A DNA stretch of 64,000 bases from Haloferax massiliensis (lineage in GTDB: Archaea > Halobacteriota > Halobacteria > Halobacteriales > Haloferacaceae): contig NZ_CSTE01000002.1 in assembly GCF_001368915.1 (NCBI RefSeq), positions 1,337,737-1,401,736 on the forward strand, in the 5' to 3' direction. The notes below the pieces were generated by a model that saw only the letters and a list, made by a program, of their open reading frames with translations, was not told where the DNA came from and searched no databases. The first letter of the stretch is position 1; every line of letters begins with the position of its first letter. This document shows, in pieces, positions 1-64,000 of this stretch. A program made the translations under genes and the position numbers.

Positions 1-1
1 G

Positions 2-421
2 ACGCTCGGCCGCCCGGTGCAGGTCGGCGTGGTCAGCGGAAAGGTCATCAACGTCTCGTTTCCGGAGTCGCTGCCGGCGGACGCCGAGTCGGACCACGAA
101 CACCTCGACGCCGTGTTGGCCGCCATCGACCGGGGCGAGACGGACCTCTCGTCGGTCCCAATCGGCCTGACCGTCCCGACCGACCAGCGGAGCGTGCTGG
201 AGTCCCTGCGGAACGTCCCGCGGGGCGACACGGTCGACGTGGCCCTGCTCGTCCGCATGGCCGGCCTCGACCCCGAGGACGACGACTCCGAGCGCGTCGT
301 CCGCGAGGCGCTCGCGGCGAACCCGGTCCCGGTCGTCGTCCCCGACCACCGGGTGAAAGACGGCCCGAGCGCCGCCCCCGACGACGTGGTCGAGGCGCTC
401 CGAAAGTCGGAAGGAATCTAA
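2..421 (+). CDS. MGMT-like protein, 5'-truncated by the window edge
   Basis: C-terminal part of a protein of the O6-methylguanine-DNA methyltransferase (MGMT/Ogt) fold. The frame is open to the first bases, so the true start lies outside the window; the GTG at 17 is probably internal. The visible layout fits the family: an 'IPRG'-like stretch (VPRGDT) followed by ALAANPVPVVVP and then the active-site box. Functional MGMT carries PCHRV and the alkyltransferase-like (ATL) proteins carry PWHRV. Here the box is PDHRV, with Asp (codon 344-346) in place of the alkyl-accepting Cys. The protein should therefore be unable to accept alkyl groups, and may be an ATL-like damage-binding protein or a degenerate paralogue. 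Fold assignment is fairly secure; function is inferred. Confidence 0.7.
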   Translation, partial: TLGRPVQVGVVSGKVINVSFPESLPADAESDHEHLDAVLAAIDRGETDLSSVPIGLTVPTDQRSVLESLRNVPRGDTVDVALLVRMAGLDPEDDDSERVVREALAANPVPVVVPDHRVKDGPSAAPDDVVEALRKSEGI

Positions 422-436
422 TTTCTGCGGACTCCC

Positions 437-775
437 TCAGAACGGCGTCGCGTTGGTTTCGCGGCGGAGCGCGAGATAGCCGAGCAGGCCGCCCAGGAGG
501 AACAGCGTGCTGGCGAGTCCGACCGACTGGACGCCGGTCGCGAGCTCGGCGAACTGCGAGAGCCCCGCGAGGACGAAGCCGCCGCCGGCGACGTACTTGA
601 GTCGGCTGTCGACCGGAATCCGGAGCGTGACGACGCCGAGGAGAACCGCCGTCAGCCCGAAGGCGGCGTCGGCGGCGAGTCGAAGCGTCGGGTTCCCCGT
701 GGCGAACGCCGCGACGACGAGCGCCAGATAGCCGATGAGCCCCGCCTGCGTCAACTGCCGCGTGTCGATGTCCAT
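437..775 (-). CDS. Small integral membrane protein of unknown function
   Basis: About 112 residues when started at the ATG at 775; an in-frame start at 799 would add eight residues. The protein is almost entirely hydrophobic, with about four predicted membrane segments separated by short charged turns (for example LRIPVDSRLKYV), and ends in a basic/polar tail RRETNATPF. It converges on the preceding MGMT-like gene with 15 nt between the stops. I do not recognise the family; such four-helix proteins are common in haloarchaea. Nothing here points to a substrate. Confidence 0.7.
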   Translation of the reverse strand: MDIDTRQLTQAGLIGYLALVVAAFATGNPTLRLAADAAFGLTAVLLGVVTLRIPVDSRLKYVAGGGFVLAGLSQFAELATGVQSVGLASTLFLLGGLLGYLALRRETNATPF

Positions 776-877
776 ACCGGCTACGCGTGGTGCGGACACT
801 TGAACGCATCCCCGCGCCGCGGCCGCGACGGCGAGCGATTCGGCGGTCGTCGCCGACGCCGACGTGGTGAGCCGCCG

Positions 878-1891
878 CTACCAGCCGAACAGCTCGTGGC
901 CCGCAAACTCCAGCGCGTTCACGAGGTAGTGGGCGACGACCACGACCAACAGGCTCCCGGTGAGGACGAACGCCGCCGCAAGGACGAACCCGAGGAGGCC
1001 GGTGACGACGATGCCGAGTCGACCCTGCGCGCCGTGGCCCGCGCCGAAGGCGGCCGACGACACGGCCGCCATGAGCCACGGCGACACGTCGAAGCCGGCG
1101 GCGACCGCTCCCACGAGCGCGCCCCGGAACAACAGCTCTTCGAAGCCGGCGATGAGGGGAAGCGCGACCGCGAACAGGAACACCCAGCCCGCGGCGGTCC
1201 GCGGCGTCAGCGACTCGCGGACCGCCTCGTCGGGCGCGATGCCGAACCGCTCGCTGACCGTCGAACCGACTCGGTTGGCCCCGTAGAGCGCGATGCCGAG
1301 TCCGACGCCGAGAGCGAACTTCGCCGGGAGGTCGGTGACGGAGAAGCCGAGCGCCGCGGCCGGCACGCCGGCGTACCACGCGCCGAGGCCGAGAAAGCCG
1401 CCGAGGAACGCCTGCGAGAGCGCGACGTTGGCGAGAAGGAGATGCGGCGGGAGGTCGGCGGCGGACGCGGAGCGCTCCGAGACGGCCGAGACGGGAGCCG
1501 CGGTGACGCCGGGGGGTTCCCGGTCCGAGTCGGGTTCGGAACCGGCCGTCACGTCGGACTCGGCGTCGGCCGCGCCGTCGCCCCCAGGGAGCGTCGGCGG
1601 CTCGGGTCGCGGCGACGCGTCGGTCGAATCGACCGAGAAGGAGGCCAGCGAGACGGTGTCGGGGTCGGCTGGTTCGTGCGTTTCGTCCGGTTCGGCGGGG
1701 GTAGAAACGGGGTCGTCCGGCGAACCGACTCGGGCGTTTTGGGCGGGGCCGGACTCAGAGTCGTGGGGAGCCGCGGGCGCGTCGGAGCCGGTCTCCTCAG
1801 CGTGCGGGACGCCGCGAGAAAAGTGCGCGAGAGAGAGTAAGACGGCGAGGACGAGGCCGGTGAAGCCCGCGAACGCCGCCCAGTCGGTCAT
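878..1891 (-). CDS. CPBP-family intramembrane protease with long acidic N-terminal linker
   Basis: 337 residues. An N-terminal membrane segment (about 8-24) is followed by about 110 residues of acidic, Pro/Ser/Asp-rich low-complexity linker, then a polytopic domain. The polytopic domain carries the CPBP/Rce1 signature: EELLFRG (EExxxR) and later FGAGHG, then HYLVNALEF. CPBP proteins are membrane glutamate-type proteases related to CAAX prenyl endopeptidases; archaeal substrates are mostly unknown. Only 6 nt separates it from the downstream end of lonB on the same strand, so it may be transcribed after lonB. A second CPBP gene lies at 43587-44258. Confidence 0.85.
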   Translation of the reverse strand: MTDWAAFAGFTGLVLAVLLSLAHFSRGVPHAEETGSDAPAAPHDSESGPAQNARVGSPDDPVSTPAEPDETHEPADPDTVSLASFSVDSTDASPRPEPPTLPGGDGAADAESDVTAGSEPDSDREPPGVTAAPVSAVSERSASAADLPPHLLLANVALSQAFLGGFLGLGAWYAGVPAAALGFSVTDLPAKFALGVGLGIALYGANRVGSTVSERFGIAPDEAVRESLTPRTAAGWVFLFAVALPLIAGFEELLFRGALVGAVAAGFDVSPWLMAAVSSAAFGAGHGAQGRLGIVVTGLLGFVLAAAFVLTGSLLVVVVAHYLVNALEFAGHELFGW

Positions 1892-1897
1892 CCGGCG

Positions 1898-3982
1898 TTA
1901 CTGCGGGCTGGGGCTGGAGGGCCCTTTGACGCCCTGGCCCTTGTTGAGGGCGGAGCCGGTGATGCTCTTGAGGCGGTCCACGAGCGAGTCCTTCTCGGGT
2001 TCGCCTTCGAGGGCGACGTCGAGGACTTCGCTGATGTGCGAGACGGGGATGATGTCGACCATCTCCTTGTACTCGTCTTCGATCATCACGTCCTGCTCGT
2101 TGGCGGCGGGGATGATGACCGTCGAACAGCCGGCCTTCGCGGCGGCCTCGATCTTGTGGGTGACGCCGCCGACCGGGAGCACGTCGCCGCGCACCGACAG
2201 CGAGCCGGTCATGGCGACCGACTGGTCGATGGGGATGTCCTCCAGCGCGGAGATGACGGCGGTGGCGACCGTGATGGACGCGGAGTCGCCGTCGACGCCC
2301 TGCTGGCCGGTCTGGACGAACTGCACGTGCACGTCCATCTCCGAGAGGTCCTGGTTGGAGAACTTCTTGATGATGGCCGAGACGTTCTGGACGGACTCTT
2401 CGGCCATCTCCTTGAGCTGGCCGGTCGCGATGACCTGACCGGGGCCCTGCGAGGGCGTGACTTCGGCCATCACGGGGAGCATGATACCGGAGTCTTCGCC
2501 CATGACGGCGAGGCCGTTGACGCGGCCGGTGACGAAGCCGTCGTTGACCGACAGCTCGTAGTCCTTGCGGCGCTCGATGTACTGGTCCGCGATCTGCTGT
2601 TCGATGGAGCGCGCGCGGCGCTTGGCCTGGAGCACGTGGTCGCGGGTGGTCAGCTCGGCGTTCTCGCCGCGGGCGATGTCGCCGGCGACGCGGACGAGAC
2701 CGCCGAGGTTACGGAATTCGAGGGTGAGGTGGCCCTTGCGACCGGCGCGGCGGCGGGCTTCGAGGATGAGCTCCTCGACCGCCTCCTCGGTGAAGTGCGG
2801 GAGCCGCCCGTCGTTGGTGACCTCCTGGGCCACGAAGCGCGCGTACTTGCGGCGCATCTCGGGGGTGTCCTGGATGGTGTCGTCCATGTACACCTCGTAC
2901 CCGTAGCCCTTGATACGGGAGCGGAGCGCGGGGTGCATGTTCTCCATCGCGTCGAGGTTCCCGGCGGCGATCATGATGAAGTCCGTCGGGACGGGCTCGG
3001 TCTGGACCATCGCGCCCGAGGAGCGCTCGGACTGGCCCGTGATGGAGAATTCGCCCTCCTGGATGGCCGTCATCAGGTGCTGTTGACTGCGCACGTCGAG
3101 GGTGTTGATCTCGTCGATGAACAGGACGCCCTTGTTCGACTTGTGAATCGCGCCGGGTTCGACGCGGTCGTGGCTGGGCGTCTCCATGCCGCCGGACTGG
3201 AACGGGTCGTGGCGGACGTCGCCGAGGAGCGCGCCCGCGTGAGCGCCCGTGGCGTCCTGGAACGGCGCGGACTTCTGGTCGGCGTTGTTCACGATGAGGT
3301 TCGGAATCATCGCGTCACTGCCGCGCGAGCCGTAGCGGAACGCGAGATAGATGATACCCGCGGCGAGGATGCCGAGCAGGACCTGCTGGGCGATGATGAG
3401 CGAGTAGCCCAGCACGACCGCGATGATGATCCACATGAGGAACGAGCGCATCTGGTTGCGCTTGCGTGCCTCTTCTTTGTGCGCCTCGACGATCTGGTCA
3501 CCTTTGCCCGCGGGGACCGTGCGGACCTTGGGGCGATTGCCGTCGTCGGGGTTGTGGTAGACGAGCACGTCCTGAAGCTCCTCGCGGGGGAGAAGCTCGG
3601 ACATCGCCTTGGCGAGCATCGACTTCCCCGTCCCCGGGGAGCCGATCATCATGACGTGGCGGCGCTGTTTGGCCGCCTTCATGATGACGTCGCGGGCGTG
3701 CTCCTGTCCGATAACCTGGTCGACGAGGCGGTCCGGGACGGGAATCTCGTCGGTCGTCTCTATCTTGAGACCACCGAGGAGGTCGTCTTCGTCCACGTTC
3801 TCGGCCACGTCGGCGTCGATTTCGACATCGCTCCCGAGGTCGTCGATCGTCTTCTTGTCGACCTCTTCGGCCTCGTCGTGCTGGAGCGACCCCCCGTCGT
3901 CGATGCCCTCTTCCGAGGGCGCGTCGTCGGGTGAATCCTCCCGCTCGTGGAGGCTGTCGTCGGTGTTCGTATCGTTACTCAT
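1898..3982 (-). CDS. lonB: ATP-dependent membrane protease LonB
   Basis: 694 residues when started at the ATG at 3982 (MSNDTNTDD). The frame stays open upstream to 4153, but that extension is basic, crosses the promoter region and overlaps nadM. Order of parts: very acidic N-terminus, Walker A GSPGTGKS near residue 115, two adjacent membrane segments inserted in the AAA module near residues 180-225, Walker B with LFIDEINTL, then the S16 protease domain with catalytic Ser in DGDSAS and Lys in GGVTHKIEAA. This is the archaeal membrane-anchored LonB, which degrades regulatory and damaged proteins at the cytoplasmic face; in H. volcanii it is essential and controls carotenoid synthesis (family knowledge). 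A TATA-like element at 4021-4030 would give a short leader. Confidence 0.96.
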   Translation of the reverse strand: MSNDTNTDDSLHEREDSPDDAPSEEGIDDGGSLQHDEAEEVDKKTIDDLGSDVEIDADVAENVDEDDLLGGLKIETTDEIPVPDRLVDQVIGQEHARDVIMKAAKQRRHVMMIGSPGTGKSMLAKAMSELLPREELQDVLVYHNPDDGNRPKVRTVPAGKGDQIVEAHKEEARKRNQMRSFLMWIIIAVVLGYSLIIAQQVLLGILAAGIIYLAFRYGSRGSDAMIPNLIVNNADQKSAPFQDATGAHAGALLGDVRHDPFQSGGMETPSHDRVEPGAIHKSNKGVLFIDEINTLDVRSQQHLMTAIQEGEFSITGQSERSSGAMVQTEPVPTDFIMIAAGNLDAMENMHPALRSRIKGYGYEVYMDDTIQDTPEMRRKYARFVAQEVTNDGRLPHFTEEAVEELILEARRRAGRKGHLTLEFRNLGGLVRVAGDIARGENAELTTRDHVLQAKRRARSIEQQIADQYIERRKDYELSVNDGFVTGRVNGLAVMGEDSGIMLPVMAEVTPSQGPGQVIATGQLKEMAEESVQNVSAIIKKFSNQDLSEMDVHVQFVQTGQQGVDGDSASITVATAVISALEDIPIDQSVAMTGSLSVRGDVLPVGGVTHKIEAAAKAGCSTVIIPAANEQDVMIEDEYKEMVDIIPVSHISEVLDVALEGEPEKDSLVDRLKSITGSALNKGQGVKGPSSPSPQ

Positions 3983-4020
3983 AGAACTGTCGTCGCTACT
4001 TCTAACGTAGGCCCTGCGAC

Positions 4021-4030
4021 TGATATACTT
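4021..4030 (-). promoter_or_regulatory. TATA box for lonB
   Basis: On the minus strand the site reads AAGTATATCA, about 40 nt before the lonB ATG, predicting a leader of roughly 15-20 nt. It shares a 169-nt divergent intergenic region with nadM. Confidence 0.55.
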
Positions 4031-4118
4031 TCTCCCCGGTTTCATCCGGCGTACCTTGCCGTAACCTCGCGTTTCGACCGCCCTACCACCAGAATACCGG
4101 AGTTCTCCCAACTCGGCG

Positions 4119-4127
4119 TATTTATAA
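4119..4127 (+). promoter_or_regulatory. TATA box for the nadM operon (leaderless)
   Basis: TATTTATAA centred about 28 nt before the nadM ATG at 4152. This places the transcription start at or next to the start codon, as in leaderless haloarchaeal mRNAs, and supports the chosen start. Confidence 0.65.
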
Positions 4128-4151
4128 GTAATCCGGACTAACGGCCGACGC

Positions 4152-4703
4152 ATGCGGGGGTTCTACATCGGCCGCTTTCAGCCGTACCACAACGGCCACC
4201 ACCGAATGGTCGAAGAGATTGCCACCGAAGTCGACGAACTCGTCCTCGGTATCGGGTCCGCGGGCGACTCGCACTCGCCGCGGAACCCCTTCACCGCGGG
4301 CGAGCGAATCATGATGGTCAACAAGGCCGTCACCGACTTCGACATCACGACCTACGCCGTCCCCATCGAGGACCTCGACCGCAACTCGGTGTGGGTCAGC
4401 CACGTCCAGTCGATGTCCCCCGCGTTCGAGGTGGCGTACTCCAACAACCCGCTCGTCATCCAACTGTTCAAGGAGGCGGGCGTCGAGGTCCACCAATCGC
4501 CCATGTTCAACCGCGAGGTGCTGGAGGGCACGGAGGTCCGCCAGCGCATGATAGAGGACCGCGACTGGGAGTCGCTCGTCCCCGACGAGGTGGCCGACGT
4601 GGTCCGCGAAATCGACGGTATCGAGCGCCTCCAGCGCGTCACGGCCACCGACGGGGCAGAGCGCGTCGCCGACGGAGAGGACCGCGACCCCAACCCCTGT
4701 TGA
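4152..4703 (+). CDS. nadM: Nicotinamide-nucleotide adenylyltransferase
   Basis: 183 residues. It makes NAD+ from NMN and ATP in the last step of NAD synthesis and salvage. The nucleotidyltransferase signature is at the N-terminus: GRFQPYHNGHH (the (H/T)xGH motif) in the first 17 residues. The archaeal NadM phosphate-binding segment lies near residue 120 onwards (FNREVLEGTEVRQRM). The last 20 or so residues are an acidic tail. It is the first gene of an operon: the SAM hydrolase starts 1 nt after its stop and the TRIC channel gene overlaps that one. Transcription is probably leaderless. The start at 4152 is the only one that preserves the family N-terminus. Confidence 0.95.
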   Translation: MRGFYIGRFQPYHNGHHRMVEEIATEVDELVLGIGSAGDSHSPRNPFTAGERIMMVNKAVTDFDITTYAVPIEDLDRNSVWVSHVQSMSPAFEVAYSNNPLVIQLFKEAGVEVHQSPMFNREVLEGTEVRQRMIEDRDWESLVPDEVADVVREIDGIERLQRVTATDGAERVADGEDRDPNPC

Positions 4704-4704
4704 G

Positions 4705-5493
4705 ATGATTACCCTCGCGTCCGACTTCGGGCTCGCGTACCCGGCCGCGATGAAGGGCGTCGTCCTCTCGCGGACCGACGCGCGACTCGTGGACGTGGCC
4801 CACGACCTCCCGCGACAGGACGTTCGCGCGGCCGCCTTCTGGCTCCGCGAGACGCTTCCGTACTTCCCGCCGGCGGTCCACCTCGTCGTGGTCGACCCCG
4901 GCGTCGGCACCGACCGCCGCGCGGTCGTCCTCCGGGTCGGTGACCACGTCTTCGTCGGCCCCGACAACGGCGTCCTCCGCCCGCCGGCGCGACGCGTCGC
5001 CTCCGAACTCGCCGACGACGCGCCCGTCGAAGCCTACGAAATCGACGTTCCGAACCCCGCGTCGACGACCTTCCACGGTCGGGACGTGTTCGCGCCCGCG
5101 GCCGCCGACGCCCACGTCGCGGGCGCGTCGGCGCTGGAGTCGGTCGACCGCTTCGAGCCGGTTCCCGTCGACTCGCTCGCCGAGCGCCGCTTCCCCGAGG
5201 CGACCGTCTCGGCCGACGGCCGCGAGGCGACCGGCGAGGTGCTCGTCGTCGACGACTTCGGCAACTGCATCACCAACGTACCGGGCGCGTTCGTCCGCGA
5301 GGCGGCCGGCGACCGCGCGACCGTGAACGGCGAGTCGGTGCCGGTCGGTCGCACCTTCGAGGCCGTCCCCCGCGGCGCGAAACTGCTCACCGTCGGCAGT
5401 CACGGCAACGTCGAGTGCGACGTGAACCGCGGCCGCGGCGACGAGGCGTTCGGCCTCGCGCCCGGCGACCGCGTCGAACTCCGGGTCGACTGA
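4705..5493 (+). CDS. S-adenosyl-L-methionine hydrolase (adenosine-forming), DUF62/SAM hydroxide adenosyltransferase
   Basis: 262 residues of the DUF62 (COG1912) family, relatives of fluorinase and chlorinase that use water to split SAM into adenosine and methionine. Features: ITLASDFGL at the N-terminus with the conserved Asp, FPPAVHLVVVDPGVGT near residue 52, VGPDNGVL near 88, and the C-terminal domain motif DDFGNCITN. It starts 1 nt after nadM stops, and its stop overlaps the ATG of the next gene (TGATG), so translation is probably coupled. The operon links NAD synthesis with adenosine production from SAM; a common role in adenylate/cofactor balance is inference. Confidence 0.88.
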   Translation: MITLASDFGLAYPAAMKGVVLSRTDARLVDVAHDLPRQDVRAAAFWLRETLPYFPPAVHLVVVDPGVGTDRRAVVLRVGDHVFVGPDNGVLRPPARRVASELADDAPVEAYEIDVPNPASTTFHGRDVFAPAAADAHVAGASALESVDRFEPVPVDSLAERRFPEATVSADGREATGEVLVVDDFGNCITNVPGAFVREAAGDRATVNGESVPVGRTFEAVPRGAKLLTVGSHGNVECDVNRGRGDEAFGLAPGDRVELRVD

Positions 5494-6167
5494 TGGGCGT
5501 CCTCGTCTCCGCCCCCGTTTTCGCCTTCGCCGCCGCTCCCGCCGCCGTCGCCGTCCCCGACATCGACCCCTTCGCGGTGATGAACGTCGTCGGCCTCCTC
5601 GCGTTCGCGGTCGCCGGCGCGCTCAAGGCCGCCGAGGCCGGCCTCGACGTGTTCGGCGTCTCGGTGCTCGGCATCGTGACCGCCCTCGGCGGCGGGACGA
5701 CCCGCGACGTGCTCGTGGACCGACTGCCCGCGTCGCTGGCGGGGACGGGAGACATGAGCGTCGCGCTCGTCGGCGTCGGCGTCGCCATCGTCCTCATCCA
5801 CTCGATAGAGGGCCGCGTGCGCGACCACCCGGCGTTCCTGACGACTGACGCGGTCGGGCTGTCGGCGTTCGCGGCGACCGGCGCGCTCGTCGGCGTCGAC
5901 GCCGGCGTCACGTCGTTCGGCGTCGTCATCCTCGCCACCATCACGGCCGTCGGCGGCGGCTCAATCGCCGACATCCTCATCGGGCGCGTGCCGGTCGTCC
6001 TCCGCGACGACTTCTACGCGACGCCCGCGGTCGTCGGCGGTCTCGCCTTCCTCGCCGCCCGCGCGGTCGGCGCGCCGACCGGCGTCCCCTCGGGGCTGTG
6101 CGCCGCGGTCGTCTTCTCGGTGCGGGTGCTCGCGCTCCGCTACGACTGGCGGCTCCCGCGAGTCTGA
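5493..6167 (+). CDS. TRIC-type cation channel family membrane protein (UPF0126)
   Basis: 224 residues from the ATG at 5493, which overlaps the previous stop by one base. The longer open frame upstream is Arg-rich and overlaps the hydrolase, so I rejected it. The protein has about seven membrane segments arranged as two repeats, each carrying the family hallmark: ALGGGTTRDVLVDR and VGGGSIADILIGR. Prokaryotic TRIC proteins form trimeric cation channels related to the intracellular channels of animals; the physiological ion in archaea is not settled. It is the last gene of the nadM operon and ends just before the convergent APC permease gene. Confidence 0.85.
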   Translation: MGVLVSAPVFAFAAAPAAVAVPDIDPFAVMNVVGLLAFAVAGALKAAEAGLDVFGVSVLGIVTALGGGTTRDVLVDRLPASLAGTGDMSVALVGVGVAIVLIHSIEGRVRDHPAFLTTDAVGLSAFAATGALVGVDAGVTSFGVVILATITAVGGGSIADILIGRVPVVLRDDFYATPAVVGGLAFLAARAVGAPTGVPSGLCAAVVFSVRVLALRYDWRLPRV

Positions 6168-6201
6168 GGCCGAGGCGGGGAGAGCGCCGAGAGCGGAACC
6201 C

Positions 6202-7521
6202 CTACAGCTCGTTTTCGACGCGCCGCTCGGCCGAGCGGACCTCGTCCGCGATGGCCTCGCGCTCGAAGTAGAGCACCTCGACGCCGACGACGACCACCGC
6301 GAGCGCGAGGACCGTCCAGAACGTCCCGCGCTCGGCGTCGAACAGGTGCCACAGGAGCGCGGCCGCCGAGCTAATTCCGCCGACGGTCCCGACGGCGGGA
6401 ATCACGGCGGTTTCGAGGTCCTCGCGCTCTCGGAACGCGAGGAACGAGAGGCCGCCGAAGATGCAGATGAACGCGAGCGACGCGAACGAACTGATGGCGT
6501 CGAGGCTCCCGAGGAAGGCGAACCCGGCCGCGAGCGCGCCGAGCGTCACGAGCGGGCGAATCGGCTCGTCGGCGGACTCGTCGCGGAGGCGACTCGGGAG
6601 CAGGTCGTCGGCGACGAGGCGCTTCGAGAGCCGCGCGGAGCTGAACAGCGTGGCGTTGATGGCGCTCCCGGTCGAGAACAGCGCCGCGACCGAGATGAGG
6701 ACGAACCCGGCCTGCCCGAGAAACGGCCGGGCCGCGACCGCGAGCGCGGTCTCTGCGTGTTGCTGGATGGCGTCGATGCCGGCGAGGTTGGTCGTGACGA
6801 GCGCGACGAGGATGTACAGGCCGGTCGCGCCCGCGATGGAGATGTAAACCGCTTTTCTGACGGTCTCGCGGGGGTCGGCGATGTTCTCCTGGTCGAACAG
6901 CAGAAGCTCCCAGCCCTCGAAGGCGACGAAGGAGACGGCGGCGGCGACGAGCGGGCCGATGCCGAGGTTCGACAGGCCGAAGCCGAGGCCGCCGTGGGTC
7001 ACGCCGTAGGCGACGCCGCCGACGCCGAACACGAGCAGGATGGCGACCTTGAGGCCGACAAGCAGGTCTTCGGCCCGCCCCGAGGCGTGCGCCCCGAAGA
7101 CGTTGAGGCTCACGAACGCGGCGACGGTGAGCGCGGAGACGAACGGCTGTATCGAGACCGAGGCGACCGTCGAGACGCCGGTGAGTTCGACGAAGTAACC
7201 GCCGAAGGCGTAGGCGTACATCGCCATCGTCCCGACGTAGCCGAAGACGAACGTCCAACCCACGACGCCCGCGAGCGTGGTGTTGTCGTCGGTGAACCGC
7301 TCGACGTAGCCGACGGGCGACCGCGGCGACTCGCACAGCCCGTTCAGTCGGAGCAGCGAGTAGCCGGCGCAGGCCGCGAGGACGCCGGCGACGACGAACG
7401 CCGCCCACGCGAGCGTCCCGGCCGCGCCGGCGACGACGCCGAGCACGGCGAAGATACCGCCGCCGACCATCCCTCCAATCGCCATCGACACGGCTTCCGG
7501 AAGCCCGACTTCGTCGGACAT
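6202..7521 (-). CDS. APC-superfamily amino acid/polyamine permease
   Basis: 439 residues with about 12 membrane segments. The N-terminus EAVSMAIGGMVGGGIFAVLG is the APC substrate-binding helix 1 signature (GxGxGIF-like), and FVAFEGWELLLFDQENIADP matches helix 6 and its loop, where the family has FxGFE. This fits a secondary transporter for amino acids or related amines across the cytoplasmic membrane. The substrate cannot be read from sequence. It stands alone, with about 170 nt to the thermosome gene, which is on the same strand upstream. Confidence 0.88.
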   Translation of the reverse strand: MSDEVGLPEAVSMAIGGMVGGGIFAVLGVVAGAAGTLAWAAFVVAGVLAACAGYSLLRLNGLCESPRSPVGYVERFTDDNTTLAGVVGWTFVFGYVGTMAMYAYAFGGYFVELTGVSTVASVSIQPFVSALTVAAFVSLNVFGAHASGRAEDLLVGLKVAILLVFGVGGVAYGVTHGGLGFGLSNLGIGPLVAAAVSFVAFEGWELLLFDQENIADPRETVRKAVYISIAGATGLYILVALVTTNLAGIDAIQQHAETALAVAARPFLGQAGFVLISVAALFSTGSAINATLFSSARLSKRLVADDLLPSRLRDESADEPIRPLVTLGALAAGFAFLGSLDAISSFASLAFICIFGGLSFLAFREREDLETAVIPAVGTVGGISSAAALLWHLFDAERGTFWTVLALAVVVVGVEVLYFEREAIADEVRSAERRVENEL

Positions 7522-7606
7522 TGGGTGATAGTTCGGCGCTCGCCACGGAAGAACGTAGCGGCCCGCGTGATAGGAATCCCTCGGCGGCGCGGCTCTGGAG
7601 CGACTA

Positions 7607-7632
7607 CGAGAACAAAACCGCGAAAAGCGACA
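7607..7632 (-). terminator. Possible T-rich terminator of the thermosome gene
   Basis: On the minus strand two T-runs (CTTTTCG and GGTTTTGTTCT) lie 60-85 nt after the thermosome stop, within otherwise GC-rich DNA. Archaeal transcripts commonly end at T-rich tracts; no stable hairpin is obvious. Confidence 0.35.
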
Positions 7633-7692
7633 CGAAGTGGCCCGGCGGCGGGACGCACCGCCGGTGGGGAGTGTGTTCTGCGGGCGGCTCGG

Positions 7693-9267
7693 TTACTTGG
7701 CGGCGATGACGTCGTCGATGCGGACGATCATCGTCGCGGCCTCGGTCGCGGACTCGATGGCTTCGCGCTTGACCGCGACGGGGTCGATGACGCCGAGTTC
7801 GACGGGGTCGCCGATTTCGCCGGTGCGGCCCGAGGAGATGATGCCGGCGATGCCCTCGTTCTCGTAGCGGGCGCGGAGGTCGACGAGCGCGTCGATGGGG
7901 TCCATGCCGGTGTTCTCGGCGAGGGTGCGCGGGAGCGCCTCGACGGCGTCGGCGTACGCCTCGACGGCCAGTTGCTTGCGGCCCTCGATGCCGGCGGCCT
8001 CCGAGCGGATGCGGTCGGCGATGGCGATTTCGGTCGCGCCCGCGCCGGGGACGACGCCGCCCTTGTCGATCGCGGCGACGACCACGTCGACGGCGTCTTC
8101 GATGGCTCGTTCGAGTTCGTCGACGACGTGTTCGGTGCCGCCGCGGAGGAACAGCGTGACGGCCTTGGCCGCCGCGCCGCCCTCGACGAACGCGAGGTCG
8201 TCGTCGCCGAAGCTGCGGATGCTCACGGAGTCGACGCGGCCGAGGTCGGACTCGTCGAGGTCGGAAAGCGAGCCGAGGCGCTTCGCGCCGGTCGCGCGGG
8301 CGAGGGCGCGAGCGTCGGACTTCTTGACGCTCTTGAACGCGAGGATGCCCGCGTCGGCGAGGAAGCCCGCGACGCGGTCGTCGATGGACTTGGTGCAGAA
8401 CACCACGTCGACGCCGGCGTCCGAGAGGGCCTTCGCGTAGCCGCGGAGTTCGCTGTCCTCGGCGTCGATGGCCGCGGTGAGCTGGTCGACGGACGTGATG
8501 TTGTACTCGGTGTCGACCTCGCTCTTGCGCACGTCGAGTTTCATGTCGAGGACCGCGACGGTCGCGTCGGCGACGGACCGGGGCATGTTCTCGTTGACGG
8601 GCTCCTTGTCGAGGACGACGCCCTCGACGAGTTCGGTCGCCGAGGAGGACGCGCCCGTGCGGGTGAGCACGCGGACGTCGTCGCGGTGGAAGGTTCCGTC
8701 GCCGTCGCCGTGGACCATCTGGACCGCCTTGACGACGTGTTTGGCGAGCACGTCGGCGGTCACGTCGCCGGTGCCTTTGCCGGTCATCGACGACTCGGCG
8801 ACCTTCCGGAGCAGGTCGTCGTCGAGGGCCACGTCGAGGACCATCTCGTCGATGGCGTCCTGCGCGATGCGGGCGGCCTCGGTGTAGCCCTCGACGATGA
8901 CCGTCGGGTGGAGGTCGTCGTCGAGGAGGTCTTCGGCGTGCGCGAGGAGTTCGCCGGTGAGGACGGCCGCGGTGGTCGTGCCGTCGCCGACTTCCTCCTC
9001 TTGGGTCTGGGAGACCTCGACGATCATCTGCGCGGCGGGGTGCTCGATGTCCATCTTTTGGAGGATGGTCGCGCCGTCGTTCGTGATGACGACCTCGCCC
9101 GAGGAGTCGACGAGCATCTTGTCCATGCCGCGCGGGCCGAGCGTGGTCCGTACGGCTTCGGCGACCGCCTTCCCGGCGCGGATGTTGGAGTCCTGCGCGG
9201 AGCGGCCGTGCGTTCGGTTCGTCCCCTCTGCGAGAATGTATAACGGTTGCTGCATTCGTGAAGCCAT
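7693..9267 (-). CDS. cct3: Thermosome (group II chaperonin) subunit lacking the GGM tail
   Basis: 524 residues. It is an ATP-driven protein-folding subunit of the double-ring archaeal chaperonin. Visible motifs: [20 protein letters not shown], the nucleotide-binding [10 protein letters not shown] near residue 93, [15 protein letters not shown] and VPGAGATEI. It ends [11 protein letters not shown] with no Gly-Gly-Met repeat tail, unlike the main haloarchaeal subunits. This and the length agree with my memory of H. volcanii CCT3, so the symbol is by recollection. It has a strong TATA box about 40 nt upstream and a separate terminator-like T-rich region downstream. Confidence 0.95.
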
Positions 9268-9300
9268 GTTGAAACCTCAACCGCTATCAACGATTGCAGT

Positions 9301-9311
9301 TCTATAAATAC
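9301..9311 (-). promoter_or_regulatory. TATA box/BRE of the thermosome gene
   Basis: The minus strand reads GTATTTATAGA, preceded by a CGAAAC BRE-like element. It is centred about 39 nt before the ATG at 9267, so a leader of about 12 nt is expected. This is the clearest promoter in the first 10 kb. Confidence 0.65.
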
Positions 9312-9429
9312 GTTTCGCCCGGAGTGAGCTACGAAATCGCACGACAGGGCGACGGTTTTTCGAATCCGGAGGAGGCGGCCACGACCCGAATCGGCGGTCG
9401 AGCGAGGCACCGCCGAGACGGGCGCGTCG

Positions 9430-9711
9430 CTACTCGTCGAGGGTGTCGACGGTGAGCGTCCCGTCGCCGAACAGCGAGACGAGATAGCCCGCGTACTTGA
9501 ACGAGAACCGACGGGACGGGTCGTGAGAAAGGCGAAAGAGAACGTCGAGCGCTTCGGGGTCGACGCCGATATCCGAGAGGGGCGGGAGTTCGAGTGGATT
9601 GAGTTCCGTGGCTGTCGCGACCGCCGAGGCGATGGCGACCGCCACCTCGTCGTACCGGTCGACCGAGGTGACCACCACGGACCCTGCTCCATCTTCGAGC
9701 GGGTCGTCCAT
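9430..9711 (-). CDS. HalOD1-domain (halobacterial output domain) protein
   Basis: 93 residues. The layout fits the HalOD1 output domain of haloarchaeal signal-transduction proteins: VAVAIASAVATATELNPLELPPLSDIGVDPEALDVLF, then a short FKYAGYLVSLFGDGTLTV beta region. HalOD1 proteins are small stand-alone modules assumed to act in signalling; the biochemical role is not established. The next gene upstream on the same strand is an HTH_10 regulator starting 732 nt earlier, so the two may be functionally paired. Confidence 0.75.
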   Translation of the reverse strand: MDDPLEDGAGSVVVTSVDRYDEVAVAIASAVATATELNPLELPPLSDIGVDPEALDVLFRLSHDPSRRFSFKYAGYLVSLFGDGTLTVDTLDE

Positions 9712-9765
9712 ACAGTCCGAATGGGTAGTCGGCTACCTATTGGTGTGGGTTGACTATGTAACCCG

Positions 9766-10443
9766 CTATCGCGGCGATCGCTCGTCTCGAATCCGCTCTG
9801 CGAGCGTCCGGTAGGCGCGTTTGAGGCGGGCGGCGACCGCCTGCCGAGAGATGCCGAGCTCCGCGCCGAGTTCGTCCAGCGAGGTGTCCCGACGCTCGTC
9901 GAAGTAGCCGCGGTCGAGCGCGAGAAGCAGGGCTTCGAGCTGCGTGTCGGTCAGCCGCCCGCTCATCGGCTCTTCCTCGGCCGCGACCGAGCTGATGCGG
10001 TCGAACTCGGTGTCGATGCCGTGCGCCGCCCACTCGCGCCTGAGGTCGGTCAGCACGCGGTGTGACGAGACCCGGAGCTTGAGCCACCACGAGTCGGCGG
10101 TCGAGAGACACTCCAAGAGAACCGCGTCGCGCTCGACTAACGCGTCGAAGACCGGAATCTGAGAGACGTCCCACGTGACGCCGTAGAGCGACCGGTCCGA
10201 GACGGAACCGACGAGCGTGAGGTCGTCGACGCCCGGGAGCGACCGCACCGCCTCCCCGAACGACGCCGCGTCGGGACCGCGAACCCAGACGAACGACATC
10301 GCCCGCGAGGCGGGCGGGACGGAGCGTTCCAGTTCGAGCTCCACGTCGTGGTCCTCGACCGCGGAACCGAACGGGAGCGCGGACAGCGGCGCGACGACCT
10401 CGGCGATGAGGCACACGCGTGAACGATGGCAATAGCAGGTCAA
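9766..10443 (-). CDS. Bacterio-opsin-activator type HTH_10 transcriptional regulator
   Basis: 225 residues. The C-terminal third is the HTH_10 domain: LTDTQLEALLLALDRGYFDERRDTSLDELGAELGISRQAVAARLKRAYRTL, with the recognition helix in GISRQAVAARLKRA. The N-terminal region resembles the Bat-associated module that precedes HTH_10 in haloarchaea and may sense a small signal. DNA binding is expected in the cytoplasm; targets are unknown. A GTG a few codons in (VCLIAEVV) could be the true start, since the first nine residues (MTCYCHRSR) are atypical. Confidence 0.82.
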   Translation of the reverse strand: MTCYCHRSRVCLIAEVVAPLSALPFGSAVEDHDVELELERSVPPASRAMSFVWVRGPDAASFGEAVRSLPGVDDLTLVGSVSDRSLYGVTWDVSQIPVFDALVERDAVLLECLSTADSWWLKLRVSSHRVLTDLRREWAAHGIDTEFDRISSVAAEEEPMSGRLTDTQLEALLLALDRGYFDERRDTSLDELGAELGISRQAVAARLKRAYRTLAERIRDERSPR

Positions 10444-10590
10444 AAAGTTGCGTTTCAGGCACTCTCAGCACTGTCGTGAAAGAATGAACGTCACGCGTCG
10501 GCGAACGAACGACCCGGTACTGTGAGCTCGGTGAAACGACCGCGGCGGATTCTACAACCTATTTGGCGGCCACCGGAGAGTGACACCACA

Positions 10591-11415
10591 ATGCTGGAGT
10601 TGGAACACGGGTTCAGGGTCGTGGACGTGAACGCCCGTCTCGACCCAGACGAGCGATCGGTCGCGACGCGCGGGCGGGAGATAAGCCCCGAGCGACTGGA
10701 GCGCGAACTGCATCAGGCGGGCGTCGTCCGCGCCGTCGTCTCGCCGGGCGCACAGCGGGTCGAGGGGAGCTACCTCCGCCCGAACAACGCGGTCGCGCGG
10801 ATGAGCGTCGACCGCCCGTTTCTGGCGTTCGCTCGCATCAACGGCCCGCGCGACCCGAGCGGCCGGGCCTCGGCGCGACTCCGGAACTTCAGGTCGTCGC
10901 GGGCGGACCACCACGCCGACCCCGACGACATCGAGCAGTACGCCTACGACGACCGCTTCCACGGCTTTTCGCTCGCGCCGGCGGTCGACGGACTCCCCGA
11001 CGACGAGACGCTCGCGATGCTGGAAGACGTGGGGCTTCCCGTCTTCGTCGAGGGCGGACGGGTCTTCAAACCGAGCGCCGTCGCCGAGTCGCTGCTCGGT
11101 CGGTTCCCGGTCATCCTGTCGAGTTTCGGCGGCTTCCCGCTCGACCGCGGGCTGATGGACGAGGCCATCGACCTCCTCGACGACCACGACGACCTCTATC
11201 TCGACACGAGTTTCGTCCGCTACCGGAGCGTGCTCGAACGCGCGCTGCTCGAACACCCGGACCGCGTGCTGTTCGGCAGCGGCGCGCCCGAGACCCATCC
11301 GAACGTGGGCGTCATGGAGATTCTGACGCTCGACGTGTCGGAAGACGCGCTGACGAAGGCGTTCTCGAAGAACGCGGCGCGGGTCATCGAGGCGCTCGGC
11401 CCCGGAGAACAGTAA
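10591..11415 (+). CDS. Amidohydrolase-like TIM-barrel protein without the usual metal ligands
   Basis: 274 residues from the ATG at 10591. Upstream in-frame starts add an Arg/Pro-rich leader that looks non-coding. The fold resembles the amidohydrolase-2/TatD group: N-terminal VVDVNARLD, a central VGLPVFVEGG strand, and C-terminal RVLFGSGAPETHP followed by helices with SKNAARV. The places where family enzymes carry metal ligands read NAR instead of HxH, SSFGGFP instead of HxG, and GSGAP instead of GSDxP. It may thus be a non-catalytic or altered barrel. Divergent from the HTH_10 regulator, so possibly under its control (inference from adjacency). Confidence 0.7.
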   Translation: MLELEHGFRVVDVNARLDPDERSVATRGREISPERLERELHQAGVVRAVVSPGAQRVEGSYLRPNNAVARMSVDRPFLAFARINGPRDPSGRASARLRNFRSSRADHHADPDDIEQYAYDDRFHGFSLAPAVDGLPDDETLAMLEDVGLPVFVEGGRVFKPSAVAESLLGRFPVILSSFGGFPLDRGLMDEAIDLLDDHDDLYLDTSFVRYRSVLERALLEHPDRVLFGSGAPETHPNVGVMEILTLDVSEDALTKAFSKNAARVIEALGPGEQ

Positions 11416-11421
11416 CGCGAG

Positions 11422-12324
11422 TCAGCGCCAGTCGTAGCGGGCGACGGCGCGGTCGGCGCGCTTCGACCGACCGTGGGGGTTCCGCGTGCGGGTCCGGTCT
11501 CGGGCGCGGGCGACCAACCCGTCGGAGACGCCCGTGGCGATGCCGCCGACCACGTCGCGGCCGGTTCCGGCCCACCCCGAGGGCGTCACCTCTCCTTTCG
11601 CGACGCCGAGGGCGGCGTCGACGCCGTCCGAAATCGCGTGTTTCGCCGTCCGCGTGACGGTCCCCGGTCTGACGCCGTAGTTCTTCACGAGTCGATAGGT
11701 CAGAGAGCGGTACTTCCAGCCCCAGTCGCGCTCGGAGACGCCGCCGTCGGCCTCGAACTCGCGGCGGACGCACATCTCGGGCGCCCACGCGACGGAGCGG
11801 TCGAAGCCGGCGAGGCGGTGGGCCGCGTCGCGCGCGCCGCCCGTCTGGAGGTACTCGTCGAAGCCGTCGAGGGCGTCGATGGCCCCGCGGCGGAACGCGA
11901 CGTTCCCGCCGTTGAAGTACGTCACCGTGCGGCCGCTGATAGCGCTTCGTTCGGGGGACTCGGTCGTCATGCCGTTGCGGAGCGTCTGGTGCATCGGCCC
12001 GGTGACCACGTCGGCGTCGGCGATGCCGGCTTCGAGCGCCGACAGCCACGACGACTCGACGGAGAGGTCGTATCGAAGGAGTGCGACCACGTCGCCGTCG
12101 GCGACTTCGAGGCCGGCGTTGCGGGCGACGTTGAGGTTGCGGTCGGAGATTTCGACCAGCACGTCCACGTCGTCGCGCTCTCTCACCATCCCGGTCGTGC
12201 CGTCGGCGGAGGGACCGTTGACGACGACGACTTCCGCGTCGGGGGCGTGCTCGGCCAGCGCGTCGAGGCTGGTGGCGAGCCGGTCCCGACCGTTGAGCGT
12301 CGGGAGCACAACCGAGAGGTCCAT
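11422..12324 (-). CDS. Family 2 glycosyltransferase
   Basis: 300 residues. It has an N-terminal GT-A nucleotide-sugar domain: LSVVLPTLNGRDRL, VVVVNGPSADGT, NVARNAGLEVADGDVVALLRYD (the DxD-like position reads RYD) and later FNGGNVAFRRGAIDALDGFDE, the acceptor-side signature. The C-terminus is basic with no clear membrane helix. Such enzymes build surface glycans or glycolipids from nucleotide sugars at the cytoplasmic face. It converges on the barrel-protein gene, with 6 nt between the stops. No other glycosylation genes flank it, so donor and acceptor remain unknown. Confidence 0.85.
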   Translation of the reverse strand: MDLSVVLPTLNGRDRLATSLDALAEHAPDAEVVVVNGPSADGTTGMVRERDDVDVLVEISDRNLNVARNAGLEVADGDVVALLRYDLSVESSWLSALEAGIADADVVTGPMHQTLRNGMTTESPERSAISGRTVTYFNGGNVAFRRGAIDALDGFDEYLQTGGARDAAHRLAGFDRSVAWAPEMCVRREFEADGGVSERDWGWKYRSLTYRLVKNYGVRPGTVTRTAKHAISDGVDAALGVAKGEVTPSGWAGTGRDVVGGIATGVSDGLVARARDRTRTRNPHGRSKRADRAVARYDWR

Positions 12325-12394
12325 ACCCGACAGTTGCGGTGGACGTACTTAAATGTGAATCGAGAGCCGTGTTAAAATCTGCCGTGAGAACGCC

Positions 12395-13159
12395 TCACTC
12401 GGCGTCGCTCGCCCGCGTCGCCGGTCGGGACGGCTCGTCGGCGGACTCGACCCGCGCGTCCCAGTACGACACCGATGCGAGGTCGTCGCCGAGCGGCGAG
12501 TCGCCGACGGCGAGGTCGAGCGAACGGAACGGCTGTGCGATTCCGTTGGGGACCTTCCGGTAGAAGCCGAACGGGATGACGAAGTCGTGGTTCGCGCCCG
12601 CGAGGTCGAGTCCCGCGTCGCCGAGCAGTCGCCGCACGTCGCCTTCCGAGTAGAGCCGCGACCCCATCGGGAGCAGCCAGTTGTAGGCCACCCGGAGGCT
12701 CCCGTCGTTGAAGGTGTCGAAGAACACCTGCCGTTTCGAGACGCGGGCCATCTCGGCGAGGAACTTCGCCGGGGTGTCCGCGAGGTGGAAAAAGCGCATC
12801 GCGAACACCGCGTCGAAGTGGTCGTCCGGGAACGGCAGCCGCGCCGCGTCGCCGCGGAGGAACTCGATGCGGTCGGCGACGCCCGCCCTGCGGGCCTTCT
12901 CCCGCCCCTGTACCATCATCGCCCGCGAGATGTCCAGTCCGACGACGTTCGCCCCCTCCTGGGCGAGCATCACGGTGAACCGGCCGGTCCCGCAGGCGAT
13001 TTCGAGGATGTTCTTGTCCTCGACGGGGCCGAGCGCCGCGAGGACCGCCTCCTTCTCTCGCCGGTCGATGAGGCGACCGCCCTTGGAGAACCGCTTCGAG
13101 TCGTACTCCTGGGCGACCTCGTCGGCCTGGTACCACTCCTTTCCTTTCACGCTACGCAT
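12395..13159 (-). CDS. Class I SAM-dependent methyltransferase
   Basis: 254 residues. The Rossmann-fold SAM site is clear: ILEIACGTGRFTVMLAQ (motif I, near residue 50), VVGLDISRAM (acidic end of strand 2), FLRGDAARLPFPDDHFDAVF (motifs II-III). The family is the UbiE/COQ5-like Methyltransf_11 group, acting on small molecules. The substrate cannot be deduced. Its start is 105 nt from the divergent small zinc-finger gene; the upstream glycosyltransferase gene runs the same way 70 nt beyond its stop. Confidence 0.87.
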   Translation of the reverse strand: MRSVKGKEWYQADEVAQEYDSKRFSKGGRLIDRREKEAVLAALGPVEDKNILEIACGTGRFTVMLAQEGANVVGLDISRAMMVQGREKARRAGVADRIEFLRGDAARLPFPDDHFDAVFAMRFFHLADTPAKFLAEMARVSKRQVFFDTFNDGSLRVAYNWLLPMGSRLYSEGDVRRLLGDAGLDLAGANHDFVIPFGFYRKVPNGIAQPFRSLDLAVGDSPLGDDLASVSYWDARVESADEPSRPATRASDAE

Positions 13160-13264
13160 ACTCGCGGGGGGGACCCTAAAACGGTACTGGATACGCGGTG
13201 CGGTAGCGGGGTCCGGCGACCGGTGGGAGTGAGCTTTTCGTCCGCTGAGCGCGTATCATGTCAT

Positions 13265-13426
13265 ATGCCAACATGTAAAAACTGCGGCGCGACCTGCGAG
13301 GCCGACGCGTTAACACGGCACGTCAGCGAGGGGTGGCTCGTCGTCCACTGTCCGGACTGTCACGCGCCGCTGGGAAGCTATCGACTCGGCACTCCCGCGG
13401 TCGATACGAGACGAAACGCGGAGTGA
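13265..13426 (+). CDS. Small zinc-finger protein (CPxCG-related type)
   Basis: 53 residues. Two zinc-knuckle pairs: CKNCG near the N-terminus (with a third Cys in GATC) and CPDCHAPLG in the second half, separated by about 20 residues including a conserved-looking RHVSEGWLVVHC. The length and knuckles place it with the abundant haloarchaeal micro-proteins of under 70 residues that bind one zinc. Functions of most are unknown; some affect swarming and biofilm. A weak T-rich element at 13234-13239 sits about 29 nt before the ATG, consistent with leaderless transcription. Confidence 0.75.
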   Translation: MPTCKNCGATCEADALTRHVSEGWLVVHCPDCHAPLGSYRLGTPAVDTRRNAE

Positions 13427-13547
13427 GCCGGCTACCCGCGGCCGATTTTCGAACAAACGCGGAATATTAATATGTGTATTATGTGTCTGGATTCTTTTCA
13501 CACACTTGTAGCTAACTCTTAACACGGAGCAACCGACTGTGACGGGT

Positions 13548-13820
13548 ATGAGCACCACCTCTGCAGAGCCAGATACTGAAGACCTGCTCTCGGAAGCCGA
13601 GTTCCGAGAGCGCCTCCGCGAGCTTCCCCCGAGCGCGAAGCTCGTCGCGAAAGTCCTCGAAAGCGACGCGCCCCTCTCGCAGGGCCAACTCGCCGAGGAA
13701 TCGCTGCTGCCGGACCGCACCGTCCGCTACGCGCTCAACCGTCTCGAAGAGTCTGACCTCGTCGGCTCGCGTTACTCCTTCAAGGACGCGCGAAAGCAGG
13801 TCTACTTCCTCAACACGTAA
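13548..13820 (+). CDS. Winged-helix (MarR/TrmB-like) transcriptional regulator
   Basis: 90 residues from ATG 13548; a GTG three codons upstream (13539) is the alternative. It is a single winged helix: a helix of ELPPSAKLVAKVLESD, then QGQLAEESLLPDRTVRYALNRLEESDLVGSR (the helix-turn-helix) and a wing KDARKQVYFLNT. The protein has essentially no room for a ligand domain. Such minimal regulators are very conserved in haloarchaea and act on DNA as dimers. The upstream region is unusually AT-rich (TATA-like stretch near 13462-13475), leaving a leader of up to about 50-60 nt. Confidence 0.82.
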   Translation: MSTTSAEPDTEDLLSEAEFRERLRELPPSAKLVAKVLESDAPLSQGQLAEESLLPDRTVRYALNRLEESDLVGSRYSFKDARKQVYFLNT

Positions 13821-13932
13821 GCGCGCGGTCCCGCGATAGCGCGACAGAACACGCCCGCGGGGGCGCACTCCCGCAGACCAAGCCACCACTTCTCTCGAAC
13901 TACCTAACTAATCGGCGAGCGTAGCCGCCGCC

Positions 13933-14715
13933 ATGCACGTCACGCGCGTCTCCGTTCCCGTCGCCACCCGCGCGCCGACCGGCGCGACGAACGCCTACCT
14001 CGTCGCCGACGACGGCGACAGCCTGCTCGTCGACCCCGCGGCCCGCACCGACGACCTCGACGATCTCGTCGCGCGCGAGGGCGTCGACCACCTCGCGGTC
14101 ACCCACACCCACGCGGACCACGTCGGCGCGGTCGCCGCCTACGCCCGCGAGACCGACGCGACGGTCTGGTGTCGCCGCGGCCGCGAGCGCGCCTTCGCGG
14201 CGGCGGCAGGGGTCGAACCCGATCGGACGTTCGCCGAGGGGTCGACCGTCCCCGTCGGTGCGGGCGTCAACGTGCTCGACACGCCGGGGCACGCCCGCGA
14301 CCACGTGAGCTTCGTCGCCGGCGACGACGTGCTCTGCGGCGACCTCGCGGTGGCTGAGGGGAGCGTCGTCGTGGGCGCGCCCGAGGGCGACGTGCGCGCC
14401 TACCTCGTCGCTCTCAGGCGACTCCACGCGCGCGGTCCCGAGCGACTGCTTCCCGGTCACGGCCCCGAAATTACCGACACGCGGGCGACGCTCGCGCGAC
14501 TCGTCGCGCACCGAAACGACCGCGAGCGGGCCGTCCTCGACGCGGTGCTGGCCGGGAACGCGACCCCGGACGCCGTGACCGACGCCGCCTACGACAAGGA
14601 CGTCTCCGCCGTGCGCGACCTCGCCCGCGCGACGGTCGTCGCGCACATCGAGAAACTCGCCGCCGAGCGGCGGGTCCGGTGGGACCCCGAGGCCGAGCGG
14701 GTCGAACCGCGATAG
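13933..14715 (+). CDS. MBL-fold metallo-hydrolase
   Basis: 260 residues of the metallo-beta-lactamase fold, closest in layout to LACTB2/glyoxalase-II-like hydrolases. Metal ligands: THTHADHVG (HxHxDH), the His of TPGHARDHVSF, the Asp in LCGDLAVAEG, and the His in LPGHGPEI. A C-terminal helical region with ERAVLDAVLAGNATPDAVT resembles the LACTB2 winged-helix tail. It hydrolyses a thioester or phosphodiester using two metals; the substrate is unknown. It is followed on the same strand by the YkgJ protein about 95 nt later. Confidence 0.87.
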   Translation: MHVTRVSVPVATRAPTGATNAYLVADDGDSLLVDPAARTDDLDDLVAREGVDHLAVTHTHADHVGAVAAYARETDATVWCRRGRERAFAAAAGVEPDRTFAEGSTVPVGAGVNVLDTPGHARDHVSFVAGDDVLCGDLAVAEGSVVVGAPEGDVRAYLVALRRLHARGPERLLPGHGPEITDTRATLARLVAHRNDRERAVLDAVLAGNATPDAVTDAAYDKDVSAVRDLARATVVAHIEKLAAERRVRWDPEAERVEPR

Positions 14716-14811
14716 GGCGCGCGTCGCCGGCGTCCGGATTCGCGGGTGGTCGGGGGCCGCGCTCCCGCGAAAAACCGCGCCCCTCTTTGGGCTCGCGCCC
14801 GCATCGCGGGT

Positions 14812-15507
14812 ATGGACCTCGACGCCGAACTGGCCCGCGCCCGCGACCTCGACGTGTCGGAACTCGCCGACGCCATCGAGTCCATCGGCTTCGAGTGCAC
14901 GCGATGCGGGGCCTGTTGCAAGGGCTACGAGGCCGACGACGGCCCCGAGCCGCACACCGCGACCGTCTTTCCGGACGAGGTGCGCGCCCTGCAGGACGCC
15001 GCCGGAGGCGACTCGGACGGCGAGTCGGGACCCCCGACGGAGTGGCGCGACGTGGCCCGCCCGATGCCCTACGGCCTCGTCGAGGGCGACGACGGCCCCG
15101 AGGGCGAGACGTTCGAGTGGGCGCTCCAGACGACCGCCTGCGGCGACTGCCGGTTCTACGAGGAAGACGGGTCGGGACAGGGTGCCTGTCAGGTCCACGA
15201 GGACCGCCCGCTCATCTGCGAGACCTACCCGTTCAGCGTCGCCCTCGGCGGGACGAGCCAGCCGATGGGCGAGGCCGTCGACGAGGAGGGCGTCGTCCGC
15301 GCACACGAGTGCGAGGGCCTCGGGCGGGACATCTCCCGGGAGGACGCGGAGGAACTGGCGCGGGCGCTGAAAGAGCGGGCGATTCGAGAGCTACGCGAGG
15401 CGCGGGGCGTCACCGAGGCCTACGAACCGGTCGAGACCGGCCCGGGCGAGGTCGTCGTTCACGACTCGGAGGGCGCGAAACGGCCCGACGGGACGCGGGT
15501 TCAGTAG
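14812..15507 (+). CDS. YkgJ-family cysteine-cluster protein
   Basis: 231 residues from ATG 14812; the open frame before it is Arg/Ala-rich and was excluded. Conserved cysteines: CTRCGACCKGYEAD near residue 27, CGDCRFYEEDG, then CQVHEDRPLICETYPF, which is the hallmark of the YkgJ/UPF0153 family and is thought to bind a zinc or Fe-S centre. The role of the family is not known. The central segment contains an acidic, haloarchaea-specific insertion (GGDSDGESGPP). Confidence 0.85.
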   Translation: MDLDAELARARDLDVSELADAIESIGFECTRCGACCKGYEADDGPEPHTATVFPDEVRALQDAAGGDSDGESGPPTEWRDVARPMPYGLVEGDDGPEGETFEWALQTTACGDCRFYEEDGSGQGACQVHEDRPLICETYPFSVALGGTSQPMGEAVDEEGVVRAHECEGLGRDISREDAEELARALKERAIRELREARGVTEAYEPVETGPGEVVVHDSEGAKRPDGTRVQ

Positions 15508-15559
15508 TCGAATCCGCTGACTGCGGTACATCTTTAACACTCCGGCCTGACCACATATT

Positions 15560-15565
15560 GGAGGT
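15560..15565 (+). promoter_or_regulatory. Shine-Dalgarno GGAGGT deciding a GTG start
   Basis: A perfect GGAGGT sits 6 nt before the GTG at 15572. Good SD sites are rare in this window, where leaderless starts dominate, so this one fixes the start of the TRAM gene. A CTTTAACA element at 15532-15539 could be its TATA box. Confidence 0.7.
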
Positions 15566-15571
15566 CTTACG

Positions 15572-15976
15572 GTGGAAATCTCAGATAAACTCCTGTGTCT
15601 GTTCAATGCTGACGTTCGCACCGAGGACGACCGTTACGTCGTCGAAATTCCGCGCCGCGAAGTCGAGACCGGGACCGTCGAACCCGGCGAGACCTACCGC
15701 GTCGCGCTCATCTCCCGCGAGTCGAACGAACCCGCCGAGTCCGAATCGAACGCCGGGCCGACGCCCACGAACGAACCGCAACCGCCCGTCGAAGCCGGCG
15801 AACTCCGCTACGTCGAAATCGAGGACATCGGCAAGCAGGGCGACGGCATCGCCCGCGTCGAGCGCGGCTACGTCATCATCGTACCCGGCACCGAAGTCGG
15901 CGAGCGCGTGAAAGTCGAAATCACCGAAGTCAAGTCTAACTTCGCCGTCGGCGAAGTCGTCGAAGACGACTTCTGA
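15572..15976 (+). CDS. TRAM-domain RNA-binding protein with N-terminal extension
   Basis: 134 residues. The C-terminal 60 residues are a TRAM domain, a small beta-barrel that binds RNA: YVEIEDIGKQGDGIARVERGYVIIVPGTEVGERVKVEITEVKSNFAVGEVV. The N-terminal half begins MEISDKLLCLFNADV and forms a short conserved haloarchaeal segment, followed by a polar linker. Archaeal single-TRAM proteins act as cold-shock-like RNA chaperones in methanogens (family knowledge); the role here is inferred to be RNA binding. It starts with GTG behind a clear SD. Confidence 0.85.
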   Translation: MEISDKLLCLFNADVRTEDDRYVVEIPRREVETGTVEPGETYRVALISRESNEPAESESNAGPTPTNEPQPPVEAGELRYVEIEDIGKQGDGIARVERGYVIIVPGTEVGERVKVEITEVKSNFAVGEVVEDDF

Positions 15977-16152
15977 CGGCGCTGTTTTCTCGGTTCGACG
16001 CCGTCCGCCTCACCGACAGTTCTCCCGCGGTCGACAGACCACGACTGCAAGTGAACGACGCACCACGCTTGCGAGTGAACGCGCCGGTCGAGTCGGGAGC
16101 GCAGGGAGAGCGTAGTTGCACGTGAAGAATCAGGTTTCGAGTTTCGAGACGC

Positions 16153-17850
16153 CTACTGAACGTACTTCGTCACGTCGGCATCGACGCCCACGTCGGCCGC
16201 GTCGGCGTAGGGGCGATTCACCACGATGTCGCCGGCGGTCGACCGGCCGATGCCGGGGATGGCGGTGAGTTCGTCCATCGACGCCTCGTTGAAGTCGAGC
16301 GGGTAGGGAACGCCGGTGACGGAGCGGTAGCCGTGGTCGACGACGGCCACGTCGATTGTCTTTCCGAGTTCGCGCTCGCCCGGAATCCCGACCAAAAGCG
16401 GGTAGGTCCCGAGCTGGCGGCCGAACGTCCGGCCGTCCTGATGGTATTCGAGGTGGACGTTCGGGAGGACCGTGCCCGCGGGGGCGACCCGGCGGAGCAT
16501 CGGGCGGTCGATCTCCTCGCGGACTTCTTTTTTGTACGTCTTGAACAGCTGTTTGTGGTCGCGGGCGATGTCGGCGCCCGTGTCGGACATGTCGGTGCCG
16601 TCGAACGCCATCACCTGCCGGATGTTGATGCGGCGGACCATGAGGCCCTCGTCGTAGACGCGGTGGAGGAACCGCTTGTTGTGCTCGAACGTCTCCTCGC
16701 GCTCGCCTTTCAGCCCGTGGAGGAGGTTGATGCCGGGGAGGAGCTTCGGCAGGCGGTTCGCGGCGTCGGAACCGTGGGTCGGCGCGTCCGCGGGGTCGTC
16801 GCCGGGCCGCCAGCCGGCGACCTCGTTGACGATTTTGACCGCCTCGAAGCACTCGTCGGCGGAGACGTTGAGGTTGTTCTCCTCTTGGACCACGGGGTCG
16901 GCGGATTCGAGGCCGAACGCCGCGGTGTCGCCCGCCGTGTTGTGCTCGGCGATGACGCGGAGCGCCTCGCGGGACTTCTCGGGCCAGCCGACGATGGTGA
17001 TGGGGTTGACGTTGTCGAGGTGGAGCGTGCCGAGGTCCGGCGCGACCTCGCGGATGCCGCCGTAGAGCCGGCGGAGCGCGTCGGGGTTCGGAGCTTCGCC
17101 GTCGCCGCCGAACGCGAGGATGTCGGCCTGCCGGCCGAGTCGGAAGTGCCGCGCGCCGCGGTCGTAGAGGTTCTCGACCTCCTTGACGACGGAGTCGGCG
17201 GTGCGGAACGCGGGGTTGCCGTACAGCGGTTCGGTGCAGAACGAACAGCGGTAGGCACAGCCCCGCGAGGTCTCCATCTCGCAGATGAGGTGGTCGGGGT
17301 GGTTCGGGTGCTGTTCGACCACGAACGCGCCCGTGGCGGCCCAGCGGTCGAGTTCCTCGTTGTCGCGCATGCGGTTGCCGAAGCCTTCGAGGCCGGAGTC
17401 GACGAGGTCGTAGGCGGCCGCCTCGATGTCGCCTTTGGCGACGAAGTCGTAGTCGAGGTTCTTGCGCTCCATGTCCTGGCCGCCGGCGTTCTCGTCGCCG
17501 ACGCCGAAGCGAATCGGCCCGCCCATCAGGGCGGTGCCCTCGGCGACCCACGCGAGTTCGCGCACCTCGTCTGGCTCGGCGGGCGTCCCGCCGACGTACT
17601 TGCCGGGGACGGTCATGCCGCCGATGTAAATCATGAGGTCGGCGTCGGCCACGTCGCGCCACTTCTGTCTGTCGTCGCGGAGTTCGTCGATGGTGTGGTA
17701 GACGACGTTGGACTCGGGGACGCCCGCGTCGACCACCGCACCCGCGGTGAACCTCGGATACGTCGAGATGTACGGCGGCACGCCGAAGTGCGCCGGCTCG
17801 TCGACGTACCCGTCGACGATAGTCACGGTGAGGTCGGCGGGGTCGGTCAT
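16153..17850 (-). CDS. Radical SAM protein with C-terminal helix-hairpin-helix (COG1031-like)
   Basis: 565 residues from ATG 17850; the longer frame crosses the divergent gene's promoter. Order: N-terminal B12-binding-like Rossmann region (TIVDGYVDEPAHFGVPPYISTYP), then the radical SAM cluster CAYRCSFC near residue 195 in METSRGCAYRCSFCTEPLYG, TIM-barrel elements (GLESADPVVQEENNLNVS), and at the C-terminus a helix-hairpin-helix MDELTAIPGIGRSTAGDIV. The enzyme should cleave SAM with a [4Fe-4S] cluster. The HhH hints at nucleic-acid binding, so RNA modification is a reasonable guess. It diverges from the DUF7559-hsp20 pair. Confidence 0.85.
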   Translation of the reverse strand: MTDPADLTVTIVDGYVDEPAHFGVPPYISTYPRFTAGAVVDAGVPESNVVYHTIDELRDDRQKWRDVADADLMIYIGGMTVPGKYVGGTPAEPDEVRELAWVAEGTALMGGPIRFGVGDENAGGQDMERKNLDYDFVAKGDIEAAAYDLVDSGLEGFGNRMRDNEELDRWAATGAFVVEQHPNHPDHLICEMETSRGCAYRCSFCTEPLYGNPAFRTADSVVKEVENLYDRGARHFRLGRQADILAFGGDGEAPNPDALRRLYGGIREVAPDLGTLHLDNVNPITIVGWPEKSREALRVIAEHNTAGDTAAFGLESADPVVQEENNLNVSADECFEAVKIVNEVAGWRPGDDPADAPTHGSDAANRLPKLLPGINLLHGLKGEREETFEHNKRFLHRVYDEGLMVRRINIRQVMAFDGTDMSDTGADIARDHKQLFKTYKKEVREEIDRPMLRRVAPAGTVLPNVHLEYHQDGRTFGRQLGTYPLLVGIPGERELGKTIDVAVVDHGYRSVTGVPYPLDFNEASMDELTAIPGIGRSTAGDIVVNRPYADAADVGVDADVTKYVQ

Positions 17851-17940
17851 CGGTCGCGGTTCGGGTTCGACGCGGAAAACGCAACCGGTCGGCGCTCGCG
17901 GCCCCGCGCCGCGTCGTGGGGCGCTTCCGCCTCCCGCGCG

Positions 17941-17947
17941 TTTATGA
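17941..17947 (+). promoter_or_regulatory. TATA box of the zinc-finger/Hsp20 operon
   Basis: TTTATGA centred 27 nt before the ATG at 17971, predicting a leaderless transcript for the two-gene unit. Confidence 0.6.
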
Positions 17948-17970
17948 GCGTGGGAGCGTAACTGACGGCC

Positions 17971-18129
17971 ATGCCCGCGACCCTCGAAGTCAAGTGCGCC
18001 AACGAGGACTGCGAACTCGATATGTTCGAGATGCACTACACCTACGATATGCCCGACGACGTGACGGTGGCGGACTTCTCCTGTCCGTACTGCGGCGAGT
18101 CCCGCGCGCTGGAGGAGATTCAGCTATGA
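17971..18129 (+). CDS. Small zinc-finger protein (DUF7559-like)
   Basis: 52 residues. Cys residues occur as CANEDC near position 9 and as CPYCGES near 40, with the acidic/aromatic stretch MFEMHYTYDMPDDVTVADF between. It ends LEEIQL, and its TGA overlaps the ATG of the Hsp20 gene (ATGA), so the two are translationally coupled. A leaderless TATA box lies 27 nt upstream. The coupling to a small heat-shock protein suggests a role in protein quality control, but this is inference from position only; the family is uncharacterised. Confidence 0.8.
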   Translation: MPATLEVKCANEDCELDMFEMHYTYDMPDDVTVADFSCPYCGESRALEEIQL

Positions 18130-18611
18130 GCGACCTGCGGAAGTTCGGCGAGTCGGCGGCGAACGCCGTCCTCGAACGGGTCGGCCGCGGCGTCAGCCAG
18201 ATGCAGGAGCGCAAGCCGCTGGCCCACGACCTGCTCGAATCCGAGGACGCCTACCTCGTCGTCTTCGACGCGCCCGGCGCTCGCGCCGAGGACGTGCAGG
18301 TCCGCTTCCTCGACGGCGAGGTCGAGATTCGCATCGACCGCTTCCGCGACTTCCACGAGGGCTACGAGATGCGCTTCCCCGGCCGCGGTCTCACGCTCTC
18401 GGGGAAGGCGACCATCCCCTCCGACGCCTCGGTCGAGGCCGCCGAGGGGACCGCCACGGTCGGCAAGAACGGCACGCTCCAGATTCGGATTCCCAAGGAC
18501 GAGCGCGCGAGCGACATCGCCGTGACCGAGGAGGACGACGAGTCGGACGCCGACGCCGAGTCCGACGACGACGAAGTCGACTTCGGCGACGTGGACGACC
18601 AAGACGCCTGA
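18126..18611 (+). CDS. hsp20: Hsp20/alpha-crystallin family protein
   Basis: 161 residues. The alpha-crystallin domain runs from about residue 35 to 125: DAYLVVFDAPGARAEDVQVRFLDGEVEIRID, FPGRGLTLSGKATIP, and the C-terminal strand NGTLQIRIPK, corresponding to the family GVL motif and IxI-like tail. A very acidic C-terminal tail of about 30 residues follows, typical of halophilic adaptation. It is an ATP-independent holdase that binds unfolded proteins. The start overlaps the upstream zinc-finger gene. The divergent domain spacing suggests a haloarchaeal variant rather than the classical Hsp20. Confidence 0.85.
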   Translation: MSDLRKFGESAANAVLERVGRGVSQMQERKPLAHDLLESEDAYLVVFDAPGARAEDVQVRFLDGEVEIRIDRFRDFHEGYEMRFPGRGLTLSGKATIPSDASVEAAEGTATVGKNGTLQIRIPKDERASDIAVTEEDDESDADAESDDDEVDFGDVDDQDA

Positions 18612-18656
18612 CGTGCAGTCTTGGGCGCGACGCGCCCGCCGTTCCTCGTTTTCTCG

Positions 18657-19823
18657 TTAGTCGCCGTCGAGCGTCATCCCCTCGACCACCGCGAACTCCT
18701 CGTCGCCGTCGAAGCGGCGGGGGTCGAACGCGCCGGGAATCGATTCCTGACCGTCGCCGAGCACCGCCTCCGCGAGTCGCTCGCCGATTGCCGGTGCCCA
18801 CATGAAGCCGTGGCCGTGCCAGCCGGCGGCGACGAAGACGCCCTCGGCGACCGCGCCGACGAGCGGGTTCCGGTCCGGGGTCGCCCCGCAGAGGCCGGCC
18901 CACGCGCGGTCGAGTTCGGGTTCGGTCGACCCGTCTGCCTCCGACTCGCCCATATCGCCGACCGCCGTCCGGTGTCGAACCGCGTCGAGGGCGTCGGCGA
19001 CGAACCAGTCGTCCGCGGTCGGGTCCCAGTCGTCGGGGTCGGGTTCGACCGGTTCGACGCCGTCGCCCGCGAGGACGCCCGCGGGGTGCGGCCGGAGGTA
19101 CGACTCCTCTGTCGCGTCGTAGACGGTCGGCCCGCGGTAGTCGCAGTCGGCGACGAGCGCCTGCGCCCGGTAGGGTCTGAGCGCGATGGGGTGGCCCGCG
19201 TCGGCGAGCAGGCGGCGCGAGTGGACGCCGGCCGCGACGACGACGGCGTCGAAGCGGGCGGTCACTACGTCGTCGACGGCGACGCCCGGCGGGTCCGCCC
19301 GGAGTGACACCGCGTCGCCGACCCGGAACTCGACGCCCGCGGACTCGCACTTCTCGACGAACAGGTCCACGTAGGCCGCGGGGTCGGTCCAGCCGGCGTT
19401 CTCGGCGACGCCCGCGAGGAGCACGTCGTCGGTCCGAACCGGGAACCGGCCGGCCAGTTCGTCGGGCGCGACGAGCGACACCGCGCGGTCGTGGACGCGC
19501 ATTCGCTCGACCGCCCCTTCGAGCGCCGCGGCCGCCGCGTCGTCGCCCTCGCGCGCGAGGAAGACGTAGGGCGTCTCGTGGAAGGCGAACCCGCCGTCGC
19601 CCGAGAGGCTCCGAAACCGGGCCATCGCGCGGTCGGCGACGGCCACGTCGATGTCCTCCGCGTAGGCGTCGTAACAGATGCCGGCGGCGCGGCCCGTCGC
19701 CCCGCCGCCGGGCGCGTCGCGCTCGAACAGCGTGACCCGCGCCCCGCGCTCGGCGAGGTCGAAGGCGGTCGTCAGGCCGACCGCGCCCGCGCCGACGACC
19801 GCGACGCGCGCTGATTCGTTCAT
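18657..19823 (-). CDS. FAD-dependent oxidoreductase (DAO family)
   Basis: 388 residues from ATG 19823. The FAD-binding Rossmann motif is at the N-terminus: VAVVGAGAVGLTTAFDLAERGARVTLFERD, followed by GGGATGRAAGICYDAY. The C-terminal WAGLCGATPDRNPLVGAVAEGVFVAAGWHGHGFMWAPAIG is the conserved second FAD-contact region. The enzyme should oxidise an amino acid or amine such as glycine/sarcosine-type substrates; specificity is not readable. A longer frame extends upstream through the frameshifted gene's end, but that part is low-complexity and antisense-like. Confidence 0.87.
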   Translation of the reverse strand: MNESARVAVVGAGAVGLTTAFDLAERGARVTLFERDAPGGGATGRAAGICYDAYAEDIDVAVADRAMARFRSLSGDGGFAFHETPYVFLAREGDDAAAAALEGAVERMRVHDRAVSLVAPDELAGRFPVRTDDVLLAGVAENAGWTDPAAYVDLFVEKCESAGVEFRVGDAVSLRADPPGVAVDDVVTARFDAVVVAAGVHSRRLLADAGHPIALRPYRAQALVADCDYRGPTVYDATEESYLRPHPAGVLAGDGVEPVEPDPDDWDPTADDWFVADALDAVRHRTAVGDMGESEADGSTEPELDRAWAGLCGATPDRNPLVGAVAEGVFVAAGWHGHGFMWAPAIGERLAEAVLGDGQESIPGAFDPRRFDGDEEFAVVEGMTLDGD

Positions 19824-20084
19824 ACCCCGTCTGGGTCGGCGACCGACTTGAATGGCAGTTGCTCGCCGGTCGTGGGAGTGGCCGAGAACTTCGCGGCGCG
19901 GTCGCTCTGGATGTGTTGAGAGACGGGGTAGGTCGGCCGGCCGTGGCCCGCGTGGAAACCACGTGGGTCCGAAAGGAGCCACCCGACCGTGCCGTCACCT
20001 GTCCTCTCCGCCGACCGCCTAAAAGGCCTCCGGTGCTCGGCGGTCAGTTCGGAGACGCGGAGAATCCCGGGCGGCGCGCCCGAC

Positions 20085-20767
20085 TTACTCGGCGAACTCG
20101 TCGACGCCGCGGGCGGGGTAGCCGACCACGAGGTCGATGCCGGCGTCGCGGAGGTCGTCGACGCGTCGTCGGGGAGCGCGCGAGCGACGGGCCGCCGGCG
20201 GGAGACGTACGCGCCGACGGCGTCGAGAATCTCGTCGTCGTCGTCGGTGAGGGCGGTCGGGGCGTAAACCGCGACCTCGCCGTCGAAGCCGGCCGCTCGG
20301 AGCGCCCGAACGTCCCGGCGGGTCGACCGCGAGAGGAGTTCGTACTGCGTGCCGCCGGCGGCGAGGGCGATTCGCTCGATGCCCTCGGTGCCGACCCACG
20401 CGTCGGGCGCGCGCTCTCTCGCGGCGCGGAGCCGGGGGGCGACCGCGCGGCCCGCCTCGTCGTCGGTCAGATACGCGCCGTGACCGGCCACGAGCACCTG
20501 CCGAATCCCGTCGGGGAGCCACTCGTACAGCGAGTCGTCGCCGAGCGGGTCGAAGCCGTCGGCGCGGACCGGCGTGGTCAGGCGAACCTCTTTTTCGGCC
20601 GCGAGTTCGCGCAGCACGTCCTCGTCGGGGAGTCGCTCGCGGCCCTCGTAGTCGATGGCGACGACGTCGAGCGGGACCGACAGCGCCTCGCGCACGTCGC
20701 ACTCGGCGGGCTTGAGGGCGACTGCGTCCAGACCGGCTTTCGAGACCGCGCGCTCGGCGGTCAGCAT
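20085..20767 (-). pseudogene. Hypothetical haloarchaeal gene (DUF7388-like), frameshifted near its 3' end
   Basis: From ATG 20767 about 200 residues of normal haloarchaeal protein are read (MLTAERAVSKAGLDAVALK to ARALPDD). The frame then turns into a Ser/Thr/Pro-rich sequence that runs on into the next gene's upstream region. The natural ending, VDDLRDAGIDLVVGYPARG and DEFAE then stop at 20085, is in the other frame. The span of 683 nt is one base short of a multiple of three. The minus-strand text GCGTCGACGAC near 20160 would restore the frame if it were GCGGTCGACGAC. This is either a real one-base deletion or a sequencing error in a GG pair. The function is unknown; the fold may be barrel-like. 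Confidence 0.75.
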
Positions 20768-20897
20768 GCTATCACCACAGAAATTTCAGTACCGTCGCGG
20801 AACGCGATCCATCGTCTGTGCGACCATGTGAGAACGAGTAGCGCGGAGGAGGCCAAAACCCTGTCGATGACGGCGATGCTGGCTCGTCGCGGCGGCG

Positions 20898-20906
20898 TTT
20901 ATATAC
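20898..20906. promoter_or_regulatory. Orphan TATA-like element
   Basis: TTTATATAC in GC-rich surroundings. Read on the minus strand it could drive the frameshifted gene at 20767 with a leader of about 105 nt. Read on the plus strand it would start a transcript near 20927 with no clear ORF. Direction is undecided. Confidence 0.35.
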
Positions 20907-21032
20907 CGTCTATCGGCCCGGCCGCGACCGGCTCCGAATCGCGTGCCAGTCGGTCTCACCGCGAGAGACCGCCGTGTTCACCCGCGCACCGACACGATTG
21001 TATTCTGGACGCAATTCTGAACCCCGATTAGT

Positions 21033-21046
21033 ATTCGAAAACGAAT
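21033..21046. promoter_or_regulatory. Perfect palindrome ATTCG-AAAA-CGAAT
   Basis: Five-base arms around AAAA, about 65 nt before the DoxX TATA box. Size and symmetry fit a dimeric regulator site. The regulator is unknown. Confidence 0.35.
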
Positions 21047-21111
21047 CGTGACAGTCTCAAACGCCCGTTTTCGGTCATTCCCAGTTCTATGGATTCGGAA
21101 ATCGCGTCGCC

Positions 21112-21119
21112 GTTATATG
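21112..21119 (+). promoter_or_regulatory. TATA box of the DoxX gene
   Basis: GTTATATG about 44 nt before the ATG, giving an expected leader of about 18 nt that contains AAGGTGA (21146-21152), a good Shine-Dalgarno 6 nt before the start. Confidence 0.55.
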
Positions 21120-21158
21120 GGGTTCGCGGCCGACGATTCAGATGTAAGGTGAACCGAG

Positions 21159-21686
21159 ATGCCCGCTAACGCACAAATCGAGATGCTGGGGAACAGAATG
21201 GACTTCGACTACTCGCGGGGCGTCACGGGCTACGTGCTCGTGTTGACCCGCATCATCACCGGCTACTGGTTCCTCCACGCCGGGTGGGGGAAGCTGACCG
21301 GTGAGCCGTTCAGCGCCGCGGGCTACCTCGCGAACGCCCCCGCAGCCTCGCCGCTGCAGGGCTTCTTCGCGTGGGCCGCCGCGACCCCGTGGCTCCTCGA
21401 CCTCACGAACTTCATGGTTCCGTGGGGCGAGTTCCTCATCGGTCTCGGGCTCATCGTGGGCGCGCTCGTTCGGCTCGCCGCCTTCTTCGGCGGCGTCCTG
21501 ATGGTGTTCTTCTACCTCGGGAACGCCGATTGGGGCCACGGCGTGGTCAACGGCGACCTGTTCGGCCTCATGATGTTCGCCATCGTCGGCGCGCTCGCGG
21601 CGGGCCGCATCCTCGGCCTCGACGCCATCATCGAGAAGATGGAGTTCGTCCGACAGCGCCCCGCGCTCAAGTACCTCCTCGGCTGA
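21159..21686 (+). CDS. DoxX-family membrane protein
   Basis: 175 residues with four membrane segments typical of DoxX/SURF4-like proteins: GYVLVLTRIITGYWFLHAGWGKLTG, FMVPWGEFLIGLGLIVGALVRLAAFFG, a third helix LMVFFYLGNADWGHG and a fourth LFGLMMFAIVGALAAGRILG. DoxX is the small subunit of the archaeal terminal quinol oxidase/thiosulfate oxidoreductase; bacterial relatives act in redox stress with superoxide dismutase and sulfurtransferase. No partner subunit is adjacent here. The gene has a leader with a clear SD, unlike most neighbours, and a palindrome upstream, so dedicated regulation is plausible. Confidence 0.87.
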   Translation: MPANAQIEMLGNRMDFDYSRGVTGYVLVLTRIITGYWFLHAGWGKLTGEPFSAAGYLANAPAASPLQGFFAWAAATPWLLDLTNFMVPWGEFLIGLGLIVGALVRLAAFFGGVLMVFFYLGNADWGHGVVNGDLFGLMMFAIVGALAAGRILGLDAIIEKMEFVRQRPALKYLLG

Positions 21687-21750
21687 GGGGGTACCCGGGG
21701 GCAGAAAGGGAAGGGAGTTGTCGCGGGGGCGACGACACGCTGACGCCGGT

Positions 21751-21758
21751 TTGTTTTT
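21751..21758 (+). terminator. T-rich terminator candidate after the DoxX gene
   Basis: TTGTTTTT about 65 nt after the DoxX stop, in the gap before the convergent NUDIX gene. Confidence 0.4.
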
Positions 21759-21820
21759 CCGAACTGACGCAGACACCGCGAGCGGCCGCGCCGGCCCGCC
21801 CGTCGATAGAACGTCCCGCG

Positions 21821-22417
21821 CTACACCGGGTAGTCGGCGTCGGGGTCGACCACGCGGTCGACCTCCTCGGGGACGCGCCAGTCAGTCGTGAGTTCGAGCA
21901 GTTGGACGAGCATCCGCCCGGTCGCGCCCCAGACGGTGTAGCCGTCGACGTGGAAGAAGTGGAGCCGAATCTCGCCGTACTGCGGGTGGTCGCGGCGCTC
22001 CGACTCGTAGTTCGCGCGGGCGGTCAGGTCGTCGACCGCGAGCACCGCGATTTCGGCCACCTCGCGCCGGTCGGGTTCGTACTCGCGGTCGGGCACCGTG
22101 GCGACGAACGGCGAGACGGCGTAGTCGGTCACGGTTCGGATGTCGTCGAGTCGGCCGTGGAAATCGGCCTCCTCGGGTCGGAGCCCGATTTCCTCGTTGG
22201 ACTCGCGGAGCGCGGTCGCCCGCAGGTCCGCGTCGCTCGGTTCGCGCCCGCCGCCGGGGAAGCTCATCTGCCCCGGGTGCTCGCCGAGGTGGTCGGCGCG
22301 CTTCGTAAACAGGATGTGCGGCCGCTCGTCGCGGAACACGACGGGGGCGATGACGGCCGCCCGTCGGCCCGCGTCGACGGTCACCGGCTCGTGTCGGCTG
22401 ACGCCCGCGAGGTCCAT
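21821..22417 (-). CDS. NUDIX hydrolase, CoA-pyrophosphatase type
   Basis: 198 residues from ATG 22417. The Nudix box is present: GGGREPSDADLRATALRESNEEIGL (GX5EX7REUXEEXGU) near residue 50. It is preceded by HPGQMSFPGG, the extension typical of CoA diphosphatases (NudL/UPF0035 signature LSxHxGQxSFPGG). The enzyme hydrolyses CoA or a related nucleoside diphosphate derivative using Mg2+. It is the last of a minus-strand series: GT81-like gene, DUF7109 gene (ATGA overlap), then this gene 29 nt further. Confidence 0.88.
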   Translation of the reverse strand: MDLAGVSRHEPVTVDAGRRAAVIAPVVFRDERPHILFTKRADHLGEHPGQMSFPGGGREPSDADLRATALRESNEEIGLRPEEADFHGRLDDIRTVTDYAVSPFVATVPDREYEPDRREVAEIAVLAVDDLTARANYESERRDHPQYGEIRLHFFHVDGYTVWGATGRMLVQLLELTTDWRVPEEVDRVVDPDADYPV

Positions 22418-22446
22418 CGTCACGATTCGTAAAGAGATGCCGCGAC

Positions 22447-22935
22447 TTAGGCCTGCCCCTCCGCGTCCAGCGCGGCGTCGAGGCGGTCTCGAATCGACCC
22501 CACGTCGGTGTCGGCCCACGCTTCGAGGTCGTACGTCACGTCGAGTAGGCGGGCGATTTCGTCTTCGTCGCCGGCCTGAACCGCGCTCGCGGCCGCCGCG
22601 CGGAGGCGGGATTCGACCTGCGTGGCGAGTTCGTCCCGCGGCACCTCGCGGGTCGGGTAGTCGAGGATGTGCGGCAGGTCCTCCGCCCGGTCGGGGAGCG
22701 TCGGAAACGCCATCGGGCCGACGGTCAGGAGTTCCGCGTCCGTCTCGTCGTCCTCGTAGGGGACGAGGTAGTAGGCGTCGACCGCGTCGGAAATCGCGCC
22801 CGAGAGGGCCTCACCGTCGGTCTCGCGGCCCTGTTTGAACGCGAGTTCGCCCAGCGCCGTCTCCAGTTCCTCGCGGGTGAGCGCGCCGAAGAGGTCGACG
22901 ACGCCCGCGAGGTCGTCGTAGGTCGCCTCGCTCAT
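22447..22935 (-). CDS. Uncharacterised haloarchaeal protein (DUF7109-like)
   Basis: 162 residues, acidic, no membrane segments. It begins with a helix-rich EATYDDLAGVVDLFGALTREELETALGELAFK, which resembles a small helix-turn-helix or helical bundle, followed by AVDAYYLVPYEDDETDAELLTVGPMAFPTLPDRAEDLPHIL and a long helical C-terminus. Its start overlaps the stop of the glycosyltransferase-like gene (ATGA), so the two proteins are likely made together. I do not know a function; co-translation suggests a partner or regulator of the GT. Confidence 0.8.
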   Translation of the reverse strand: MSEATYDDLAGVVDLFGALTREELETALGELAFKQGRETDGEALSGAISDAVDAYYLVPYEDDETDAELLTVGPMAFPTLPDRAEDLPHILDYPTREVPRDELATQVESRLRAAAASAVQAGDEDEIARLLDVTYDLEAWADTDVGSIRDRLDAALDAEGQA

Positions 22936-24038
22936 CGTCCTGCCTCCTCCCGCACGTCGTCGAGGTCGGCGCTCGCGGCGGCAAGCACCGCATCGGGCGA
23001 CAGCGACGTGTCTTTCCACGCCGGGAGCCGCGTGTCCTCGCCGGGCTTCGAGATGGCATCGGCGTAGGTAGCGACCTGCTCGCGCTCGTCTCCGCGGTCG
23101 TAGTCGAAGCCGTTGAACGCCGCGTCGGCCGCGTACTGCTCGACCAGACGGTTCCCGGCCTCGCGGTAGCGCTCTGCGAGCGTGTCGAACTCGACGTCTC
23201 CGCCGTGTTCGACGACCGCCCGGAGGAGCGTCCGCCCGACCGACTCGCTCATGTCCGAGAGGCCGGTCGGCCCGCTCACCGAGCGGTGGTCGTGTTCGTA
23301 CTCGCCGAGGTCGACCTGCGCGCTCCGGTCGAAGCCGGCGTGGGCGAAGGCGTCGCCGAGGGTGCCGACTTCGAGGCCCCACTTCCGCGGCGACCGCATC
23401 CGCACCGCGAGGTCCGAGGTGGTCGCGAACTCCCCGGCCAGCGCGTACCGAAAGGAGTCGAGGTACCGGACGACGGGGGCTTCAGTCTCGGCTTCGAGCG
23501 CGCGGACGAGCGGGGCGTAAAACAGCCTGAACAGCCGGCCGTAGAGCCGCCCCTCCTCGACGCGGGCGTAGTAGCCCTTCGAGAAGTCGTGGCCGTGCGC
23601 CAGCGGGAACAGGAGCCGCGGGACGTACCGCTCGTCGTAGGTCTTCGTGTCCGCGTCGTGGACGACGACGTACTCCTCGCGGGCGGCGCAGCCGAGCGCG
23701 AGCCACACGTCGCGGCCCTTGCCGCGCTCGCCGTCGAGACCGTGGGAGTCGAGGAGGTCGGCGACGCGGGGGCCGTCGCACCACAGCACGTCGAGCGGCA
23801 GGTCGTACTCGTCGAGCCAGTCGGCGAACGGGGCGACCCGGTCGGCGGGCGCGCGGAGGGGGACGACGACCCGCGCCGGCGAGAGCGACTCCAGCGTCGA
23901 CAGCACCCGCTCGGCGGCGAGGCCGGCGTACTCCCGCTCCGTCATCGGCACGACCACGGCGGCGCGGTCGGTCGGGGCGTCGGGGACCGAACCGGCGAGG
24001 TCGTGGAGCGTCGTGACCCGCTCTTGTACGTACTCCAT
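22932..24038 (-). CDS. Glucosyl/mannosyl-3-phosphoglycerate synthase-like glycosyltransferase (GT81/GT2)
   Basis: 368 residues. The GT-A core is recognisable: AAVVVPMTEREYAG near residue 25, GKGRDVWLALG (glycine-lysine region used by GpgS), VVVHDADTKTYDERYVPRLL with the metal-binding DAD, GYYARVEEGRLYGRLFRLFYAPLVRAL, and GLEVGTLGDAF. This is the layout of glucosyl-3-phosphoglycerate synthases, which start glucosylglycerate synthesis. In haloarchaea the product is uncertain, so the assignment is to family only. ATGA-coupled to the DUF7109-like gene. Confidence 0.78.
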   Translation of the reverse strand: MEYVQERVTTLHDLAGSVPDAPTDRAAVVVPMTEREYAGLAAERVLSTLESLSPARVVVPLRAPADRVAPFADWLDEYDLPLDVLWCDGPRVADLLDSHGLDGERGKGRDVWLALGCAAREEYVVVHDADTKTYDERYVPRLLFPLAHGHDFSKGYYARVEEGRLYGRLFRLFYAPLVRALEAETEAPVVRYLDSFRYALAGEFATTSDLAVRMRSPRKWGLEVGTLGDAFAHAGFDRSAQVDLGEYEHDHRSVSGPTGLSDMSESVGRTLLRAVVEHGGDVEFDTLAERYREAGNRLVEQYAADAAFNGFDYDRGDEREQVATYADAISKPGEDTRLPAWKDTSLSPDAVLAAASADLDDVREEAGR

Positions 24039-24126
24039 CGTGTCGGTCGTGGACCCGGGCGAGCAAAAGTGCGGCGAGAGCCGAACCGGCTGCCGGCTTC
24101 GCTCCGAGCGCCCCCGACCGACCCGT

Positions 24127-25323
24127 TCAGTTCGGGATGCGCCCGGCGCGTTGGAGCGCGATGAGTCCCGTGACGACGACCGCCAGCCCGACGGAGAACC
24201 AGAAGAACACCTCGTCGAACGCGTAGCCGAAGTCGGTCAGGGTGCCGACCGCGCCCGACCCGCTGGCCTGGAATATCATCATGCCGAACGAGTACACCGA
24301 GTAGGCGCTCCCGCGGCTCTCGTCGGGGAGCGTGTCGAGCAGGTAGGCGTCGAGCGCCGGAAAGAGGCTGTGGATGACGTAGCCGACGACCGCGGTGACG
24401 ACGACGAGACCGACGAGGCTGGTCGTCATCGTGAGGACGAACACCGAGACGACGAACGAGACGAGCACGCCGAGGATGTACGGGATGCGCGGGAGGTTGT
24501 CCGCGAGCCGACCCGAGAGGAAGAACGCGGGCACGCCCGCGCCGAAGACGACCGTCAGCATGTTGCGCGCCGTCGTCGCCGGCAGGCCCTTCGACACCAT
24601 GTACAGCTCGTAGAAGTTGAACAGGCCCTGCCAGACGAAGCCGGTGAAGCCGAGGATGACGATGCCGGTGAGGATGACCCGCCACTCCGTGCGGGCCGCG
24701 CCGAGGAGGTCGCGGTCGGCCGCGCCCGCGTCGGGGAGGTCCGTTGAGCGGGCGGTGACGAACAGCGCGAGCGTCACGACGGCGGCCGCGAGGCCGACGC
24801 AGACGAAGACGAGTTGCCACGCCGCGGAGACGAACGGGAGCCGCGGCACGAGGTCGGGACCGACCGCGAGGACGAGCGTGACGAAGGGGGCGACACCGAC
24901 GGCCGCGAGCTGGCTGGCGGTGCCGTGGATGCCCATCGCGCGGCCGACGCGGTCGGGGAACAGCTCGCTCACGAGCGGGTTGGCGGCGACGAAGTACGCG
25001 CCCGAGGCGAGGCCCATCGAGACCGCGCCGACCATCAGCGTCTCGACGGTGGTCGCGCTGGCGGTGACGCCCGAGGCGACGACGAGGACGACGCCGGTCC
25101 CGAGCACCACCCGGTGTCTCGGAACGCGGGTGAGGAGCCAGCCGGTCGGGACGCGGAGGACGGCGCTCCCGAGCCAGACGAGGGTGGCGACGATGCCGAC
25201 GGTGGCCCGGTCGACCCCGAAGAAGAGAATGAACTCCCCGAGAAGCGGTGCGAAGACGACTCGCGCGAGGTTGACGAGCAGCACCATCCCGCAGAGCGTT
25301 CCGAAGAGGCGGCCACGTGACAC
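24127..25323 (-). CDS. Major facilitator superfamily transporter
   Basis: 398 residues from a GTG at 25323 (reads as SRGRLFGTLCGMVLL). The frame is open to 25494, but that extension contains the promoter of the divergent zinc-finger gene. About 12 membrane segments. MFS motif A is seen as GWLLTRVPRHRVVLGTG near residue 60, and its second copy as SGRLADNLPRIPYILG in the C-half. The arrangement is that of drug/sugar efflux-type MFS. The substrate is unknown. An ATG 12 codons further (MVLLVNLAR) would cut into helix 1 and is less likely. Confidence 0.8.
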   Translation of the reverse strand: MSRGRLFGTLCGMVLLVNLARVVFAPLLGEFILFFGVDRATVGIVATLVWLGSAVLRVPTGWLLTRVPRHRVVLGTGVVLVVASGVTASATTVETLMVGAVSMGLASGAYFVAANPLVSELFPDRVGRAMGIHGTASQLAAVGVAPFVTLVLAVGPDLVPRLPFVSAAWQLVFVCVGLAAAVVTLALFVTARSTDLPDAGAADRDLLGAARTEWRVILTGIVILGFTGFVWQGLFNFYELYMVSKGLPATTARNMLTVVFGAGVPAFFLSGRLADNLPRIPYILGVLVSFVVSVFVLTMTTSLVGLVVVTAVVGYVIHSLFPALDAYLLDTLPDESRGSAYSVYSFGMMIFQASGSGAVGTLTDFGYAFDEVFFWFSVGLAVVVTGLIALQRAGRIPN

Positions 25324-25414
25324 GGTCGGAAGCGCGCGCCGCGGGGTGACAACAGTTTCGACTGCACGAGACCACCAGACGTCGTGCGGGGTGAAAACGG
25401 GGATTGTCGTCGGG

Positions 25415-25422
25415 TTTTTATG
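25415..25422 (+). promoter_or_regulatory. TATA box of the small zinc-finger gene
   Basis: TTTTTATG centred 27 nt before the ATG at 25445; predicts a leaderless transcript. Confidence 0.6.
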
Positions 25423-25444
25423 TTCGTTGCACAAACGAGAACGT

Positions 25445-25615
25445 ATGAAGACAACGCGGAAGGGGCTCCGAGACGGGGAGTTGGAGAAAGACACCTACGA
25501 GCGGCTGACCTGCGCCGAGTGCGGCGAGTCGCTGAAGAAGAAAAACGACCCGGACGAAGTGTTCTCGGTCCGCATCTGCGGCGACTGCGGACGCCAGTGG
25601 AAAGAGCTCAGATAG
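25445..25615 (+). CDS. Small zinc-finger protein (HVO_0758-type)
   Basis: 56 residues with two knuckles, CAECGESLKKK and CGDCGRQWKEL, separated by about 16 residues, preceded by a basic/acidic helix MKTTRKGLRDGELEKDTYER. Length, position and motif agree with my memory of H. volcanii HVO_0758, a zinc micro-protein whose deletion alters swarming and biofilm formation. The identity is by recollection, not alignment. It is transcribed alone from a leaderless promoter, divergent from the MFS gene and followed by a convergent aldo/keto reductase. Confidence 0.85.
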   Translation: MKTTRKGLRDGELEKDTYERLTCAECGESLKKKNDPDEVFSVRICGDCGRQWKELR

Positions 25616-25661
25616 CCCCGAACCGACCGATAGCGGCCGTCCGACGGGAGTCGCCGGCCGC

Positions 25662-26753
25662 TCACTCGAAGACCGAATCGAACGTCCGCGCCCCGAGGGG
25701 ATCGAACGTTCCGGCCGCGACGTTCTCCGCGACGTGTTCTACCGACGACGCACCGACGAGCGCGGCGGTCACGCCGGGCGCGCTCCGCGAGAAGTTGAGC
25801 GCCCGCTGGGCCGCCGTGTCGCCGGCGAGCACCGAGTTCACCGACGCCGGAATCTCCGCCGCGAGGTCGCCCTGCGCGAGGCTGGCGCTCGTGAAGGCGT
25901 GCAGGCCGTGTTCGTGGGCGTACCAGAGCGCGCTCATCGCCTCGCCCGCGTCGGTGTCGTGGGCCTCGACGGTGAACGCGTCGGCCATCACGACGTTGAA
26001 CGGGAGCTGAATCGCGTCGAGCGAGTGCTCGTCGTTGCCGACGGTGTCGGCCGCGCGCTCGGCCCGGCGGACGAGTTCGGGCAGCGACAGGTACGCGTCG
26101 TGGCCGGGCGCGACGCGGAGGGCCTCCCACGTGGCGACGCCGTAGCGACCGATGTCGTCGGCGGCGACCCGGCGTTCGAAGACCTCGAAGGCGGCCTCGA
26201 CGCGGTCGTACACCGTCTCGCGGTCGGCGACGGCCAACTGCGTCTCGGGGTTGTGGAGGTAGTAGCAGTCGACGTGGTCCAGCCCCGTCAGGTCGAGCGA
26301 CCGGTCGATCATCTCGTCGACGAAGGCGGGCGCGATGGTGTGGCTGCCGTGGGCGAGTTCGTCCGGGTCGGCGAGGCCCGCGTCGAGGACCGTCTCGCGG
26401 ACGTGCGCGCCGGGGTCGTCGGGGCGCTCGCGGTCGAAGGGGACGAAGCCGGCCTTCGAGGCGACGACGACGGCGTCGCGGTCAACGTCGGCCCCGCGGA
26501 CCGCGTCGCCGACGACCCGCTCGGAGCGCCCGTGGCGGTAGTTCGACGCCGTGTCGACGAGGTTGACGCCGTGTTCGAGCGCCGAGACGAGCGACTCGCG
26601 GTAGCGGTCGTCGACCGCGTCGGTCGGCTCGCCGAGGTAGGTTCCGATGCCGATACTGGAGACGACGCCGGGGCCGAACCGGCGGAAGAAGGTGCGGCCG
26701 AAACTGTCGCCGAACCGGTCGCGGTAGGCCCACGTCGCCCGTCCTGTAGCCAT
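25662..26753 (-). CDS. Aldo/keto reductase
   Basis: 363 residues. NADPH-dependent oxidoreductase fold with catalytic-tetrad positions: Asp in NLVDTASNYRHG (which also contains the Tyr), Lys in VVVASKAGFVPF, and His in DHVDCYYLHNPETQ. The N-terminal GIGTYLGEPTDAV and the C-terminal SAPGVTAALVGASSVEHVAENV are standard for the family. The central region has haloarchaeal insertions. It reduces carbonyls or oxidises alcohols; the substrate is unknown. A possible operon with the DHH protein gene upstream (about 70 nt away, same strand). Confidence 0.88.
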   Translation of the reverse strand: MATGRATWAYRDRFGDSFGRTFFRRFGPGVVSSIGIGTYLGEPTDAVDDRYRESLVSALEHGVNLVDTASNYRHGRSERVVGDAVRGADVDRDAVVVASKAGFVPFDRERPDDPGAHVRETVLDAGLADPDELAHGSHTIAPAFVDEMIDRSLDLTGLDHVDCYYLHNPETQLAVADRETVYDRVEAAFEVFERRVAADDIGRYGVATWEALRVAPGHDAYLSLPELVRRAERAADTVGNDEHSLDAIQLPFNVVMADAFTVEAHDTDAGEAMSALWYAHEHGLHAFTSASLAQGDLAAEIPASVNSVLAGDTAAQRALNFSRSAPGVTAALVGASSVEHVAENVAAGTFDPLGARTFDSVFE

Positions 26754-26824
26754 GGGCGAGCCTACGGCGGCCGGCCGTTAAGGGCCACCGGTCCGCGTCC
26801 GGCGATGGCGGCCCGGTCCGAGGG

Positions 26825-28009
26825 TCAGATATCGCCCGACAACGCCTCGAAGATGTGTTCGACGAGTTCGTCGCGGGGGACGGACTCGCCGTTGCCGCCG
26901 TCGGTGACGGCGTCGGGCCGGATTATCTGCCCGCCGCCCATCCGGGCGTGGCCGCCGGCGCTCGCCCCGCGGTAGTGGTCGAGGGCGGACTCCAGCGTCC
27001 GGCCCATGTGGACCCGGTCGTCGCGGGAGCGCCCCGAGAGGTAGACGTTGCTCTCGCGTTCGCCGCAGACGACCGCCGCGGTGACGCCTTCGAGTTGGAT
27101 GAGTTCGTCGGCCGCCTGCGGGATGGCGTCGACGTTCGAGATGGTGCCGATGTCGGCGACGGCGAAGGGGCCGCGCACGTCGCGGCCGGCGATGGCGCGG
27201 GCCTTCGCCTCCAGCACCTCGCGGGAGACCTCGGGGTTGGCGATGCGGTCGAGGTGGTCCTCGTTGACGCCGGGAAAGAGGAAGCCGGCGGCGGCGAAGT
27301 CCGCGGCCGAACAGCCCGCGGTGAGGTGTTTGGTGTCCGTGAGAATCCCGTAAACGAGGCCCGTGGCGACCTGCGAAGGGACGGTGTAGGAGGCGTTCAC
27401 CTCGCTGGCGTGCATGTCCGGCGGGACGGGTTTCGCGCCCACGTCGCGGAAGTACTCGGCGACGATGCTCGAACACGCGCCGTAGTCGGTCCGCACGTCG
27501 GTAAAGGCCTCGCCGGTCCCGTCGCCGGGGTGGTGGTCGACAACGGCGTATGGGAGGACGCCCTCCGCCCCCGCGAACCCGCGGGGTTCGTTGTGGTCGA
27601 CGAGGACGACCGCTTCGGCGGCGAGGTCGCTCACGTGGTCGATGGGGTCTAAGTCGAGGTCGAGAACGGTTCGGAACGCGCGATTTTCCTGGTGTCGAAT
27701 CTGGCCGGCGAACTGGATGGTCGGTGTGGTTCCGACCTGTTCCGCGAGACAGGCCACGCCGATCGCCGCGGCCATGGCGTCGGGGTCCGGGTTCGGGTGC
27801 ATGAGGACGGCGATTTCGTCGACGCCCTCCAGCGCCTCGGCGAAGCGCGTCCCCATCGGCCGCTTGAACCGAATCGCGGCGTAGACGACGAGCGCGAGCG
27901 CACCGAGCGCGACGACGACCGCCGCCGCGATTTCGGGGTGGGTGCGCACGAACGAGTCGAGAGACTCGAAGATAGCACCCGTGTCGAACTGCCCCACCGG
28001 ACCCAGCAT
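26825..28009 (-). CDS. Membrane-anchored DHH/DHHA1 phosphoesterase
   Basis: 394 residues from ATG 28009; an in-frame GTG at 28018 is the alternative. An N-terminal membrane helix (AAAVVVALGALALVVYAAIRF, about residues 28-48) precedes the DHH domain: VLMHPNPDPDAMAAAIG, AVVLVDHNEPRGF, YAVVDHHPGDG. The C-terminal DHHA1 domain ends with GGHARMGGGQI. DHH enzymes hydrolyse cyclic dinucleotides, nanoRNA or pyrophosphate; a c-di-AMP or nanoRNA role is possible but unproven. The anchor distinguishes it from soluble RecJ/NrnA. Confidence 0.87.
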   Translation of the reverse strand: MLGPVGQFDTGAIFESLDSFVRTHPEIAAAVVVALGALALVVYAAIRFKRPMGTRFAEALEGVDEIAVLMHPNPDPDAMAAAIGVACLAEQVGTTPTIQFAGQIRHQENRAFRTVLDLDLDPIDHVSDLAAEAVVLVDHNEPRGFAGAEGVLPYAVVDHHPGDGTGEAFTDVRTDYGACSSIVAEYFRDVGAKPVPPDMHASEVNASYTVPSQVATGLVYGILTDTKHLTAGCSAADFAAAGFLFPGVNEDHLDRIANPEVSREVLEAKARAIAGRDVRGPFAVADIGTISNVDAIPQAADELIQLEGVTAAVVCGERESNVYLSGRSRDDRVHMGRTLESALDHYRGASAGGHARMGGGQIIRPDAVTDGGNGESVPRDELVEHIFEALSGDI

Positions 28010-28034
28010 ACACAACACGACCGAGGCCTACCGT

Positions 28035-28044
28035 ATGAATATTC
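28035..28044 (-). promoter_or_regulatory. TATA box of the DHH gene
   Basis: Minus strand GAATATTCAT, about 31 nt before the ATG at 28009; leader of only a few nucleotides. Confidence 0.5.
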
Positions 28045-28110
28045 CCCCTAATCGAGCTATCCTGAGTGACAGAATTTCGGCGGTTCGAACCTGTCGACCG
28101 CGGAATACGC

Positions 28111-29007
28111 TCAGTCGCCGTCCGCTCGGTACGCGTCGATTGCCGCCCGGTAACCCTGCCGATACGTCGGATACGCGAACGAATAGCCGAGTTCGCGGAG
28201 GTAGTCGTTCGAACAGCGCTTGCTCGTCAGAATGCGGCGACGGGCGGCCTCCGAGAGGTCGCCGTCGGCGAGGCGCTCTTCCTTCGTGCGCTTTTCGGGG
28301 CGCGGGACGCCGCACTCGTCGGCCAGCCAGTCGGCGAACGCGTGTTTCGAGACGGGTTCGTCGTCGACGACGAGGACGGTGTCGTCGCGGGCGCGGCCGG
28401 TTTCGAGGAGGTACGCGACGACGCCCGCGGCGTCGTCCCGGTGGACCATGTTGAGATAGCCCGCCGTGACCGGGCCGTTCAGGTAGCGGTCGAGTCGGTA
28501 GCGGTCCGGACCGTAGAGCCCGGCGAACCGGGTGACGGTCCCCTCGATTCCGCGCTCTGCGGCGTGCTCGCGAGCGACGCGCTCGGCCTCGGCGAGGACG
28601 CGCGTCTTGTCGGTCGTCGGGTCCAGCGGCGTCGACTCGTCGACGAAGTCGCCGCCGTGGTCGCCGTAGACCCCCGTGCTCGACGTGTAGACGAGTCGCT
28701 CGGGCGGCGAATCGCGGCCGGCGAACTGGTCGATTGCCGTTCGGAGTCCCTCGACGAAGACGGTGCGGGCGGCGTCGGCCCCGCGGCCGCCGGAACTCGC
28801 GGCGAAGACGACGTGGTCCACGTCGGGGACCCCCCCGAGGGAGTCGGCGTCGGTCACGTCGGCGCGAACCGCTTCCGCGCCGGTCGCTTCGACGGCGTCG
28901 AGACCGTCGTCCGAGCGGCGGACGCCCCACACGTCGTGGCCGTCGGCGACGAGCGTGCGGGCGAGTTCGAGGCCGACGTAGCCGCAACCGAGGACGGCGA
29001 CTCTCAT
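28111..29007 (-). CDS. NAD(P)-dependent epimerase/dehydratase-type SDR
   Basis: 298 residues. Extended short-chain dehydrogenase: glycine motif VAVLGCGYVGLELARTL at the N-terminus, VVFAASSGGRG, and active-site YTSSTGVYGDHGG (Ser/Tyr as in SDRs) near residue 115, FAGLYGPDRY, and MVHRDDAAGVVAYLL. It resembles YeeZ/WcaG-like nucleotide-sugar or unspecified dehydratases. The substrate is unknown. ATGA overlap with the DUF5791-like gene upstream indicates coupled translation. Confidence 0.85.
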   Translation of the reverse strand: MRVAVLGCGYVGLELARTLVADGHDVWGVRRSDDGLDAVEATGAEAVRADVTDADSLGGVPDVDHVVFAASSGGRGADAARTVFVEGLRTAIDQFAGRDSPPERLVYTSSTGVYGDHGGDFVDESTPLDPTTDKTRVLAEAERVAREHAAERGIEGTVTRFAGLYGPDRYRLDRYLNGPVTAGYLNMVHRDDAAGVVAYLLETGRARDDTVLVVDDEPVSKHAFADWLADECGVPRPEKRTKEERLADGDLSEAARRRILTSKRCSNDYLRELGYSFAYPTYRQGYRAAIDAYRADGD

Positions 29008-29423
29008 CGCTCGTTTCGGACGGCGATGACGTGGTGGATGGCGGCCAGTTCGTTCAGCGTGGCGGCGGTGCGGCCCTCGATGGCCTGTTGAATCTCCTGT
29101 CCGGAGAGGTCGAGGTCGACCTCGGACGCGAGCGTGTCCACGTCGAGGATGCCGCTCGTCATACCCATGAGGAGGTGGTCGCGGAACTCCCAGACGATGG
29201 CGTCGGCGTCGGGGTTGCCGTCGGCGAGTTCGAGGACCGCGGCGGCCTGTTCGAGCGTGAGGTCCAACACGCCGTTCGACAGCGCGGCCTCCGAGACGCC
29301 GGCGGCCTCGGCGGCCGTCTCCGGTCCTGCGGCGTCGACTGCGCGGCGAATCTCGTCCTCGTAGGCGGCCCGCAACTCGTCGGCCGAGAGGGTTCCGGGC
29401 TTCGCGGCGGCGTCGTGCAACAT
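29004..29423 (-). CDS. Uncharacterised haloarchaeal protein (DUF5791-like)
   Basis: 139 residues, acidic and helical. Two halves both look like small helical domains with LSADELRAAYEDEIRRAVD and SEAALSNGVLDLTLEQAAAVLELADG. The latter resembles a helix-turn-helix of the Cro/XRE type, where TAAEAAGVSEAALSNGVLDLT would be the recognition region. The C-terminus IEGRTAATLNELAAIHHVIAVRNER is also helical. A DNA-binding role is possible but not established. First gene of a pair with the epimerase (ATGA overlap). Confidence 0.8.
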   Translation of the reverse strand: MLHDAAAKPGTLSADELRAAYEDEIRRAVDAAGPETAAEAAGVSEAALSNGVLDLTLEQAAAVLELADGNPDADAIVWEFRDHLLMGMTSGILDVDTLASEVDLDLSGQEIQQAIEGRTAATLNELAAIHHVIAVRNER

Positions 29424-29480
29424 ACACGCGGGTTCGGCGTTCCGGCGGCAAAACGGTTGCCACTCGGGTCGTATTGGCGG

Positions 29481-31972
29481 CTACTCCTCGGGAGGGCAGT
29501 CGGCCGCGACGGTGCAGCCCGGTCCTCCCTGCCACCCCTCGGAGCGCTCGTCCGCGTTGCCGTCGATGTCGCCGACGCCGACGCCCGACGGCGGGACTGC
29601 GACGACGATTGGCGTCCGCACCTCGAACGAAACGCGGTCGCCGCGGCCGACCGTCTCGGCGACGCCGTCGCCGTCCCAGTCGAGGGCGACGGGCGACCCG
29701 TCGCGGGCGTACGTGAGCGACTCCGTGTCGCCGCGGGCGTGGACGCGGAACTGCGCGAACTCGCCGGCGACCGCCACGTCCCAGACGTTGACCGTCGCGT
29801 ACCAGGAGCCGGGGACGGGCGCGACCGGCATCCCGGCGGGGACGCGCTTGAACGGCGTGTCGAACCGCGAGTCGAGCGTGTCGTTCAGGCGGTCGGCGAC
29901 CGCGTCCTCGGTGGCGTTCATCGCCGCGTCGGTCGCCACGTCGGCGACGGCCTGCTGACGGGCGGTTCGCGTCGTCTCGACCGTCCGGTTCGTGAGCCGC
30001 TGTGGGACCGTCGTCGAGCGGTCTCGGCGGACGGTTCTGAACGCCACGTCGAGGCGGCGTTCGAGGAGGTCGGCCTCGACGGTTCCCGGGGCGGCCGCCT
30101 CGACGGCGATTGCGCGCGCCGCGGAGCCGTTCGTAATCGCCAGCGCCCGGTGAGCGGGGTCATCCCACGCGCCGAGCGAGCGCTCCAGAATCCGTTGGCG
30201 CTCCGTCACGGAGTGATTGGTGTGGTCGCGAAGCGTGTGGCGGGCGGCCGTCTCCGCGGGAACGACCGACCGGTCGACCGCGGTTTCGAGCCGGTCGCGT
30301 CTGTCGGCGAGCGTCTCGTTCGTCCCGTTCGTGTTTTCGAGCGTCGAGTCGGCCGCGAGGAGCGTGCGGGCCGCGACGCGAAGCGGGACGCGGCGGTTCG
30401 AGCCGAACACCGGTTCGAGAACGGTGTCGGCGGCGTCGCCGTAGGGGAGCGTAAACAGGTTGGTGTTGCGGGCGACGAGCGGGTGATAGGTGCCGCCGCG
30501 GGCGACCGTCGGGACCGAAGCGCCGTCGAGGCCGCCGAGCGAGAGGTACATCGGGTCCGCGTCGGGGACGAACCTGACGCCGCTTTCGTTGGCAGTTCCG
30601 TTCGCGCCGTCGGCTCGCGAGTCACCGAGCGCCGCGCGGGCGACCTCCTCGGCGCGGACCGCCTCCGAGAGCGACCCGAAGTCCGCGTCCCTGCTCGCGT
30701 TGTTGGCCGCGTCGCTCGCCGCCGCGGTCTGGTTCGCCCGGCGGTCGAGCGTCGCCAGCACGCGGTCGAGGTAGGTCGCGCGAACCGCGACGCGCGTCCG
30801 GTCCGCGACGCCGTCGTAGGCGGCCGGTGCGCCCACGAGGTCCCGGCGGTCGGCGCGGAGGTCGGCCGCGAGTTCCGCGGCGAGATTCACCTCGCCCGCG
30901 GCGACTCGCCGTGCGGACGCCGTCACGCGCCGGTCTCTGACCCGGTCGGCGAGCGCGACGAGGTCCGAGCGAACCCAGCGGTCGAGACCAGATGCCATCG
31001 GCGCGGTCGCCTGCCGCGGCTCGGGCGGGTTGCCGGTCGCAACGTCGCAGGCGATATCGTCGAAGCCGCCGCGCGTCACGACCATGTCGGCGGCCGCGTC
31101 GGCGGCCGCGGCGAAGTTCTCGCCGTCGAGCGCGCCGCCGGGGGTACTCGCGGGGTCGATGGGGCGCACGGGGGCGGAGACGGCGGCCGGGTCGACGACG
31201 GCCGCGAGGTCGACGCGCGTCCTCGTCTCCGTCCGCGCTTCGGTCTGGAGCGTCTCGTTGCCCCGACGGAACGTCCGAGTGGTCGTCTCGACCGTCGTCA
31301 CGATGCGGGAGCCGGCGTCGACGACGACGGTGTCGGCTTCGACCGCCGGCGTTCTCGTCGGGACCGTCTCGGCCGACGACGACGTGTCGGTCGAGATGCT
31401 GACGAGCGTCCACCCGCGTCCGGAGTTCTCCGGCGGGTCTTCGGTCCGGGAGAGAACGTCCGTCTCGGTCTCGATTTCGACCGCGGCGCGGTGGGCGTCC
31501 GCGACCACGTCGTCGTAGGCCGGCGCGTCGCCGCGGCCGTCAAGGAATCCGACCAGCGCGTGGTCGGCGGCGGAGCCGACGGAGGCGTTGATGGTCCGGT
31601 TCGTCGGTATCTCGCTCGCGGCCGACTCCGCGGCCGGGTTCGGTGCTGGAAGCGCGTTCGCCAGTTCGGGCGCGGCCGGAAAGCGCGTGGTCGGCGGCGG
31701 AGCCGACGGAGGCGTTGATGGTCCGGTTCGTCGGTATCTCGCTCGCGGCCGACTCCGCGGCCGGGTTCGGTGCTGGAAGCGCGTTCGCCAGTTCGGGCGC
31801 GGCCGGAACGCCGGTCTGCGCGGTCCATCGCGTCGTCGACGCGGCGGTCGGCCACGGGGTCGTGGCCGGCGAGCGCGCCGGAGAACGTCGCGCTCCCGAC
31901 GAGCAGTAACACGCCGAGCAGGGCGAAGGGAACCCGGCCCCGGTCGTCGTCGGCGAGCCTCACGGCGACCAC
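29481..31972 (-). pseudogene. DUF7286-like pilus-cluster protein, frame disrupted by a 127-bp tandem duplication
   Basis: The 5' part from ATG 31972 encodes a signal/membrane segment (VPFALLGVLLLVGSATF) and 57 good residues. The rest, about 690 residues to the stop at 29481, continues in another frame. Between them lie two perfect 127-bp tandem copies (31555-31808). 127 is not a multiple of three, so the copies are read in different frames. The long C-terminal part is a secreted-looking protein rich in Ala/Arg/Thr with NxT/S sequons and ends EGWQGGPGCTVAADCPPEE. Removing one copy does not by itself join the frames; a second small indel near 31820 or a third copy would be needed. The start overlaps the previous gene by 13 nt. 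Confidence 0.8.
31555..31808. repeat. Perfect 127-bp tandem duplication
   Basis: Copy 1 is 31555-31681 and copy 2 is 31682-31808; they are identical base for base by eye and directly adjacent. The unit encodes, in its good frame on the minus strand, PELANALPAPNPAAES and following residues up to SAADHA. The repeat lies inside the DUF7286-like gene and breaks its reading frame. Confidence 0.93.
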
Positions 31973-32844
31973 GTCCTGACGACGACGGTGACGCGCCCCA
32001 CTGAGACCGCCTCGGCGGCGGCGCGCGGGGTGTCGTACCGGTCGCGCATCGTCTCGGCGAACCGCGGGTTCAGCGCCGCCGCGAGGTCGGCGTTGGCGGC
32101 GCGGGTCTCCTCGCGGGCGACCTCGGGCGCGACGGAGGCCCCCGCCAGCGCGCCGGTCCGCTCGTACCGATGGGTCATCAGCGTCGACACCGGCTCGTCG
32201 CCGCGGAGCGCGAGCCGGGCGAGCGCCGGCGGGAACAGCCCGGCGACGGTCCGGTTTGCGACGAGCCGAGCGACGGCGTCGAAGCCGTCATCGCTTGCGG
32301 CGAGCGCGTCTTCCCGGGCGGCGGGGAACCCGCTCGGCACGTCGAGCGTCGCGGAGTGAACCGTCGCCGAGGACGGCGGCGCGGGACCGAGGGTGTCGTT
32401 CGCACGGACGGACGAACCGGGGAACGGCGTCCACGAGACGGCGACGGAGACGCCGCGGGTCGGGAGTTCGGAGGCGACGCGGGCGGCGGTCCGCTTCCGG
32501 AAGTCGTCGCGGGCGCGGGTCACGCGAGCGCCCTCGACGGTGACCGCGCCGAGCGTCGCGCGGGCGAGGAGTCCGGCGAGACTGCCGTGGGCGGTCCGTT
32601 CGAGTTCGCGGGGGTCGACGCCGTCGGCATCGAGCAACGACGCGTCGGCCGCGTCGACGCCGGGGGCGAGCGAGTAGTCGACCGTCGCGGTGCTCGTCGC
32701 CAGCGACGAGGCGACCCCGTCGGCGTCGACCGCGGCATCGCCGCCGAGGCCGGTGTCAGCGCCGGCGTCCGCGGTGACGACGAGGCCGATGCTCGCGCTC
32801 ACGAGAAGCAGACACACCGTCACGTCGAAGACGAGGTCGGTCAT
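31960..32844 (-). CDS. DUF7284-like pilus-cluster protein
   Basis: 294 residues from ATG 32844, which overlaps the stop of the DUF7285-like gene (ATGA). A GTG two codons upstream is possible. A single N-terminal membrane helix (FDVTVCLLLVSASIGLVVTADAG) after a short charged start resembles a pilin-like or signal-anchor N-terminus. The rest should be extracytoplasmic: Ala/Asp/Arg-rich, with LDVPSGFPAAREDALAASDDGFDAVARLVANRTVAG. The function is unknown, but the family travels with PilB/PilC-type secretion genes in haloarchaea. It looks intact, unlike its neighbours. Confidence 0.75.
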   Translation of the reverse strand: MTDLVFDVTVCLLLVSASIGLVVTADAGADTGLGGDAAVDADGVASSLATSTATVDYSLAPGVDAADASLLDADGVDPRELERTAHGSLAGLLARATLGAVTVEGARVTRARDDFRKRTAARVASELPTRGVSVAVSWTPFPGSSVRANDTLGPAPPSSATVHSATLDVPSGFPAAREDALAASDDGFDAVARLVANRTVAGLFPPALARLALRGDEPVSTLMTHRYERTGALAGASVAPEVAREETRAANADLAAALNPRFAETMRDRYDTPRAAAEAVSVGRVTVVVRTWSP

Positions 32845-33233
32845 CGCCACACCTCGACGCGGAGCGTTCCGAAGCGGACGCGTCCGGGTTCGGCGCGGAC
32901 GGTGACCCGAGTCGAGTCGGCGTCGGCGTCGGCGGGCGCGTCGGGACCGACGGCGCGGCGGTCGTCGTCGATTGCGACGACGACGCGGCAGGAAAAGCCG
33001 TCAGGACAGGCGTCGCGGGCGTCCGAGAGCCGCGAGACGACGACGACGCCGGAGTCGTCCGCGAGGGCGGACTCGACGTTCGACAGCGCGGCGGGCGCGA
33101 GGTCGCGGTCGGCGGTCGGCAACGAGTCGTCGAGCACCGTCGCGTAGCACGAAATCGCCGCGCAGACGACGAACAGCGCGGTGAGTGCGGCGACGGGCGA
33201 GGTCTGCGCCCTACGCCGAGACGACGGTGACAT
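32841..33233 (-). CDS. DUF7285-like small pilus-cluster protein
   Basis: 130 residues from ATG 33233. N-terminus MSPSSRRRAQTSPVAALTALFVVCAAISCYATVL is a basic stretch plus one membrane helix, typical of minor pilins or pseudopilins in haloarchaeal Tad-like clusters. The remainder is a small beta-rich domain ending LRVEVWR, with Cys in DACPDGFSCRV. It overlaps the C-terminal remnant of the DUF7283-like gene at its 5' end. The same frame is open upstream into the truncated pilC, so a chimeric product is conceivable. Confidence 0.75.
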   Translation of the reverse strand: MSPSSRRRAQTSPVAALTALFVVCAAISCYATVLDDSLPTADRDLAPAALSNVESALADDSGVVVVSRLSDARDACPDGFSCRVVVAIDDDRRAVGPDAPADADADSTRVTVRAEPGRVRFGTLRVEVWR

Positions 33234-33352
33234 CCGTTCCCTCCCAGTTGACGTGGCGGACGACGAGCAGTTCGCCGGCGGGTCGCCACGAGGCGTCCCG
33301 GTCGCGTGCGGTCTCGGCCGCGGCGGCGAACGCGGCGGGCGAGTCGAAAGCG
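33211..33352 (-). pseudogene. C-terminal remnant of a DUF7283-like gene
   Basis: Only about 46 residues survive: AFDSPAAFAAAAETARDRD then ASWRPAGELLVVRHVNWEGTDVTVVSA and stop. This matches the end of a DUF7283-type protein (family ending ..WR..NRTVVVRxVxYxGxxVTLVTA, from memory). No start codon or N-terminal anchor precedes it; the sequence upstream belongs to pilC in a different frame. The junction is at about 33345-33356. Confidence 0.65.
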
Positions 33353-33809
33353 GGTCGTCGCCGCCGCGCGCGGCGAACGCGCTGGCCCGCTCGACCGAGG
33401 GCTCGATACGCATCCGAAGCGCGATGCGGCCGACGAGTTCCGGCGCGTTCCCGAGCGCCCGCGTCCGGCGGAGCGTCGCCAGCCAGACGGGGAGCGTGTG
33501 GACCGCGTGGGTCGCGCCGAGCGCGGCCGCGAGCGCGACGAAGACGACCGTGACGGTCGGGAGCCGAGCGACGAGGGCGACGAGTCCGCCGAGCAGTCCG
33601 GCGGGGAGCGCCGCGCCGTAGCCCGCGGCGACGACCGTCTCGGAGGGGAGGTCCGAGTCGAGAAACGCCAGCGACCGTTTGAGGTCGTCGCTCGGCTCGG
33701 CGTCGATGGAGTCGGGCGAGAGCCGCGCGAGCGTCGTCGCGGCCGCGTGGGCCAACCGGGACGCATCGGAGTCCGCGCCCGCGCTCGCGGCCGTGTCCGG
33801 ACTCAGCAT
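33353..33809 (-). pseudogene. pilC: PilC/TadC-like membrane protein, 3'-truncated
   Basis: About 150 residues from ATG 33809, which closely follows the pilB stop at 33803. It keeps the N-terminal region of haloarchaeal PilC (ARLSPDSIDAEPSDDLKRSLAFLDSDL, then one or two membrane helices GLLGGLVALVARLPTVTVVFVALAAALG and the start of the cytoplasmic domain LVGRIALRMRIEPSVERASAFAARGGDDP). Everything after this is missing; family members have several hundred residues more, with further helices. The reading frame continues through the DUF7283 remnant out of frame and enters DUF7285 in frame, so a 322-residue chimeric ORF is open. Confidence 0.75.
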
Positions 33810-34656
33810 CCCGAACCACGCTCCGCGCGGGCCGCGGCGAGGTCGTCTGGAGCCGTCCGTTCCGTCTCGGCGAGCGAGGCGAGGTGGGCGGCGCGGGCGT
33901 CGAGCGCGTCGAGCACGTCCGCGTACGACTCGCCGGGGCGTGCGAGCGACTCGACCCCGAGGCTGTCGCCGCGCGCGACCGACCCCGTCGGTTCGAGCGC
34001 GCGCCCGTCGTGTTCGAACAGCGTCTCGAACGCCGCGTCGTCGCCGACGGGGCGGACCTCCTCGACTCGGGCGACGCGGTGTGCGTCCGCGTGCTCGCAA
34101 GTGACGACGAGGTCGGTGGCGGCGAACGACGACGCCGGGACGTCGAGGTCGGAGACGACGCGCTCGCGCACGTCGGCGGCTCCGTCGCCGTGGATGGTTC
34201 CGAGGACCGCGTTGGCGTTCGCGCCGACGCGCATCGCCTCGTAGAGGACGGCGGCCTCCTCGCCCCGGACTTCGCCGAGCGCGAGCGCGCCGTCACCCAA
34301 TCGGAGCGCCGCGTGGAGCGCCTCCTGCGGCGTCGGCTCCGGGCCGCCGGTCGTGTCGGTTCGGAGCGTCTGCACGTCGCGGTCGGCGTCCAGCAGGCTC
34401 GACGCCGGGAGCTCCGGCGTGTCCTCGATGAGCACCGTGCGAACGTCGCGGGGGAGTTCCCACAAAAGCGAGCCGAGGAACGTCGTCTTGCCGGCTCCGC
34501 GAGAGCCGGCGACGAGGACCGACGCGCCGCGTTCGACCGCGAGCGAGCAGAGCGCCGCGGCGTCGGCCGACAGCGTCCCGTTGGCGACGAGCGCGGGGAG
34601 CGTCAGCGGCGTCTCGTCGTGGCGGCGGAACGCGAAGCCGAGCCCGTCGCTGGCGG
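33803..34656 (-). pseudogene. pilB: PilB-type secretion ATPase, N-terminal half missing
   Basis: About 284 residues of the C-terminal ATPase domain: SDGLGFAFRRHDETPLTLP, Walker A AGSRGAGKTTFLGSLLWELP, Asp box VLIEDTPELP, Walker B ALALGEVRGEEAAVLYEAM, His box VLGTIHGDGAADVRERV. All nucleotide-binding elements look intact. The usual N-terminal domain (200 or more residues) is absent; the frame runs upstream into low-complexity text with no proper start. At about 34650-34660 the sequence switches to a DUF7311-like gene in another frame. It would power pilus or secretion assembly if complete; as is, it is likely non-functional. Confidence 0.8.
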
Positions 34657-34821
34657 CGTCGGGTCTTCCGCCGCCGCAAGCGCCGTCGCGGCGTGCGCGA
34701 TGTCGTCGGCCATCGAGCCGATTTTCACCGTCGTCGCGTCCGTTCGGGCCGCGTCGGCCGCCGGGAAGACGACGCCCGCGATGGCGACCGCGAGGAGACA
34801 CGCGAGGACGACGCGAATCAC
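34657..34821 (-). pseudogene. DUF7311-like gene, 3'-truncated
   Basis: Starts with GTG at 34821 overlapping the previous stop (GTGA). It codes for a signal-peptide-like N-terminus IRVVLACLLAVAIAGVVFPAADA and about 30 further residues (DATTVKIGSMADDIAHAATALAAAEDPTPP), after which the sequence becomes the interior of pilB read in the wrong frame, with a stop at 34603. The C-terminal part of the protein is missing. Confidence 0.65.
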
Positions 34822-35193
34822 AGCGCGTCGCGGAGGCGAGCGGCCAGTCCGCGGTCGGTGGGGTCGTCGCGCGAACCGGAGGTATCGTTCCGGGAGTCGC
34901 CGGCGCGGGAGTCGGGAGCGACGTGAGAATCGCGACCGGCGCGAACGGCGGTCCCGGCCGTCTCGTCACGCCGAGGAGAATCGTCGTACGCGCCATCGGC
35001 TTGCCCGGCGGGCGACGTCGCCGCGTCCGTGGCGAGCGCGTCGGCCGTGCGGTCCGCCGCGGGCGACGCCGTCTCGTCGACGAGTTCCGATTCGAGCGAC
35101 TCGGCCTTGGCGAGCGCGGCGTTCGCCCGGCGCTCGACGTCCTCGTTGACCGCGGTCGGCAGCGGCGTCGCGGCGAGTCGGGTCGGTCGTCAT
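34818..35193 (-). pseudogene. DUF7310-like coiled-coil gene, internally deleted
   Basis: The first codons from ATG 35193 (MTTDPTR) are in one frame. The remaining 115 or so residues (AVNEDVERRANAALAKAESLES onward to GLAARLRDAL and stop at 34818) are in another frame with no start codon of their own. The 376-nt span is not a multiple of three. The expected N-terminal coiled-coil of about 80 residues is not present. This suggests an internal deletion joining codon 6-7 to the second half of the gene. Confidence 0.6.
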
Positions 35194-35314
35194 GGACCGG
35201 CGTGGTCCCGCCATCCGTGATAAAGCTCCGGGGCGAGGGCCGATTCGAACGGTCGGGTGAGCCAACATTCCACATGTGAGGAATGTTCAAGGTGACAGCC
35301 CGAGTGAATCATGT

Positions 35315-36397
35315 ATGAAAACCGTCCTGATTGGTGTGGGACAGGCGGGCGGGAAGCTCACGTCGGCCCTCCAGTCGTTCGACCGGCGGATGGGGTTCGG
35401 CGCGGTGCTCGACGCGGTCGCGGTGAACACCGCGAGAGCCGACCTCCAGTCGCTTCCGGTCGAGACCGTGCTCATCGGCCAAGACCGCGTCAGCGGGCAC
35501 GGCGTCGGCGGCGACAACGAACTCGGAGCCGAGGTCATGGAGTCGGACCAGACCGAGGTCATGTCTGCCCTCGACGGCCGCGTGACGGCCGAAGCGGAGT
35601 CGATTTTCGTCGTCGCCGGCCTCGGCGGCGGCTCCGGCTCGGGCGGCGCGCCCGTCCTCGCGAAGGCGCTCGCCCGCGTCTACGACGTGCCGGTGTACGT
35701 CCTCGGAATCCTGCCCGGACGGGACGAGGGGGCGATGTATCAGGTGAACGCCGGCCGGTCGCTCAAGACCGTCGCCCGCGAGGCCGACGCCGTCCTCCTC
35801 GTCGACAACGACGCCTTCCGGTCGTCCGGCGAGTCGATGAGCGAGGGCTACGACGCCATCAACGAGGCCATCGCTCGCCGCGTGGGCCTGCTCCTCGCGG
35901 CCGGCGAGGCGACCGAGGGCGTCGGCGAGAGCGTCGTCGACAGCTCCGAGGTCATCAACACCCTCCGTTCCGGAGGTATCGCCGCGCTCGGATACGCGAG
36001 CGCCGAGGCCTCCCCGAACGCCGAGGACAACATCAACGCGGTCATGAGCACGACCCGCAGCGCCGTCCTGACGGGCACGAGCCTGCCGGACGCGAGCGAC
36101 GCGGACTCCGCGCTCGTCGTCATCGCCGGGGAGCCCGACACCATCCCGCGGAAGGGCGTCGAGCGGGCGCGTCGCTGGGTCGAAGAGGAGACCGGCAGTC
36201 TGGAGGTCCGCGGCGGCGACTTCCCGCTTGAGAGCGGCCGAATCGCGTCGCTCGTCCTCCTCGGCGGCGTCGAGCGCTCCGAGCGGGTCGAGTCGTTCAT
36301 GGAGCGCGCCCGAGAGGCCATCGACCGGGCGAAGACCGAGACGCGAGCGGACCCCAAAGAGATGTGGCACAACGACGACCTCGACGACCTGCTGTGA
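35315..36397 (+). CDS. cetZ2: CetZ tubulin/FtsZ-superfamily cytoskeletal GTPase (probably CetZ2)
   Basis: 360 residues from ATG 35315 (TVLIGVGQAGGKLTSALQSF). An in-frame start at 35276 would add 13 unsupported residues. GTP-binding elements: N-terminal GVGQAGGK, the tubulin signature GLGGGSGSGGAPVLAKAL near residue 98, LPGRDEGAMYQVNAGRSLK, and the T7-like C-domain loop NAEDNINAVMS. CetZ proteins form dynamic cytoskeletal structures that control cell shape and motility in haloarchaea. The number 2 is from memory of gene order. It diverges from the decayed pilus cluster. A T6 tract at 36495-36500 may end its transcript. Confidence 0.9.
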   Translation: MKTVLIGVGQAGGKLTSALQSFDRRMGFGAVLDAVAVNTARADLQSLPVETVLIGQDRVSGHGVGGDNELGAEVMESDQTEVMSALDGRVTAEAESIFVVAGLGGGSGSGGAPVLAKALARVYDVPVYVLGILPGRDEGAMYQVNAGRSLKTVAREADAVLLVDNDAFRSSGESMSEGYDAINEAIARRVGLLLAAGEATEGVGESVVDSSEVINTLRSGGIAALGYASAEASPNAEDNINAVMSTTRSAVLTGTSLPDASDADSALVVIAGEPDTIPRKGVERARRWVEEETGSLEVRGGDFPLESGRIASLVLLGGVERSERVESFMERAREAIDRAKTETRADPKEMWHNDDLDDLL

Positions 36398-36494
36398 GCG
36401 CCGACGCGGTCGCTGCGGTCCGAACGACCACCGAGTGAGAGGTATCGAGGACGTTCGTCCAGCGATTCCGCGAGCATCGTCCAGTCTGCGAATG

Positions 36495-36500
36495 TTTTTT
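36495..36500 (+). terminator. T6 tract, candidate terminator of the cetZ gene
   Basis: TTTTTT about 97 nt after the cetZ stop. It could alternatively serve as a weak TATA-type element for the following ligase gene. Confidence 0.35.
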
Positions 36501-36523
36501 CCGTATCCCCGCCCACCCATGTC

Positions 36524-36539
36524 ATGTGTTAACAAACAT
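36524..36539. promoter_or_regulatory. ATGT-N8-ACAT inverted repeat upstream of the GCS2-family gene
   Basis: ATGT GTTAACAA ACAT, with a central GTTAAC palindrome, 63-78 nt before the ATG at 36602. The ATGT-N8-ACAT spacing is the pattern known for PadR-family operators in bacteria. A PadR-family gene exists at 49202-49561, but a link is speculative. Confidence 0.35.
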
Positions 36540-36601
36540 TTCTTTCGAGGGGAGCGAAGCGATGCGCGTGAGAGTCGGCTCGGCACGACGCCGGGGTCGA
36601 C

Positions 36602-37705
36602 ATGTCTGAGTCGACCTCGGGCCCGCTCCGGCGAAGTATCGAAGTCGAGTACTGGGTCGTCGAGGAGGACGGGTCGTTCACCGACCCGGGCGGGCTCGTC
36701 GACGCCTCGCCGGGGGCCGAACGGGAGTTCGTCGAGCCGGTGTTGGAGGTGAAGACGACGCCGTGCGACTCGGCGGCCGAGCTGCGCGAGGAGTTGTACG
36801 AACGGCTCGGGGACGTCCTCTCGCGGGCCGAGGAGGTCGGAAAGCGGCTCGTCCCGCTCGCCACGCCGCTCAGCGACGAGTCGGTGACGGAACTGGACAG
36901 CGACCGGACGCGCATTCAGAACCGCGTCGTCGGGTCGGACTTCCAGTACGCGCGACACTGCGTGGGGACGCACGTCCACGTCGAACAGCGCCCCGGTCGG
37001 GAGATCGACCAGTACAACGCGCTCGTGGCGCTGGACCCAGCGCTGGCGCTCGTGAACTCCTCGCCGTACTACGACGGGAAGCGGTTGGCGGCGGGCGCGC
37101 GGTCGAAGCTGTACCGCCGGATGACCTACGACGACGTGCCGCATCAGGGGCGACTGTGGCGCTACGCCGACGACACGCGGGAGTGGTCGCGCCGCCTCGA
37201 ACGCCGGTTCGAGGAGTTCCTCGTGCGCGCCGAGGAGGAGGGCGTCGACCGGGCGACCATCGAGGCGAACTTCAGCCCCGAGAGCGCGGTCTGGACGCCG
37301 GTGCAACTCAGAGCCGAGTTCGGCACGGTCGAATGGCGCTCGCCCGACTGCTCGCTCCCGAGCGACGTGCTCAGACTGGCGAACAGCGTCGCGGACGTGG
37401 TGAACCGCCTCGACGACGCGACTCTCAGAATCGACGGCGACGGCGGGCGCGTGACGGACGAGGGGGTCGTCCTGCCCGAGTTCGACGCGGTGCTCCGCTA
37501 CGTCAACGCCGCCATCGAGGACGGACTGGACTCCACGGAAGTGCGGTCGTACCTCGACCGGATGGGATTCGACTTGGACGCCTACAGCCCGGTGTCACAC
37601 GAGATAGACGGCCGCGAGACGGTCACGCCCGCGGACGCGCGAGAACTGCGGCTGACTCACGCGGACCGGCTCGAACGGGACGTTCGGAGCGCAGTACGGC
37701 AATAA
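36602..37705 (+). CDS. GCS2-family carboxylate-amine ligase (glutamate-cysteine ligase-like)
   Basis: 367 residues. Ligase of the YbdK/GshA type: SIEVEYWVVEEDGSFTDP near residue 12 (the family GxExE position reads SIEVE), EFVEPVLEVKTTPC (second Glu pair), CVGTHVHVEQRPGREID, NSSPYYDGKRLAAGARSKLYRRM, and RAEFGTVEWRSPDCSL near residue 240. It should form an amide between a glutamate-like carboxylate and an amine using ATP. Haloarchaea use gamma-glutamylcysteine as main thiol, but from memory the established gene is elsewhere, so this may be a paralogue with another amine. Confidence 0.85.
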   Translation: MSESTSGPLRRSIEVEYWVVEEDGSFTDPGGLVDASPGAEREFVEPVLEVKTTPCDSAAELREELYERLGDVLSRAEEVGKRLVPLATPLSDESVTELDSDRTRIQNRVVGSDFQYARHCVGTHVHVEQRPGREIDQYNALVALDPALALVNSSPYYDGKRLAAGARSKLYRRMTYDDVPHQGRLWRYADDTREWSRRLERRFEEFLVRAEEEGVDRATIEANFSPESAVWTPVQLRAEFGTVEWRSPDCSLPSDVLRLANSVADVVNRLDDATLRIDGDGGRVTDEGVVLPEFDAVLRYVNAAIEDGLDSTEVRSYLDRMGFDLDAYSPVSHEIDGRETVTPADARELRLTHADRLERDVRSAVRQ

Positions 37706-37726
37706 GAGTGAGAGACCGCCGACCGC

Positions 37727-39076
37727 TTACTGCTGGATGAGGCTCGCGCCGTCGAGTTCGGTGCGGCTGTACTCGACGTCCATGAGGTCGAGGATGGTCG
37801 GCGCGATGTCGTAGAGGTCGGCGTCCTCGATGACCGCGCCGGGGTCGTCGACGTACAGCGTCGCGTTGTCGAACGAGTGCATGCCGTTGCGGGGGCCGAC
37901 GCCGAACACGTCGTCGTGGCCCTTGAAACCGGACTTCAGGTCGAAGCCGTGGTTCGGGATGACGACGAGGTCGGGGGCGATGTCGTCGTGGTCGCCGCGG
38001 AAGGCGTCTTCCTTGACGACGACGCGGTCTGCGACCTTGTTGCCGTCGGGGCCTTCGAGCGCTTCGAGTTCGGCCTTGAGTTCGTCGCGGACTGCCTCGT
38101 ACTCGGATTGCGGGACCGACCCGCGGGGCTCGCGGCCTTCGAGGTTGACGAAGAACCGGCCGGGGATGAGCGAGTACGCCTTCGACTCCTCGTCGATGTC
38201 CGAAAGCGAGTCGTGGTCGTCGTCCTCGTAGGAGAGCCAGCCGTTCTCTTCGAGCCAGGTGTTGCAGTGGACCTCGTAGTCGAGGGAGGTGAAGCCGTGG
38301 TCGGACGCGACGATGAGCGTCACGTCCTCGGGGAGGGCGTCGCGGATGCGACCGAGGTAGTCGTCGACGGTGCGGTAGAACTCCATGAAGGCGTCCTTGT
38401 TCTTCCCGTCGCGCTCGTAGTCCTTGAACAGGAAGTGGTTGACCCGGTCGGTCGTCATGAAGACGCCGAAAAAGAGGTCCCAATCGTCTTGGTCGATGTA
38501 GCGCTCGAACGCCTCGTACCGCCGGTCGAGGGTCTTCCGAGCGTCTTCCATGAACGCGGTCTTGTCGTCGTCGTGACCGAGCTTGGCGTTCACGTCGATT
38601 TTGTAGTTCATCTCGGAGAGCGCGTCGCGGAAGTCGTCGGGGTAGGCGGCCTTGTCGACGCCGGGCGAGAGGAAGCCCGAGACCATGCGCTGGACGTTGC
38701 GCTGAGGCGGGAACGTCACGGGGACGTTCATCACGGTGGCCTCGCGGCCGGCGTCGGTGACGCGGTCCCAGACGCGGGTGGCCTGCACGTCGCGGCCCAT
38801 CGGGACGTACGTGTCGTAGGAGCCGACCTCGCGGTCCTGGAAGCCGTAGACGCCTGTCTCGCCGGGGTTGACGCCGGTCGTGAGCGCCGGCCAACACGCC
38901 GAGGACTCCGGCGGGACGATGCTGTCTATGTCGCCCGCAGAGCCCTCGTCGGCCAGCGCCGCGAAGTTGGGGAACTCGTCGGGATGCTCAGAGAGGAGAG
39001 TGAACGGGACCCCGTCGATGCCGATGAAGGCGACGCGGGGGTGATCTTTGCCGCGGAGACGGTCGAACAAACCCAT
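37727..39076 (-). CDS. Alkaline phosphatase-superfamily phosphodiesterase/nucleotide pyrophosphatase
   Basis: 449 residues. Metal-dependent phosphohydrolase fold: AFIGIDGVPFTLL (first Asp) near residue 17, IVPPESSACWPALTTGVNPGETG (nucleophile Ser/Thr region), MTTDRVNHFLF (metal Asp/His), IVASDHGFTSL (DHG), and GMHSFDNATLYV (last His) near 400. It resembles the AP-type type I phosphodiesterases common in haloarchaea; some family members act on nucleotides or lipid-linked phosphates. No signal peptide, so cytoplasmic. Leaderless TATA within an inverted repeat upstream. Confidence 0.88.
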   Translation of the reverse strand: MGLFDRLRGKDHPRVAFIGIDGVPFTLLSEHPDEFPNFAALADEGSAGDIDSIVPPESSACWPALTTGVNPGETGVYGFQDREVGSYDTYVPMGRDVQATRVWDRVTDAGREATVMNVPVTFPPQRNVQRMVSGFLSPGVDKAAYPDDFRDALSEMNYKIDVNAKLGHDDDKTAFMEDARKTLDRRYEAFERYIDQDDWDLFFGVFMTTDRVNHFLFKDYERDGKNKDAFMEFYRTVDDYLGRIRDALPEDVTLIVASDHGFTSLDYEVHCNTWLEENGWLSYEDDDHDSLSDIDEESKAYSLIPGRFFVNLEGREPRGSVPQSEYEAVRDELKAELEALEGPDGNKVADRVVVKEDAFRGDHDDIAPDLVVIPNHGFDLKSGFKGHDDVFGVGPRNGMHSFDNATLYVDDPGAVIEDADLYDIAPTILDLMDVEYSRTELDGASLIQQ

Positions 39077-39383
39077 ACCTCACGGTATCCGAGACGAACC
39101 ATAAGAAGGTTCGTCTCTCACCCGGAGTTTGCGACGAGAGACGACGGATACGCGGCCGCTGTCGGAGAAAGCGGCGAATCTCTCCGGGCGATTTCGGGGC
39201 GCTGACACCGCCGAAGACCTGTCAGACGCGAATCAGGCCCGTCGGGGAGAACGACGCCACCGACGCCGGGCGCGCACTCCGACGGGGCGGTTCCAAACTG
39301 TCACTCGGCGAGACAGCCGGTCCGAGGCGGGGTGTGTCGGGCCGGGCGAAGGAGCGAAGTGCCGCGCGGGACAACGACAGGGC
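39077..39383. other. Intergenic region (307 nt) between divergent genes
   Basis: Apart from the inverted repeat and TATA box of the phosphodiesterase gene I see no clear feature. A plus-strand frame through it is Arg-rich and unlike a gene. The promoter of the DUF5788 gene is not obvious. Confidence 0.5.
39091..39117 (-). promoter_or_regulatory. 10-bp inverted repeat enclosing the TATA box of the phosphodiesterase gene
   Basis: GAGACGAACC (39091-39100), seven bases, GGTTCGTCTC (39108-39117); the arms are perfectly complementary. The seven-base spacer reads TTCTTAT on the minus strand and lies 27 nt before the ATG at 39076, the place of the TATA box. A protein dimer bound here would block TBP, so this is a strong operator candidate. 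Confidence 0.7.
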
Positions 39384-39824
39384 GTGAAGGAGTTCGAGCG
39401 TAAACAGCTCTTGGAGCGCGTCAATCGGGAGGGTGCGACCGTCGGCGCACAGATTCCCGACCGCATCGAGGTCCAAGGCGAGGAGATAGACCTCAGGGAG
39501 TTCGTCTTCGAGATAAAGCGCCGCGACACCGTCCCGTCGGGCGAGAAAGAGCGCGTCGACCAGGCGAAGCGGAACCTCCGCCGCGAGCGCCTCGAACGGC
39601 TCCAGCGAATCGAGGACAACGAGGTGAGCTACGACGAGGGCCGGCGACTGGTCGAGGACATCGTCGGCATCGACCGGGCGCTGAACGCCCTCGAACAGCT
39701 TCGACCGGTCGACCTCGAACGGGAGGAACACCGCCAGACCGCCGCGGACCAGAAGCGCTGGATGAACTTCCTGAAGAAGGCGCTGGGCCGCGACGGCGGC
39801 AAGGGCAAGCGGGGCGGCCGATGA
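39384..39824 (+). CDS. Uncharacterised haloarchaeal protein (DUF5788-like)
   Basis: 146 residues from a GTG at 39384; the preceding open frame is Arg/Gly-rich intergenic text. Charged, helical protein beginning with KEFERKQLLERVNREGATVG, then DRIEVQGEEIDLREFVFEIKRRD, and a basic C-terminus FLKKALGRDGGKGKRGGR. There is likely a coiled coil in AKRNLRRERLERLQRIEDNEVSYDEGRRL. The basic tail suggests nucleic-acid contact. Its stop overlaps the polX start (ATGA), so it is part of a three-gene unit with polX and the Mut7-C gene. Confidence 0.8.
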   Translation: MKEFERKQLLERVNREGATVGAQIPDRIEVQGEEIDLREFVFEIKRRDTVPSGEKERVDQAKRNLRRERLERLQRIEDNEVSYDEGRRLVEDIVGIDRALNALEQLRPVDLEREEHRQTAADQKRWMNFLKKALGRDGGKGKRGGR

Positions 39825-41569
39825 GCCGAAACGACGAGATAGCGACCCTGCTGGAGGAGTTCGCCGACCTGCTGGAGGCGAAAGACGTGGCCTACAAGCC
39901 GTCGAGCTACCGCCGCGCCGCCGAGAACGTCCGCGAGCATCCGACGCCCGTCGAGGAACTCGCTGAGGAGGGCGAAGACGCGGTCCAGGAAATCGACCGC
40001 GTCGGCGACGCTATCGCCTCGAAAATCGTCGAGTACGTCGAGACCGGCCGCATCGAGGAGTTGGCGGAACTCCGCGAGGAGCTGCCGGTCGATATGGCCG
40101 GCCTGACGAGCGTCGAGGGCGTCGGCCCGAAGACGGTCGGCAAACTGTACGAGGCGCTGGGCGTCGCCGACCTCGACGACCTCGAAGCGGCCGCCCGCGA
40201 CGGGAAGATACAGGAGGTCAAGGGGTTCGGCGCGAAGACGGAGGCGAACATCCTCGACGGCATCGAGTTCGCCCGCGAGGCGACCGGCCGCGAACTGCTC
40301 GGGAAGGCCCGGCCCGTCGCCGACGACCTGCTTTCGTACCTCGGCGACCACGACGCCGTCGGGCGGGTCGAACCCGCGGGGTCGATGCGGCGGTGGCGCG
40401 AGACGGTCGGCGACATCGACGTGCTCGCCGAGAGCGCCGACGCCGCGGCGGTCATCGACCGCTTTCTCGCGTGGGAGCTCGTCGGCGACACCATCGAGGC
40501 GGGCGAGCAGAAGGCGAGCGTCCGGGTGAACGGGATGCGGGTCGACCTCCGCGTCGTCGACCCCGCGGAGTACGGCGCGGCGCTCCAGTACTTCACCGGG
40601 AGCAAGGACCACAACGTCCACCTCCGAAACATCGCCATCGACCGCGGCCTCAAGATGAACGAGTACGGGATGTTCGACGTCTCGGACGTCGAGGACCCCG
40701 ACGACGGCCCGCGGGCCGGAACGCGCGTCGCCGGCGACACCGAGGCGTCGATGTACGCCGCGCTCGACCTCCCGCTCGTGCCGCCGGAGATGCGCGAGGA
40801 CACCGGCGAGATCGAGCGCGCCGCCGACGGCGACCTGCCCGACCTCCTCGCGGAGGGCGAACTCCGCGGCGACCTCCACACCCACACCGACTGGTCCGAC
40901 GGCGACAACACGGTCGCCGAGATGGTCGCGGCCGCCGAAGAGCGCGGCTACGACTACCACGCCGTCACCGACCACGCAACCGGGCCCGGCATGGTCGGCG
41001 GCGTCGGCGTCGCGGACGACGACCTGCTCGACCAGATTGACGAGGTTCGGGCCGTCGGCGAGGAGTCCGACATCGCGGTGTTCACCGGCGTCGAGGCCAA
41101 CATCGACGCCGAGGGCGGCATCTCCGTCGCCGACGACGTGCTGGCCGAACTCGACGTGGTCGTCGCCTCGCCCCACAGCGCGCTCGACCAGGACCGCGAG
41201 ACGGCGACCGAACGGCTCGTCACCGCGATGGAGCACCCCGCGGTGAACGTCCTCGGCCACCCGACCGGTCGGCTCATCAACCAGCGTCCCGGTCTGCCGC
41301 TCGACTACGAGCGGCTCGCCGAGGCCGCCGTCGAAAACGGGGTCGCGCTCGAACTCAACGCCAGCCCGTACCGCCTCGACCTGAACGGCGAGGCGCTCAA
41401 AATCGCCGTCGAGGCGGGCGCGACGGTCGCCATCGACACCGACGCCCACCGACCGGGCGAACTCGACCACGCCCGCTACGGGGTCCACACTGCCCGCCGC
41501 GGCTGGGTCGAGACCGCGGACGTGCTGAACGCGCGGTCGGTCGAGGAACTGACCGACTTCCTCAAGTGA
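39821..41569 (+). CDS. polX: Family X DNA polymerase with C-terminal PHP domain
   Basis: 582 residues. Order: N-terminal 8-kDa-like domain (DVAYKPSSYRRAAENV), HhH motifs VGDAIASKIVEYVETG and SVEGVGPKTVGKLYEALG, polymerase palm with GSMRRWRETVGDIDVLAE (metal Asp pair) near residue 190 and RVDLRVV, TGSKDHNVHLRNIA, and from about residue 345 the PHP phosphoesterase HTHTDWSDG, with VTDHA, EANI, NASP and DTDAHRPGEL. It should fill short gaps in base-excision repair, with 3' end processing by PHP, as in bacterial PolX (family knowledge). It is coupled to DUF5788 upstream and to Mut7-C downstream (GTGA overlap). Confidence 0.93.
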   Translation: MSRNDEIATLLEEFADLLEAKDVAYKPSSYRRAAENVREHPTPVEELAEEGEDAVQEIDRVGDAIASKIVEYVETGRIEELAELREELPVDMAGLTSVEGVGPKTVGKLYEALGVADLDDLEAAARDGKIQEVKGFGAKTEANILDGIEFAREATGRELLGKARPVADDLLSYLGDHDAVGRVEPAGSMRRWRETVGDIDVLAESADAAAVIDRFLAWELVGDTIEAGEQKASVRVNGMRVDLRVVDPAEYGAALQYFTGSKDHNVHLRNIAIDRGLKMNEYGMFDVSDVEDPDDGPRAGTRVAGDTEASMYAALDLPLVPPEMREDTGEIERAADGDLPDLLAEGELRGDLHTHTDWSDGDNTVAEMVAAAEERGYDYHAVTDHATGPGMVGGVGVADDDLLDQIDEVRAVGEESDIAVFTGVEANIDAEGGISVADDVLAELDVVVASPHSALDQDRETATERLVTAMEHPAVNVLGHPTGRLINQRPGLPLDYERLAEAAVENGVALELNASPYRLDLNGEALKIAVEAGATVAIDTDAHRPGELDHARYGVHTARRGWVETADVLNARSVEELTDFLK

Positions 41570-42129
41570 CCGACGACGTCGGGCCGGACCATCCCGGCAC
41601 GGTCGCCTCGGGCGTCGACCGCGGCGCTCCCGGCGACACCGCGCTCCTCCTGGACGTGATGCTCGGCAAGCTCGCCACCTACCTGCGGATGTGCGGCTAC
41701 GACGCCGAGTACGCGCTCGACGGCGGCGACAAGGCGGGTGAGTCCGACGGCGGCCGCGACCCCCGAGCCGACCCCGGCGACGACGGACTGCTCGCGCGGG
41801 CGGACGCCGAGGGTCGCGTCCTCCTCACCCGCGACGTGCGACTGGCCGAGCGAGCCCCGCGGAGCGTCCTCCTCGCCGAGCGGGAGCCAATCGCGCAGCT
41901 CCGCGAGCTCGAATCGGTCGGCTTCGCGGTCTCGCTGGACGAGCGGCCGTCGCGGTGCGGCGTCTGTAACGGCCGCGCGGAGGCCGTCGGTCGCGACGAG
42001 CGAGTTCCCGACTACGCGCCCGACCCGGCGGAGACGGCGCTGTGGCGGTGTCGAGACTGCGGACAGGTGTTCTGGCGCGGGAGCCACTGGCGCGACGTGG
42101 AAGCGAGATGGAACGGGGAAGAAGGGTAA
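41566..42129 (+). CDS. Mut7-C-type PIN-like RNase with zinc ribbon
   Basis: 187 residues from a GTG overlapping the polX stop (GTGA). N-terminal Mut7-C PIN-like nuclease domain: LLLDVMLGKLATYLRMCGYDAEYALD, then GLLARADAEGRVLLTRDVRLAE with the conserved acidic residues. The C-terminal zinc ribbon has CGVCNGRAEAV and CRDCGQVFWRGSHW. An acidic insertion (GGDKAGESDGGRD) splits the nuclease domain. Mut7-C proteins are predicted RNases related to the C-terminus of animal exoribonuclease Mut-7. Co-transcription with PolX hints at ribonucleotide or RNA-linked repair, which is inference. Confidence 0.87.
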   Translation: MTDDVGPDHPGTVASGVDRGAPGDTALLLDVMLGKLATYLRMCGYDAEYALDGGDKAGESDGGRDPRADPGDDGLLARADAEGRVLLTRDVRLAERAPRSVLLAEREPIAQLRELESVGFAVSLDERPSRCGVCNGRAEAVGRDERVPDYAPDPAETALWRCRDCGQVFWRGSHWRDVEARWNGEEG

Positions 42130-42144
42130 GCGGTCGTCAGAAGA

Positions 42145-43131
42145 CTACTCGCGGCGGCGCGGGAACCACTCGTCGCAGGCTTCCATGTCCTGCATCATCT
42201 CGTCGTGGGCCGCGCAGTAGGGTTTGAGCCCGTCCGAGGTTCGGACGTACTCGAAGTACGTGCAGTTGCCGCAGTAGCGGTCGCCGACGGTGGCGTTCGC
42301 CGGGCGGTCCGCGTCGGGGTGGTCGGCCGCGCCGGCCGGCGAGCGCGCGGACTCGCTGGACTGGACGGTGTCGACGCCGGAGCGGTTCGTCGCCGCGGTG
42401 TCGGCGGTCTCCGGCCCGTCGGGCGACGCCGAGGATTCGGCGTCGAGCGGGGTGATGTCCTGCGTCGACGCGCCGCCGTCGGTCGCGCCGGCGGTCGCGG
42501 TCGCCCCCGACCCGGCGGTCGCGGTCGACTGATTCGTCTGCGTCTGGACGTCGCCGTCGGGCGTGCCGCCGAGGAAGCCGATGCCGCCGAGTCCGCCGCG
42601 GGAGTTCTCGACTTCGACGACGCGGGTCTCGCCTTTCTTCGTCACCTGCACCGTGGCCGTGCCGCCCGGGTCGTTCCGCGTCTTGAAGTTGGCGACGCCG
42701 ACGAACAGACACCAGAACGTCGTGACCGTGCCGAAGAAGTAGACGGCGACGGTTTCGAGCGTGAGGTCGGGGAGGCCGGCCCCGCAGGTCGCGCCGGTCC
42801 ACTGGCAGGGGTACGCGTGCGAGAAGAGCGCGACGCCGAGGACGGCGATACTCGCGCCGATGAGCGACGCGGCGCGGGTTCGACGGCTCGCGGGGAGGAC
42901 CGCGAGGACGCCGAGGAAGACGGCGGGGACGCCGATGCCTCCGAGGATGCCCCCGAGTTCGCGCGCTTCGCCGAGGGTCGCCCCGCCGGACGTGTACACG
43001 TCGGTGGTCGCGACGACGATGCCCGCGACGACGAGCAGCACGCCGAGGAGGAACCCCCCGAAGCCCAGGGACAGCCGTCGGAGACTCGGCCCGCCCCGGC
43101 CACCGTGGTACGCCTCCGAAAGACTAGTCAT
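42145..43131 (-). CDS. Membrane protein with disordered linker and C-terminal Cys motif (DUF7139-like)
   Basis: 328 residues. Four to five membrane helices in the first 150 residues (LSLGFGGFLLGVLLVVAGIVVATTDVY, IGVPAVFLGVLAVLP, ASLIGASIAVLGVALFSHAYPC, VAVYFFGTVTTFWCLFVGVANF). Then a soluble strand VTKKGETRVVEVENS, about 90 residues of Ser/Thr/Ala/Asp-rich linker, and a C-terminal CGNCTYFEYVR, KPYCAAHDEMMQDMEACDEWF with four cysteines, likely zinc or Fe-S binding. The function is unknown. It lies convergent to the Mut7-C gene. Confidence 0.8.
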   Translation of the reverse strand: MTSLSEAYHGGRGGPSLRRLSLGFGGFLLGVLLVVAGIVVATTDVYTSGGATLGEARELGGILGGIGVPAVFLGVLAVLPASRRTRAASLIGASIAVLGVALFSHAYPCQWTGATCGAGLPDLTLETVAVYFFGTVTTFWCLFVGVANFKTRNDPGGTATVQVTKKGETRVVEVENSRGGLGGIGFLGGTPDGDVQTQTNQSTATAGSGATATAGATDGGASTQDITPLDAESSASPDGPETADTAATNRSGVDTVQSSESARSPAGAADHPDADRPANATVGDRYCGNCTYFEYVRTSDGLKPYCAAHDEMMQDMEACDEWFPRRRE

Positions 43132-43272
43132 GGCACCGACTACGAAAGCAGCCCCTAAAACGATGCGTCAGACGAGTATCTACTTCTCGACACGTCGCAG
43201 GGCGGCGACACGCGCACGGCGACCCGATACGCCGCCGGCGGCGCGGCGGCGGCACATGTGAATCTCGAAGGG

Positions 43273-43279
43273 ATTATCA
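43273..43279 (+). promoter_or_regulatory. TATA box of the DUF5789 gene
   Basis: ATTATCA centred 27 nt before the ATG at 43303; predicts a leaderless mRNA for DUF5789 and probably the following CPBP-GrpB genes. Confidence 0.55.
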
Positions 43280-43302
43280 TGCGCGGTGGCTAATCCCCGC
43301 GC

Positions 43303-43584
43303 ATGGCTGACGAGGAAGCAGACGAGGCACCCGCCGTCGAACTCGGTACGGGCGCGTCCGTCGAAGGTGCGCCCCTCGCGCGCGTCGCCTCCCGACTGAC
43401 GTGGCCGCAAGAAAAGAGCAGTATCCTGAACAAAGAGGGCGACGCGGTCATCCGCACGCCCGACGGCCCCCAGAGCCTCGAAGACGTGCTCGCCGAGGCC
43501 GACGAGACCTACTTCGAGACGCGACAGGCCTTCGTCGACGACGTGCTCGACATCGTCGGTCGCGGCCCGGTCCAGACGGACTAG
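43303..43584 (+). CDS. DUF5789-like small haloarchaeal protein
   Basis: 93 residues. Acidic start (ADEEADEAPAVELGTGASV), then APLARVASRLTWPQEKSSILNKEGDAVIRTPDGPQSLEDVLAEADETYFETRQAFVDDVLDIVG. This is the layout I remember for DUF5789, a small soluble family widely conserved in haloarchaea and of unknown role. The CPBP gene starts 2 nt after its stop, so the two plus the GrpB gene form a tight operon. Confidence 0.8.
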   Translation: MADEEADEAPAVELGTGASVEGAPLARVASRLTWPQEKSSILNKEGDAVIRTPDGPQSLEDVLAEADETYFETRQAFVDDVLDIVGRGPVQTD

Positions 43585-43586
43585 CG

Positions 43587-44258
43587 GTGTTACGCCGCCG
43601 GCTCGCCGGTCTCCCGTGGCTCTACCGCGCCCTCATCGTCGGGGGCGTCGTCGGAGCCGCGTGGAGCCTCTGGCCGCTTCCCGCCGGCGACCTCACCTAC
43701 CGCGCGGTCCACGACGCCCTCCTGTTCATCCTCGTACCCGGAGCGCTCGCGCTCGCCCACGGCCGTAACCTCGGCTGGAACGTCGACCGCGCGGCGCTCC
43801 GAAACACGCTTTTGCTCGCGCTGTTCGTCCTCCCCTTCTACCTCGTCGGGTCGAGCCTGCCGTCGATTCGGGCGTACTACCCGATGTGGCACACCTCGAC
43901 CGCGCTCGCGGACTTTCTCCCGCACGCCGCCCAGCAACTGCTCGTCGTCGTCGCCGCCGAGACGTACTACCGCGGCCTGCTCTGCGTCGGCGTCCGCGAA
44001 ATCGGCCGGAAGAGCGCGCTCATCAGTCCGATTCTCTACGCGTTCCACCACGTCGGCAAGCCGCCGATAGAGATTCTTCTGTCCGCTCCGACGGACGTGC
44101 TGTTCGGCCTCGTCGACTACGAGAGCGACTCGATTCTCCCCTCCATCGTCGCCCACGGCGGCGGCCTCATCCTCTTGGACTGGCTCGTGCTCCACCCGCC
44201 GCTGTTCCCGCCCGACCGGGTCGCGTCGGCGCTCCAGTGGCTCCCGATTCCGCTATGA
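43587..44258 (+). CDS. CPBP-family intramembrane protease
   Basis: 223 residues from a GTG at 43587, 2 nt after DUF5789. Seven or so membrane segments. CPBP active-site elements: AETYYRGLLCVGVREIG (E-x-x-x-R-like, here ETYYR) near residue 130, FHHVGKPPIEI (FxxxH) near 155, and AHGGGLILLDWLVLH. These positions correspond to the glutamate-type catalytic site of Rce1/ABI proteases, though the first Glu of the EE pair is Ala here. The stop overlaps the GrpB start (ATGA). The substrate is unknown. Confidence 0.8.
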   Translation: MLRRRLAGLPWLYRALIVGGVVGAAWSLWPLPAGDLTYRAVHDALLFILVPGALALAHGRNLGWNVDRAALRNTLLLALFVLPFYLVGSSLPSIRAYYPMWHTSTALADFLPHAAQQLLVVVAAETYYRGLLCVGVREIGRKSALISPILYAFHHVGKPPIEILLSAPTDVLFGLVDYESDSILPSIVAHGGGLILLDWLVLHPPLFPPDRVASALQWLPIPL

Positions 44259-44827
44259 GCGACGGTGACGACGCGGAGAGAGAGGAAGAACCGTCACCGT
44301 CGCTCGGCCTCGCCCGCGGCACCGTCGAACTCCTCGCGCACGACCCGCGCTGGCGCGAGGCGTACGAGCGCGAGGTCGAGCGCCTGCGACCGCGACTCGG
44401 TGGCGCAGGAGGCGACGACAGCGTCCGATTCGAACACGTCGGGAGCACCGCGGTTCCGGGACTGGCCGCGAAACCCATCGTCGACCTGCTCGTCCTCGTC
44501 TCCGACCGCGACGAGGCCGGCGGCGTCGTGCGGTCGCTCGAAGCCGCGGGCTACGAGGAACGTCCCGACGACGTTCCCGACCGCCGGTTTTTCGTCCGCG
44601 GCCCGCCCGAACGCCGGACCCACTACCTCTCTCTAACAGAACTCGGAAGCGACTGCCACCGCGAGCAGGTCGCCTTCCGCGACGCGCTCCGCGCGGACGA
44701 CGGCCTCGCGGCCGAGTACGAGCGACGCAAGCGCAAACTCGCCGAGGCGTACCCGGACGAACGAAGTCGATACACGGCCGCGAAATCATCGTTCGTCGAA
44801 TCGGTGCTCGACGACTCGCTCGTGTGA
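44255..44827 (+). CDS. GrpB-family nucleotidyltransferase-like protein
   Basis: 190 residues. GrpB/UPF0157 (nucleotidyltransferase fold): HDPRWREAYEREVERLR, FEHVGSTAVPGLAAKPIVDLLVLV near residue 70 (GST..D.D type site), FFVRGPPERRTHYLSLTE and the C-terminal helices FRDALRADDGLAAEYERRKRKLAEAYPDERSRYTAAKSSFV. In some bacteria GrpB is fused to dephospho-CoA kinase; the catalytic role is not known. Last gene of the DUF5789-CPBP-GrpB unit by ATGA overlap. Confidence 0.87.
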   Translation: MSDGDDAEREEEPSPSLGLARGTVELLAHDPRWREAYEREVERLRPRLGGAGGDDSVRFEHVGSTAVPGLAAKPIVDLLVLVSDRDEAGGVVRSLEAAGYEERPDDVPDRRFFVRGPPERRTHYLSLTELGSDCHREQVAFRDALRADDGLAAEYERRKRKLAEAYPDERSRYTAAKSSFVESVLDDSLV

Positions 44828-44877
44828 AGTCGGCACACTACCATACCTTTTCCCCGTCGGAGCATCAAGAGAGGTGC

Positions 44878-45333
44878 ATGGCACTCCCAATCGACCCCAG
44901 CGCCATCAAACCGGAAGACATCGGCGAGGAACGCGTCGTCCTTGAGATGGAACACGAGGCGGCAATCGAGCGCGTCCGCGAGGCGTTCACCGACGCCGGG
45001 TTCGGTGTCGCCACCGAATTCTCGCCCTCCGAGATGCTCAACGAGAAGGTCGACGCCGGCCGCGACCCCTACTACGTCCTCGGGGCGTGTAACCCGAACA
45101 TGGCGGACCGCGCGCTCGACGCCACCGACAACAAGATGGGCGGGCTGTTCCCGTGCAACGTGGTCATCTGGGAGGAAGAGCCGGGCAAGCAGGTGGTCTA
45201 CCACCTGAGCATCATGCGCGTCGCCCGCCTCATCGGCATCGCGCCCGACGACGACGAGATGGCCGATATCATCGCCGACACGGGCGAACTCGTCGAACAG
45301 GCGCTCGCCAACCTCGACGCGGCCGAGGCATAA
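44878..45333 (+). CDS. DUF302-domain protein
   Basis: 151 residues from ATG 44878, preceded by GAGGTGC, an SD-like element. The DUF302 fold shows as VVLEMEHEAAIERVREAFTDAGFGVATEFSPSEMLNEKV, then YYVLGACNPNMADRALDATDNKMGGLFPCNVVIWEEEPGKQVVYHLSIMRVARLIGI. The Cys of GACNP and of FPCNVV are typical. DUF302 proteins are small soluble proteins found near sulfur or redox genes in bacteria; the function is unresolved. The gene has its own promoter region (T-rich CTTTTCC near 44846) and no operon partners. Confidence 0.85.
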   Translation: MALPIDPSAIKPEDIGEERVVLEMEHEAAIERVREAFTDAGFGVATEFSPSEMLNEKVDAGRDPYYVLGACNPNMADRALDATDNKMGGLFPCNVVIWEEEPGKQVVYHLSIMRVARLIGIAPDDDEMADIIADTGELVEQALANLDAAEA

Positions 45334-45366
45334 TCGAGGTCACCGAGCGTATCCAGCCGTCTCGAC

Positions 45367-45540
45367 TTACAATCCGTCTCGCGCGTCGAGCGCGTCCGCG
45401 ATGCGCTTCACGTCGCCGCGAATCTTGTACAGGAGATAGAGCGCGACGAGCGCCGCGACCACGGGGAGGAGCGCGAAAATGCCGTAGATGAGGATGATGA
45501 TGAGCAGTTCGGGACCGCCGGGGACCTGTAACGGGAGCAT
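45367..45540 (-). CDS. 57-aa single-span membrane protein
   Basis: MLPLQVPGGPELLIIILIYG starts the protein, followed by IFALLPVVAALVALYLLYKIRGDVKRIADALDARDGL. One long or two short membrane helices (about residues 11-39) and a basic cytoplasmic helix at the end. A leaderless TATA (45564-45571) supports the ATG at 45540. The N-terminus resembles haloarchaeal TatA/preprotein-type mini-proteins (PGGPELLIIILI), but the amphipathic helix of TatA is not clear. It follows nreA on the same strand. The function is unknown. Confidence 0.75.
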   Translation of the reverse strand: MLPLQVPGGPELLIIILIYGIFALLPVVAALVALYLLYKIRGDVKRIADALDARDGL

Positions 45541-45563
45541 ACGAGAACGTATCGTCCGACTGT

Positions 45564-45571
45564 CAAAATAG
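45564..45571 (-). promoter_or_regulatory. TATA box of the 57-aa membrane protein gene
   Basis: Minus strand CTATTTTG, centred 27 nt before the ATG at 45540; leaderless pattern, lying just beyond the nreA stop codon. Confidence 0.6.
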
Positions 45572-45575
45572 TTGC

Positions 45576-46838
45576 TCAGGCGAAGTCGAAGATGTCGGTC
45601 TGGAGACCGGCGGCCATCGTGGACTTCCGGCGGAGGTCCGCGAGCGACACCGGGAGGTACTCCGTCACGTCGCGGACGGCGTCGCCGAACGTCTCGGCGT
45701 CGGCCGTCTCGCCCTCGAAGGCGTGGCGGATGGACTCGCGTATCTGCCAGACGCCGACCGGGCCCCAGTAGTCGTCGGAGACGTGTCTGATGACGAGCGC
45801 CTTCGCCTGTCGGCCGCGCTCTTTGAGGTGTTCGAGGACGCCGAGCCGGGAGGCGTGGTACGCGCCGGCCGTCTCGTTCACGTAGCCGGTCCGCCCCTCG
45901 TAGCCCTCGCGGTCGGCCGCGAGGTACATCCCCGCCTCGGGGTCGGGGTTCCAGACGCTCCCCGGCGCTTTCAGCTCGATGAGTTCGAACTCCCAGCGCC
46001 CCGGCGCGAGGATGACCCAGAAGGCGTTGCCGATGAACTCGTTGCGGTAGATTTCGACGCCGTCGATGCTGTCGGCGTGTTTGACCTGCCCGCGGAGGTA
46101 CTGGCCGAGCGTGTCGTCGACGGCGGTGATAGACCACCGCGTCGGGACGAGTCGGCGTTGTTCGGTCTGGCCGAGCGCGCCCGCAGAGAGGATGGTGTTG
46201 ATGTCGTACACGTCGAAGCCGCGGCGGTAGAGGTACGTCATCGCGCCCTCGGCGTTCCAGTCGTCGTCTTCGAGCGTCTTTTGCACCAGTTTGGGGACGT
46301 GCGGGTTCTCCGCGAGGTCGGCCGAGCGGGCGCGGGCCCGCGGGCCGACGGGCGTCGCCACGTCGTCGGCGCTGGCGTCGAGGTCGAGAGATGGCTTCCC
46401 GTCGAGGCCGATTTCGACCGTCACGGGGCGGTCGGCGATGGCGACCTCGCGTTGCGTCCCGAGGAAGCCGTCCCACGAGTCGGCGACGTTCGTCACCTTC
46501 GTCCCGCGATTCGAGTTCAGAAGCGAGGTGCGCCGCTGGAACACGTCGTCGATGCTCACGCCCTCGTCGTACCACGCCGCGCTCGTCTCGAAGGCGGCGG
46601 CGTCCTCGTCGTGGCCGACCGGCGAGAGGATGCCCGTCGAGACGTTCGGGTAGTTCGACCGGCCGACGAAGATAGACGGGGAGACGCCGCCGTACAGCGA
46701 GTCTCCCTGCACCGTCTCCTCGAACCGGTCTTGGAACGTTTCGAGGTGGTCGAGGATGCCGTAGGACTTCTCCTCGGCGAGTCGCCGCCGCTCGGCGCGC
46801 TCGTCCCGCTCGATGTCCATGTACTCGTCGAGCCGCAT
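45576..46838 (-). CDS. nreA: DNA repair protein NreA
   Basis: 420 residues of the archaeal Nre family. Recognisable segments: YGGVSPSIFVGRSNYPNVSTGILSPVG near residue 50, TSAAWYDEGVSIDDVFQRRTSLLNS, NPHVPKLVQKTLEDDDW, VPTRWSITAVDDTLGQYLRG, and NAFWVILAPGRWEFELIELKAPGSVW. The last residues QTDIFDF form a PIP box for binding PCNA. Deletion of nreA in H. volcanii sensitises cells to mitomycin C (family knowledge). No N-terminal zinc finger, consistent with NreA/NreB variants. It lies downstream of the TFB gene on the same strand, with 83 nt between. Confidence 0.92.
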   Translation of the reverse strand: MRLDEYMDIERDERAERRRLAEEKSYGILDHLETFQDRFEETVQGDSLYGGVSPSIFVGRSNYPNVSTGILSPVGHDEDAAAFETSAAWYDEGVSIDDVFQRRTSLLNSNRGTKVTNVADSWDGFLGTQREVAIADRPVTVEIGLDGKPSLDLDASADDVATPVGPRARARSADLAENPHVPKLVQKTLEDDDWNAEGAMTYLYRRGFDVYDINTILSAGALGQTEQRRLVPTRWSITAVDDTLGQYLRGQVKHADSIDGVEIYRNEFIGNAFWVILAPGRWEFELIELKAPGSVWNPDPEAGMYLAADREGYEGRTGYVNETAGAYHASRLGVLEHLKERGRQAKALVIRHVSDDYWGPVGVWQIRESIRHAFEGETADAETFGDAVRDVTEYLPVSLADLRRKSTMAAGLQTDIFDFA

Positions 46839-46921
46839 TCACCGGATGTGGGTCGCCCGCGGGTATGAACCTTCGGCGACGCGTCCGGGTCAGAAAGGGG
46901 TCCGGCTCGCGCGGGCGGGGC

Positions 46922-47902
46922 TCAGGTGTGGATGCCCATCGCTTCGATCTGTTCTTGGTAGCGGTTCCGGATGGTGACTTCCGTCACCTGCGCGACCTCG
47001 GCGACCTCGCGCTGGGTCTTCTTCTCGTTGCAGAGAAGCGACGCGGCGTAGATGGCGGCGGCGGCGAAGCCGGTCGGCGACTTCCCGGAGAGAAGCCCCT
47101 GTTCCGCGGTCGTCTCGATGATCTCGTTCGCCTTCGACTGGACCTCCTTCGAGAGGTCGAGTTCGGACGAGAATCGCGGCACGTACTTCTTGGGGTCTAC
47201 CGGCCGCATCTCCAGGCCGAGTTCCTGCGAGATGTAGCGGTACGTCCGCCCGATTTCCTTGCGCTCGACGCGCGATACCTCGGAAATCTCTTCGAGCGAG
47301 CGCGGGATGCCCTCCTTCCGACAGGCGGCGTACAGCGCCGAGGTGGCGACGCCCTCGATGGAGCGGCCGCGAATCAGGTCCTCGCTGAGCGCGCGGCGGT
47401 AGATGACCGACGCGACTTCCCGAACCGACCGGGGGACGCCGAGCGCCGACGCCATCCGGTCGATTTCGCTGAGGGCGAACTGGAGGTTGCGCTCGCCGGC
47501 GTCCTTGGTTCGGATGCGCTCTTGCCACTTGCGGAGGCGGTGCATCTGCGACCGCTTCTTCGAGGAGATAGAGCGGCCGTAGGCGTCTTTGTCCTTCCAG
47601 TCGATGGTCGTCGTCAGCCCCTTGTCGTGCATCGTCTGCGTGGTCGGCGCGCCCACGCGCGACTTCGACTGCCGCTCTGAGTGGTTGAACGCCCGCCACT
47701 CCGGGCCGGGGTCGATGCGCTCTTCTTCGATGATGATGCCGGTCTCCTCGTGAATCAACTCGCCGTCGCCGGTCCGAACGACTTCCTCGGGGTCGAGGTC
47801 GTCGAGGTCCAACTCCTCTTCGGATGTCTCGTCGTCCTGTGACTCGTCTCCCCATCGAGTCCGGTCGTGGTCACGCTCCCGCTGGCGGGTAGGCCGTTTC
47901 AT
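46922..47902 (-). CDS. tfb: Transcription initiation factor TFB without N-terminal zinc-ribbon cysteines
   Basis: 326 residues from ATG 47902. The B-reader/linker region is well kept ([49 protein letters not shown]), as are both cyclin-fold repeats ([39 protein letters not shown], then [49 protein letters not shown]). The usual zinc ribbon (two CxxC) is replaced by [23 protein letters not shown] with no cysteine at all. It should bind TBP-DNA and recruit RNA polymerase, but the ribbon-polymerase dock contact may differ. Haloarchaea have several TFBs, so this could be a specialised one. The upstream AT-rich TATATAAA (47907-47914) lies unusually close to the ATG. Confidence 0.9.
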
Positions 47903-48019
47903 CGCATTTATATATTGTCTATTTGCTTGCACTTCAACCTTTGCCGGCGTTCGTCGCAGTATCGCCGGCCCTCGGTGACGAACGGAGCGCCTTTACCGAG
48001 TCCCCGGCGAGGTGACGGT

Positions 48020-48613
48020 ATGCCGACCGTCGAGTGCGACCCCGACGAAGCCCGACGACGACTCGAAGCCGCGGGCGTGTCCGTCTCGCCCGGAAACACC
48101 GACCACGAGCGGTGGCGCGCCGAACGCGGCGACGCCAGCGCGGTCGCCTACGACGGGAAAGTCGTCGTGCAGGGGTCGAGACCGACGGACCTGCTCGCGC
48201 TCATCCGGCCGAAAGGCGGCCGCGCGCACGTCTACTTCGACGGCGCGAGTCGCGGGAACCCCGGTCCAGCCGCCATCGGATGGGCCATCGTGACGAGCGA
48301 CGGCATCGTCGCCGAGGGCTCGAAGCGAATCGGCGAGACGACCAACAACCGCGCGGAGTACGAGGCGCTCGTGGAGGCGCTGTCGGTCGCAGCGGAGTAC
48401 GGCTACGACGAGGTGGACGTCCGCGGCGACTCGCAGTTAATCGTCAAGCAGGTCCGCGGCGAGTGGAACACCAACGACCCCGGACTCAAGGAGCGCCGCG
48501 TGAAGGCCCGAGAGCTGCTGTCGGCGTTCGACCGGTGGTCGCTGGAGCACGTACCGCGAGAGATAAACGACCGCGCCGACTCCCTAGCCAACGAGGCCCT
48601 CGACGATGCCTGA
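48020..48613 (+). CDS. rnhA: Ribonuclease HI with N-terminal haloarchaeal domain
   Basis: 197 residues from ATG 48020. The C-terminal 130 residues are RNase HI: VYFDGASRGNPGPAAIGWAI (first Asp), GETTNNRAEYEALVEAL (Glu), VDVRGDSQLIVKQVRGEWN (Asp) and EHVPREINDRADSLANEAL (last Asp). This is the archaeal type that removes RNA from RNA-DNA hybrids. The N-terminal 65 residues (VECDPDEARRRLEAAGVSV) resemble a small domain that may bind hybrid. An 8-nt overlap with the next gene makes a two-gene unit. A T-rich element at 47990-47997 may be its TATA box. Confidence 0.92.
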   Translation: MPTVECDPDEARRRLEAAGVSVSPGNTDHERWRAERGDASAVAYDGKVVVQGSRPTDLLALIRPKGGRAHVYFDGASRGNPGPAAIGWAIVTSDGIVAEGSKRIGETTNNRAEYEALVEALSVAAEYGYDEVDVRGDSQLIVKQVRGEWNTNDPGLKERRVKARELLSAFDRWSLEHVPREINDRADSLANEALDDA

Positions 48614-49166
48614 GTCAGAACTCCCCGAAGACGTGCTTTCGGAAGCCGAGCGGCTGACGCGGCTGGCCCGCGACGCCGTCGACCCCGACGAGGCCGAGGC
48701 GTATCGGTCCGCCCGCGACGACATCGTGGGCGAGTACGAGTTCCGCGCGCGACACCGCGAGGACGACGACGTGTTGGTGCTCCACCCCGACGAGTGGGTC
48801 GACGACGACGGGGTGGTCGACCCGACGGAGATAGACGACGTCGACCGCGGAATCGAACGCCCGCTGTCGGGGACCGGCGAGGACCACGAGTGGAGCGCGG
48901 TCGAGGAACACAACGCGGCGTGCGTCGCGGCCGTCGCCGAGGAACACGGCGCGGACCACGCGGCGAACGCCCGCGCGTTCGCGGACTTCCTCGGGAACCA
49001 CTACGTCCGGCGAATCGAGACGGCCGGCGCTCCGGAGGTGCGCGAGTTCGTCGAAGAATATTATCCACGCAACGCGTGGCCGACCGCGGAACAGCGGTCG
49101 TTGTTACCGGAGTCGCTCGAATTGCTCTTCGACGCCGCAGACGCCGAAGTGCCCGAATACAACTGA
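48606..49166 (+). CDS. rnhA-operon protein (DUF7108-like)
   Basis: 186 residues, acidic and soluble. It begins SELPEDVLSEAERLTRLARDAVDPDEAEAYRSARDDIVGEYEF and includes RHREDDDVLVLHPDEWVDDDG and VRRIETAGAPEVREFVEEYYPRNAWPTAEQ. It overlaps the rnhA stop by eight bases and appears fixed next to rnhA in haloarchaea as I remember. No known domain. The association implies a part in RNA-DNA hybrid processing, but nothing in the sequence shows a catalytic site. Confidence 0.8.
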   Translation: MPESELPEDVLSEAERLTRLARDAVDPDEAEAYRSARDDIVGEYEFRARHREDDDVLVLHPDEWVDDDGVVDPTEIDDVDRGIERPLSGTGEDHEWSAVEEHNAACVAAVAEEHGADHAANARAFADFLGNHYVRRIETAGAPEVREFVEEYYPRNAWPTAEQRSLLPESLELLFDAADAEVPEYN

Positions 49167-49201
49167 GCGAACCCCGCGGTTCGTGCGGTGTGTACTGCCG
49201 A

Positions 49202-49561
49202 TTACAGCTTGCCTTCGACGAGCTCCGAGACCATCTCGGCGCGCTCGTCGTCGGTGACGAACTTCGAGAGCATCCAGTCGAAGCGGTCGAGGACCGCCTG
49301 GAGGCCGTCGTCGGTCAGTTCGTACTGGTTCGTCCGCTTGTCGAGTTCGCTCTTTTCGACCAGCCCCATCTCGACGAGGTCGTCGAGGTTGGGGTACAGA
49401 CGCCCGTGGTTAACTTCGGTGTCGTAGTACGATTCGAGGTGGCGCTTGATGGCCAAGCCGTACATCGGTTCCTCGGCGAGAATGACGAGGATGTTCTGTT
49501 GGAACGCGGTGAGGTCCCGAGCCGCACCGGATTTGTTGCCAATTGTTTGTGCCTCTGACAT
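49202..49561 (-). CDS. PadR-family transcriptional regulator
   Basis: 119 residues. Winged helix of PadR type: DLTAFQQNILVILAEEPMYGLAIKRHLESYYDTEVNHGRLYPNLDDLVEMGLVEKSELDKRTNQYELTDDGLQAVLDRFDWM, with the typical YGLAIK and GRLYPNL motifs. A short C-terminal dimerisation helix follows. PadR proteins often act as autoregulated repressors. It is transcribed from a leaderless promoter (49583-49592) and diverges from the inorganic pyrophosphatase gene. Candidate operators in the window: the palindrome at 49794-49809 and the ATGT-N8-ACAT site at 36524. Confidence 0.88.
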   Translation of the reverse strand: MSEAQTIGNKSGAARDLTAFQQNILVILAEEPMYGLAIKRHLESYYDTEVNHGRLYPNLDDLVEMGLVEKSELDKRTNQYELTDDGLQAVLDRFDWMLSKFVTDDERAEMVSELVEGKL

Positions 49562-49582
49562 GCATATGGAAATGTCACCGTC

Positions 49583-49592
49583 CTATTTAAAC
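49583..49592 (-). promoter_or_regulatory. TATA box of the PadR gene
   Basis: Minus strand GTTTAAATAG, centred 27 nt before the ATG at 49561; leaderless pattern. Confidence 0.65.
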
Positions 49593-49793
49593 TTTGTCAA
49601 CGAGCAGTCGGTTTCGCCGTCGAATGCGAGGACACTATACGATGAAATTGGGGCGGAGCGGACACGTGTGCCGAGTATTGCACAGAGGCGGGCCGCGGCG
49701 ACGAACGGGAGACAGCGGGCAGTAGCCGCGCGGGCATATCTGGAGAATATCTCACACGCATAGCGGTAACGTCGTGGGATTCCGTGGGGAATA

Positions 49794-49809
49794 CCTCTAC
49801 ATATAGAGG
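49794..49809. promoter_or_regulatory. Palindrome CCTCTA-CATA-TAGAGG
   Basis: Six-base perfect arms around CATA, about 90 nt before ppa and 235 nt before the PadR start. Possible regulator site or alternative promoter element. Confidence 0.35.
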
Positions 49810-49896
49810 GGTTCAAAGTGGCCGACGAGACCCGGATAGCAGCGATACGAGACCAATCCCGAAAGGACTTTTGCCCGCATCGAGGATGGGTTCGGT

Positions 49897-50430
49897 ATGG
49901 TGAACCTCTGGGAAGACATGGAGACCGGCCCCGACGCGCCGGACGAAATCTACGCAGTCGTCGAGTGCCTCAAAGGCGAGCGCAACAAGTACGAGTACGA
50001 CAAGGACATCCCCGGCGTCGTCCTCGACCGCGTGCTCCACTCCAACGTCCACTACCCGTCGGACTACGGCTTCATGCCGCAGACGTACTACGACGACGAG
50101 GACCCCTTCGACGTGCTCGTCCTCGTCGAGGACCAGACGTTCCCCGGCTGCGTCATCGAGGCCCGCCCGGTCGCGCTCATGAAGATGGATGACGACGGCG
50201 AGCAGGACGACAAGGTCATCGCCGTCCCCATCGAGGACCCCCGCTACGACCACATCGAGGACCTCGAAGACATCCCCCAGCAGACGCTCGACGAGATCGA
50301 CGAGTTCTTCGCGACCTACAAGAACCTCGAAGCCGGCAAGGAAGTCGAGACGCTGGGCTGGGAGGACAAGCAGGCCGCCAAGGACGCCATCGAACACGCG
50401 ATGGACCTCTACGAAGAGAACTTCGCGTAA
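49897..50430 (+). CDS. ppa: Inorganic pyrophosphatase (class A)
   Basis: 177 residues. Splits pyrophosphate from biosynthesis into phosphate with Mg2+. Conserved: VVECLKGERNKYEYDKD (KxxxxKYE region), LHSNVHYPSDYGFMPQTYYDDEDPFDVLVLV with the DxDPxD metal site near residue 65, and VALMKMDDDGEQDDKVIAVP (second DxxxDxK). The C-terminal helix contains KEVETLGWEDKQAAKDAIEHAM. Length and motif order match the hexameric soluble enzyme. Highly expressed housekeeping gene, with a T6 terminator 17 nt after the stop. Confidence 0.96.
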   Translation: MVNLWEDMETGPDAPDEIYAVVECLKGERNKYEYDKDIPGVVLDRVLHSNVHYPSDYGFMPQTYYDDEDPFDVLVLVEDQTFPGCVIEARPVALMKMDDDGEQDDKVIAVPIEDPRYDHIEDLEDIPQQTLDEIDEFFATYKNLEAGKEVETLGWEDKQAAKDAIEHAMDLYEENFA

Positions 50431-50446
50431 GCGACGTTACCGCGCG

Positions 50447-50452
50447 TTTTTT
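50447..50452 (+). terminator. T6 terminator of ppa
   Basis: TTTTTT 17 nt after the ppa stop, in a GC-rich context. Confidence 0.5.
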
Positions 50453-50637
50453 CCGCGCCGCCTTCGACCGCGAGCCGCCGCGCCCGTCCGCGGCGGCACT
50501 CCCCCGAAGAATCGTCCGAACGGGAGACCGACCGCCGTCGTCGCCACAGATACCCGACAGTTATCGCTGACGCGCCCGCCGATAAATTATGCGCATGGGT
50601 AATCTTTAGTCCCTCTGTCCGGTAGCTTGAGACACGT

Positions 50638-50754
50638 ATGGCAGCCAAGCAACCCCGCCTCGGGCTTCAGCACCCGACCGTCGTCCCCACGAACTTCACG
50701 CCCGCCGACGAGGCGGACGAAGACGCCGAGGAATCGTCCTCCGAAGACGCGTAA
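50638..50754 (+). CDS. 38-aa acidic small protein (hypothetical)
   Basis: MAAKQPRLGLQHPTVVPTNF starts the reading frame, followed by TPADEADEDAEESSSEDA and a stop at 50752. Codons have GC-rich third positions, and the start has a TATA-like AATCTTTAG at 50601-50609, about 32 nt upstream, in an otherwise promoter-like AT-rich stretch. The N-terminal half is compact and possibly structured; the tail is very acidic. I do not know a homologue. It could be a micro-protein gene or the leader of a longer transcript. Confidence 0.5.
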   Translation: MAAKQPRLGLQHPTVVPTNFTPADEADEDAEESSSEDA

Positions 50755-50953
50755 TCCCGTATTTCTCGCGCGACGACCGTCGAGAGCGACGGCGTTGGCC
50801 GCGCCGCCGCCGCACCACTTCCGTCTCCTGAAACGGACAATTCGGGGAGCTGAACCGGCGACGGTGCGGATTCGACCCCTAATCAAGAGGTGCGCCAACA
50901 CACCACGTTCATGAGGGAACCCCTTTTTATCTCGCCGCTGTAAGGCGTTGGTA

Positions 50954-51850
50954 ATGCCTATCTGCGACGTGTGCGGCAAAGACGAGAGTCTGCCGTACCG
51001 CTGTTCGCGGTGTGGCGGGACGTTCTGTTCCGAACACCGCCTCCCCGAGAACCACGACTGCGCGGGGCTCTCCGACTGGGACGACCCCGCCGGCGTCTTC
51101 GATAGCTCCTTCGACGATTCGGTGAACAATCAGGGCGGCCGCGGCGGGGGACTGCTCAGCTCGCTCACGGGCGCCGGCGGCGTGTTAGGCTACTTCCGCG
51201 GGAACGTCTCCTACCTGTTCCTCGCGCTGATGTGGCTCACGTTCTTCTCGCAGCTCGTCTTGGAGCAGTTCCTCGGCTTCCGCTCGCTCTCGATTAGCGC
51301 CTTCTACCTCACCACGTCCCACCCCGAGTACGTCTGGACGTGGGTCACCTCGATATTCGCCCACGGCGGCTTCTACCACATCGTCGGCAACTCCATCGTG
51401 CTGTTCTTCTTCGGCCCGCTGGTGGAGCGCTACGTCGGGTCGCGGAAGTTCGCGGCGCTGTTCCTCGTCAGCGGGATGCTCGCCGGGCTCGCACAGATCG
51501 GCTCGTCGCTGGTGTTGTCGCCGGGTATCCCGTCCGGAGTCGTCGGCGCGAGCGGGGCCATCATGGCCGTCCTCGGCGTCCTGACGGTCCTCAACCCGGG
51601 GCTCCGCATCTATCTGTACTTCATCATTCCCGTCCCGCTTTGGCTGTTCACGCTCGGGTTCGCCGGTATCTCGGTGTTCTTCTTCCTCAGTCCGGGGGCC
51701 GGTGGCGGCATCGCCCACTTCGCGCACCTCATCGGCCTCGTCATCGGCCTCGCCTACGGCCAGCGCGTGAAGGGCCAACGGAAGGTCCCCTCGCAGCTCT
51801 CGCTCGGCGGGCGCGGCCCCGGTGGTCCCGGCGGCCCCGGCCGGTTCTGA
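50954..51850 (+). CDS. Rhomboid intramembrane serine protease with AN1 zinc finger (RhoII-like)
   Basis: 298 residues from ATG 50954. The N-terminal 40 residues form an AN1-type zinc finger: CDVCGKDESLPYRCSRCGGTFCSEHRLPENHDC. A linker is followed by a six-helix rhomboid core: FAHGGFYHIVGNSIVLFFFG (His/Asn in helix 2), the catalytic Ser in VVGASGAIM near residue 200 and catalytic His in GIAHFAHLIGLVIG. Ends in a Gly/Pro-rich tail. The AN1-rhomboid fusion corresponds to H. volcanii RhoII, whose loss alters S-layer N-glycosylation (memory). It cleaves membrane proteins within the bilayer. It is followed 1 nt later by the endonuclease V gene. Confidence 0.93.
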   Translation: MPICDVCGKDESLPYRCSRCGGTFCSEHRLPENHDCAGLSDWDDPAGVFDSSFDDSVNNQGGRGGGLLSSLTGAGGVLGYFRGNVSYLFLALMWLTFFSQLVLEQFLGFRSLSISAFYLTTSHPEYVWTWVTSIFAHGGFYHIVGNSIVLFFFGPLVERYVGSRKFAALFLVSGMLAGLAQIGSSLVLSPGIPSGVVGASGAIMAVLGVLTVLNPGLRIYLYFIIPVPLWLFTLGFAGISVFFFLSPGAGGGIAHFAHLIGLVIGLAYGQRVKGQRKVPSQLSLGGRGPGGPGGPGRF

Positions 51851-51851
51851 G

Positions 51852-52682
51852 ATGCGCCCGGTCCGCTCCGACCTCGCGCCCCGTCCCGGGCTCTCGCGCG
51901 ACGAGATGGAGTCACTCCAGCGCCGCGTCGCCGAGGCCGCCGTCTTCGAAGACGACCTCCCGTTCGACCCGGCGCGCGTCTCGCTCGACAGCCCGGAAAC
52001 GGGGAATCAGACGCTCACGGCGGCGACGGGGGTCGACGGCGACGCCGACACCGACTCGCAACCGCCGCTCGTCGCCGGCATCGACCAGTCGTTTCTGGAC
52101 GACCGCGCGCTGAGCGCCGTCGTCGTCCTCCGCGGCGGCGAGGTGGTCGAGCGCGTCCACGCCGTCTCGGAGCTCGACCTTCCCTACATCCCCGGCCTGC
52201 TCTCGTTCCGCGAGGGCGGCCCCATCCTCGACGCGCTCGCCGAACTCGACTGCGACCCCGACCTGCTCGTCTTCGACGGTTCGGGCCGCATCCACTTCCG
52301 GCAGGCCGGCCTCGCCACCCACCTCGGCGTCGTCTGCGACGCGCCGAGCATCGGCGTCGCCAAGTCGCTGCTCTGCGGGACGCCGGACGAGGACGTGGAC
52401 GGCCGACCGGAGGGGTGGCGAACCCCGATTCGCGCCGACGACTCGGTCGACCCCGTCGGCGGCCACCCCGCTGGCCCGGAGACGACTATCGGCTACGCCT
52501 TCCAGTCGCGGCAGTACGACTCGCGGCCGATTATCAACCCGCTGTACGTCAGTCCCGGCCACCGACTCGCGGCGGCGACGGCCGTCGACCTCGTCTCCCG
52601 GCTGTCGGGGTCGTACAAGCTCCCCGAACCGACCCGGCTGGCCGACGCCTACGCCGACGAGGCGAAGGCCCAGTACGAGTGA
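51852..52682 (+). CDS. nfi: Endonuclease V
   Basis: 276 residues from ATG 51852, one base after the rhomboid stop. Cleaves DNA (or RNA) near deoxyinosine. Catalytic-core segments: LVAGIDQSFLDDRALSAVVVLRGGEVVERV (first Asp; the usual GVDxS(Y/F)), LDLPYIPGLLSFREGGPILDALAEL, LLVFDGSGRIHFRQAGLATHLGVVCDAPSIGVAKSLL (second Asp with GxGxxHPRxxGLASHLG-like) and YVSPGHRLAAATAVDLV. An acidic linker is inserted early (TGVDGDADTDSQPP). The N-terminus has a haloarchaea-specific extension. Confidence 0.93.
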   Translation: MRPVRSDLAPRPGLSRDEMESLQRRVAEAAVFEDDLPFDPARVSLDSPETGNQTLTAATGVDGDADTDSQPPLVAGIDQSFLDDRALSAVVVLRGGEVVERVHAVSELDLPYIPGLLSFREGGPILDALAELDCDPDLLVFDGSGRIHFRQAGLATHLGVVCDAPSIGVAKSLLCGTPDEDVDGRPEGWRTPIRADDSVDPVGGHPAGPETTIGYAFQSRQYDSRPIINPLYVSPGHRLAAATAVDLVSRLSGSYKLPEPTRLADAYADEAKAQYE

Positions 52683-52733
52683 GGGCGAATTCGACCGGCG
52701 TTCCCCGTCCGGCCTCGTGGCGAACCGCCTACA

Positions 52734-52740
52734 CTTAACA
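52734..52740 (+). promoter_or_regulatory. TATA-like box of the SDR gene
   Basis: CTTAACA centred about 26 nt before the GTG at 52763, supporting that start as leaderless. Confidence 0.45.
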
Positions 52741-52762
52741 GCGCACGGTCCGACCTACCGAC

Positions 52763-53608
52763 GTGCATCAAAAGACGGTCCTCATCACCGGTTGCTCCTC
52801 GGGAATCGGGCGCGCGACGGCGCTCGACTTCCTCGACGAGGAGTGGGAGGTCTACGCCACCGCCCGGAACCCGGCCGACATCGAGACGCTGGGGGAACGC
52901 GGCGCGAACATCGCGACGCTCGACGTGACCGACCAGGGGGACGTCGACCGCGTCGTCGACCGCATCGCCGACGAGCAGGGCCGCATCGACTGCCTCGTCA
53001 ACAACGCCGGCTACGGCCAGATGGCCCCCGTCGAGGACGTGCCGACCGAGAAGGTCCACGACCAGTTCGACGTGAACGTCTACGGCCCACACCGGCTCAT
53101 CCGCGCCGTGTTACCCCACATGCGCTCGCAGGGCGACGGCACCATCGTCAACGTCTCCAGCGTCGTCGGCCGCGTCGCCTTCCCCGGCACCGGCGTCTAC
53201 GCCGGCTCGAAGTTCGCCCTCGAAGCGATGACCGACGCGCTCCGCACCGAGGTCGAGGAGTACGGTATCGACGCCGTCCTCATCGAACCGGGGCCGGTCG
53301 AGACGCAGTTCTCGAACCGCGTCGAGACCGAGGTCAACGGAAACGGCGAGGACGCCGACGGCCTCGACCGCTCGGGCGCGTACGAGAAACTCTACAAGCT
53401 GTTCGACGACTCGCAGGCGCTCGGCGGGAGCGGTCCCGGCGCGATTCCGCCCGAACGGGTCGCAGAAGACATCGTCGACGCCGCGAGTTCGACCAAGCCG
53501 CGGGCGCGCTACCAGCCCGGCACCGTCGCCCGCGTCGGCGTCCTCGCCCGGTTCCTGCCCGACGCGTGGCGCGACGCGCTCTACGGCTTCGCCCGCAAAC
53601 TCCCCTGA
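52763..53608 (+). CDS. Short-chain dehydrogenase/reductase
   Basis: 281 residues from a GTG at 52763. Classical SDR: VLITGCSSGIGRATALDFL (TGxxxGxG), CLVNNAGYGQMAPVEDV (NNAG), IVNVSSVVGRVAFPGTGVYAGSKFALEAM with catalytic Ser, Tyr and Lys in YxxxK, and IEPGPVETQF. The C-terminal 80 residues with LARFLPDAWRDALYGFARKLP resemble retinol-dehydrogenase-like SDRs with a membrane-associated end. Uses NAD(P)H; the substrate is unknown. It stands alone, convergent to the Get3/ArsA gene. Confidence 0.9.
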   Translation: MHQKTVLITGCSSGIGRATALDFLDEEWEVYATARNPADIETLGERGANIATLDVTDQGDVDRVVDRIADEQGRIDCLVNNAGYGQMAPVEDVPTEKVHDQFDVNVYGPHRLIRAVLPHMRSQGDGTIVNVSSVVGRVAFPGTGVYAGSKFALEAMTDALRTEVEEYGIDAVLIEPGPVETQFSNRVETEVNGNGEDADGLDRSGAYEKLYKLFDDSQALGGSGPGAIPPERVAEDIVDAASSTKPRARYQPGTVARVGVLARFLPDAWRDALYGFARKLP

Positions 53609-53645
53609 GACGCGCCGTCTATCCGCGTCGCCGGCCCGCTCGACG

Positions 53646-54866
53646 CTAGTCGAGACAGGTCGCGACGACCCGAAGGGCATCTTCGCCCTGTACCTGTTCT
53701 GCGAGCAGTGGCACCCGCTTTACGTCGCGGCCGCGGAAGAGATTCGTCGCCGAGCGGAGCGCGTCCTGTTGGACCTGCCAGCGCCGCTGACAGAAGCCGC
53801 AGTTCTCCAAGTCGGGCGACTCTATCCACTCGGGGTCCACGTTTGCCACGTCCTCGACGGACTCCATGACGCGGTTGACGACGAGCGTCTGGACGGGGAT
53901 TTCGAACTCGTCGAGCCGCGAGACGAGCCGCTTGGACTCCACGACGCTCATCTCCTCGGGAATCATGACGACCCGGAAGTCGGTCCGCGTCGGGTCGCGG
54001 AGCACCGCTCGCAGGCGCTCGATGCGCTCGCGGAGGTCGTCGAGGTCCGCCATCCCGGCCTGCGGGTCGTCGGGGCCGCCGCCGAACATCCCCTTGAGGT
54101 TGTCCATCATGCCGGAGAAGCGCTGGCGCATGCGGGCGATGCGACCGAGCATGGAGTCCATCAGCTCGGGGAGTTCGAGCAGGCGGAGCGTGTGGCCCGT
54201 GGGCGCGGTGTCGACGACGACGCGGTCGAACCGCGGGTCGTCCATGTATTCGAGGAGCTGTTGCATCGCCGCGGCCTCGTCCGCGCCGGGCATCGGGCCG
54301 CCCATTCCCATCGGCCCGTCGCCGCCGAGGAGGTCCTCGAAGCCGCCCATTCCCCCGCCCATACCGCCGAACGGCGAGTCCGCGTCGCCGCCGGCGAAGG
54401 GGTTGTCGTCGTCGTACTCGCCGGTCTCGAAGTCGGTCTCGTCGTCGAACTCCTCGCCCGAGCCGTCGCCGCCGGCGAACGGCCCGTCCATGACCGCGTC
54501 GGGGTCGATTTCGGCCGCGTAGAGGGGAATCTCCTCGCGAATCCGAGTCGGCTTGTCGGGGACCGGCACGCCGAGCGTGTCGGAAAGAGAGTGCGCGGGG
54601 TCCGTAGAGACGACGAGCGTCGCGGTGCCGTCGGCCGCGCTGGCGAGCGCCGTCGCCGCGGCCATCGTGGTCTTCCCGACACCGCCCTTGCCGCCGTAGA
54701 GGACGTAGTCGGGCGCGTCGATGCCATCGGGGAGGCCCTCGGTGTCGGTCGAGGTTACCTCGTCGGGGTCGGTGACTTCCACCTCGATTTCGGCCGGCCC
54801 GTCGTCGCCGGCGTCGTCGTCTTCGTCGGCGTCGGGTCGCTCCGTCGGCTCAACGTCGATGTCCAT
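53646..54866 (-). CDS. Get3/ArsA-family ATPase
   Basis: 406 residues from ATG 54866. A very acidic N-terminus of about 50 residues precedes the deviant P-loop LYGGKGGVGKTTMAAATALA. Then VVSTDPAHSLSDTLG (switch I) and, after a Gly/Met-rich insert (about residues 170-195, GGMGGGMGGFEDLLGGDGP), FDRVVVDTAPTGHTLRLLELPELM (switch II, DTAPTGHTLR). Near the C-terminus CGFCQRR provides the CxxC of Get3 homologues. A single ATPase half, so Get3/TRC40-like rather than the arsenite pump's double ArsA. A role in tail-anchored protein handling or metal resistance is inferred from family. Confidence 0.9.
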   Translation of the reverse strand: MDIDVEPTERPDADEDDDAGDDGPAEIEVEVTDPDEVTSTDTEGLPDGIDAPDYVLYGGKGGVGKTTMAAATALASAADGTATLVVSTDPAHSLSDTLGVPVPDKPTRIREEIPLYAAEIDPDAVMDGPFAGGDGSGEEFDDETDFETGEYDDDNPFAGGDADSPFGGMGGGMGGFEDLLGGDGPMGMGGPMPGADEAAAMQQLLEYMDDPRFDRVVVDTAPTGHTLRLLELPELMDSMLGRIARMRQRFSGMMDNLKGMFGGGPDDPQAGMADLDDLRERIERLRAVLRDPTRTDFRVVMIPEEMSVVESKRLVSRLDEFEIPVQTLVVNRVMESVEDVANVDPEWIESPDLENCGFCQRRWQVQQDALRSATNLFRGRDVKRVPLLAEQVQGEDALRVVATCLD

Positions 54867-55034
54867 GTCGGACCCGACACCGCGGGGCTTTGTGTACTTC
54901 TCGGTCTCGGAACCGCCGGTGGACTTTTGCCCGGTCGCGTCGGTGCCGACCGCGACCCAGCCCGACCCGACCCGACCGCCATCGCTGTTTCCCGCTCCAG
55001 ACCGCTTTTGTCCCGACCGCCCGTGGTCGGTCGT

Positions 55035-55559
55035 ATGCGCGAGTTCGCATCCGACCCGCCCGAGGAGGTCCGCGTCGGCGACACCCTCCGCGAGGCGGGC
55101 CACACCGTCGCCGTCGCGGAGTCCTGTACCGGCGGCCTCATCGGGTCGCTGCTGACCGACGTCCCCGGCTCCAGCGACTACTTCGATCGCTCGCTGGTCA
55201 CCTACTCCTACGACGCAAAGCGCCACGAACTGGCGGTGTCGCGGGAGTCGCTGGACGAACACGGAGCCGTCTCCGAGCCGGTCGCCCGCGAGATGGCCGC
55301 CGGCGTCCGCGACGTGGCCGACGCGACGTGGGGGCTGGCGACGACGGGCATCGCCGGACCGGAGGGCGGCCTGCCCGGCAAGCCGGTCGGCACCGTCTTC
55401 GTCGGCGTCGCCTTCGCCGCGCCGTGGGGGTCCGGCGACTCCTACGCTCGCGTCGAGCGCTTCGAGTACGACGGGTCGCGGACGCAGGTGAAAGAACAGA
55501 TCGCGCGCGGGGCGCTGGCGCTCCTCCGCGGGGAAATCGAGTCCGTGACGACCGACTGA
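55035..55559 (+). CDS. CinA C-terminal domain protein (nicotinamide-nucleotide amidohydrolase type)
   Basis: 174 residues from ATG 55035. Single-domain CinA_C: VGDTLREAGHTVAVAESCTGGLIGSLLTDVPGSSDYFDRSLVTYSYDAKRHELAV, with the AESCTGG active-site loop near residue 29, and ADATWGLATTGIAGPEGGLPGKPVGTVFVGVA further on. The family deamidates NMN to NaMN in the pyridine-nucleotide cycle. The N-terminal molybdopterin-binding-like domain of full CinA is absent, as in many archaea. It diverges from the Get3-like gene. Confidence 0.9.
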   Translation: MREFASDPPEEVRVGDTLREAGHTVAVAESCTGGLIGSLLTDVPGSSDYFDRSLVTYSYDAKRHELAVSRESLDEHGAVSEPVAREMAAGVRDVADATWGLATTGIAGPEGGLPGKPVGTVFVGVAFAAPWGSGDSYARVERFEYDGSRTQVKEQIARGALALLRGEIESVTTD

Positions 55560-55629
55560 GTCGTCCGGCGGGCCGCCGTCGGTCGGTTCCGTGGGAAAGC
55601 TTTGTATCCCGGCGGACCAGTCTGCATCC

Positions 55630-56154
55630 ATGAACAAGAAGGGACACGTGCTCAACGCCATCCTGTTGGCGCTCGGGCTCGGCGTCATCCTCACCGTGGA
55701 CCCCCGGTCGTTCGAACCGACGGCCGACTCGGCGTTCCTCCTCGCCCAGAAGATCGGTCAGCTGTCGCTTCCGGTCGTGCTCGGCGCGCTGTTTCCCGAC
55801 GTCGACACCGCCTTCGGAAAGCACCGAAAGACGCTCCACAACCTCCCGGTGTTGGCGATATTCCTCGTGTTCCCGCTCGTCTTCGGCAACCTCCAGTTCG
55901 TCTGGATCGGCGTCGCCACCCACTACGTCCTCGACATGGTCGGCTCGAAGCGCGGCATCGCGCTGTTCTACCCGCTTTCGCCGCAGGAGTACGACCTGCC
56001 GACCGGCGTGGCGACGAGTTCGAAACACGCCGACGCGGTGACCGTCGTCGTCACGGTGGCCGAACTCGGCGTCCTCGCCGGCGTCCACTACTACCTCTTT
56101 TCGCTCGATGTGTCGCTGGCTGACGCCGCGGCGTCGTTCAGCGCGGTGCTCTGA
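55630..56154 (+). CDS. Membrane-bound metal-dependent hydrolase (DUF457/YdjM-like)
   Basis: 174 residues from ATG 55630. Four to five membrane segments, with conserved polar clusters: NKKGHVLNAILLALGLG (His), LGALFPDVDTAFGKHRKTLHNLPVLAIFLVF (DxDxxxxxHRxxxHN) and VATHYVLDMVGSKRG. These His/Asp sets are typical of the YdjM/DUF457 family, regarded as membrane metal-dependent hydrolases; the substrate is not known. It is separated by 70 nt from the CinA-like gene on the same strand. Confidence 0.85.
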   Translation: MNKKGHVLNAILLALGLGVILTVDPRSFEPTADSAFLLAQKIGQLSLPVVLGALFPDVDTAFGKHRKTLHNLPVLAIFLVFPLVFGNLQFVWIGVATHYVLDMVGSKRGIALFYPLSPQEYDLPTGVATSSKHADAVTVVVTVAELGVLAGVHYYLFSLDVSLADAAASFSAVL

Positions 56155-56179
56155 GGGCGCTTCAGACGGGACCGAAAAA

Positions 56180-56944
56180 TCAGTAGACGCTCACGCCGTC
56201 GAACCGGCCGTCGTAGGCGATGTGGCTCGGGTGCGTCGGCTCCATCCCCGAAAGCAGGAGTCGGTCGATTTTCCCCCACGAGTTCTCGTAGCCGAGGTGG
56301 GCGAACTCGACCGCGCCGCGGAGCGCGTGGGAGACCCCGGCGCGGCGGACGACCCGGCGGTCTGCTCCCTCGCGGAGCGCGGCGACGAGGTCGGCCTCGA
56401 AGTCGATGTCGCGGTCGAACTCGGTCCACGCCTCGCCGACGCTCCCGTGGAGATGGGCGTAGGACGACGCGAACCCCGGCAGCCCCGTCTCGCGGGCGAT
56501 GTCGCGGGCGCGGCGGTTGTCCCGCGGGAGGGCCTTCGTGTTGTACGTCTCGACGGCGTCGATGTCGTCGCGGCGGGCGGCCACGTCCTCGGCGGTGAGG
56601 CTCACCGTCAGGAACTCGGGGTGGGGGACGAGCGTCGCCGCGCCCTGCCGGTCGAACTCCGCGAAGGCCCCGTCGAGGGTGATGAAGTCGGGGACGGGGT
56701 CGGAGAGGCCGACCGCGAGGACGTGTTTCCGGTCGCGCCACGACCCCGTGAACACCTCGCGGGCGGGGACGACGAGCAGGTCGTCGTCGGAAAAGCGCGC
56801 CGCGCGGGCGCGAACGTCGGGCAGGCGGACGAAGTGCGGCGCGTAGACGAGCACGTCGATGCCGCGGGCTTTCGCGCGAGAGACGACCCGCTCGTCGAGA
56901 ATCTTCACGTGCATATCGACCCGCGTCGTCGTGGTCGCGCTCAC
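56180..56944 (-). CDS. PHP-domain metal-dependent phosphoesterase-like protein
   Basis: 254 residues. PHP fold: TRVDMHVKILDERVVSRAKARGIDVLVYAPHFVRLP (family start HxHxxxS here reads DMHVKI), LLVVPAREVFTGSWRDRKHVLAVG, LVPHPEFLTVSL (His), DAVETYNTKALPRDNRRARDIARETGLPGFASSYAHL (ExxN and SDAH-like). Several canonical metal ligands are changed, so catalysis may differ. It is convergent to the DUF457 gene. It is distinct from the PHP domain in polX, and its function is unknown. Confidence 0.85.
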   Translation of the reverse strand: MSATTTTRVDMHVKILDERVVSRAKARGIDVLVYAPHFVRLPDVRARAARFSDDDLLVVPAREVFTGSWRDRKHVLAVGLSDPVPDFITLDGAFAEFDRQGAATLVPHPEFLTVSLTAEDVAARRDDIDAVETYNTKALPRDNRRARDIARETGLPGFASSYAHLHGSVGEAWTEFDRDIDFEADLVAALREGADRRVVRRAGVSHALRGAVEFAHLGYENSWGKIDRLLLSGMEPTHPSHIAYDGRFDGVSVY

Positions 56945-57042
56945 ACGATACGGTCGGGTCAGCGACCAGTTAGTGGTTGCTATTTGTCGAACGCCGGGCG
57001 GTCGAAGAAACGGTTTTGTGGCTCACGGCCGTCGGAGGGAAC

Positions 57043-57345
57043 ATGTCCCGGTGGAAGTGCGGAATCGAAGGGTGTGACGGTCGGTTCGAAGACGTGGAAA
57101 GCGCGGTCATCCACCAGACGGTGGACCACGAGCGCCACGAGTGCAAGGTGTGCGGGACCGTCGTCCCGGAGGGCTACTTCGCGATTCGTCACGCCTTCGA
57201 CGAGCACACCCGCGCCGAGTTCGTCCGCGCGTACGACGCCGATTCCTCGGCGGTCCGCATCCGCGAAGACGTGAAAGACGCCGTCGAGGCTGACGCTGAC
57301 CTCAACAGCGTCGTCGAGACGCTCCGCGAGCAGGGCGCGCTGTAG
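57043..57345 (+). CDS. Small C2H2/C4-type zinc-finger protein (DUF7565-like)
   Basis: 100 residues from ATG 57043. Two zinc-binding units: CGIEGCDGRFEDVESAVIHQTVDHERH (CxxxxC...H...H) and CKVCGTVVPEGYFAIRHAFDEH (CxxC...H...H), so an archaeal C2H2-like pair. The second half is helical and acidic: RIREDVKDAVEADADLNSVVETLREQG. The predicted role is in nucleic-acid or protein binding. An SD-like GGAGGGA lies 7 nt before the start. It is followed by a 174-nt gap to the convergent spt5 gene. Confidence 0.82.
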   Translation: MSRWKCGIEGCDGRFEDVESAVIHQTVDHERHECKVCGTVVPEGYFAIRHAFDEHTRAEFVRAYDADSSAVRIREDVKDAVEADADLNSVVETLREQGAL

Positions 57346-57519
57346 GGTCACGAGAGACGGGCGGACCGGTCGCGGTGGGACGCGACGCCGGTCGCCGGTC
57401 GCCCGAGACGGCGCTCGTCGGGGACTGTCGGGGGACATGGGAGTCACCGGGGGGCGCACCGCTCGTCGCGCGCGCCGAGTCGAAACTGAGAGAGAAAGAA
57501 CCCTCGTCGGGGCGGACGC

Positions 57520-57972
57520 TTACCGCTCTTCGGAGTCGAGGACGCGAATCTGGTCGCCGCGGACGGTGACCGGAATCGGGACCGTCGCCTCGTACAGTTC
57601 GACGGTGACCTGGTCTTTCGTCTCGTCAATGCGCTGGACGCGCGCCTTCTCGCCTTTGAACGGGCCGGCGATGAGTTCGACGATGTCGCCCTCCGCGATG
57701 CCCTCCACGTCCGGCGTCGGCGACAGGAAGTGCTCGACTTCGGCCATGCTGGAGGTGCCGACCGCGCCGCCGCTCTCGACGAGGCCGCGAGCGTGGGGAA
57801 TCTCTTCGAGGACGCGCGTGACGATGCCGTCGTCGTCGGCCTCGACCATCACGTAGCTCGTCAGCGAGTCGGGCGCGAGGACGGCGTGAATCTCGGCGAA
57901 CTCCTTCGTCGCAATCATGTCCGCGACCGTCTGCTCCTGGCGAGCGGTGGTCTTGACGGCGAAGATGGGCAT
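57520..57972 (-). CDS. spt5: Transcription elongation factor Spt5 (NusG)
   Basis: 150 residues. NGN domain with [20 protein letters not shown] and [26 protein letters not shown], then a C-terminal KOW domain [35 protein letters not shown]. It binds the RNA polymerase clamp together with Spt4 and promotes processive elongation. It starts 1 nt after the secE stop, which is the standard archaeal secE-spt5 pair. The stop is near 57520; the downstream 170 nt hold no gene I can support. Confidence 0.94.
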
Positions 57973-57973
57973 C

Positions 57974-58147
57974 TCAGACTCCTCCGGGGAGGAAGCTCAT
58001 AATCGCGAAGATGATGAAACCGAGCAGTCCGACGAGGAAGATACCCGCGCCGGCGATTTTGGAGATCTGGGAGAACTCCTGCCACGACGGGGTGCTCGCG
58101 AGTTTCAACACGCGAACGTAGCTGTTCAGGTCGTACTTAACGTCCAT
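57974..58147 (-). CDS. secE: Protein translocase subunit SecE/Sss1
   Basis: 57 residues. Reads [20 protein letters not shown], then [36 protein letters not shown]. The amphipathic helix with the PSWxEF motif and the single membrane segment are the SecE/Sss1 signature, the small subunit of the SecYE translocon in the cytoplasmic membrane. A T-rich element (AGAAAAAG on the minus strand, 58171-58178) may be its own TATA box. It precedes spt5 by 1 nt and follows ftsZ1 on the same strand by 210 nt. Confidence 0.92.
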
Positions 58148-58357
58148 GTTGCTGGGGCCTAAGGCGTCGGGCTTTTTCTATCTATTGATGCACCGACGGG
58201 ACGGGCGGGCGCTCTCGAACGCATCGAATCCGTCGAATCCGGGCCAGCGCAACCGCTTGACGGCGGCGAACGGGAAACGGGGCGCGGCGGGCGTCGAACC
58301 GTGCGGGCGCGGGTTCGAAAGCGAGTTTCGCGCGGCCGACGGCGGTTCCGACGCCGA

Positions 58358-59497
58358 CTACTCGACGTAGTCGATGTCTTCGAGGCGCTCTTCGGCCTGC
58401 GCCTGCATCTCGCCGTTGCGGCCGTAAATCTGGGGCGACTCGACGCCGGTGACGACGATCATCGTCCGCATCATGCCTTCGAGTTCGTCGTCGACGGAGG
58501 TCCCCCAGATGATGCGCGCGTCGGGGTCGATGCGGTCGTAAATCTCCTCGACGACGCCCTCGGCTTCCTCGATGCTCATGTCGGAGCCGCCGGTGACGTT
58601 GACGAGCGCGGAGTTCGCGCCGGAGATGTCCACGTCGAGAAGCGGCGAGCGGAGGGCGGACTTGACGGACTCTTGGGCCTTGGACTCGGAGTCGGACTCG
58701 CCGAGACCGATCATGGCGACGCCGCCGCGCTCCATGACGGTCTTCACGTCGGCGAAGTCGAGGTTGACCAGTCCGGGCTTGGTGATGAGTTCGGTGATGC
58801 CCTTGACCGAGCGCATCAGCACCTCGTCGGAGACCTTGAACGCCTGTCGGACCGGGAGCTTGCCCACGGCGTCGAGCAGGCGGTCGTTCGGGACGACGAT
58901 GACCGTGTCAGAAACGTCTCGGAGCCGTTCGAGACCGGCCTCGGCGTTCGTTCGTCGCACCTCGCCTTCGGCCGTGAAGGGCGTCGTGACGATGGCGATG
59001 GTGAGCGCGCCCGACTCGCGGGCGGCCTTGGCGACCACGGGGGCCGAGCCGGTGCCGGTGCCGCCGCCGAGACCGGCGGTGACGAACACCATGTCGGAGC
59101 CCTCGATGGCGTCGTAAATCTCCTCTTGGGATTCGAGGGCGGCCTCCTCGCCGACCTGCGGGAGCGAGCCCGCGCCGCGGCCCTGGGTCTTCTGCTCGCC
59201 CATGAGAATCTTCGTGTCGGCCCCGATTTCCACGAGGTGTTGTACGTCGGTGTTGGCGGCGACGAGCTTCGCCCCCTTGATTCCCTCCTCGTGCATCCGG
59301 TTGACGGTGTTGCCGCCGGCACCGCCGCACCCGACGACCGTGATGTTGGTCTGGAGGTCTTTGAGAACCGCTTTCAGTTCGTCGTCGGTCATCGTCCCGG
59401 ACCGGTTGATGTTGGCCGAGCCGTCGACCTGAGCCGACTCATCCCCCATGTCCTCGGCCTCGGCCTCGTCGATTGCGTCGCCCACGATAGAGTCCAT
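58358..59497 (-). CDS. ftsZ1: Cell division protein FtsZ (FtsZ1)
   Basis: 379 residues. Tubulin-like GTPase that forms the division ring. N-terminal acidic tail, then [17 protein letters not shown] near residue 53, AANTDVQHL, the tubulin signature [20 protein letters not shown] near 143, and the T7 loop [15 protein letters not shown] near 250. Ends with a C-terminal tail [16 protein letters not shown]. In Haloferax FtsZ1 and FtsZ2 act together in division (family knowledge); the ftsZ1-secE-spt5 order is conserved in haloarchaea. AT-rich TATA (59525-59535) is about 33 nt upstream. Confidence 0.95.
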
Positions 59498-59524
59498 ATT
59501 TATGGAGACGGTTTACGGAGGACG

Positions 59525-59535
59525 ACTAATTATCT
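59525..59535 (-). promoter_or_regulatory. TATA box of ftsZ1
   Basis: Minus strand AGATAATTAGT centred about 33 nt before the ATG; a leader of about 6 nt is expected. Confidence 0.55.
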
Positions 59536-59656
59536 TTCCCCCTTGCGTCAGACGTCCGTCCGACGAGTCGCGAATTTCTGCCGAATCGTGTCATGCGAAC
59601 ACGAGACACAGACCGTCTCTCGTGGCGAAATCGGTCGTCTCCGCCTCGGCGGCGAC

Positions 59657-60976
59657 CTACACGGCGAACTCGATGAGTCGCTCTTTCGACACGTCCTCGG
59701 GCGCGACGGTCTCGCCGTCGACTTCGACCGACTGCCCGGCCGAGAGCTTGCCGAACGCCGGGCCTTCGGGGACGCCGAACTCGCGTGCGGCGTCGGGGTC
59801 GAAGGCGCGCGTCGTCGCCGTGACCGCCCCGTTGTCGCGGACAACGGTGTCGTATTTCTCGCGCAGGACGTCGCAGAGCCGCGACACGAGTTCGTCGTAG
59901 CCGTCGCCCGCGACGGCGGCGCGGCCCACCGCGCGCGTTCCACCCTCGGTCGTGTGGAACGCGACGGTGGTCCCGCGGACGGCAGAGAGCGCCGCGTCGA
60001 GGTCGATGCCCTGCGCCTCGCCGAGCAGGCCGTCGGGGAGCGAGACGACCTCGTAGTCGTCGGCGTCGATTCGCGCGCCGAAGCGGAGGCCCTCCTCGAC
60101 GGTCGTGATGTCGGCTTCGAGGGCGGCGACGCGGTCGAGGGGGACGCCCGCGGTCTCGCGGACCCACGTCTCGGAGACGACACGGAACCCCTCGGCTTCG
60201 AGGGCGGCCGCGAGGTCGTCGCGGTCGCCATCGACCAGCGCGAGGTCGGCCGCCGAAGCCTCGAACGCCCGGCGGAGCACGTCGCGGTTGTTCTCGGGCG
60301 CGCCCATCGCCTTGAGCTGCCAGTCGGCGGCGATGTGGCCGACGCGCCAGTCGGTCTCGCGGAGGACGCGCTCGAACCGCGGGGCGTAGTGGCCGCCGCC
60401 GAAGCCGACGAGCTGGCGGTCCGCGTCGGCCGCGACGCCCTCGATGTCGAGGACGGCCGCCGCGACCGCGCGGGCCCCCTCGGGGTCGTCCCACTGCTCG
60501 TCGTCGCTCCCGAGCTCGACGAACATCGAGGGGACCGTCGGCTCGGTCGGGCCGTGGTGGGTCGCCTCGATGCCGACCTCGTAACCGTCCGGCGCGCGCT
60601 CGCGGAGCGCCTCGACGACGGCGCGCTGGGCATTGGGACACGCGCGGGCGAATCGACCCGGCTCGCCGCCGTAGTCGGCGGGGCCGAAGTTCCCGGTGAA
60701 GTGCGCGGTCAGGAGCGCGCCGGTCTCGCCGGCGTGCCGGGAGACGACGACGAGAAAGTCGAGGTCGGCGTCGAACGCCTCGGCGGGGTCGTCGAGGTCG
60801 ATGTGCAGGGCGTCGAACTCGCGGAGTTCGAAGCCGTCGCGGGCGAAGACGGTGCCGCCGCCGTCGGCGTCGGGTCGGTCCCCGTCGGTCCGTTCGTCCC
60901 AGTCGGCGAGTTCGAGCAGGCGCTCGCCGATGTGTACCGATGCGCTGTCGGCGCGGCTGACGACGATTCCGATCAC
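59657..60976 (-). CDS. dtdA: D-aminoacyl-tRNA deacylase
   Basis: 439 residues. Archaeal/plant type (GEK1-like) deacylase that hydrolyses D-aminoacyl-tRNAs, protecting translation. Segments typical of the family: IVVSRADSASVHIGERLLEL at the N-terminus, LDFLVVVSRHAGETGALLTAHFTGNFG near 75, YEVGIEATHHGPTEPTVPSMFVELGS near 133, and LVGFGGGHYAPRFERVLRETDWRVGHIAADWQL near 190. The C-terminal 170 residues are an extra, haloarchaea-specific module. Zinc is probably bound by the conserved His/Glu set. It lies upstream of ftsZ1 on the same strand. Confidence 0.93.
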   Translation of the reverse strand: MIGIVVSRADSASVHIGERLLELADWDERTDGDRPDADGGGTVFARDGFELREFDALHIDLDDPAEAFDADLDFLVVVSRHAGETGALLTAHFTGNFGPADYGGEPGRFARACPNAQRAVVEALRERAPDGYEVGIEATHHGPTEPTVPSMFVELGSDDEQWDDPEGARAVAAAVLDIEGVAADADRQLVGFGGGHYAPRFERVLRETDWRVGHIAADWQLKAMGAPENNRDVLRRAFEASAADLALVDGDRDDLAAALEAEGFRVVSETWVRETAGVPLDRVAALEADITTVEEGLRFGARIDADDYEVVSLPDGLLGEAQGIDLDAALSAVRGTTVAFHTTEGGTRAVGRAAVAGDGYDELVSRLCDVLREKYDTVVRDNGAVTATTRAFDPDAAREFGVPEGPAFGKLSAGQSVEVDGETVAPEDVSKERLIEFAV

Positions 60977-61031
60977 GATTCGAGGGTCGCCGAGCCCGGC
61001 GAAAAGGGCGTCGGAAGCGGCGAGGGGCGGT

Positions 61032-62384
61032 TCAGTCCTCGACCGCGGCCGGAACCTCGGTCGCGCCGTAGTCGCCGCGGACGCGTCGAATCGAGAGCTT
61101 GGCGACCGCCGCGAGTTGCTTGCGTCGCCGGACGAAAAGCGCCGTTCCGACGACCAGATAGACGACGGAGAAACCGATGAGCGAGGTCGGGCCGTCGAAG
61201 GTGACCGGGCCGAGTCCCGGAATCGGGAGCGTGAGCGCCAGTCCGGTGACGGAGTAGACGAACTGCGCCAAAAACAGGCCGAGCAGGGCGACCGCCTCGC
61301 GGAGGCTGATGGAGAACGTGACGAGGATGGCGATGGCGAAGTAGCTCTGGGCGGCCGTCAGCCAGAGTTCACCCATCTGGTGCGTGTCGAGCGGGAGCGG
61401 GGCGTAAGAGCCGACAGAGAGGCTGTAGACGAGGACGAGCGTCCCGATGAGGAGCGTCCACTGGTTGAGCTTCGAGGAGATGAGCGCGTTGAAGCCGGCG
61501 GTCGACCGCGCCTTGTTGACGAGGTAGGCCACGACGATGAGTTCGGGGCTCTCGCTCGCCAGCGGCGCGACCCACTGAATCATCAGGAACGAGGGGATTC
61601 CGACCGACTTCCCGAGGGCTTCGAGGCCGTGGGCGAACGGTTCGACGGCGACGAGGATGACGACGCCGGAGAAGACGAACAGCGCGAGCGTCGTGGCGAT
61701 GCGCTTCGGTTTCCGGTACGACTGGAGGTACGCGGGGACGCCGATCTGTTCTTCGTCCTCGTGCGGCGAGTTCATCGCCACGAAGATGTACGTCACGTAG
61801 AGGCCGACGAGGACGAACATGTCGACCGCGCCGATGCCCGCCCCGAGCGGGACGAAGAAGGCGAACACGGTCGCGGCGAAGAGGAACAGAATCTCGGTCG
61901 CGATGCCGTGGTCGAGACGGACCACGTCCGCGAGGAAGCCGGGGCGGGACTCGACCGCCTCGTCGCCGGTGTCGCGGGCGCGGTAGACGGTGAAAAGCGC
62001 GATTGCGGACCAGCCGATACCGATGAGGATGCGGTTCGCCCCGGTCATGTTGGCGACCGCGAGGCTCGCGGCCTCCGCCGACTCGGGCGAGCCGGGGTTG
62101 ATGCCGGCTTCCCACGCGTAGAGCGCGTCCACCGCGTACTCCGGGGCGACCGCGAGCACCGCGAGGATGGCGAGCGCGAACGCCCGCGGCACGTCGGCCT
62201 CGGCGGTCTCGGCACCCCACGCGAGGAGGAACGAGGCACCGAGGACCGCGACGCCGCTGAGGGCGACGGTGACGCCCGTCCCGAGGTCAACGCCGAGCAC
62301 CGTGTGCAGGCCCAGCCACGGGACCGTCAGGAGCGCGGCTCCGAACACCGCGGTCAGCGGGTGACTGAGTCGTCGTCGTACCAT
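61032..62384 (-). CDS. Sodium/calcium exchanger-family membrane protein (CaCA superfamily)
   Basis: 450 residues, about 12 membrane segments. The two alpha-repeats of the CaCA superfamily are present, in altered form: LAVLAVAPEYAVDALYAW with SLAVANMTGANRILIG, and APLASESPELIVVAYLVNKARSTAGFNALISSKLNQWTLLIG, where canonical members have GxSxPE..GN..GSNIxN. It should exchange a divalent cation for Na+ or H+. The first repeat lacks the usual GT/SxPE, so the ion and coupling are uncertain. Both ends of the protein face a gap to dtdA (about 55 nt) and to the second CaCA gene (about 100 nt). Confidence 0.85.
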   Translation of the reverse strand: MVRRRLSHPLTAVFGAALLTVPWLGLHTVLGVDLGTGVTVALSGVAVLGASFLLAWGAETAEADVPRAFALAILAVLAVAPEYAVDALYAWEAGINPGSPESAEAASLAVANMTGANRILIGIGWSAIALFTVYRARDTGDEAVESRPGFLADVVRLDHGIATEILFLFAATVFAFFVPLGAGIGAVDMFVLVGLYVTYIFVAMNSPHEDEEQIGVPAYLQSYRKPKRIATTLALFVFSGVVILVAVEPFAHGLEALGKSVGIPSFLMIQWVAPLASESPELIVVAYLVNKARSTAGFNALISSKLNQWTLLIGTLVLVYSLSVGSYAPLPLDTHQMGELWLTAAQSYFAIAILVTFSISLREAVALLGLFLAQFVYSVTGLALTLPIPGLGPVTFDGPTSLIGFSVVYLVVGTALFVRRRKQLAAVAKLSIRRVRGDYGATEVPAAVED

Positions 62385-62485
62385 CGTGGCTACAAGAGCG
62401 AAGCCGAAGCCGGTAGCTCTTGTGTTTCGAACCCCGGGGAGACCGCGGACCGGGCGCGCGGCCGAACGCTCCCGTCAGCGACCGG

Positions 62486-63457
62486 TCAGGGAAGGATGAG
62501 CCAGAAGAAGACGAGGTAGCCGCCGACGAGGAGACCGCCGTCGAGGCGGGACACGTTTCGGTTGCGGAGCATCAGCCCGATGACCCCGAAGGTGAACACG
62601 AGGAGCGCCGGGAAGTCCAGCGAGATGGTGCTCGCGGGGACGTTCACGGGGACCATGATGGCGAGGATGCCGAGGACGGCGACGACGTTGTAGATGTTCG
62701 AGCCGACGACGTTGCCGATGCTGAACTCCGACTCGCCGCGGACCGCGCTGATGACCGACGCCGCGAGTTCGGGCAGCGACGTGCCGAACGCGAGGACCGT
62801 CAGCCCGATGAACCGCGGCCCGAACCCGAAGGATTCGAGCAGCCCCTGCCCGCCCTGAATGAGCCAGTTCGAGCCGACGAACAGGAGGAGGAGGCCGAGA
62901 CCGAGGTAGACGACGTCTCTGAGTTGCGCCGACACCTCGTCTTCGTCCTCGATGTCGATTTCGTCCGTGCCGAGGGCGTCGGCCTTCGCCGACCGCGCGC
63001 GGTACAGCAGGTAGCCCGTGAACGCGACGAGGATGAGCAGGAGGACGCCGCCGTCGACGGCGCTGAGGTTCCCGTCCATCCCGAGCGCGACGAGCGCGAC
63101 CGCCGCGGCTATCATAAACGGAACGTGTCGGCGGAGCGTCGTCGTCGAGACGCCCATCGGCTGGATGAGCGCCGAGATGCCGAGGACGAGACCGATGTTG
63201 GCGATGTTCGAGCCGACGATAGCGCCGAGTCCGAGGTCGGAGCTGTAGCCCAACCCGCTCAGCACCGCGACGAAGAGTTCGGGAGTCGTCGTCGCGAAGG
63301 CGACGATGGTCACACCGACGATAGCTGCCCGGAGACCGAGGCCGATAGCGAGTCGAGAGGCCCCCTCGACGAGGGCTTCGGCCCCGAGGTAGAGCGCGAC
63401 GATACCCGCCACGAGGAGCGCGGTATCGAAGGAAAGCAGGGTTGCGAGTGCCGACAT
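62486..63457 (-). CDS. Ca2+/Na+ (cation/H+) antiporter, CaCA family (YrbG-like)
   Basis: 323 residues from ATG 63457; an upstream in-frame extension is rejected because it overlaps aroE. Ten membrane segments with both alpha repeats complete: VGVTIVAFATTTPELFVAVLSG with GAIVGSNIANIGLVLG, and FIGLTVLAFGTSLPELAASVISA with SIGNVVGSNIYNVVAVLG. These acidic Glu/Asn sites bind Ca2+ and Na+. An acidic cytoplasmic loop (IDIEDEDEVSAQ) lies between the halves. It removes Ca2+ across the cytoplasmic membrane. It diverges from aroE. Confidence 0.92.
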   Translation of the reverse strand: MSALATLLSFDTALLVAGIVALYLGAEALVEGASRLAIGLGLRAAIVGVTIVAFATTTPELFVAVLSGLGYSSDLGLGAIVGSNIANIGLVLGISALIQPMGVSTTTLRRHVPFMIAAAVALVALGMDGNLSAVDGGVLLLILVAFTGYLLYRARSAKADALGTDEIDIEDEDEVSAQLRDVVYLGLGLLLLFVGSNWLIQGGQGLLESFGFGPRFIGLTVLAFGTSLPELAASVISAVRGESEFSIGNVVGSNIYNVVAVLGILAIMVPVNVPASTISLDFPALLVFTFGVIGLMLRNRNVSRLDGGLLVGGYLVFFWLILP

Positions 63458-63598
63458 ACGCGGGAGTAGACCGACGGGACACCAAAAGCGCGCCGGTACA
63501 CCGCAAGCCCGCGACGACCGACGCGAGAGCGCGAGACGGGGCGAACCCGCCGCGACGGCGGCCGTCGGGTCCCGGCGGAATCCGACGCGGGCGGGCGA

Positions 63599-63606
63599 GT
63601 TATATC
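63599..63606 (+). promoter_or_regulatory. TATA box of aroE
   Basis: GTTATATC centred 27 nt before the ATG at 63629; leaderless pattern. Confidence 0.6.
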
Positions 63607-63628
63607 GCCGGCAGGTCACCACCCGCCC

Positions 63629-64000
63629 ATGCAAGTGTACGGTCTCGTCGGCAACCCCGTCGGCCACTCGCTGTCGCCGCCGATGCACGAGGCGGCCTAC
63701 GAGGGGACCGGCCTCGACGCGCGGTACGTCACGTTCGAACCCGCCCGCGACGACATCGCGGCGGCCGTCGGCGGCGCGGACGCCCTCGGCGTCTCGGGGC
63801 TGAACGTCACCATCCCGTTCAAACAGGACGTGCTCGAACTGGTCGACCCCGACCCGCTGGCCGAGCGCATCGGCGCGGTCAACACCATCGACTTCGGCGC
63901 GGCGACGCCGACGGGGTACAACACCGACGCGGCGGGCGTCACGCGGTCGTTCGACCGCCACGGCGTCGACCTCGACGGAGCGGCCGCCGTGGTCGTCGGT
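63629..64000 (+). CDS. aroE: Shikimate 5-dehydrogenase, cut by the window end
   Basis: The first 124 residues are visible. It reduces 3-dehydroshikimate to shikimate with NADPH in aromatic amino acid synthesis. N-terminal shikimate-binding motif [21 protein letters not shown], then [28 protein letters not shown] with catalytic Lys, [11 protein letters not shown], and [12 protein letters not shown]. The visible end AAAVVVG enters the NADP-binding Rossmann domain. Leaderless TATA upstream. The rest of the gene lies beyond the window. Confidence 0.95.

Follow-up and report, generated by a model that had tools for sequence, protein, structure and literature searches.

The four apparent deletions and the 127-base duplication in the pilus gene cluster beside cetZ2 of Haloferax massiliensis are very probably errors of the assembly and not losses from the cell, and the organism probably carries the whole pilB2/pilC2 regulon. 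We analyzed a window of 64,000 nucleotides (the whole stretch of DNA presented) and compared the assembly, G000, with 14 Haloferax relatives. The cluster in G000 is short of about 4.1 kb, held by 13 of the 14 relatives, and the missing DNA falls at four near-blunt joins (A to D), where five genes are cut and no longer full length (Table 1). Assembly collapse is supported because similar cuts occur in unrelated genes, the cluster has the top GC content of 800 kb, the sister drafts have contig breaks in it, and the assembly was made from short reads with gap closing.

The cluster has a PilB-type (T2SSE) ATPase gene beside a CetZ gene, as recognized by PF00437 on the PilB part and PF21011 plus PF00091 on the CetZ ORF. 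The name cetZ2 was given in the earlier note and agrees with the regulon in the relevant part of PMC9856176. The PilC-position gene has no Pfam or NCBIfam match, either as the whole G004 homologue or as the part in the window; its position and its conservation in 13 relatives fit PilC. DUF7284 and DUF7285, described before as whole, indeed cover their full Pfam profiles.

Table 1. Genes of the cluster, duplication copies and joins (positions in the window)
Feature	Position	Strand	Remarks
DUF7286, retained C-terminal part	29481..31681	-	732 native-frame codons as far as the duplication; ORF listed at 29481-31508; PF23957 profile 342-1000 of 1000; no in-frame stop
Duplication copy 1 (lesion A)	31555..31681		exact, 127 bases
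Duplication copy 2 (lesion A)	31682..31808		likely an unmerged contig-end overlap (SPAdes k-mer limit and end overlaps, from part of PMC5481147)
Join A	31817..31820		about 701 bases of DUF7286 absent, held by relatives
DUF7286, retained N-terminal start	31821..31972	-	about 50 residues
DUF7284, whole	31960..32850	-	296 aa; Pfam PF23955 1-278 of 278
DUF7285, whole	32841..33233	-	130 aa; Pfam PF23956 1-112 of 112
DUF7283, retained C-terminal part	33211..33348	-	Pfam PF23954 99-142 of 142
Join B	33344..33348		about 1.73 kb absent: PilC C-terminal part and DUF7283 N-terminal part
PilC-position gene, retained N-terminal part	33349..33809	-	residues 1 to about 167 by match; name from the regulon in part of PMC9856176
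PilB (T2SSE ATPase), retained C-terminal part	33803..34656	-	residues 376-660; Pfam PF00437
Join C	34653..34656		about 1.46 kb absent: PilB N-terminal part and DUF7311 C-terminal part
DUF7311, retained N-terminal part	34657..34821	-	55 codons; whole G004 homologue is Pfam PF23993
DUF7310-position gene (label of the earlier note), join D inside	34821..35193	-	214-aa homologue in G001
Join D	35154/35155		about 0.26-0.27 kb absent inside the DUF7310-position gene
cetZ2, whole	35315..36397	+	PF00091 and PF21011 on ORF 35276-36397; start 35315 read from the sequence

The joins reported earlier inside DUF7310, at DUF7311/pilB and at pilC/DUF7283 are all in the sequence, and the relatives hold extra DNA at each of these places. 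The fourth lesion had been described only as a duplication in DUF7286. This tandem duplication is real and exact, but the adjacent deletion, whose join lies 9–12 bases further on, was overlooked. A comparison with the intact clusters of other Haloferax strains, as the earlier note had proposed, allowed each deletion to be measured; the four sum to 4,144 bases with G004 as the reference. The pieces lie in an order collinear with the 13 relatives, and the joins contain no filler bases and are ambiguous by 0–4 bases (sliding room of 3, 4, 3 and 0 bases at A, B, C and D, respectively). Homologous recombination at direct repeats was considered for join B and rejected: the blastn overlaps of 17–65 bases are imperfect, and the slide is only 4 bases.

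In the nine relatives with the cluster on a single contig, additional DNA is present at each of the four lesion sites. In G001, G002, G009, and G013 the cluster is divided between two contigs each, and the extra DNA is found at every lesion save their own contig break (B in G001, C in G009). Of the 14 relatives, 12 have a full-length PilB, and the same number applies to PilC and to DUF7286; in the rest the gene is split by a contig end or the system is absent. The whole DUF7284 and DUF7285 and the partly whole PilB ATPase core might suggest a genuine minimal pilus system built from short gene forms. However, such forms, whose conservation across strains was named earlier as the finding that would speak for a minimal system, occur in none of the 14 other genomes. 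A conserved minimal system is refuted within the genus by the full-length genes of the relatives, and this reading has practically no probability. Also extremely improbable is a mixed case, in which assembly gaps account for only part of the lesions and a genuine difference in length within a variable stretch of low complexity accounts for one, most likely D. Lesion D is the shortest, and no part of the cluster varies more than the one around it (a neighbouring segment has 85% identity to G001 and several small indels), but the extra 0.2–0.3 kb is present at this site in all 13 cluster-holding relatives. The remaining relative, G007, has no cluster and seemingly lost it by one deletion that left scars, a remnant of 368 bases with the DUF7286 tail and the apparent head of the DUF7310-position gene.

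If the cluster is decaying, then we can ask: How much damage has accumulated in its retained parts? No other frameshift or stop was found in the retained PilB, PilC, DUF7283–7286, and DUF7311; the DUF7310-position gene, which has a compensated pair of 1-base indels, was left out of stop scoring. The omega values of the retained parts were 0.09 and 0.14 for PilB, 0.22 and 0.19 for DUF7284, 0.41 and 0.31 for DUF7286, and 0.40 and 0.34 for PilC, with cetZ2 at 0.21 and 0.22 for comparison. Relaxed selection on the remainder is not seen in these values, which were measured against other species and so exclude old decay only. Old decay is rejected because the retained parts are intact. From the earlier pair of explanations, loss of selection or assembly collapse, we keep the collapse; the decay is not supported.

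A real and very recent inactivation is a separate question. On this view a number of deletions by end joining, together with a duplication by slippage, would have arisen in the strain, perhaps in culture, and removed the pilB2/pilC2 system by cetZ2. Loss of the cluster is possible in the genus, as G007 indicates, the 0–4 shared bases at the joins are also compatible with end joining, and constraint measured against other species is compatible with a very recent loss. However, this history would need four independent blunt events in 6 kb with no other damage, similar cuts are present elsewhere in this assembly in genes with no relation to the cluster, and the lesions coincide with a GC peak and with contig ends of sister drafts. 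We consider it highly improbable.

By GC content the cluster ranks first among 751 5-kb windows covering 800 kb. With G004 as the reference, the GC content of the missing DNA is only slightly higher than that of the retained DNA (0.757 vs 0.731), and GC of at least 0.80 is reached by 12 of 82 missing and 7 of 113 retained 100-base windows. Contig ends lie within the cluster in four of the seven closest drafts (G001, G002, G009, and G013), two of them inside the missing segments B and C. Extreme composition together with these contig ends marks the cluster as difficult for short reads. Outside the cluster, segments of 100 or more bases missing from G000 had GC of at least 0.73 in 7 of 15 cases, and those missing from G001 in 0 of 9, at a threshold chosen after the values were seen. 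This comparison skipped pairs of pieces beside N runs, and the G001 C17 row at 98962 was dropped, since the overlapping pieces left no segment. GC stays below 0.73 in the other 8 of the 15 segments that G000 lacks, and G001 itself is without 11 segments; therefore some of the differences are ordinary indels. That the cetZ2-linked pilus was truly lost from the strain through blunt deletions arising in a burst, the work of a process targeting the most GC-rich DNA of the chromosome and leaving the surroundings untouched, is hardly to be credited.

The lesions had been placed amid otherwise intact core genes, and this fails for the wider assembly. CbiB in G000 lacks residues 51–228, with the cut in the second GC island, and is whole in all 14 relatives. 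An antiporter-type subunit ends at residue 527 of 648 (whole in six of six matching relatives), and the 2-oxoacid dehydrogenase E2 retains only 249–504 of 504. Thus three unrelated genes of one assembly bear similar cuts, as an artefact would leave them. An internal duplication of 51 residues in a gene resembling superoxide dismutase was not counted as further evidence because other drafts show similar anomalies at their dismutase copies.

The G000 assembly has 4,015,175 bases in 8 contigs, both figures as in the published genome of Haloferax massiliense Arc-Hr, and we infer that the window belongs to that assembly. The publication on this strain presents it as the first halophilic archaeon to be obtained from the human gut. 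PMC5862939 gives one MiSeq mate-pair library, processed by SPAdes, SSPACE, Opera, and GapFiller with manual refinement. The coverage reported there is 620-fold, a figure that counts against the artefact reading. As part of PMC5481147 describes, the largest SPAdes k-mer is 127 and contig ends overlap, so the 127-base duplication fits unmerged contig ends. The period of 127 does not recur among exact tandem copies in 1.6 Mb of the contig; eight other full exact tandem copies there have periods of 83–149, and some look natural. As a single case, the k-mer signature was rejected as stand-alone proof, which weakens the k-mer step and leaves the gap reading unaffected.

The assembly errors probably arose as follows. 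Too few usable short reads from the very GC-rich stretch would have left the assembly graph in pieces. Scaffolding then arranged and oriented these pieces correctly, as their collinearity with the relatives shows, and the gaps were probably closed by butting contig ends together. At lesion A, a contig overlap of the largest k-mer length may have been left unmerged, giving the exact tandem copy; a stub of just 9–12 bases separates this copy from the next join.

If the window is indeed the Arc-Hr assembly, gene-loss and pangenome comparisons that draw on it would be misled into counting the cetZ2-linked pilus, CbiB, the antiporter-type subunit, and E2 as broken. Near-blunt joins, undamaged remainders, GC peaks, contig ends in sister drafts, and recurrence in unrelated genes can serve as a checklist for false decay.

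Gaps in short-read assemblies that are bridged by fusing contig ends, with SPAdes overlaps left unmerged (part of PMC5481147), resemble this case in the near-blunt joins, correct gene order, GC peak, exact 127-base repeat, and recurrence. The case differs in that a copy of 127 bases occurs just once in 1.6 Mb and in that the joins are known here from assembled sequence. The regulon loss in G007 has the same chromosomal place and likewise leaves the system absent beside cetZ2; however, it is one deletion, in contrast to the four separate cuts of G000. The closest known system is the pilB2/pilC2 type IV pilus-like regulon found beside cetZ2 in Haloferacales and Halobacteriales, as presented in part of PMC9856176. 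Our cluster shares with it the cetZ2 adjacency, the PilB ATPase, a putative membrane gene in PilC position, and the accompanying DUF7283–7286 and DUF7311 genes in collinear order, and differs in that the five genes cut in G000 are whole in the relatives.

The four lesions that the earlier note reported at the pilus cluster are present in the sequence, among them the duplication it claimed in DUF7286. We read the region 28.5-37.5 kb of the window directly, listing its repeats, compared the cluster with 14 other Haloferax genomes (numbered G001 onwards), and searched with window positions 29000-36400 by blastn against 17 loci of 13 relatives. At four places the window is without DNA that is present in relatives. 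Measured against G004, 701 bases are missing at join A (in DUF7286), 1728 at B (PilC/DUF7283), 1456 at C (PilB/DUF7311) and 259 at D (in the DUF7310-position gene), 4,144 in sum. The joins at A, B, C and D can slide by only 3, 4, 3 and 0 bases, which leaves next to no sequence in common between their two sides. At lesion A, an exact 127-base tandem copy lies beside the missing segment, and past copy 2 there are 9-12 bases of natural sequence before the jump. All four segments are present in the nine relatives with a one-contig cluster; G001, G002, G009 and G013 have them except at their own contig ends (G001 at B, G009 at C), and G007 has no cluster.

Pfam finds DUF7284 and DUF7285 whole, as had been claimed (see the table). 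The PilC-position gene had no match in Pfam or NCBIfam, and its name is taken from the regulon described in excerpts of PMC9856176. For the gene at join D, the putative DUF7310 name is that given by the earlier note. The earlier note had asked for a comparison with other strains, in which conserved short gene forms would indicate a minimal system. PilB, PilC and DUF7286 are each full length in 12 of the 14 relatives, which speaks against such a system; the two exceptions for each gene are G007 and one split at a contig end (PilB in G009, PilC in G001, DUF7286 in G013). In G010 the PilC match extends over most of the homologue and contains a single in-frame TGA.

Features of the cluster and of related sites (G, genome, G000 being the window's own assembly; C, contig; L, extracted locus)
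Feature	Coordinates	Match or state	Source
DUF7286		listed ORF, profile 342-1000 of 1000	Pfam
DUF7284		whole	Pfam
DUF7285		whole	Pfam
DUF7283		tail only	Pfam
PilB		T2SSE domain	Pfam
CetZ		match	Pfam
DUF7311		confirmed on G004 homologue	Pfam
Tandem copy at lesion A	window 31555-31681/31682-31808
PilC homologue	G010:C18:605300-607045
Probable regulon loss site beside cetZ2	L056:380-1400; G007:C1 about 2779879-2780899
CbiB cut	G000:C2 around 1545568
Antiporter-type subunit cut	G000:C2 around 1063594
E2 cut	G000:C2 around 1449132
Permease/oxidoreductase cut	G000:C2 around 1235355
Dismutase-like gene	G000:C2:360902-361672 (L190:902-1675)

Are these lesions the marks of decay? The retained parts of PilB, PilC, DUF7283-7286 and DUF7311 contain no stops in the native frame and, away from the joins, no frame-breaking indels; in the DUF7310-position gene, two 1-base indels compensate each other. 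The omega values against G001 and G002, which record the history since the split from these two genomes and do not reach a very recent loss, were 0.09 and 0.14 for PilB, 0.22 and 0.19 for DUF7284, 0.20 and 0.12 for DUF7285, 0.41 and 0.31 for DUF7286, 0.40 and 0.34 for PilC, and 0.21 and 0.22 for cetZ2; those of DUF7283 (0.36, 0.74) and DUF7311 (0.51, 0.38) are based on 2-7 changes each. Old decay is excluded by these values, and the interpretation of the cluster as released from selection is not confirmed.

In G007 only 368 bases lie between the matches flanking the cluster. Within them are the final 28 residues of DUF7286 (E 7e-7) and, as it looks from the sequence, the start of the DUF7310-position gene. 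This genome gave no PilC match, and its PilB matches were paralogues only (31%). The gap is most simply explained by a single deletion that took out nearly all of the regulon; the absence is likely a true loss, an error in the G007 assembly being a possible alternative.

The lesions had been set amid otherwise intact core genes, a description that does not hold for the wider assembly, where CbiB, an antiporter-type membrane subunit and a 2-oxoacid dehydrogenase E2 are also cut (families assigned by Pfam). CbiB is without residues 51-228 in G000 and is whole in all 14 relatives. The antiporter-type match ends at residue 527 of 648 in G000 and reaches the end in all six relatives with a match, the other eight having none at E 1e-60. 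G000 keeps only 249-504 of E2; nine relatives have a match (seven full length in one hit, G008 143-504, G007 two overlapping pieces in one open frame) and five have none at E 1e-60. At a fourth cut, judged against G001 alone, the convergent ends of ABC-2 type permease and FAD-binding oxidoreductase genes are missing. We know of no link of any of these genes to pili.

We chained 728 kb of G001 (C19 and C17) to 800 kb of G000 and recorded, for each genome, the missing segments that were 60 bases or longer and whose join in the lacking genome was near-blunt. G000 is missing 24 segments (9,143 bases; C and D included, A and B excluded) versus 11 (4,308 bases) for G001. Among measurable segments of at least 100 bases (17 absent from G000, one row being dropped, and 9 absent from G001), GC was at least 0.73 in 9/17 missing from G000 versus 0/9 missing from G001; with C and D set aside the figures are 7/15 versus 0/9 (Fisher p 0.022; Mann-Whitney p 0.023; threshold chosen post hoc). 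At window 39239-39343, 103 bases stand between well-matched stretches where G001 C17 has 983, and the join is not blunt.

In GC the cluster ranks first of 751 5-kb windows in 800 kb of the assembly, and the CbiB cut sits in the second GC island. Contigs end within the cluster in four of the seven closest drafts; these ends fall in segment B for G001, in segment C for G009, and in other parts of the cluster for G002 and G013. In G004 the missing DNA has a GC of 0.757 versus 0.731 for the retained DNA, a contrast so small that the breakpoints are not fixed by GC alone. We infer that this very GC-rich DNA was left with a hole in coverage, after which the pieces would have been scaffolded correctly and contig ends set directly against each other to close the gaps.

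The largest SPAdes k-mer is 127, and SPAdes contigs overlap at their ends (PMC5481147). If k was 127 here, an exact copy of this length would result from setting end to end two contigs that share a one-k-mer overlap, and the 9-12 base stub would fit a dead end. Exact tandem copies in 1.6 Mb of G000 C2 include one of period 127. A further eight that are full and exact have periods of 83 to 149 and all lie in G000:C2:1-800000, together with three near-full ones; several copies are in coding DNA, and some of the eight look like natural repeats. The 728 kb of G001 contain no full exact tandem copy of period at least 80. The single period-127 copy and the copies of other periods warn against over-reading the k-mer signature. 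One G000 gene, which we take from a sequence motif to be superoxide dismutase-like, contains an internal tandem duplication of 51 residues whose copies differ at one base. Other drafts, e.g., G003 and G004, show related irregular matches at their dismutase copies, and the duplication may be either an artefact or a real variant.

The G000 assembly, in which the window occupies C2:1337737-1401736, has 4,015,175 bases in 8 contigs and is probably the published Haloferax massiliense Arc-Hr genome, for which excerpts of PMC5862939 give 4,015,175 bp and 8 contigs "without gaps". According to the same excerpts, a single MiSeq mate-pair library was assembled with SPAdes, followed by SSPACE, Opera, GapFiller and manual refinement. 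The species description there gives a second size, 4,349,774 bp, which is 334,599 more, and the stated coding share of 78.50% fits this larger size by our arithmetic (3,414,159/4,349,774). Later removal of gap letters is a candidate cause that would explain the discrepancy between the two published sizes.
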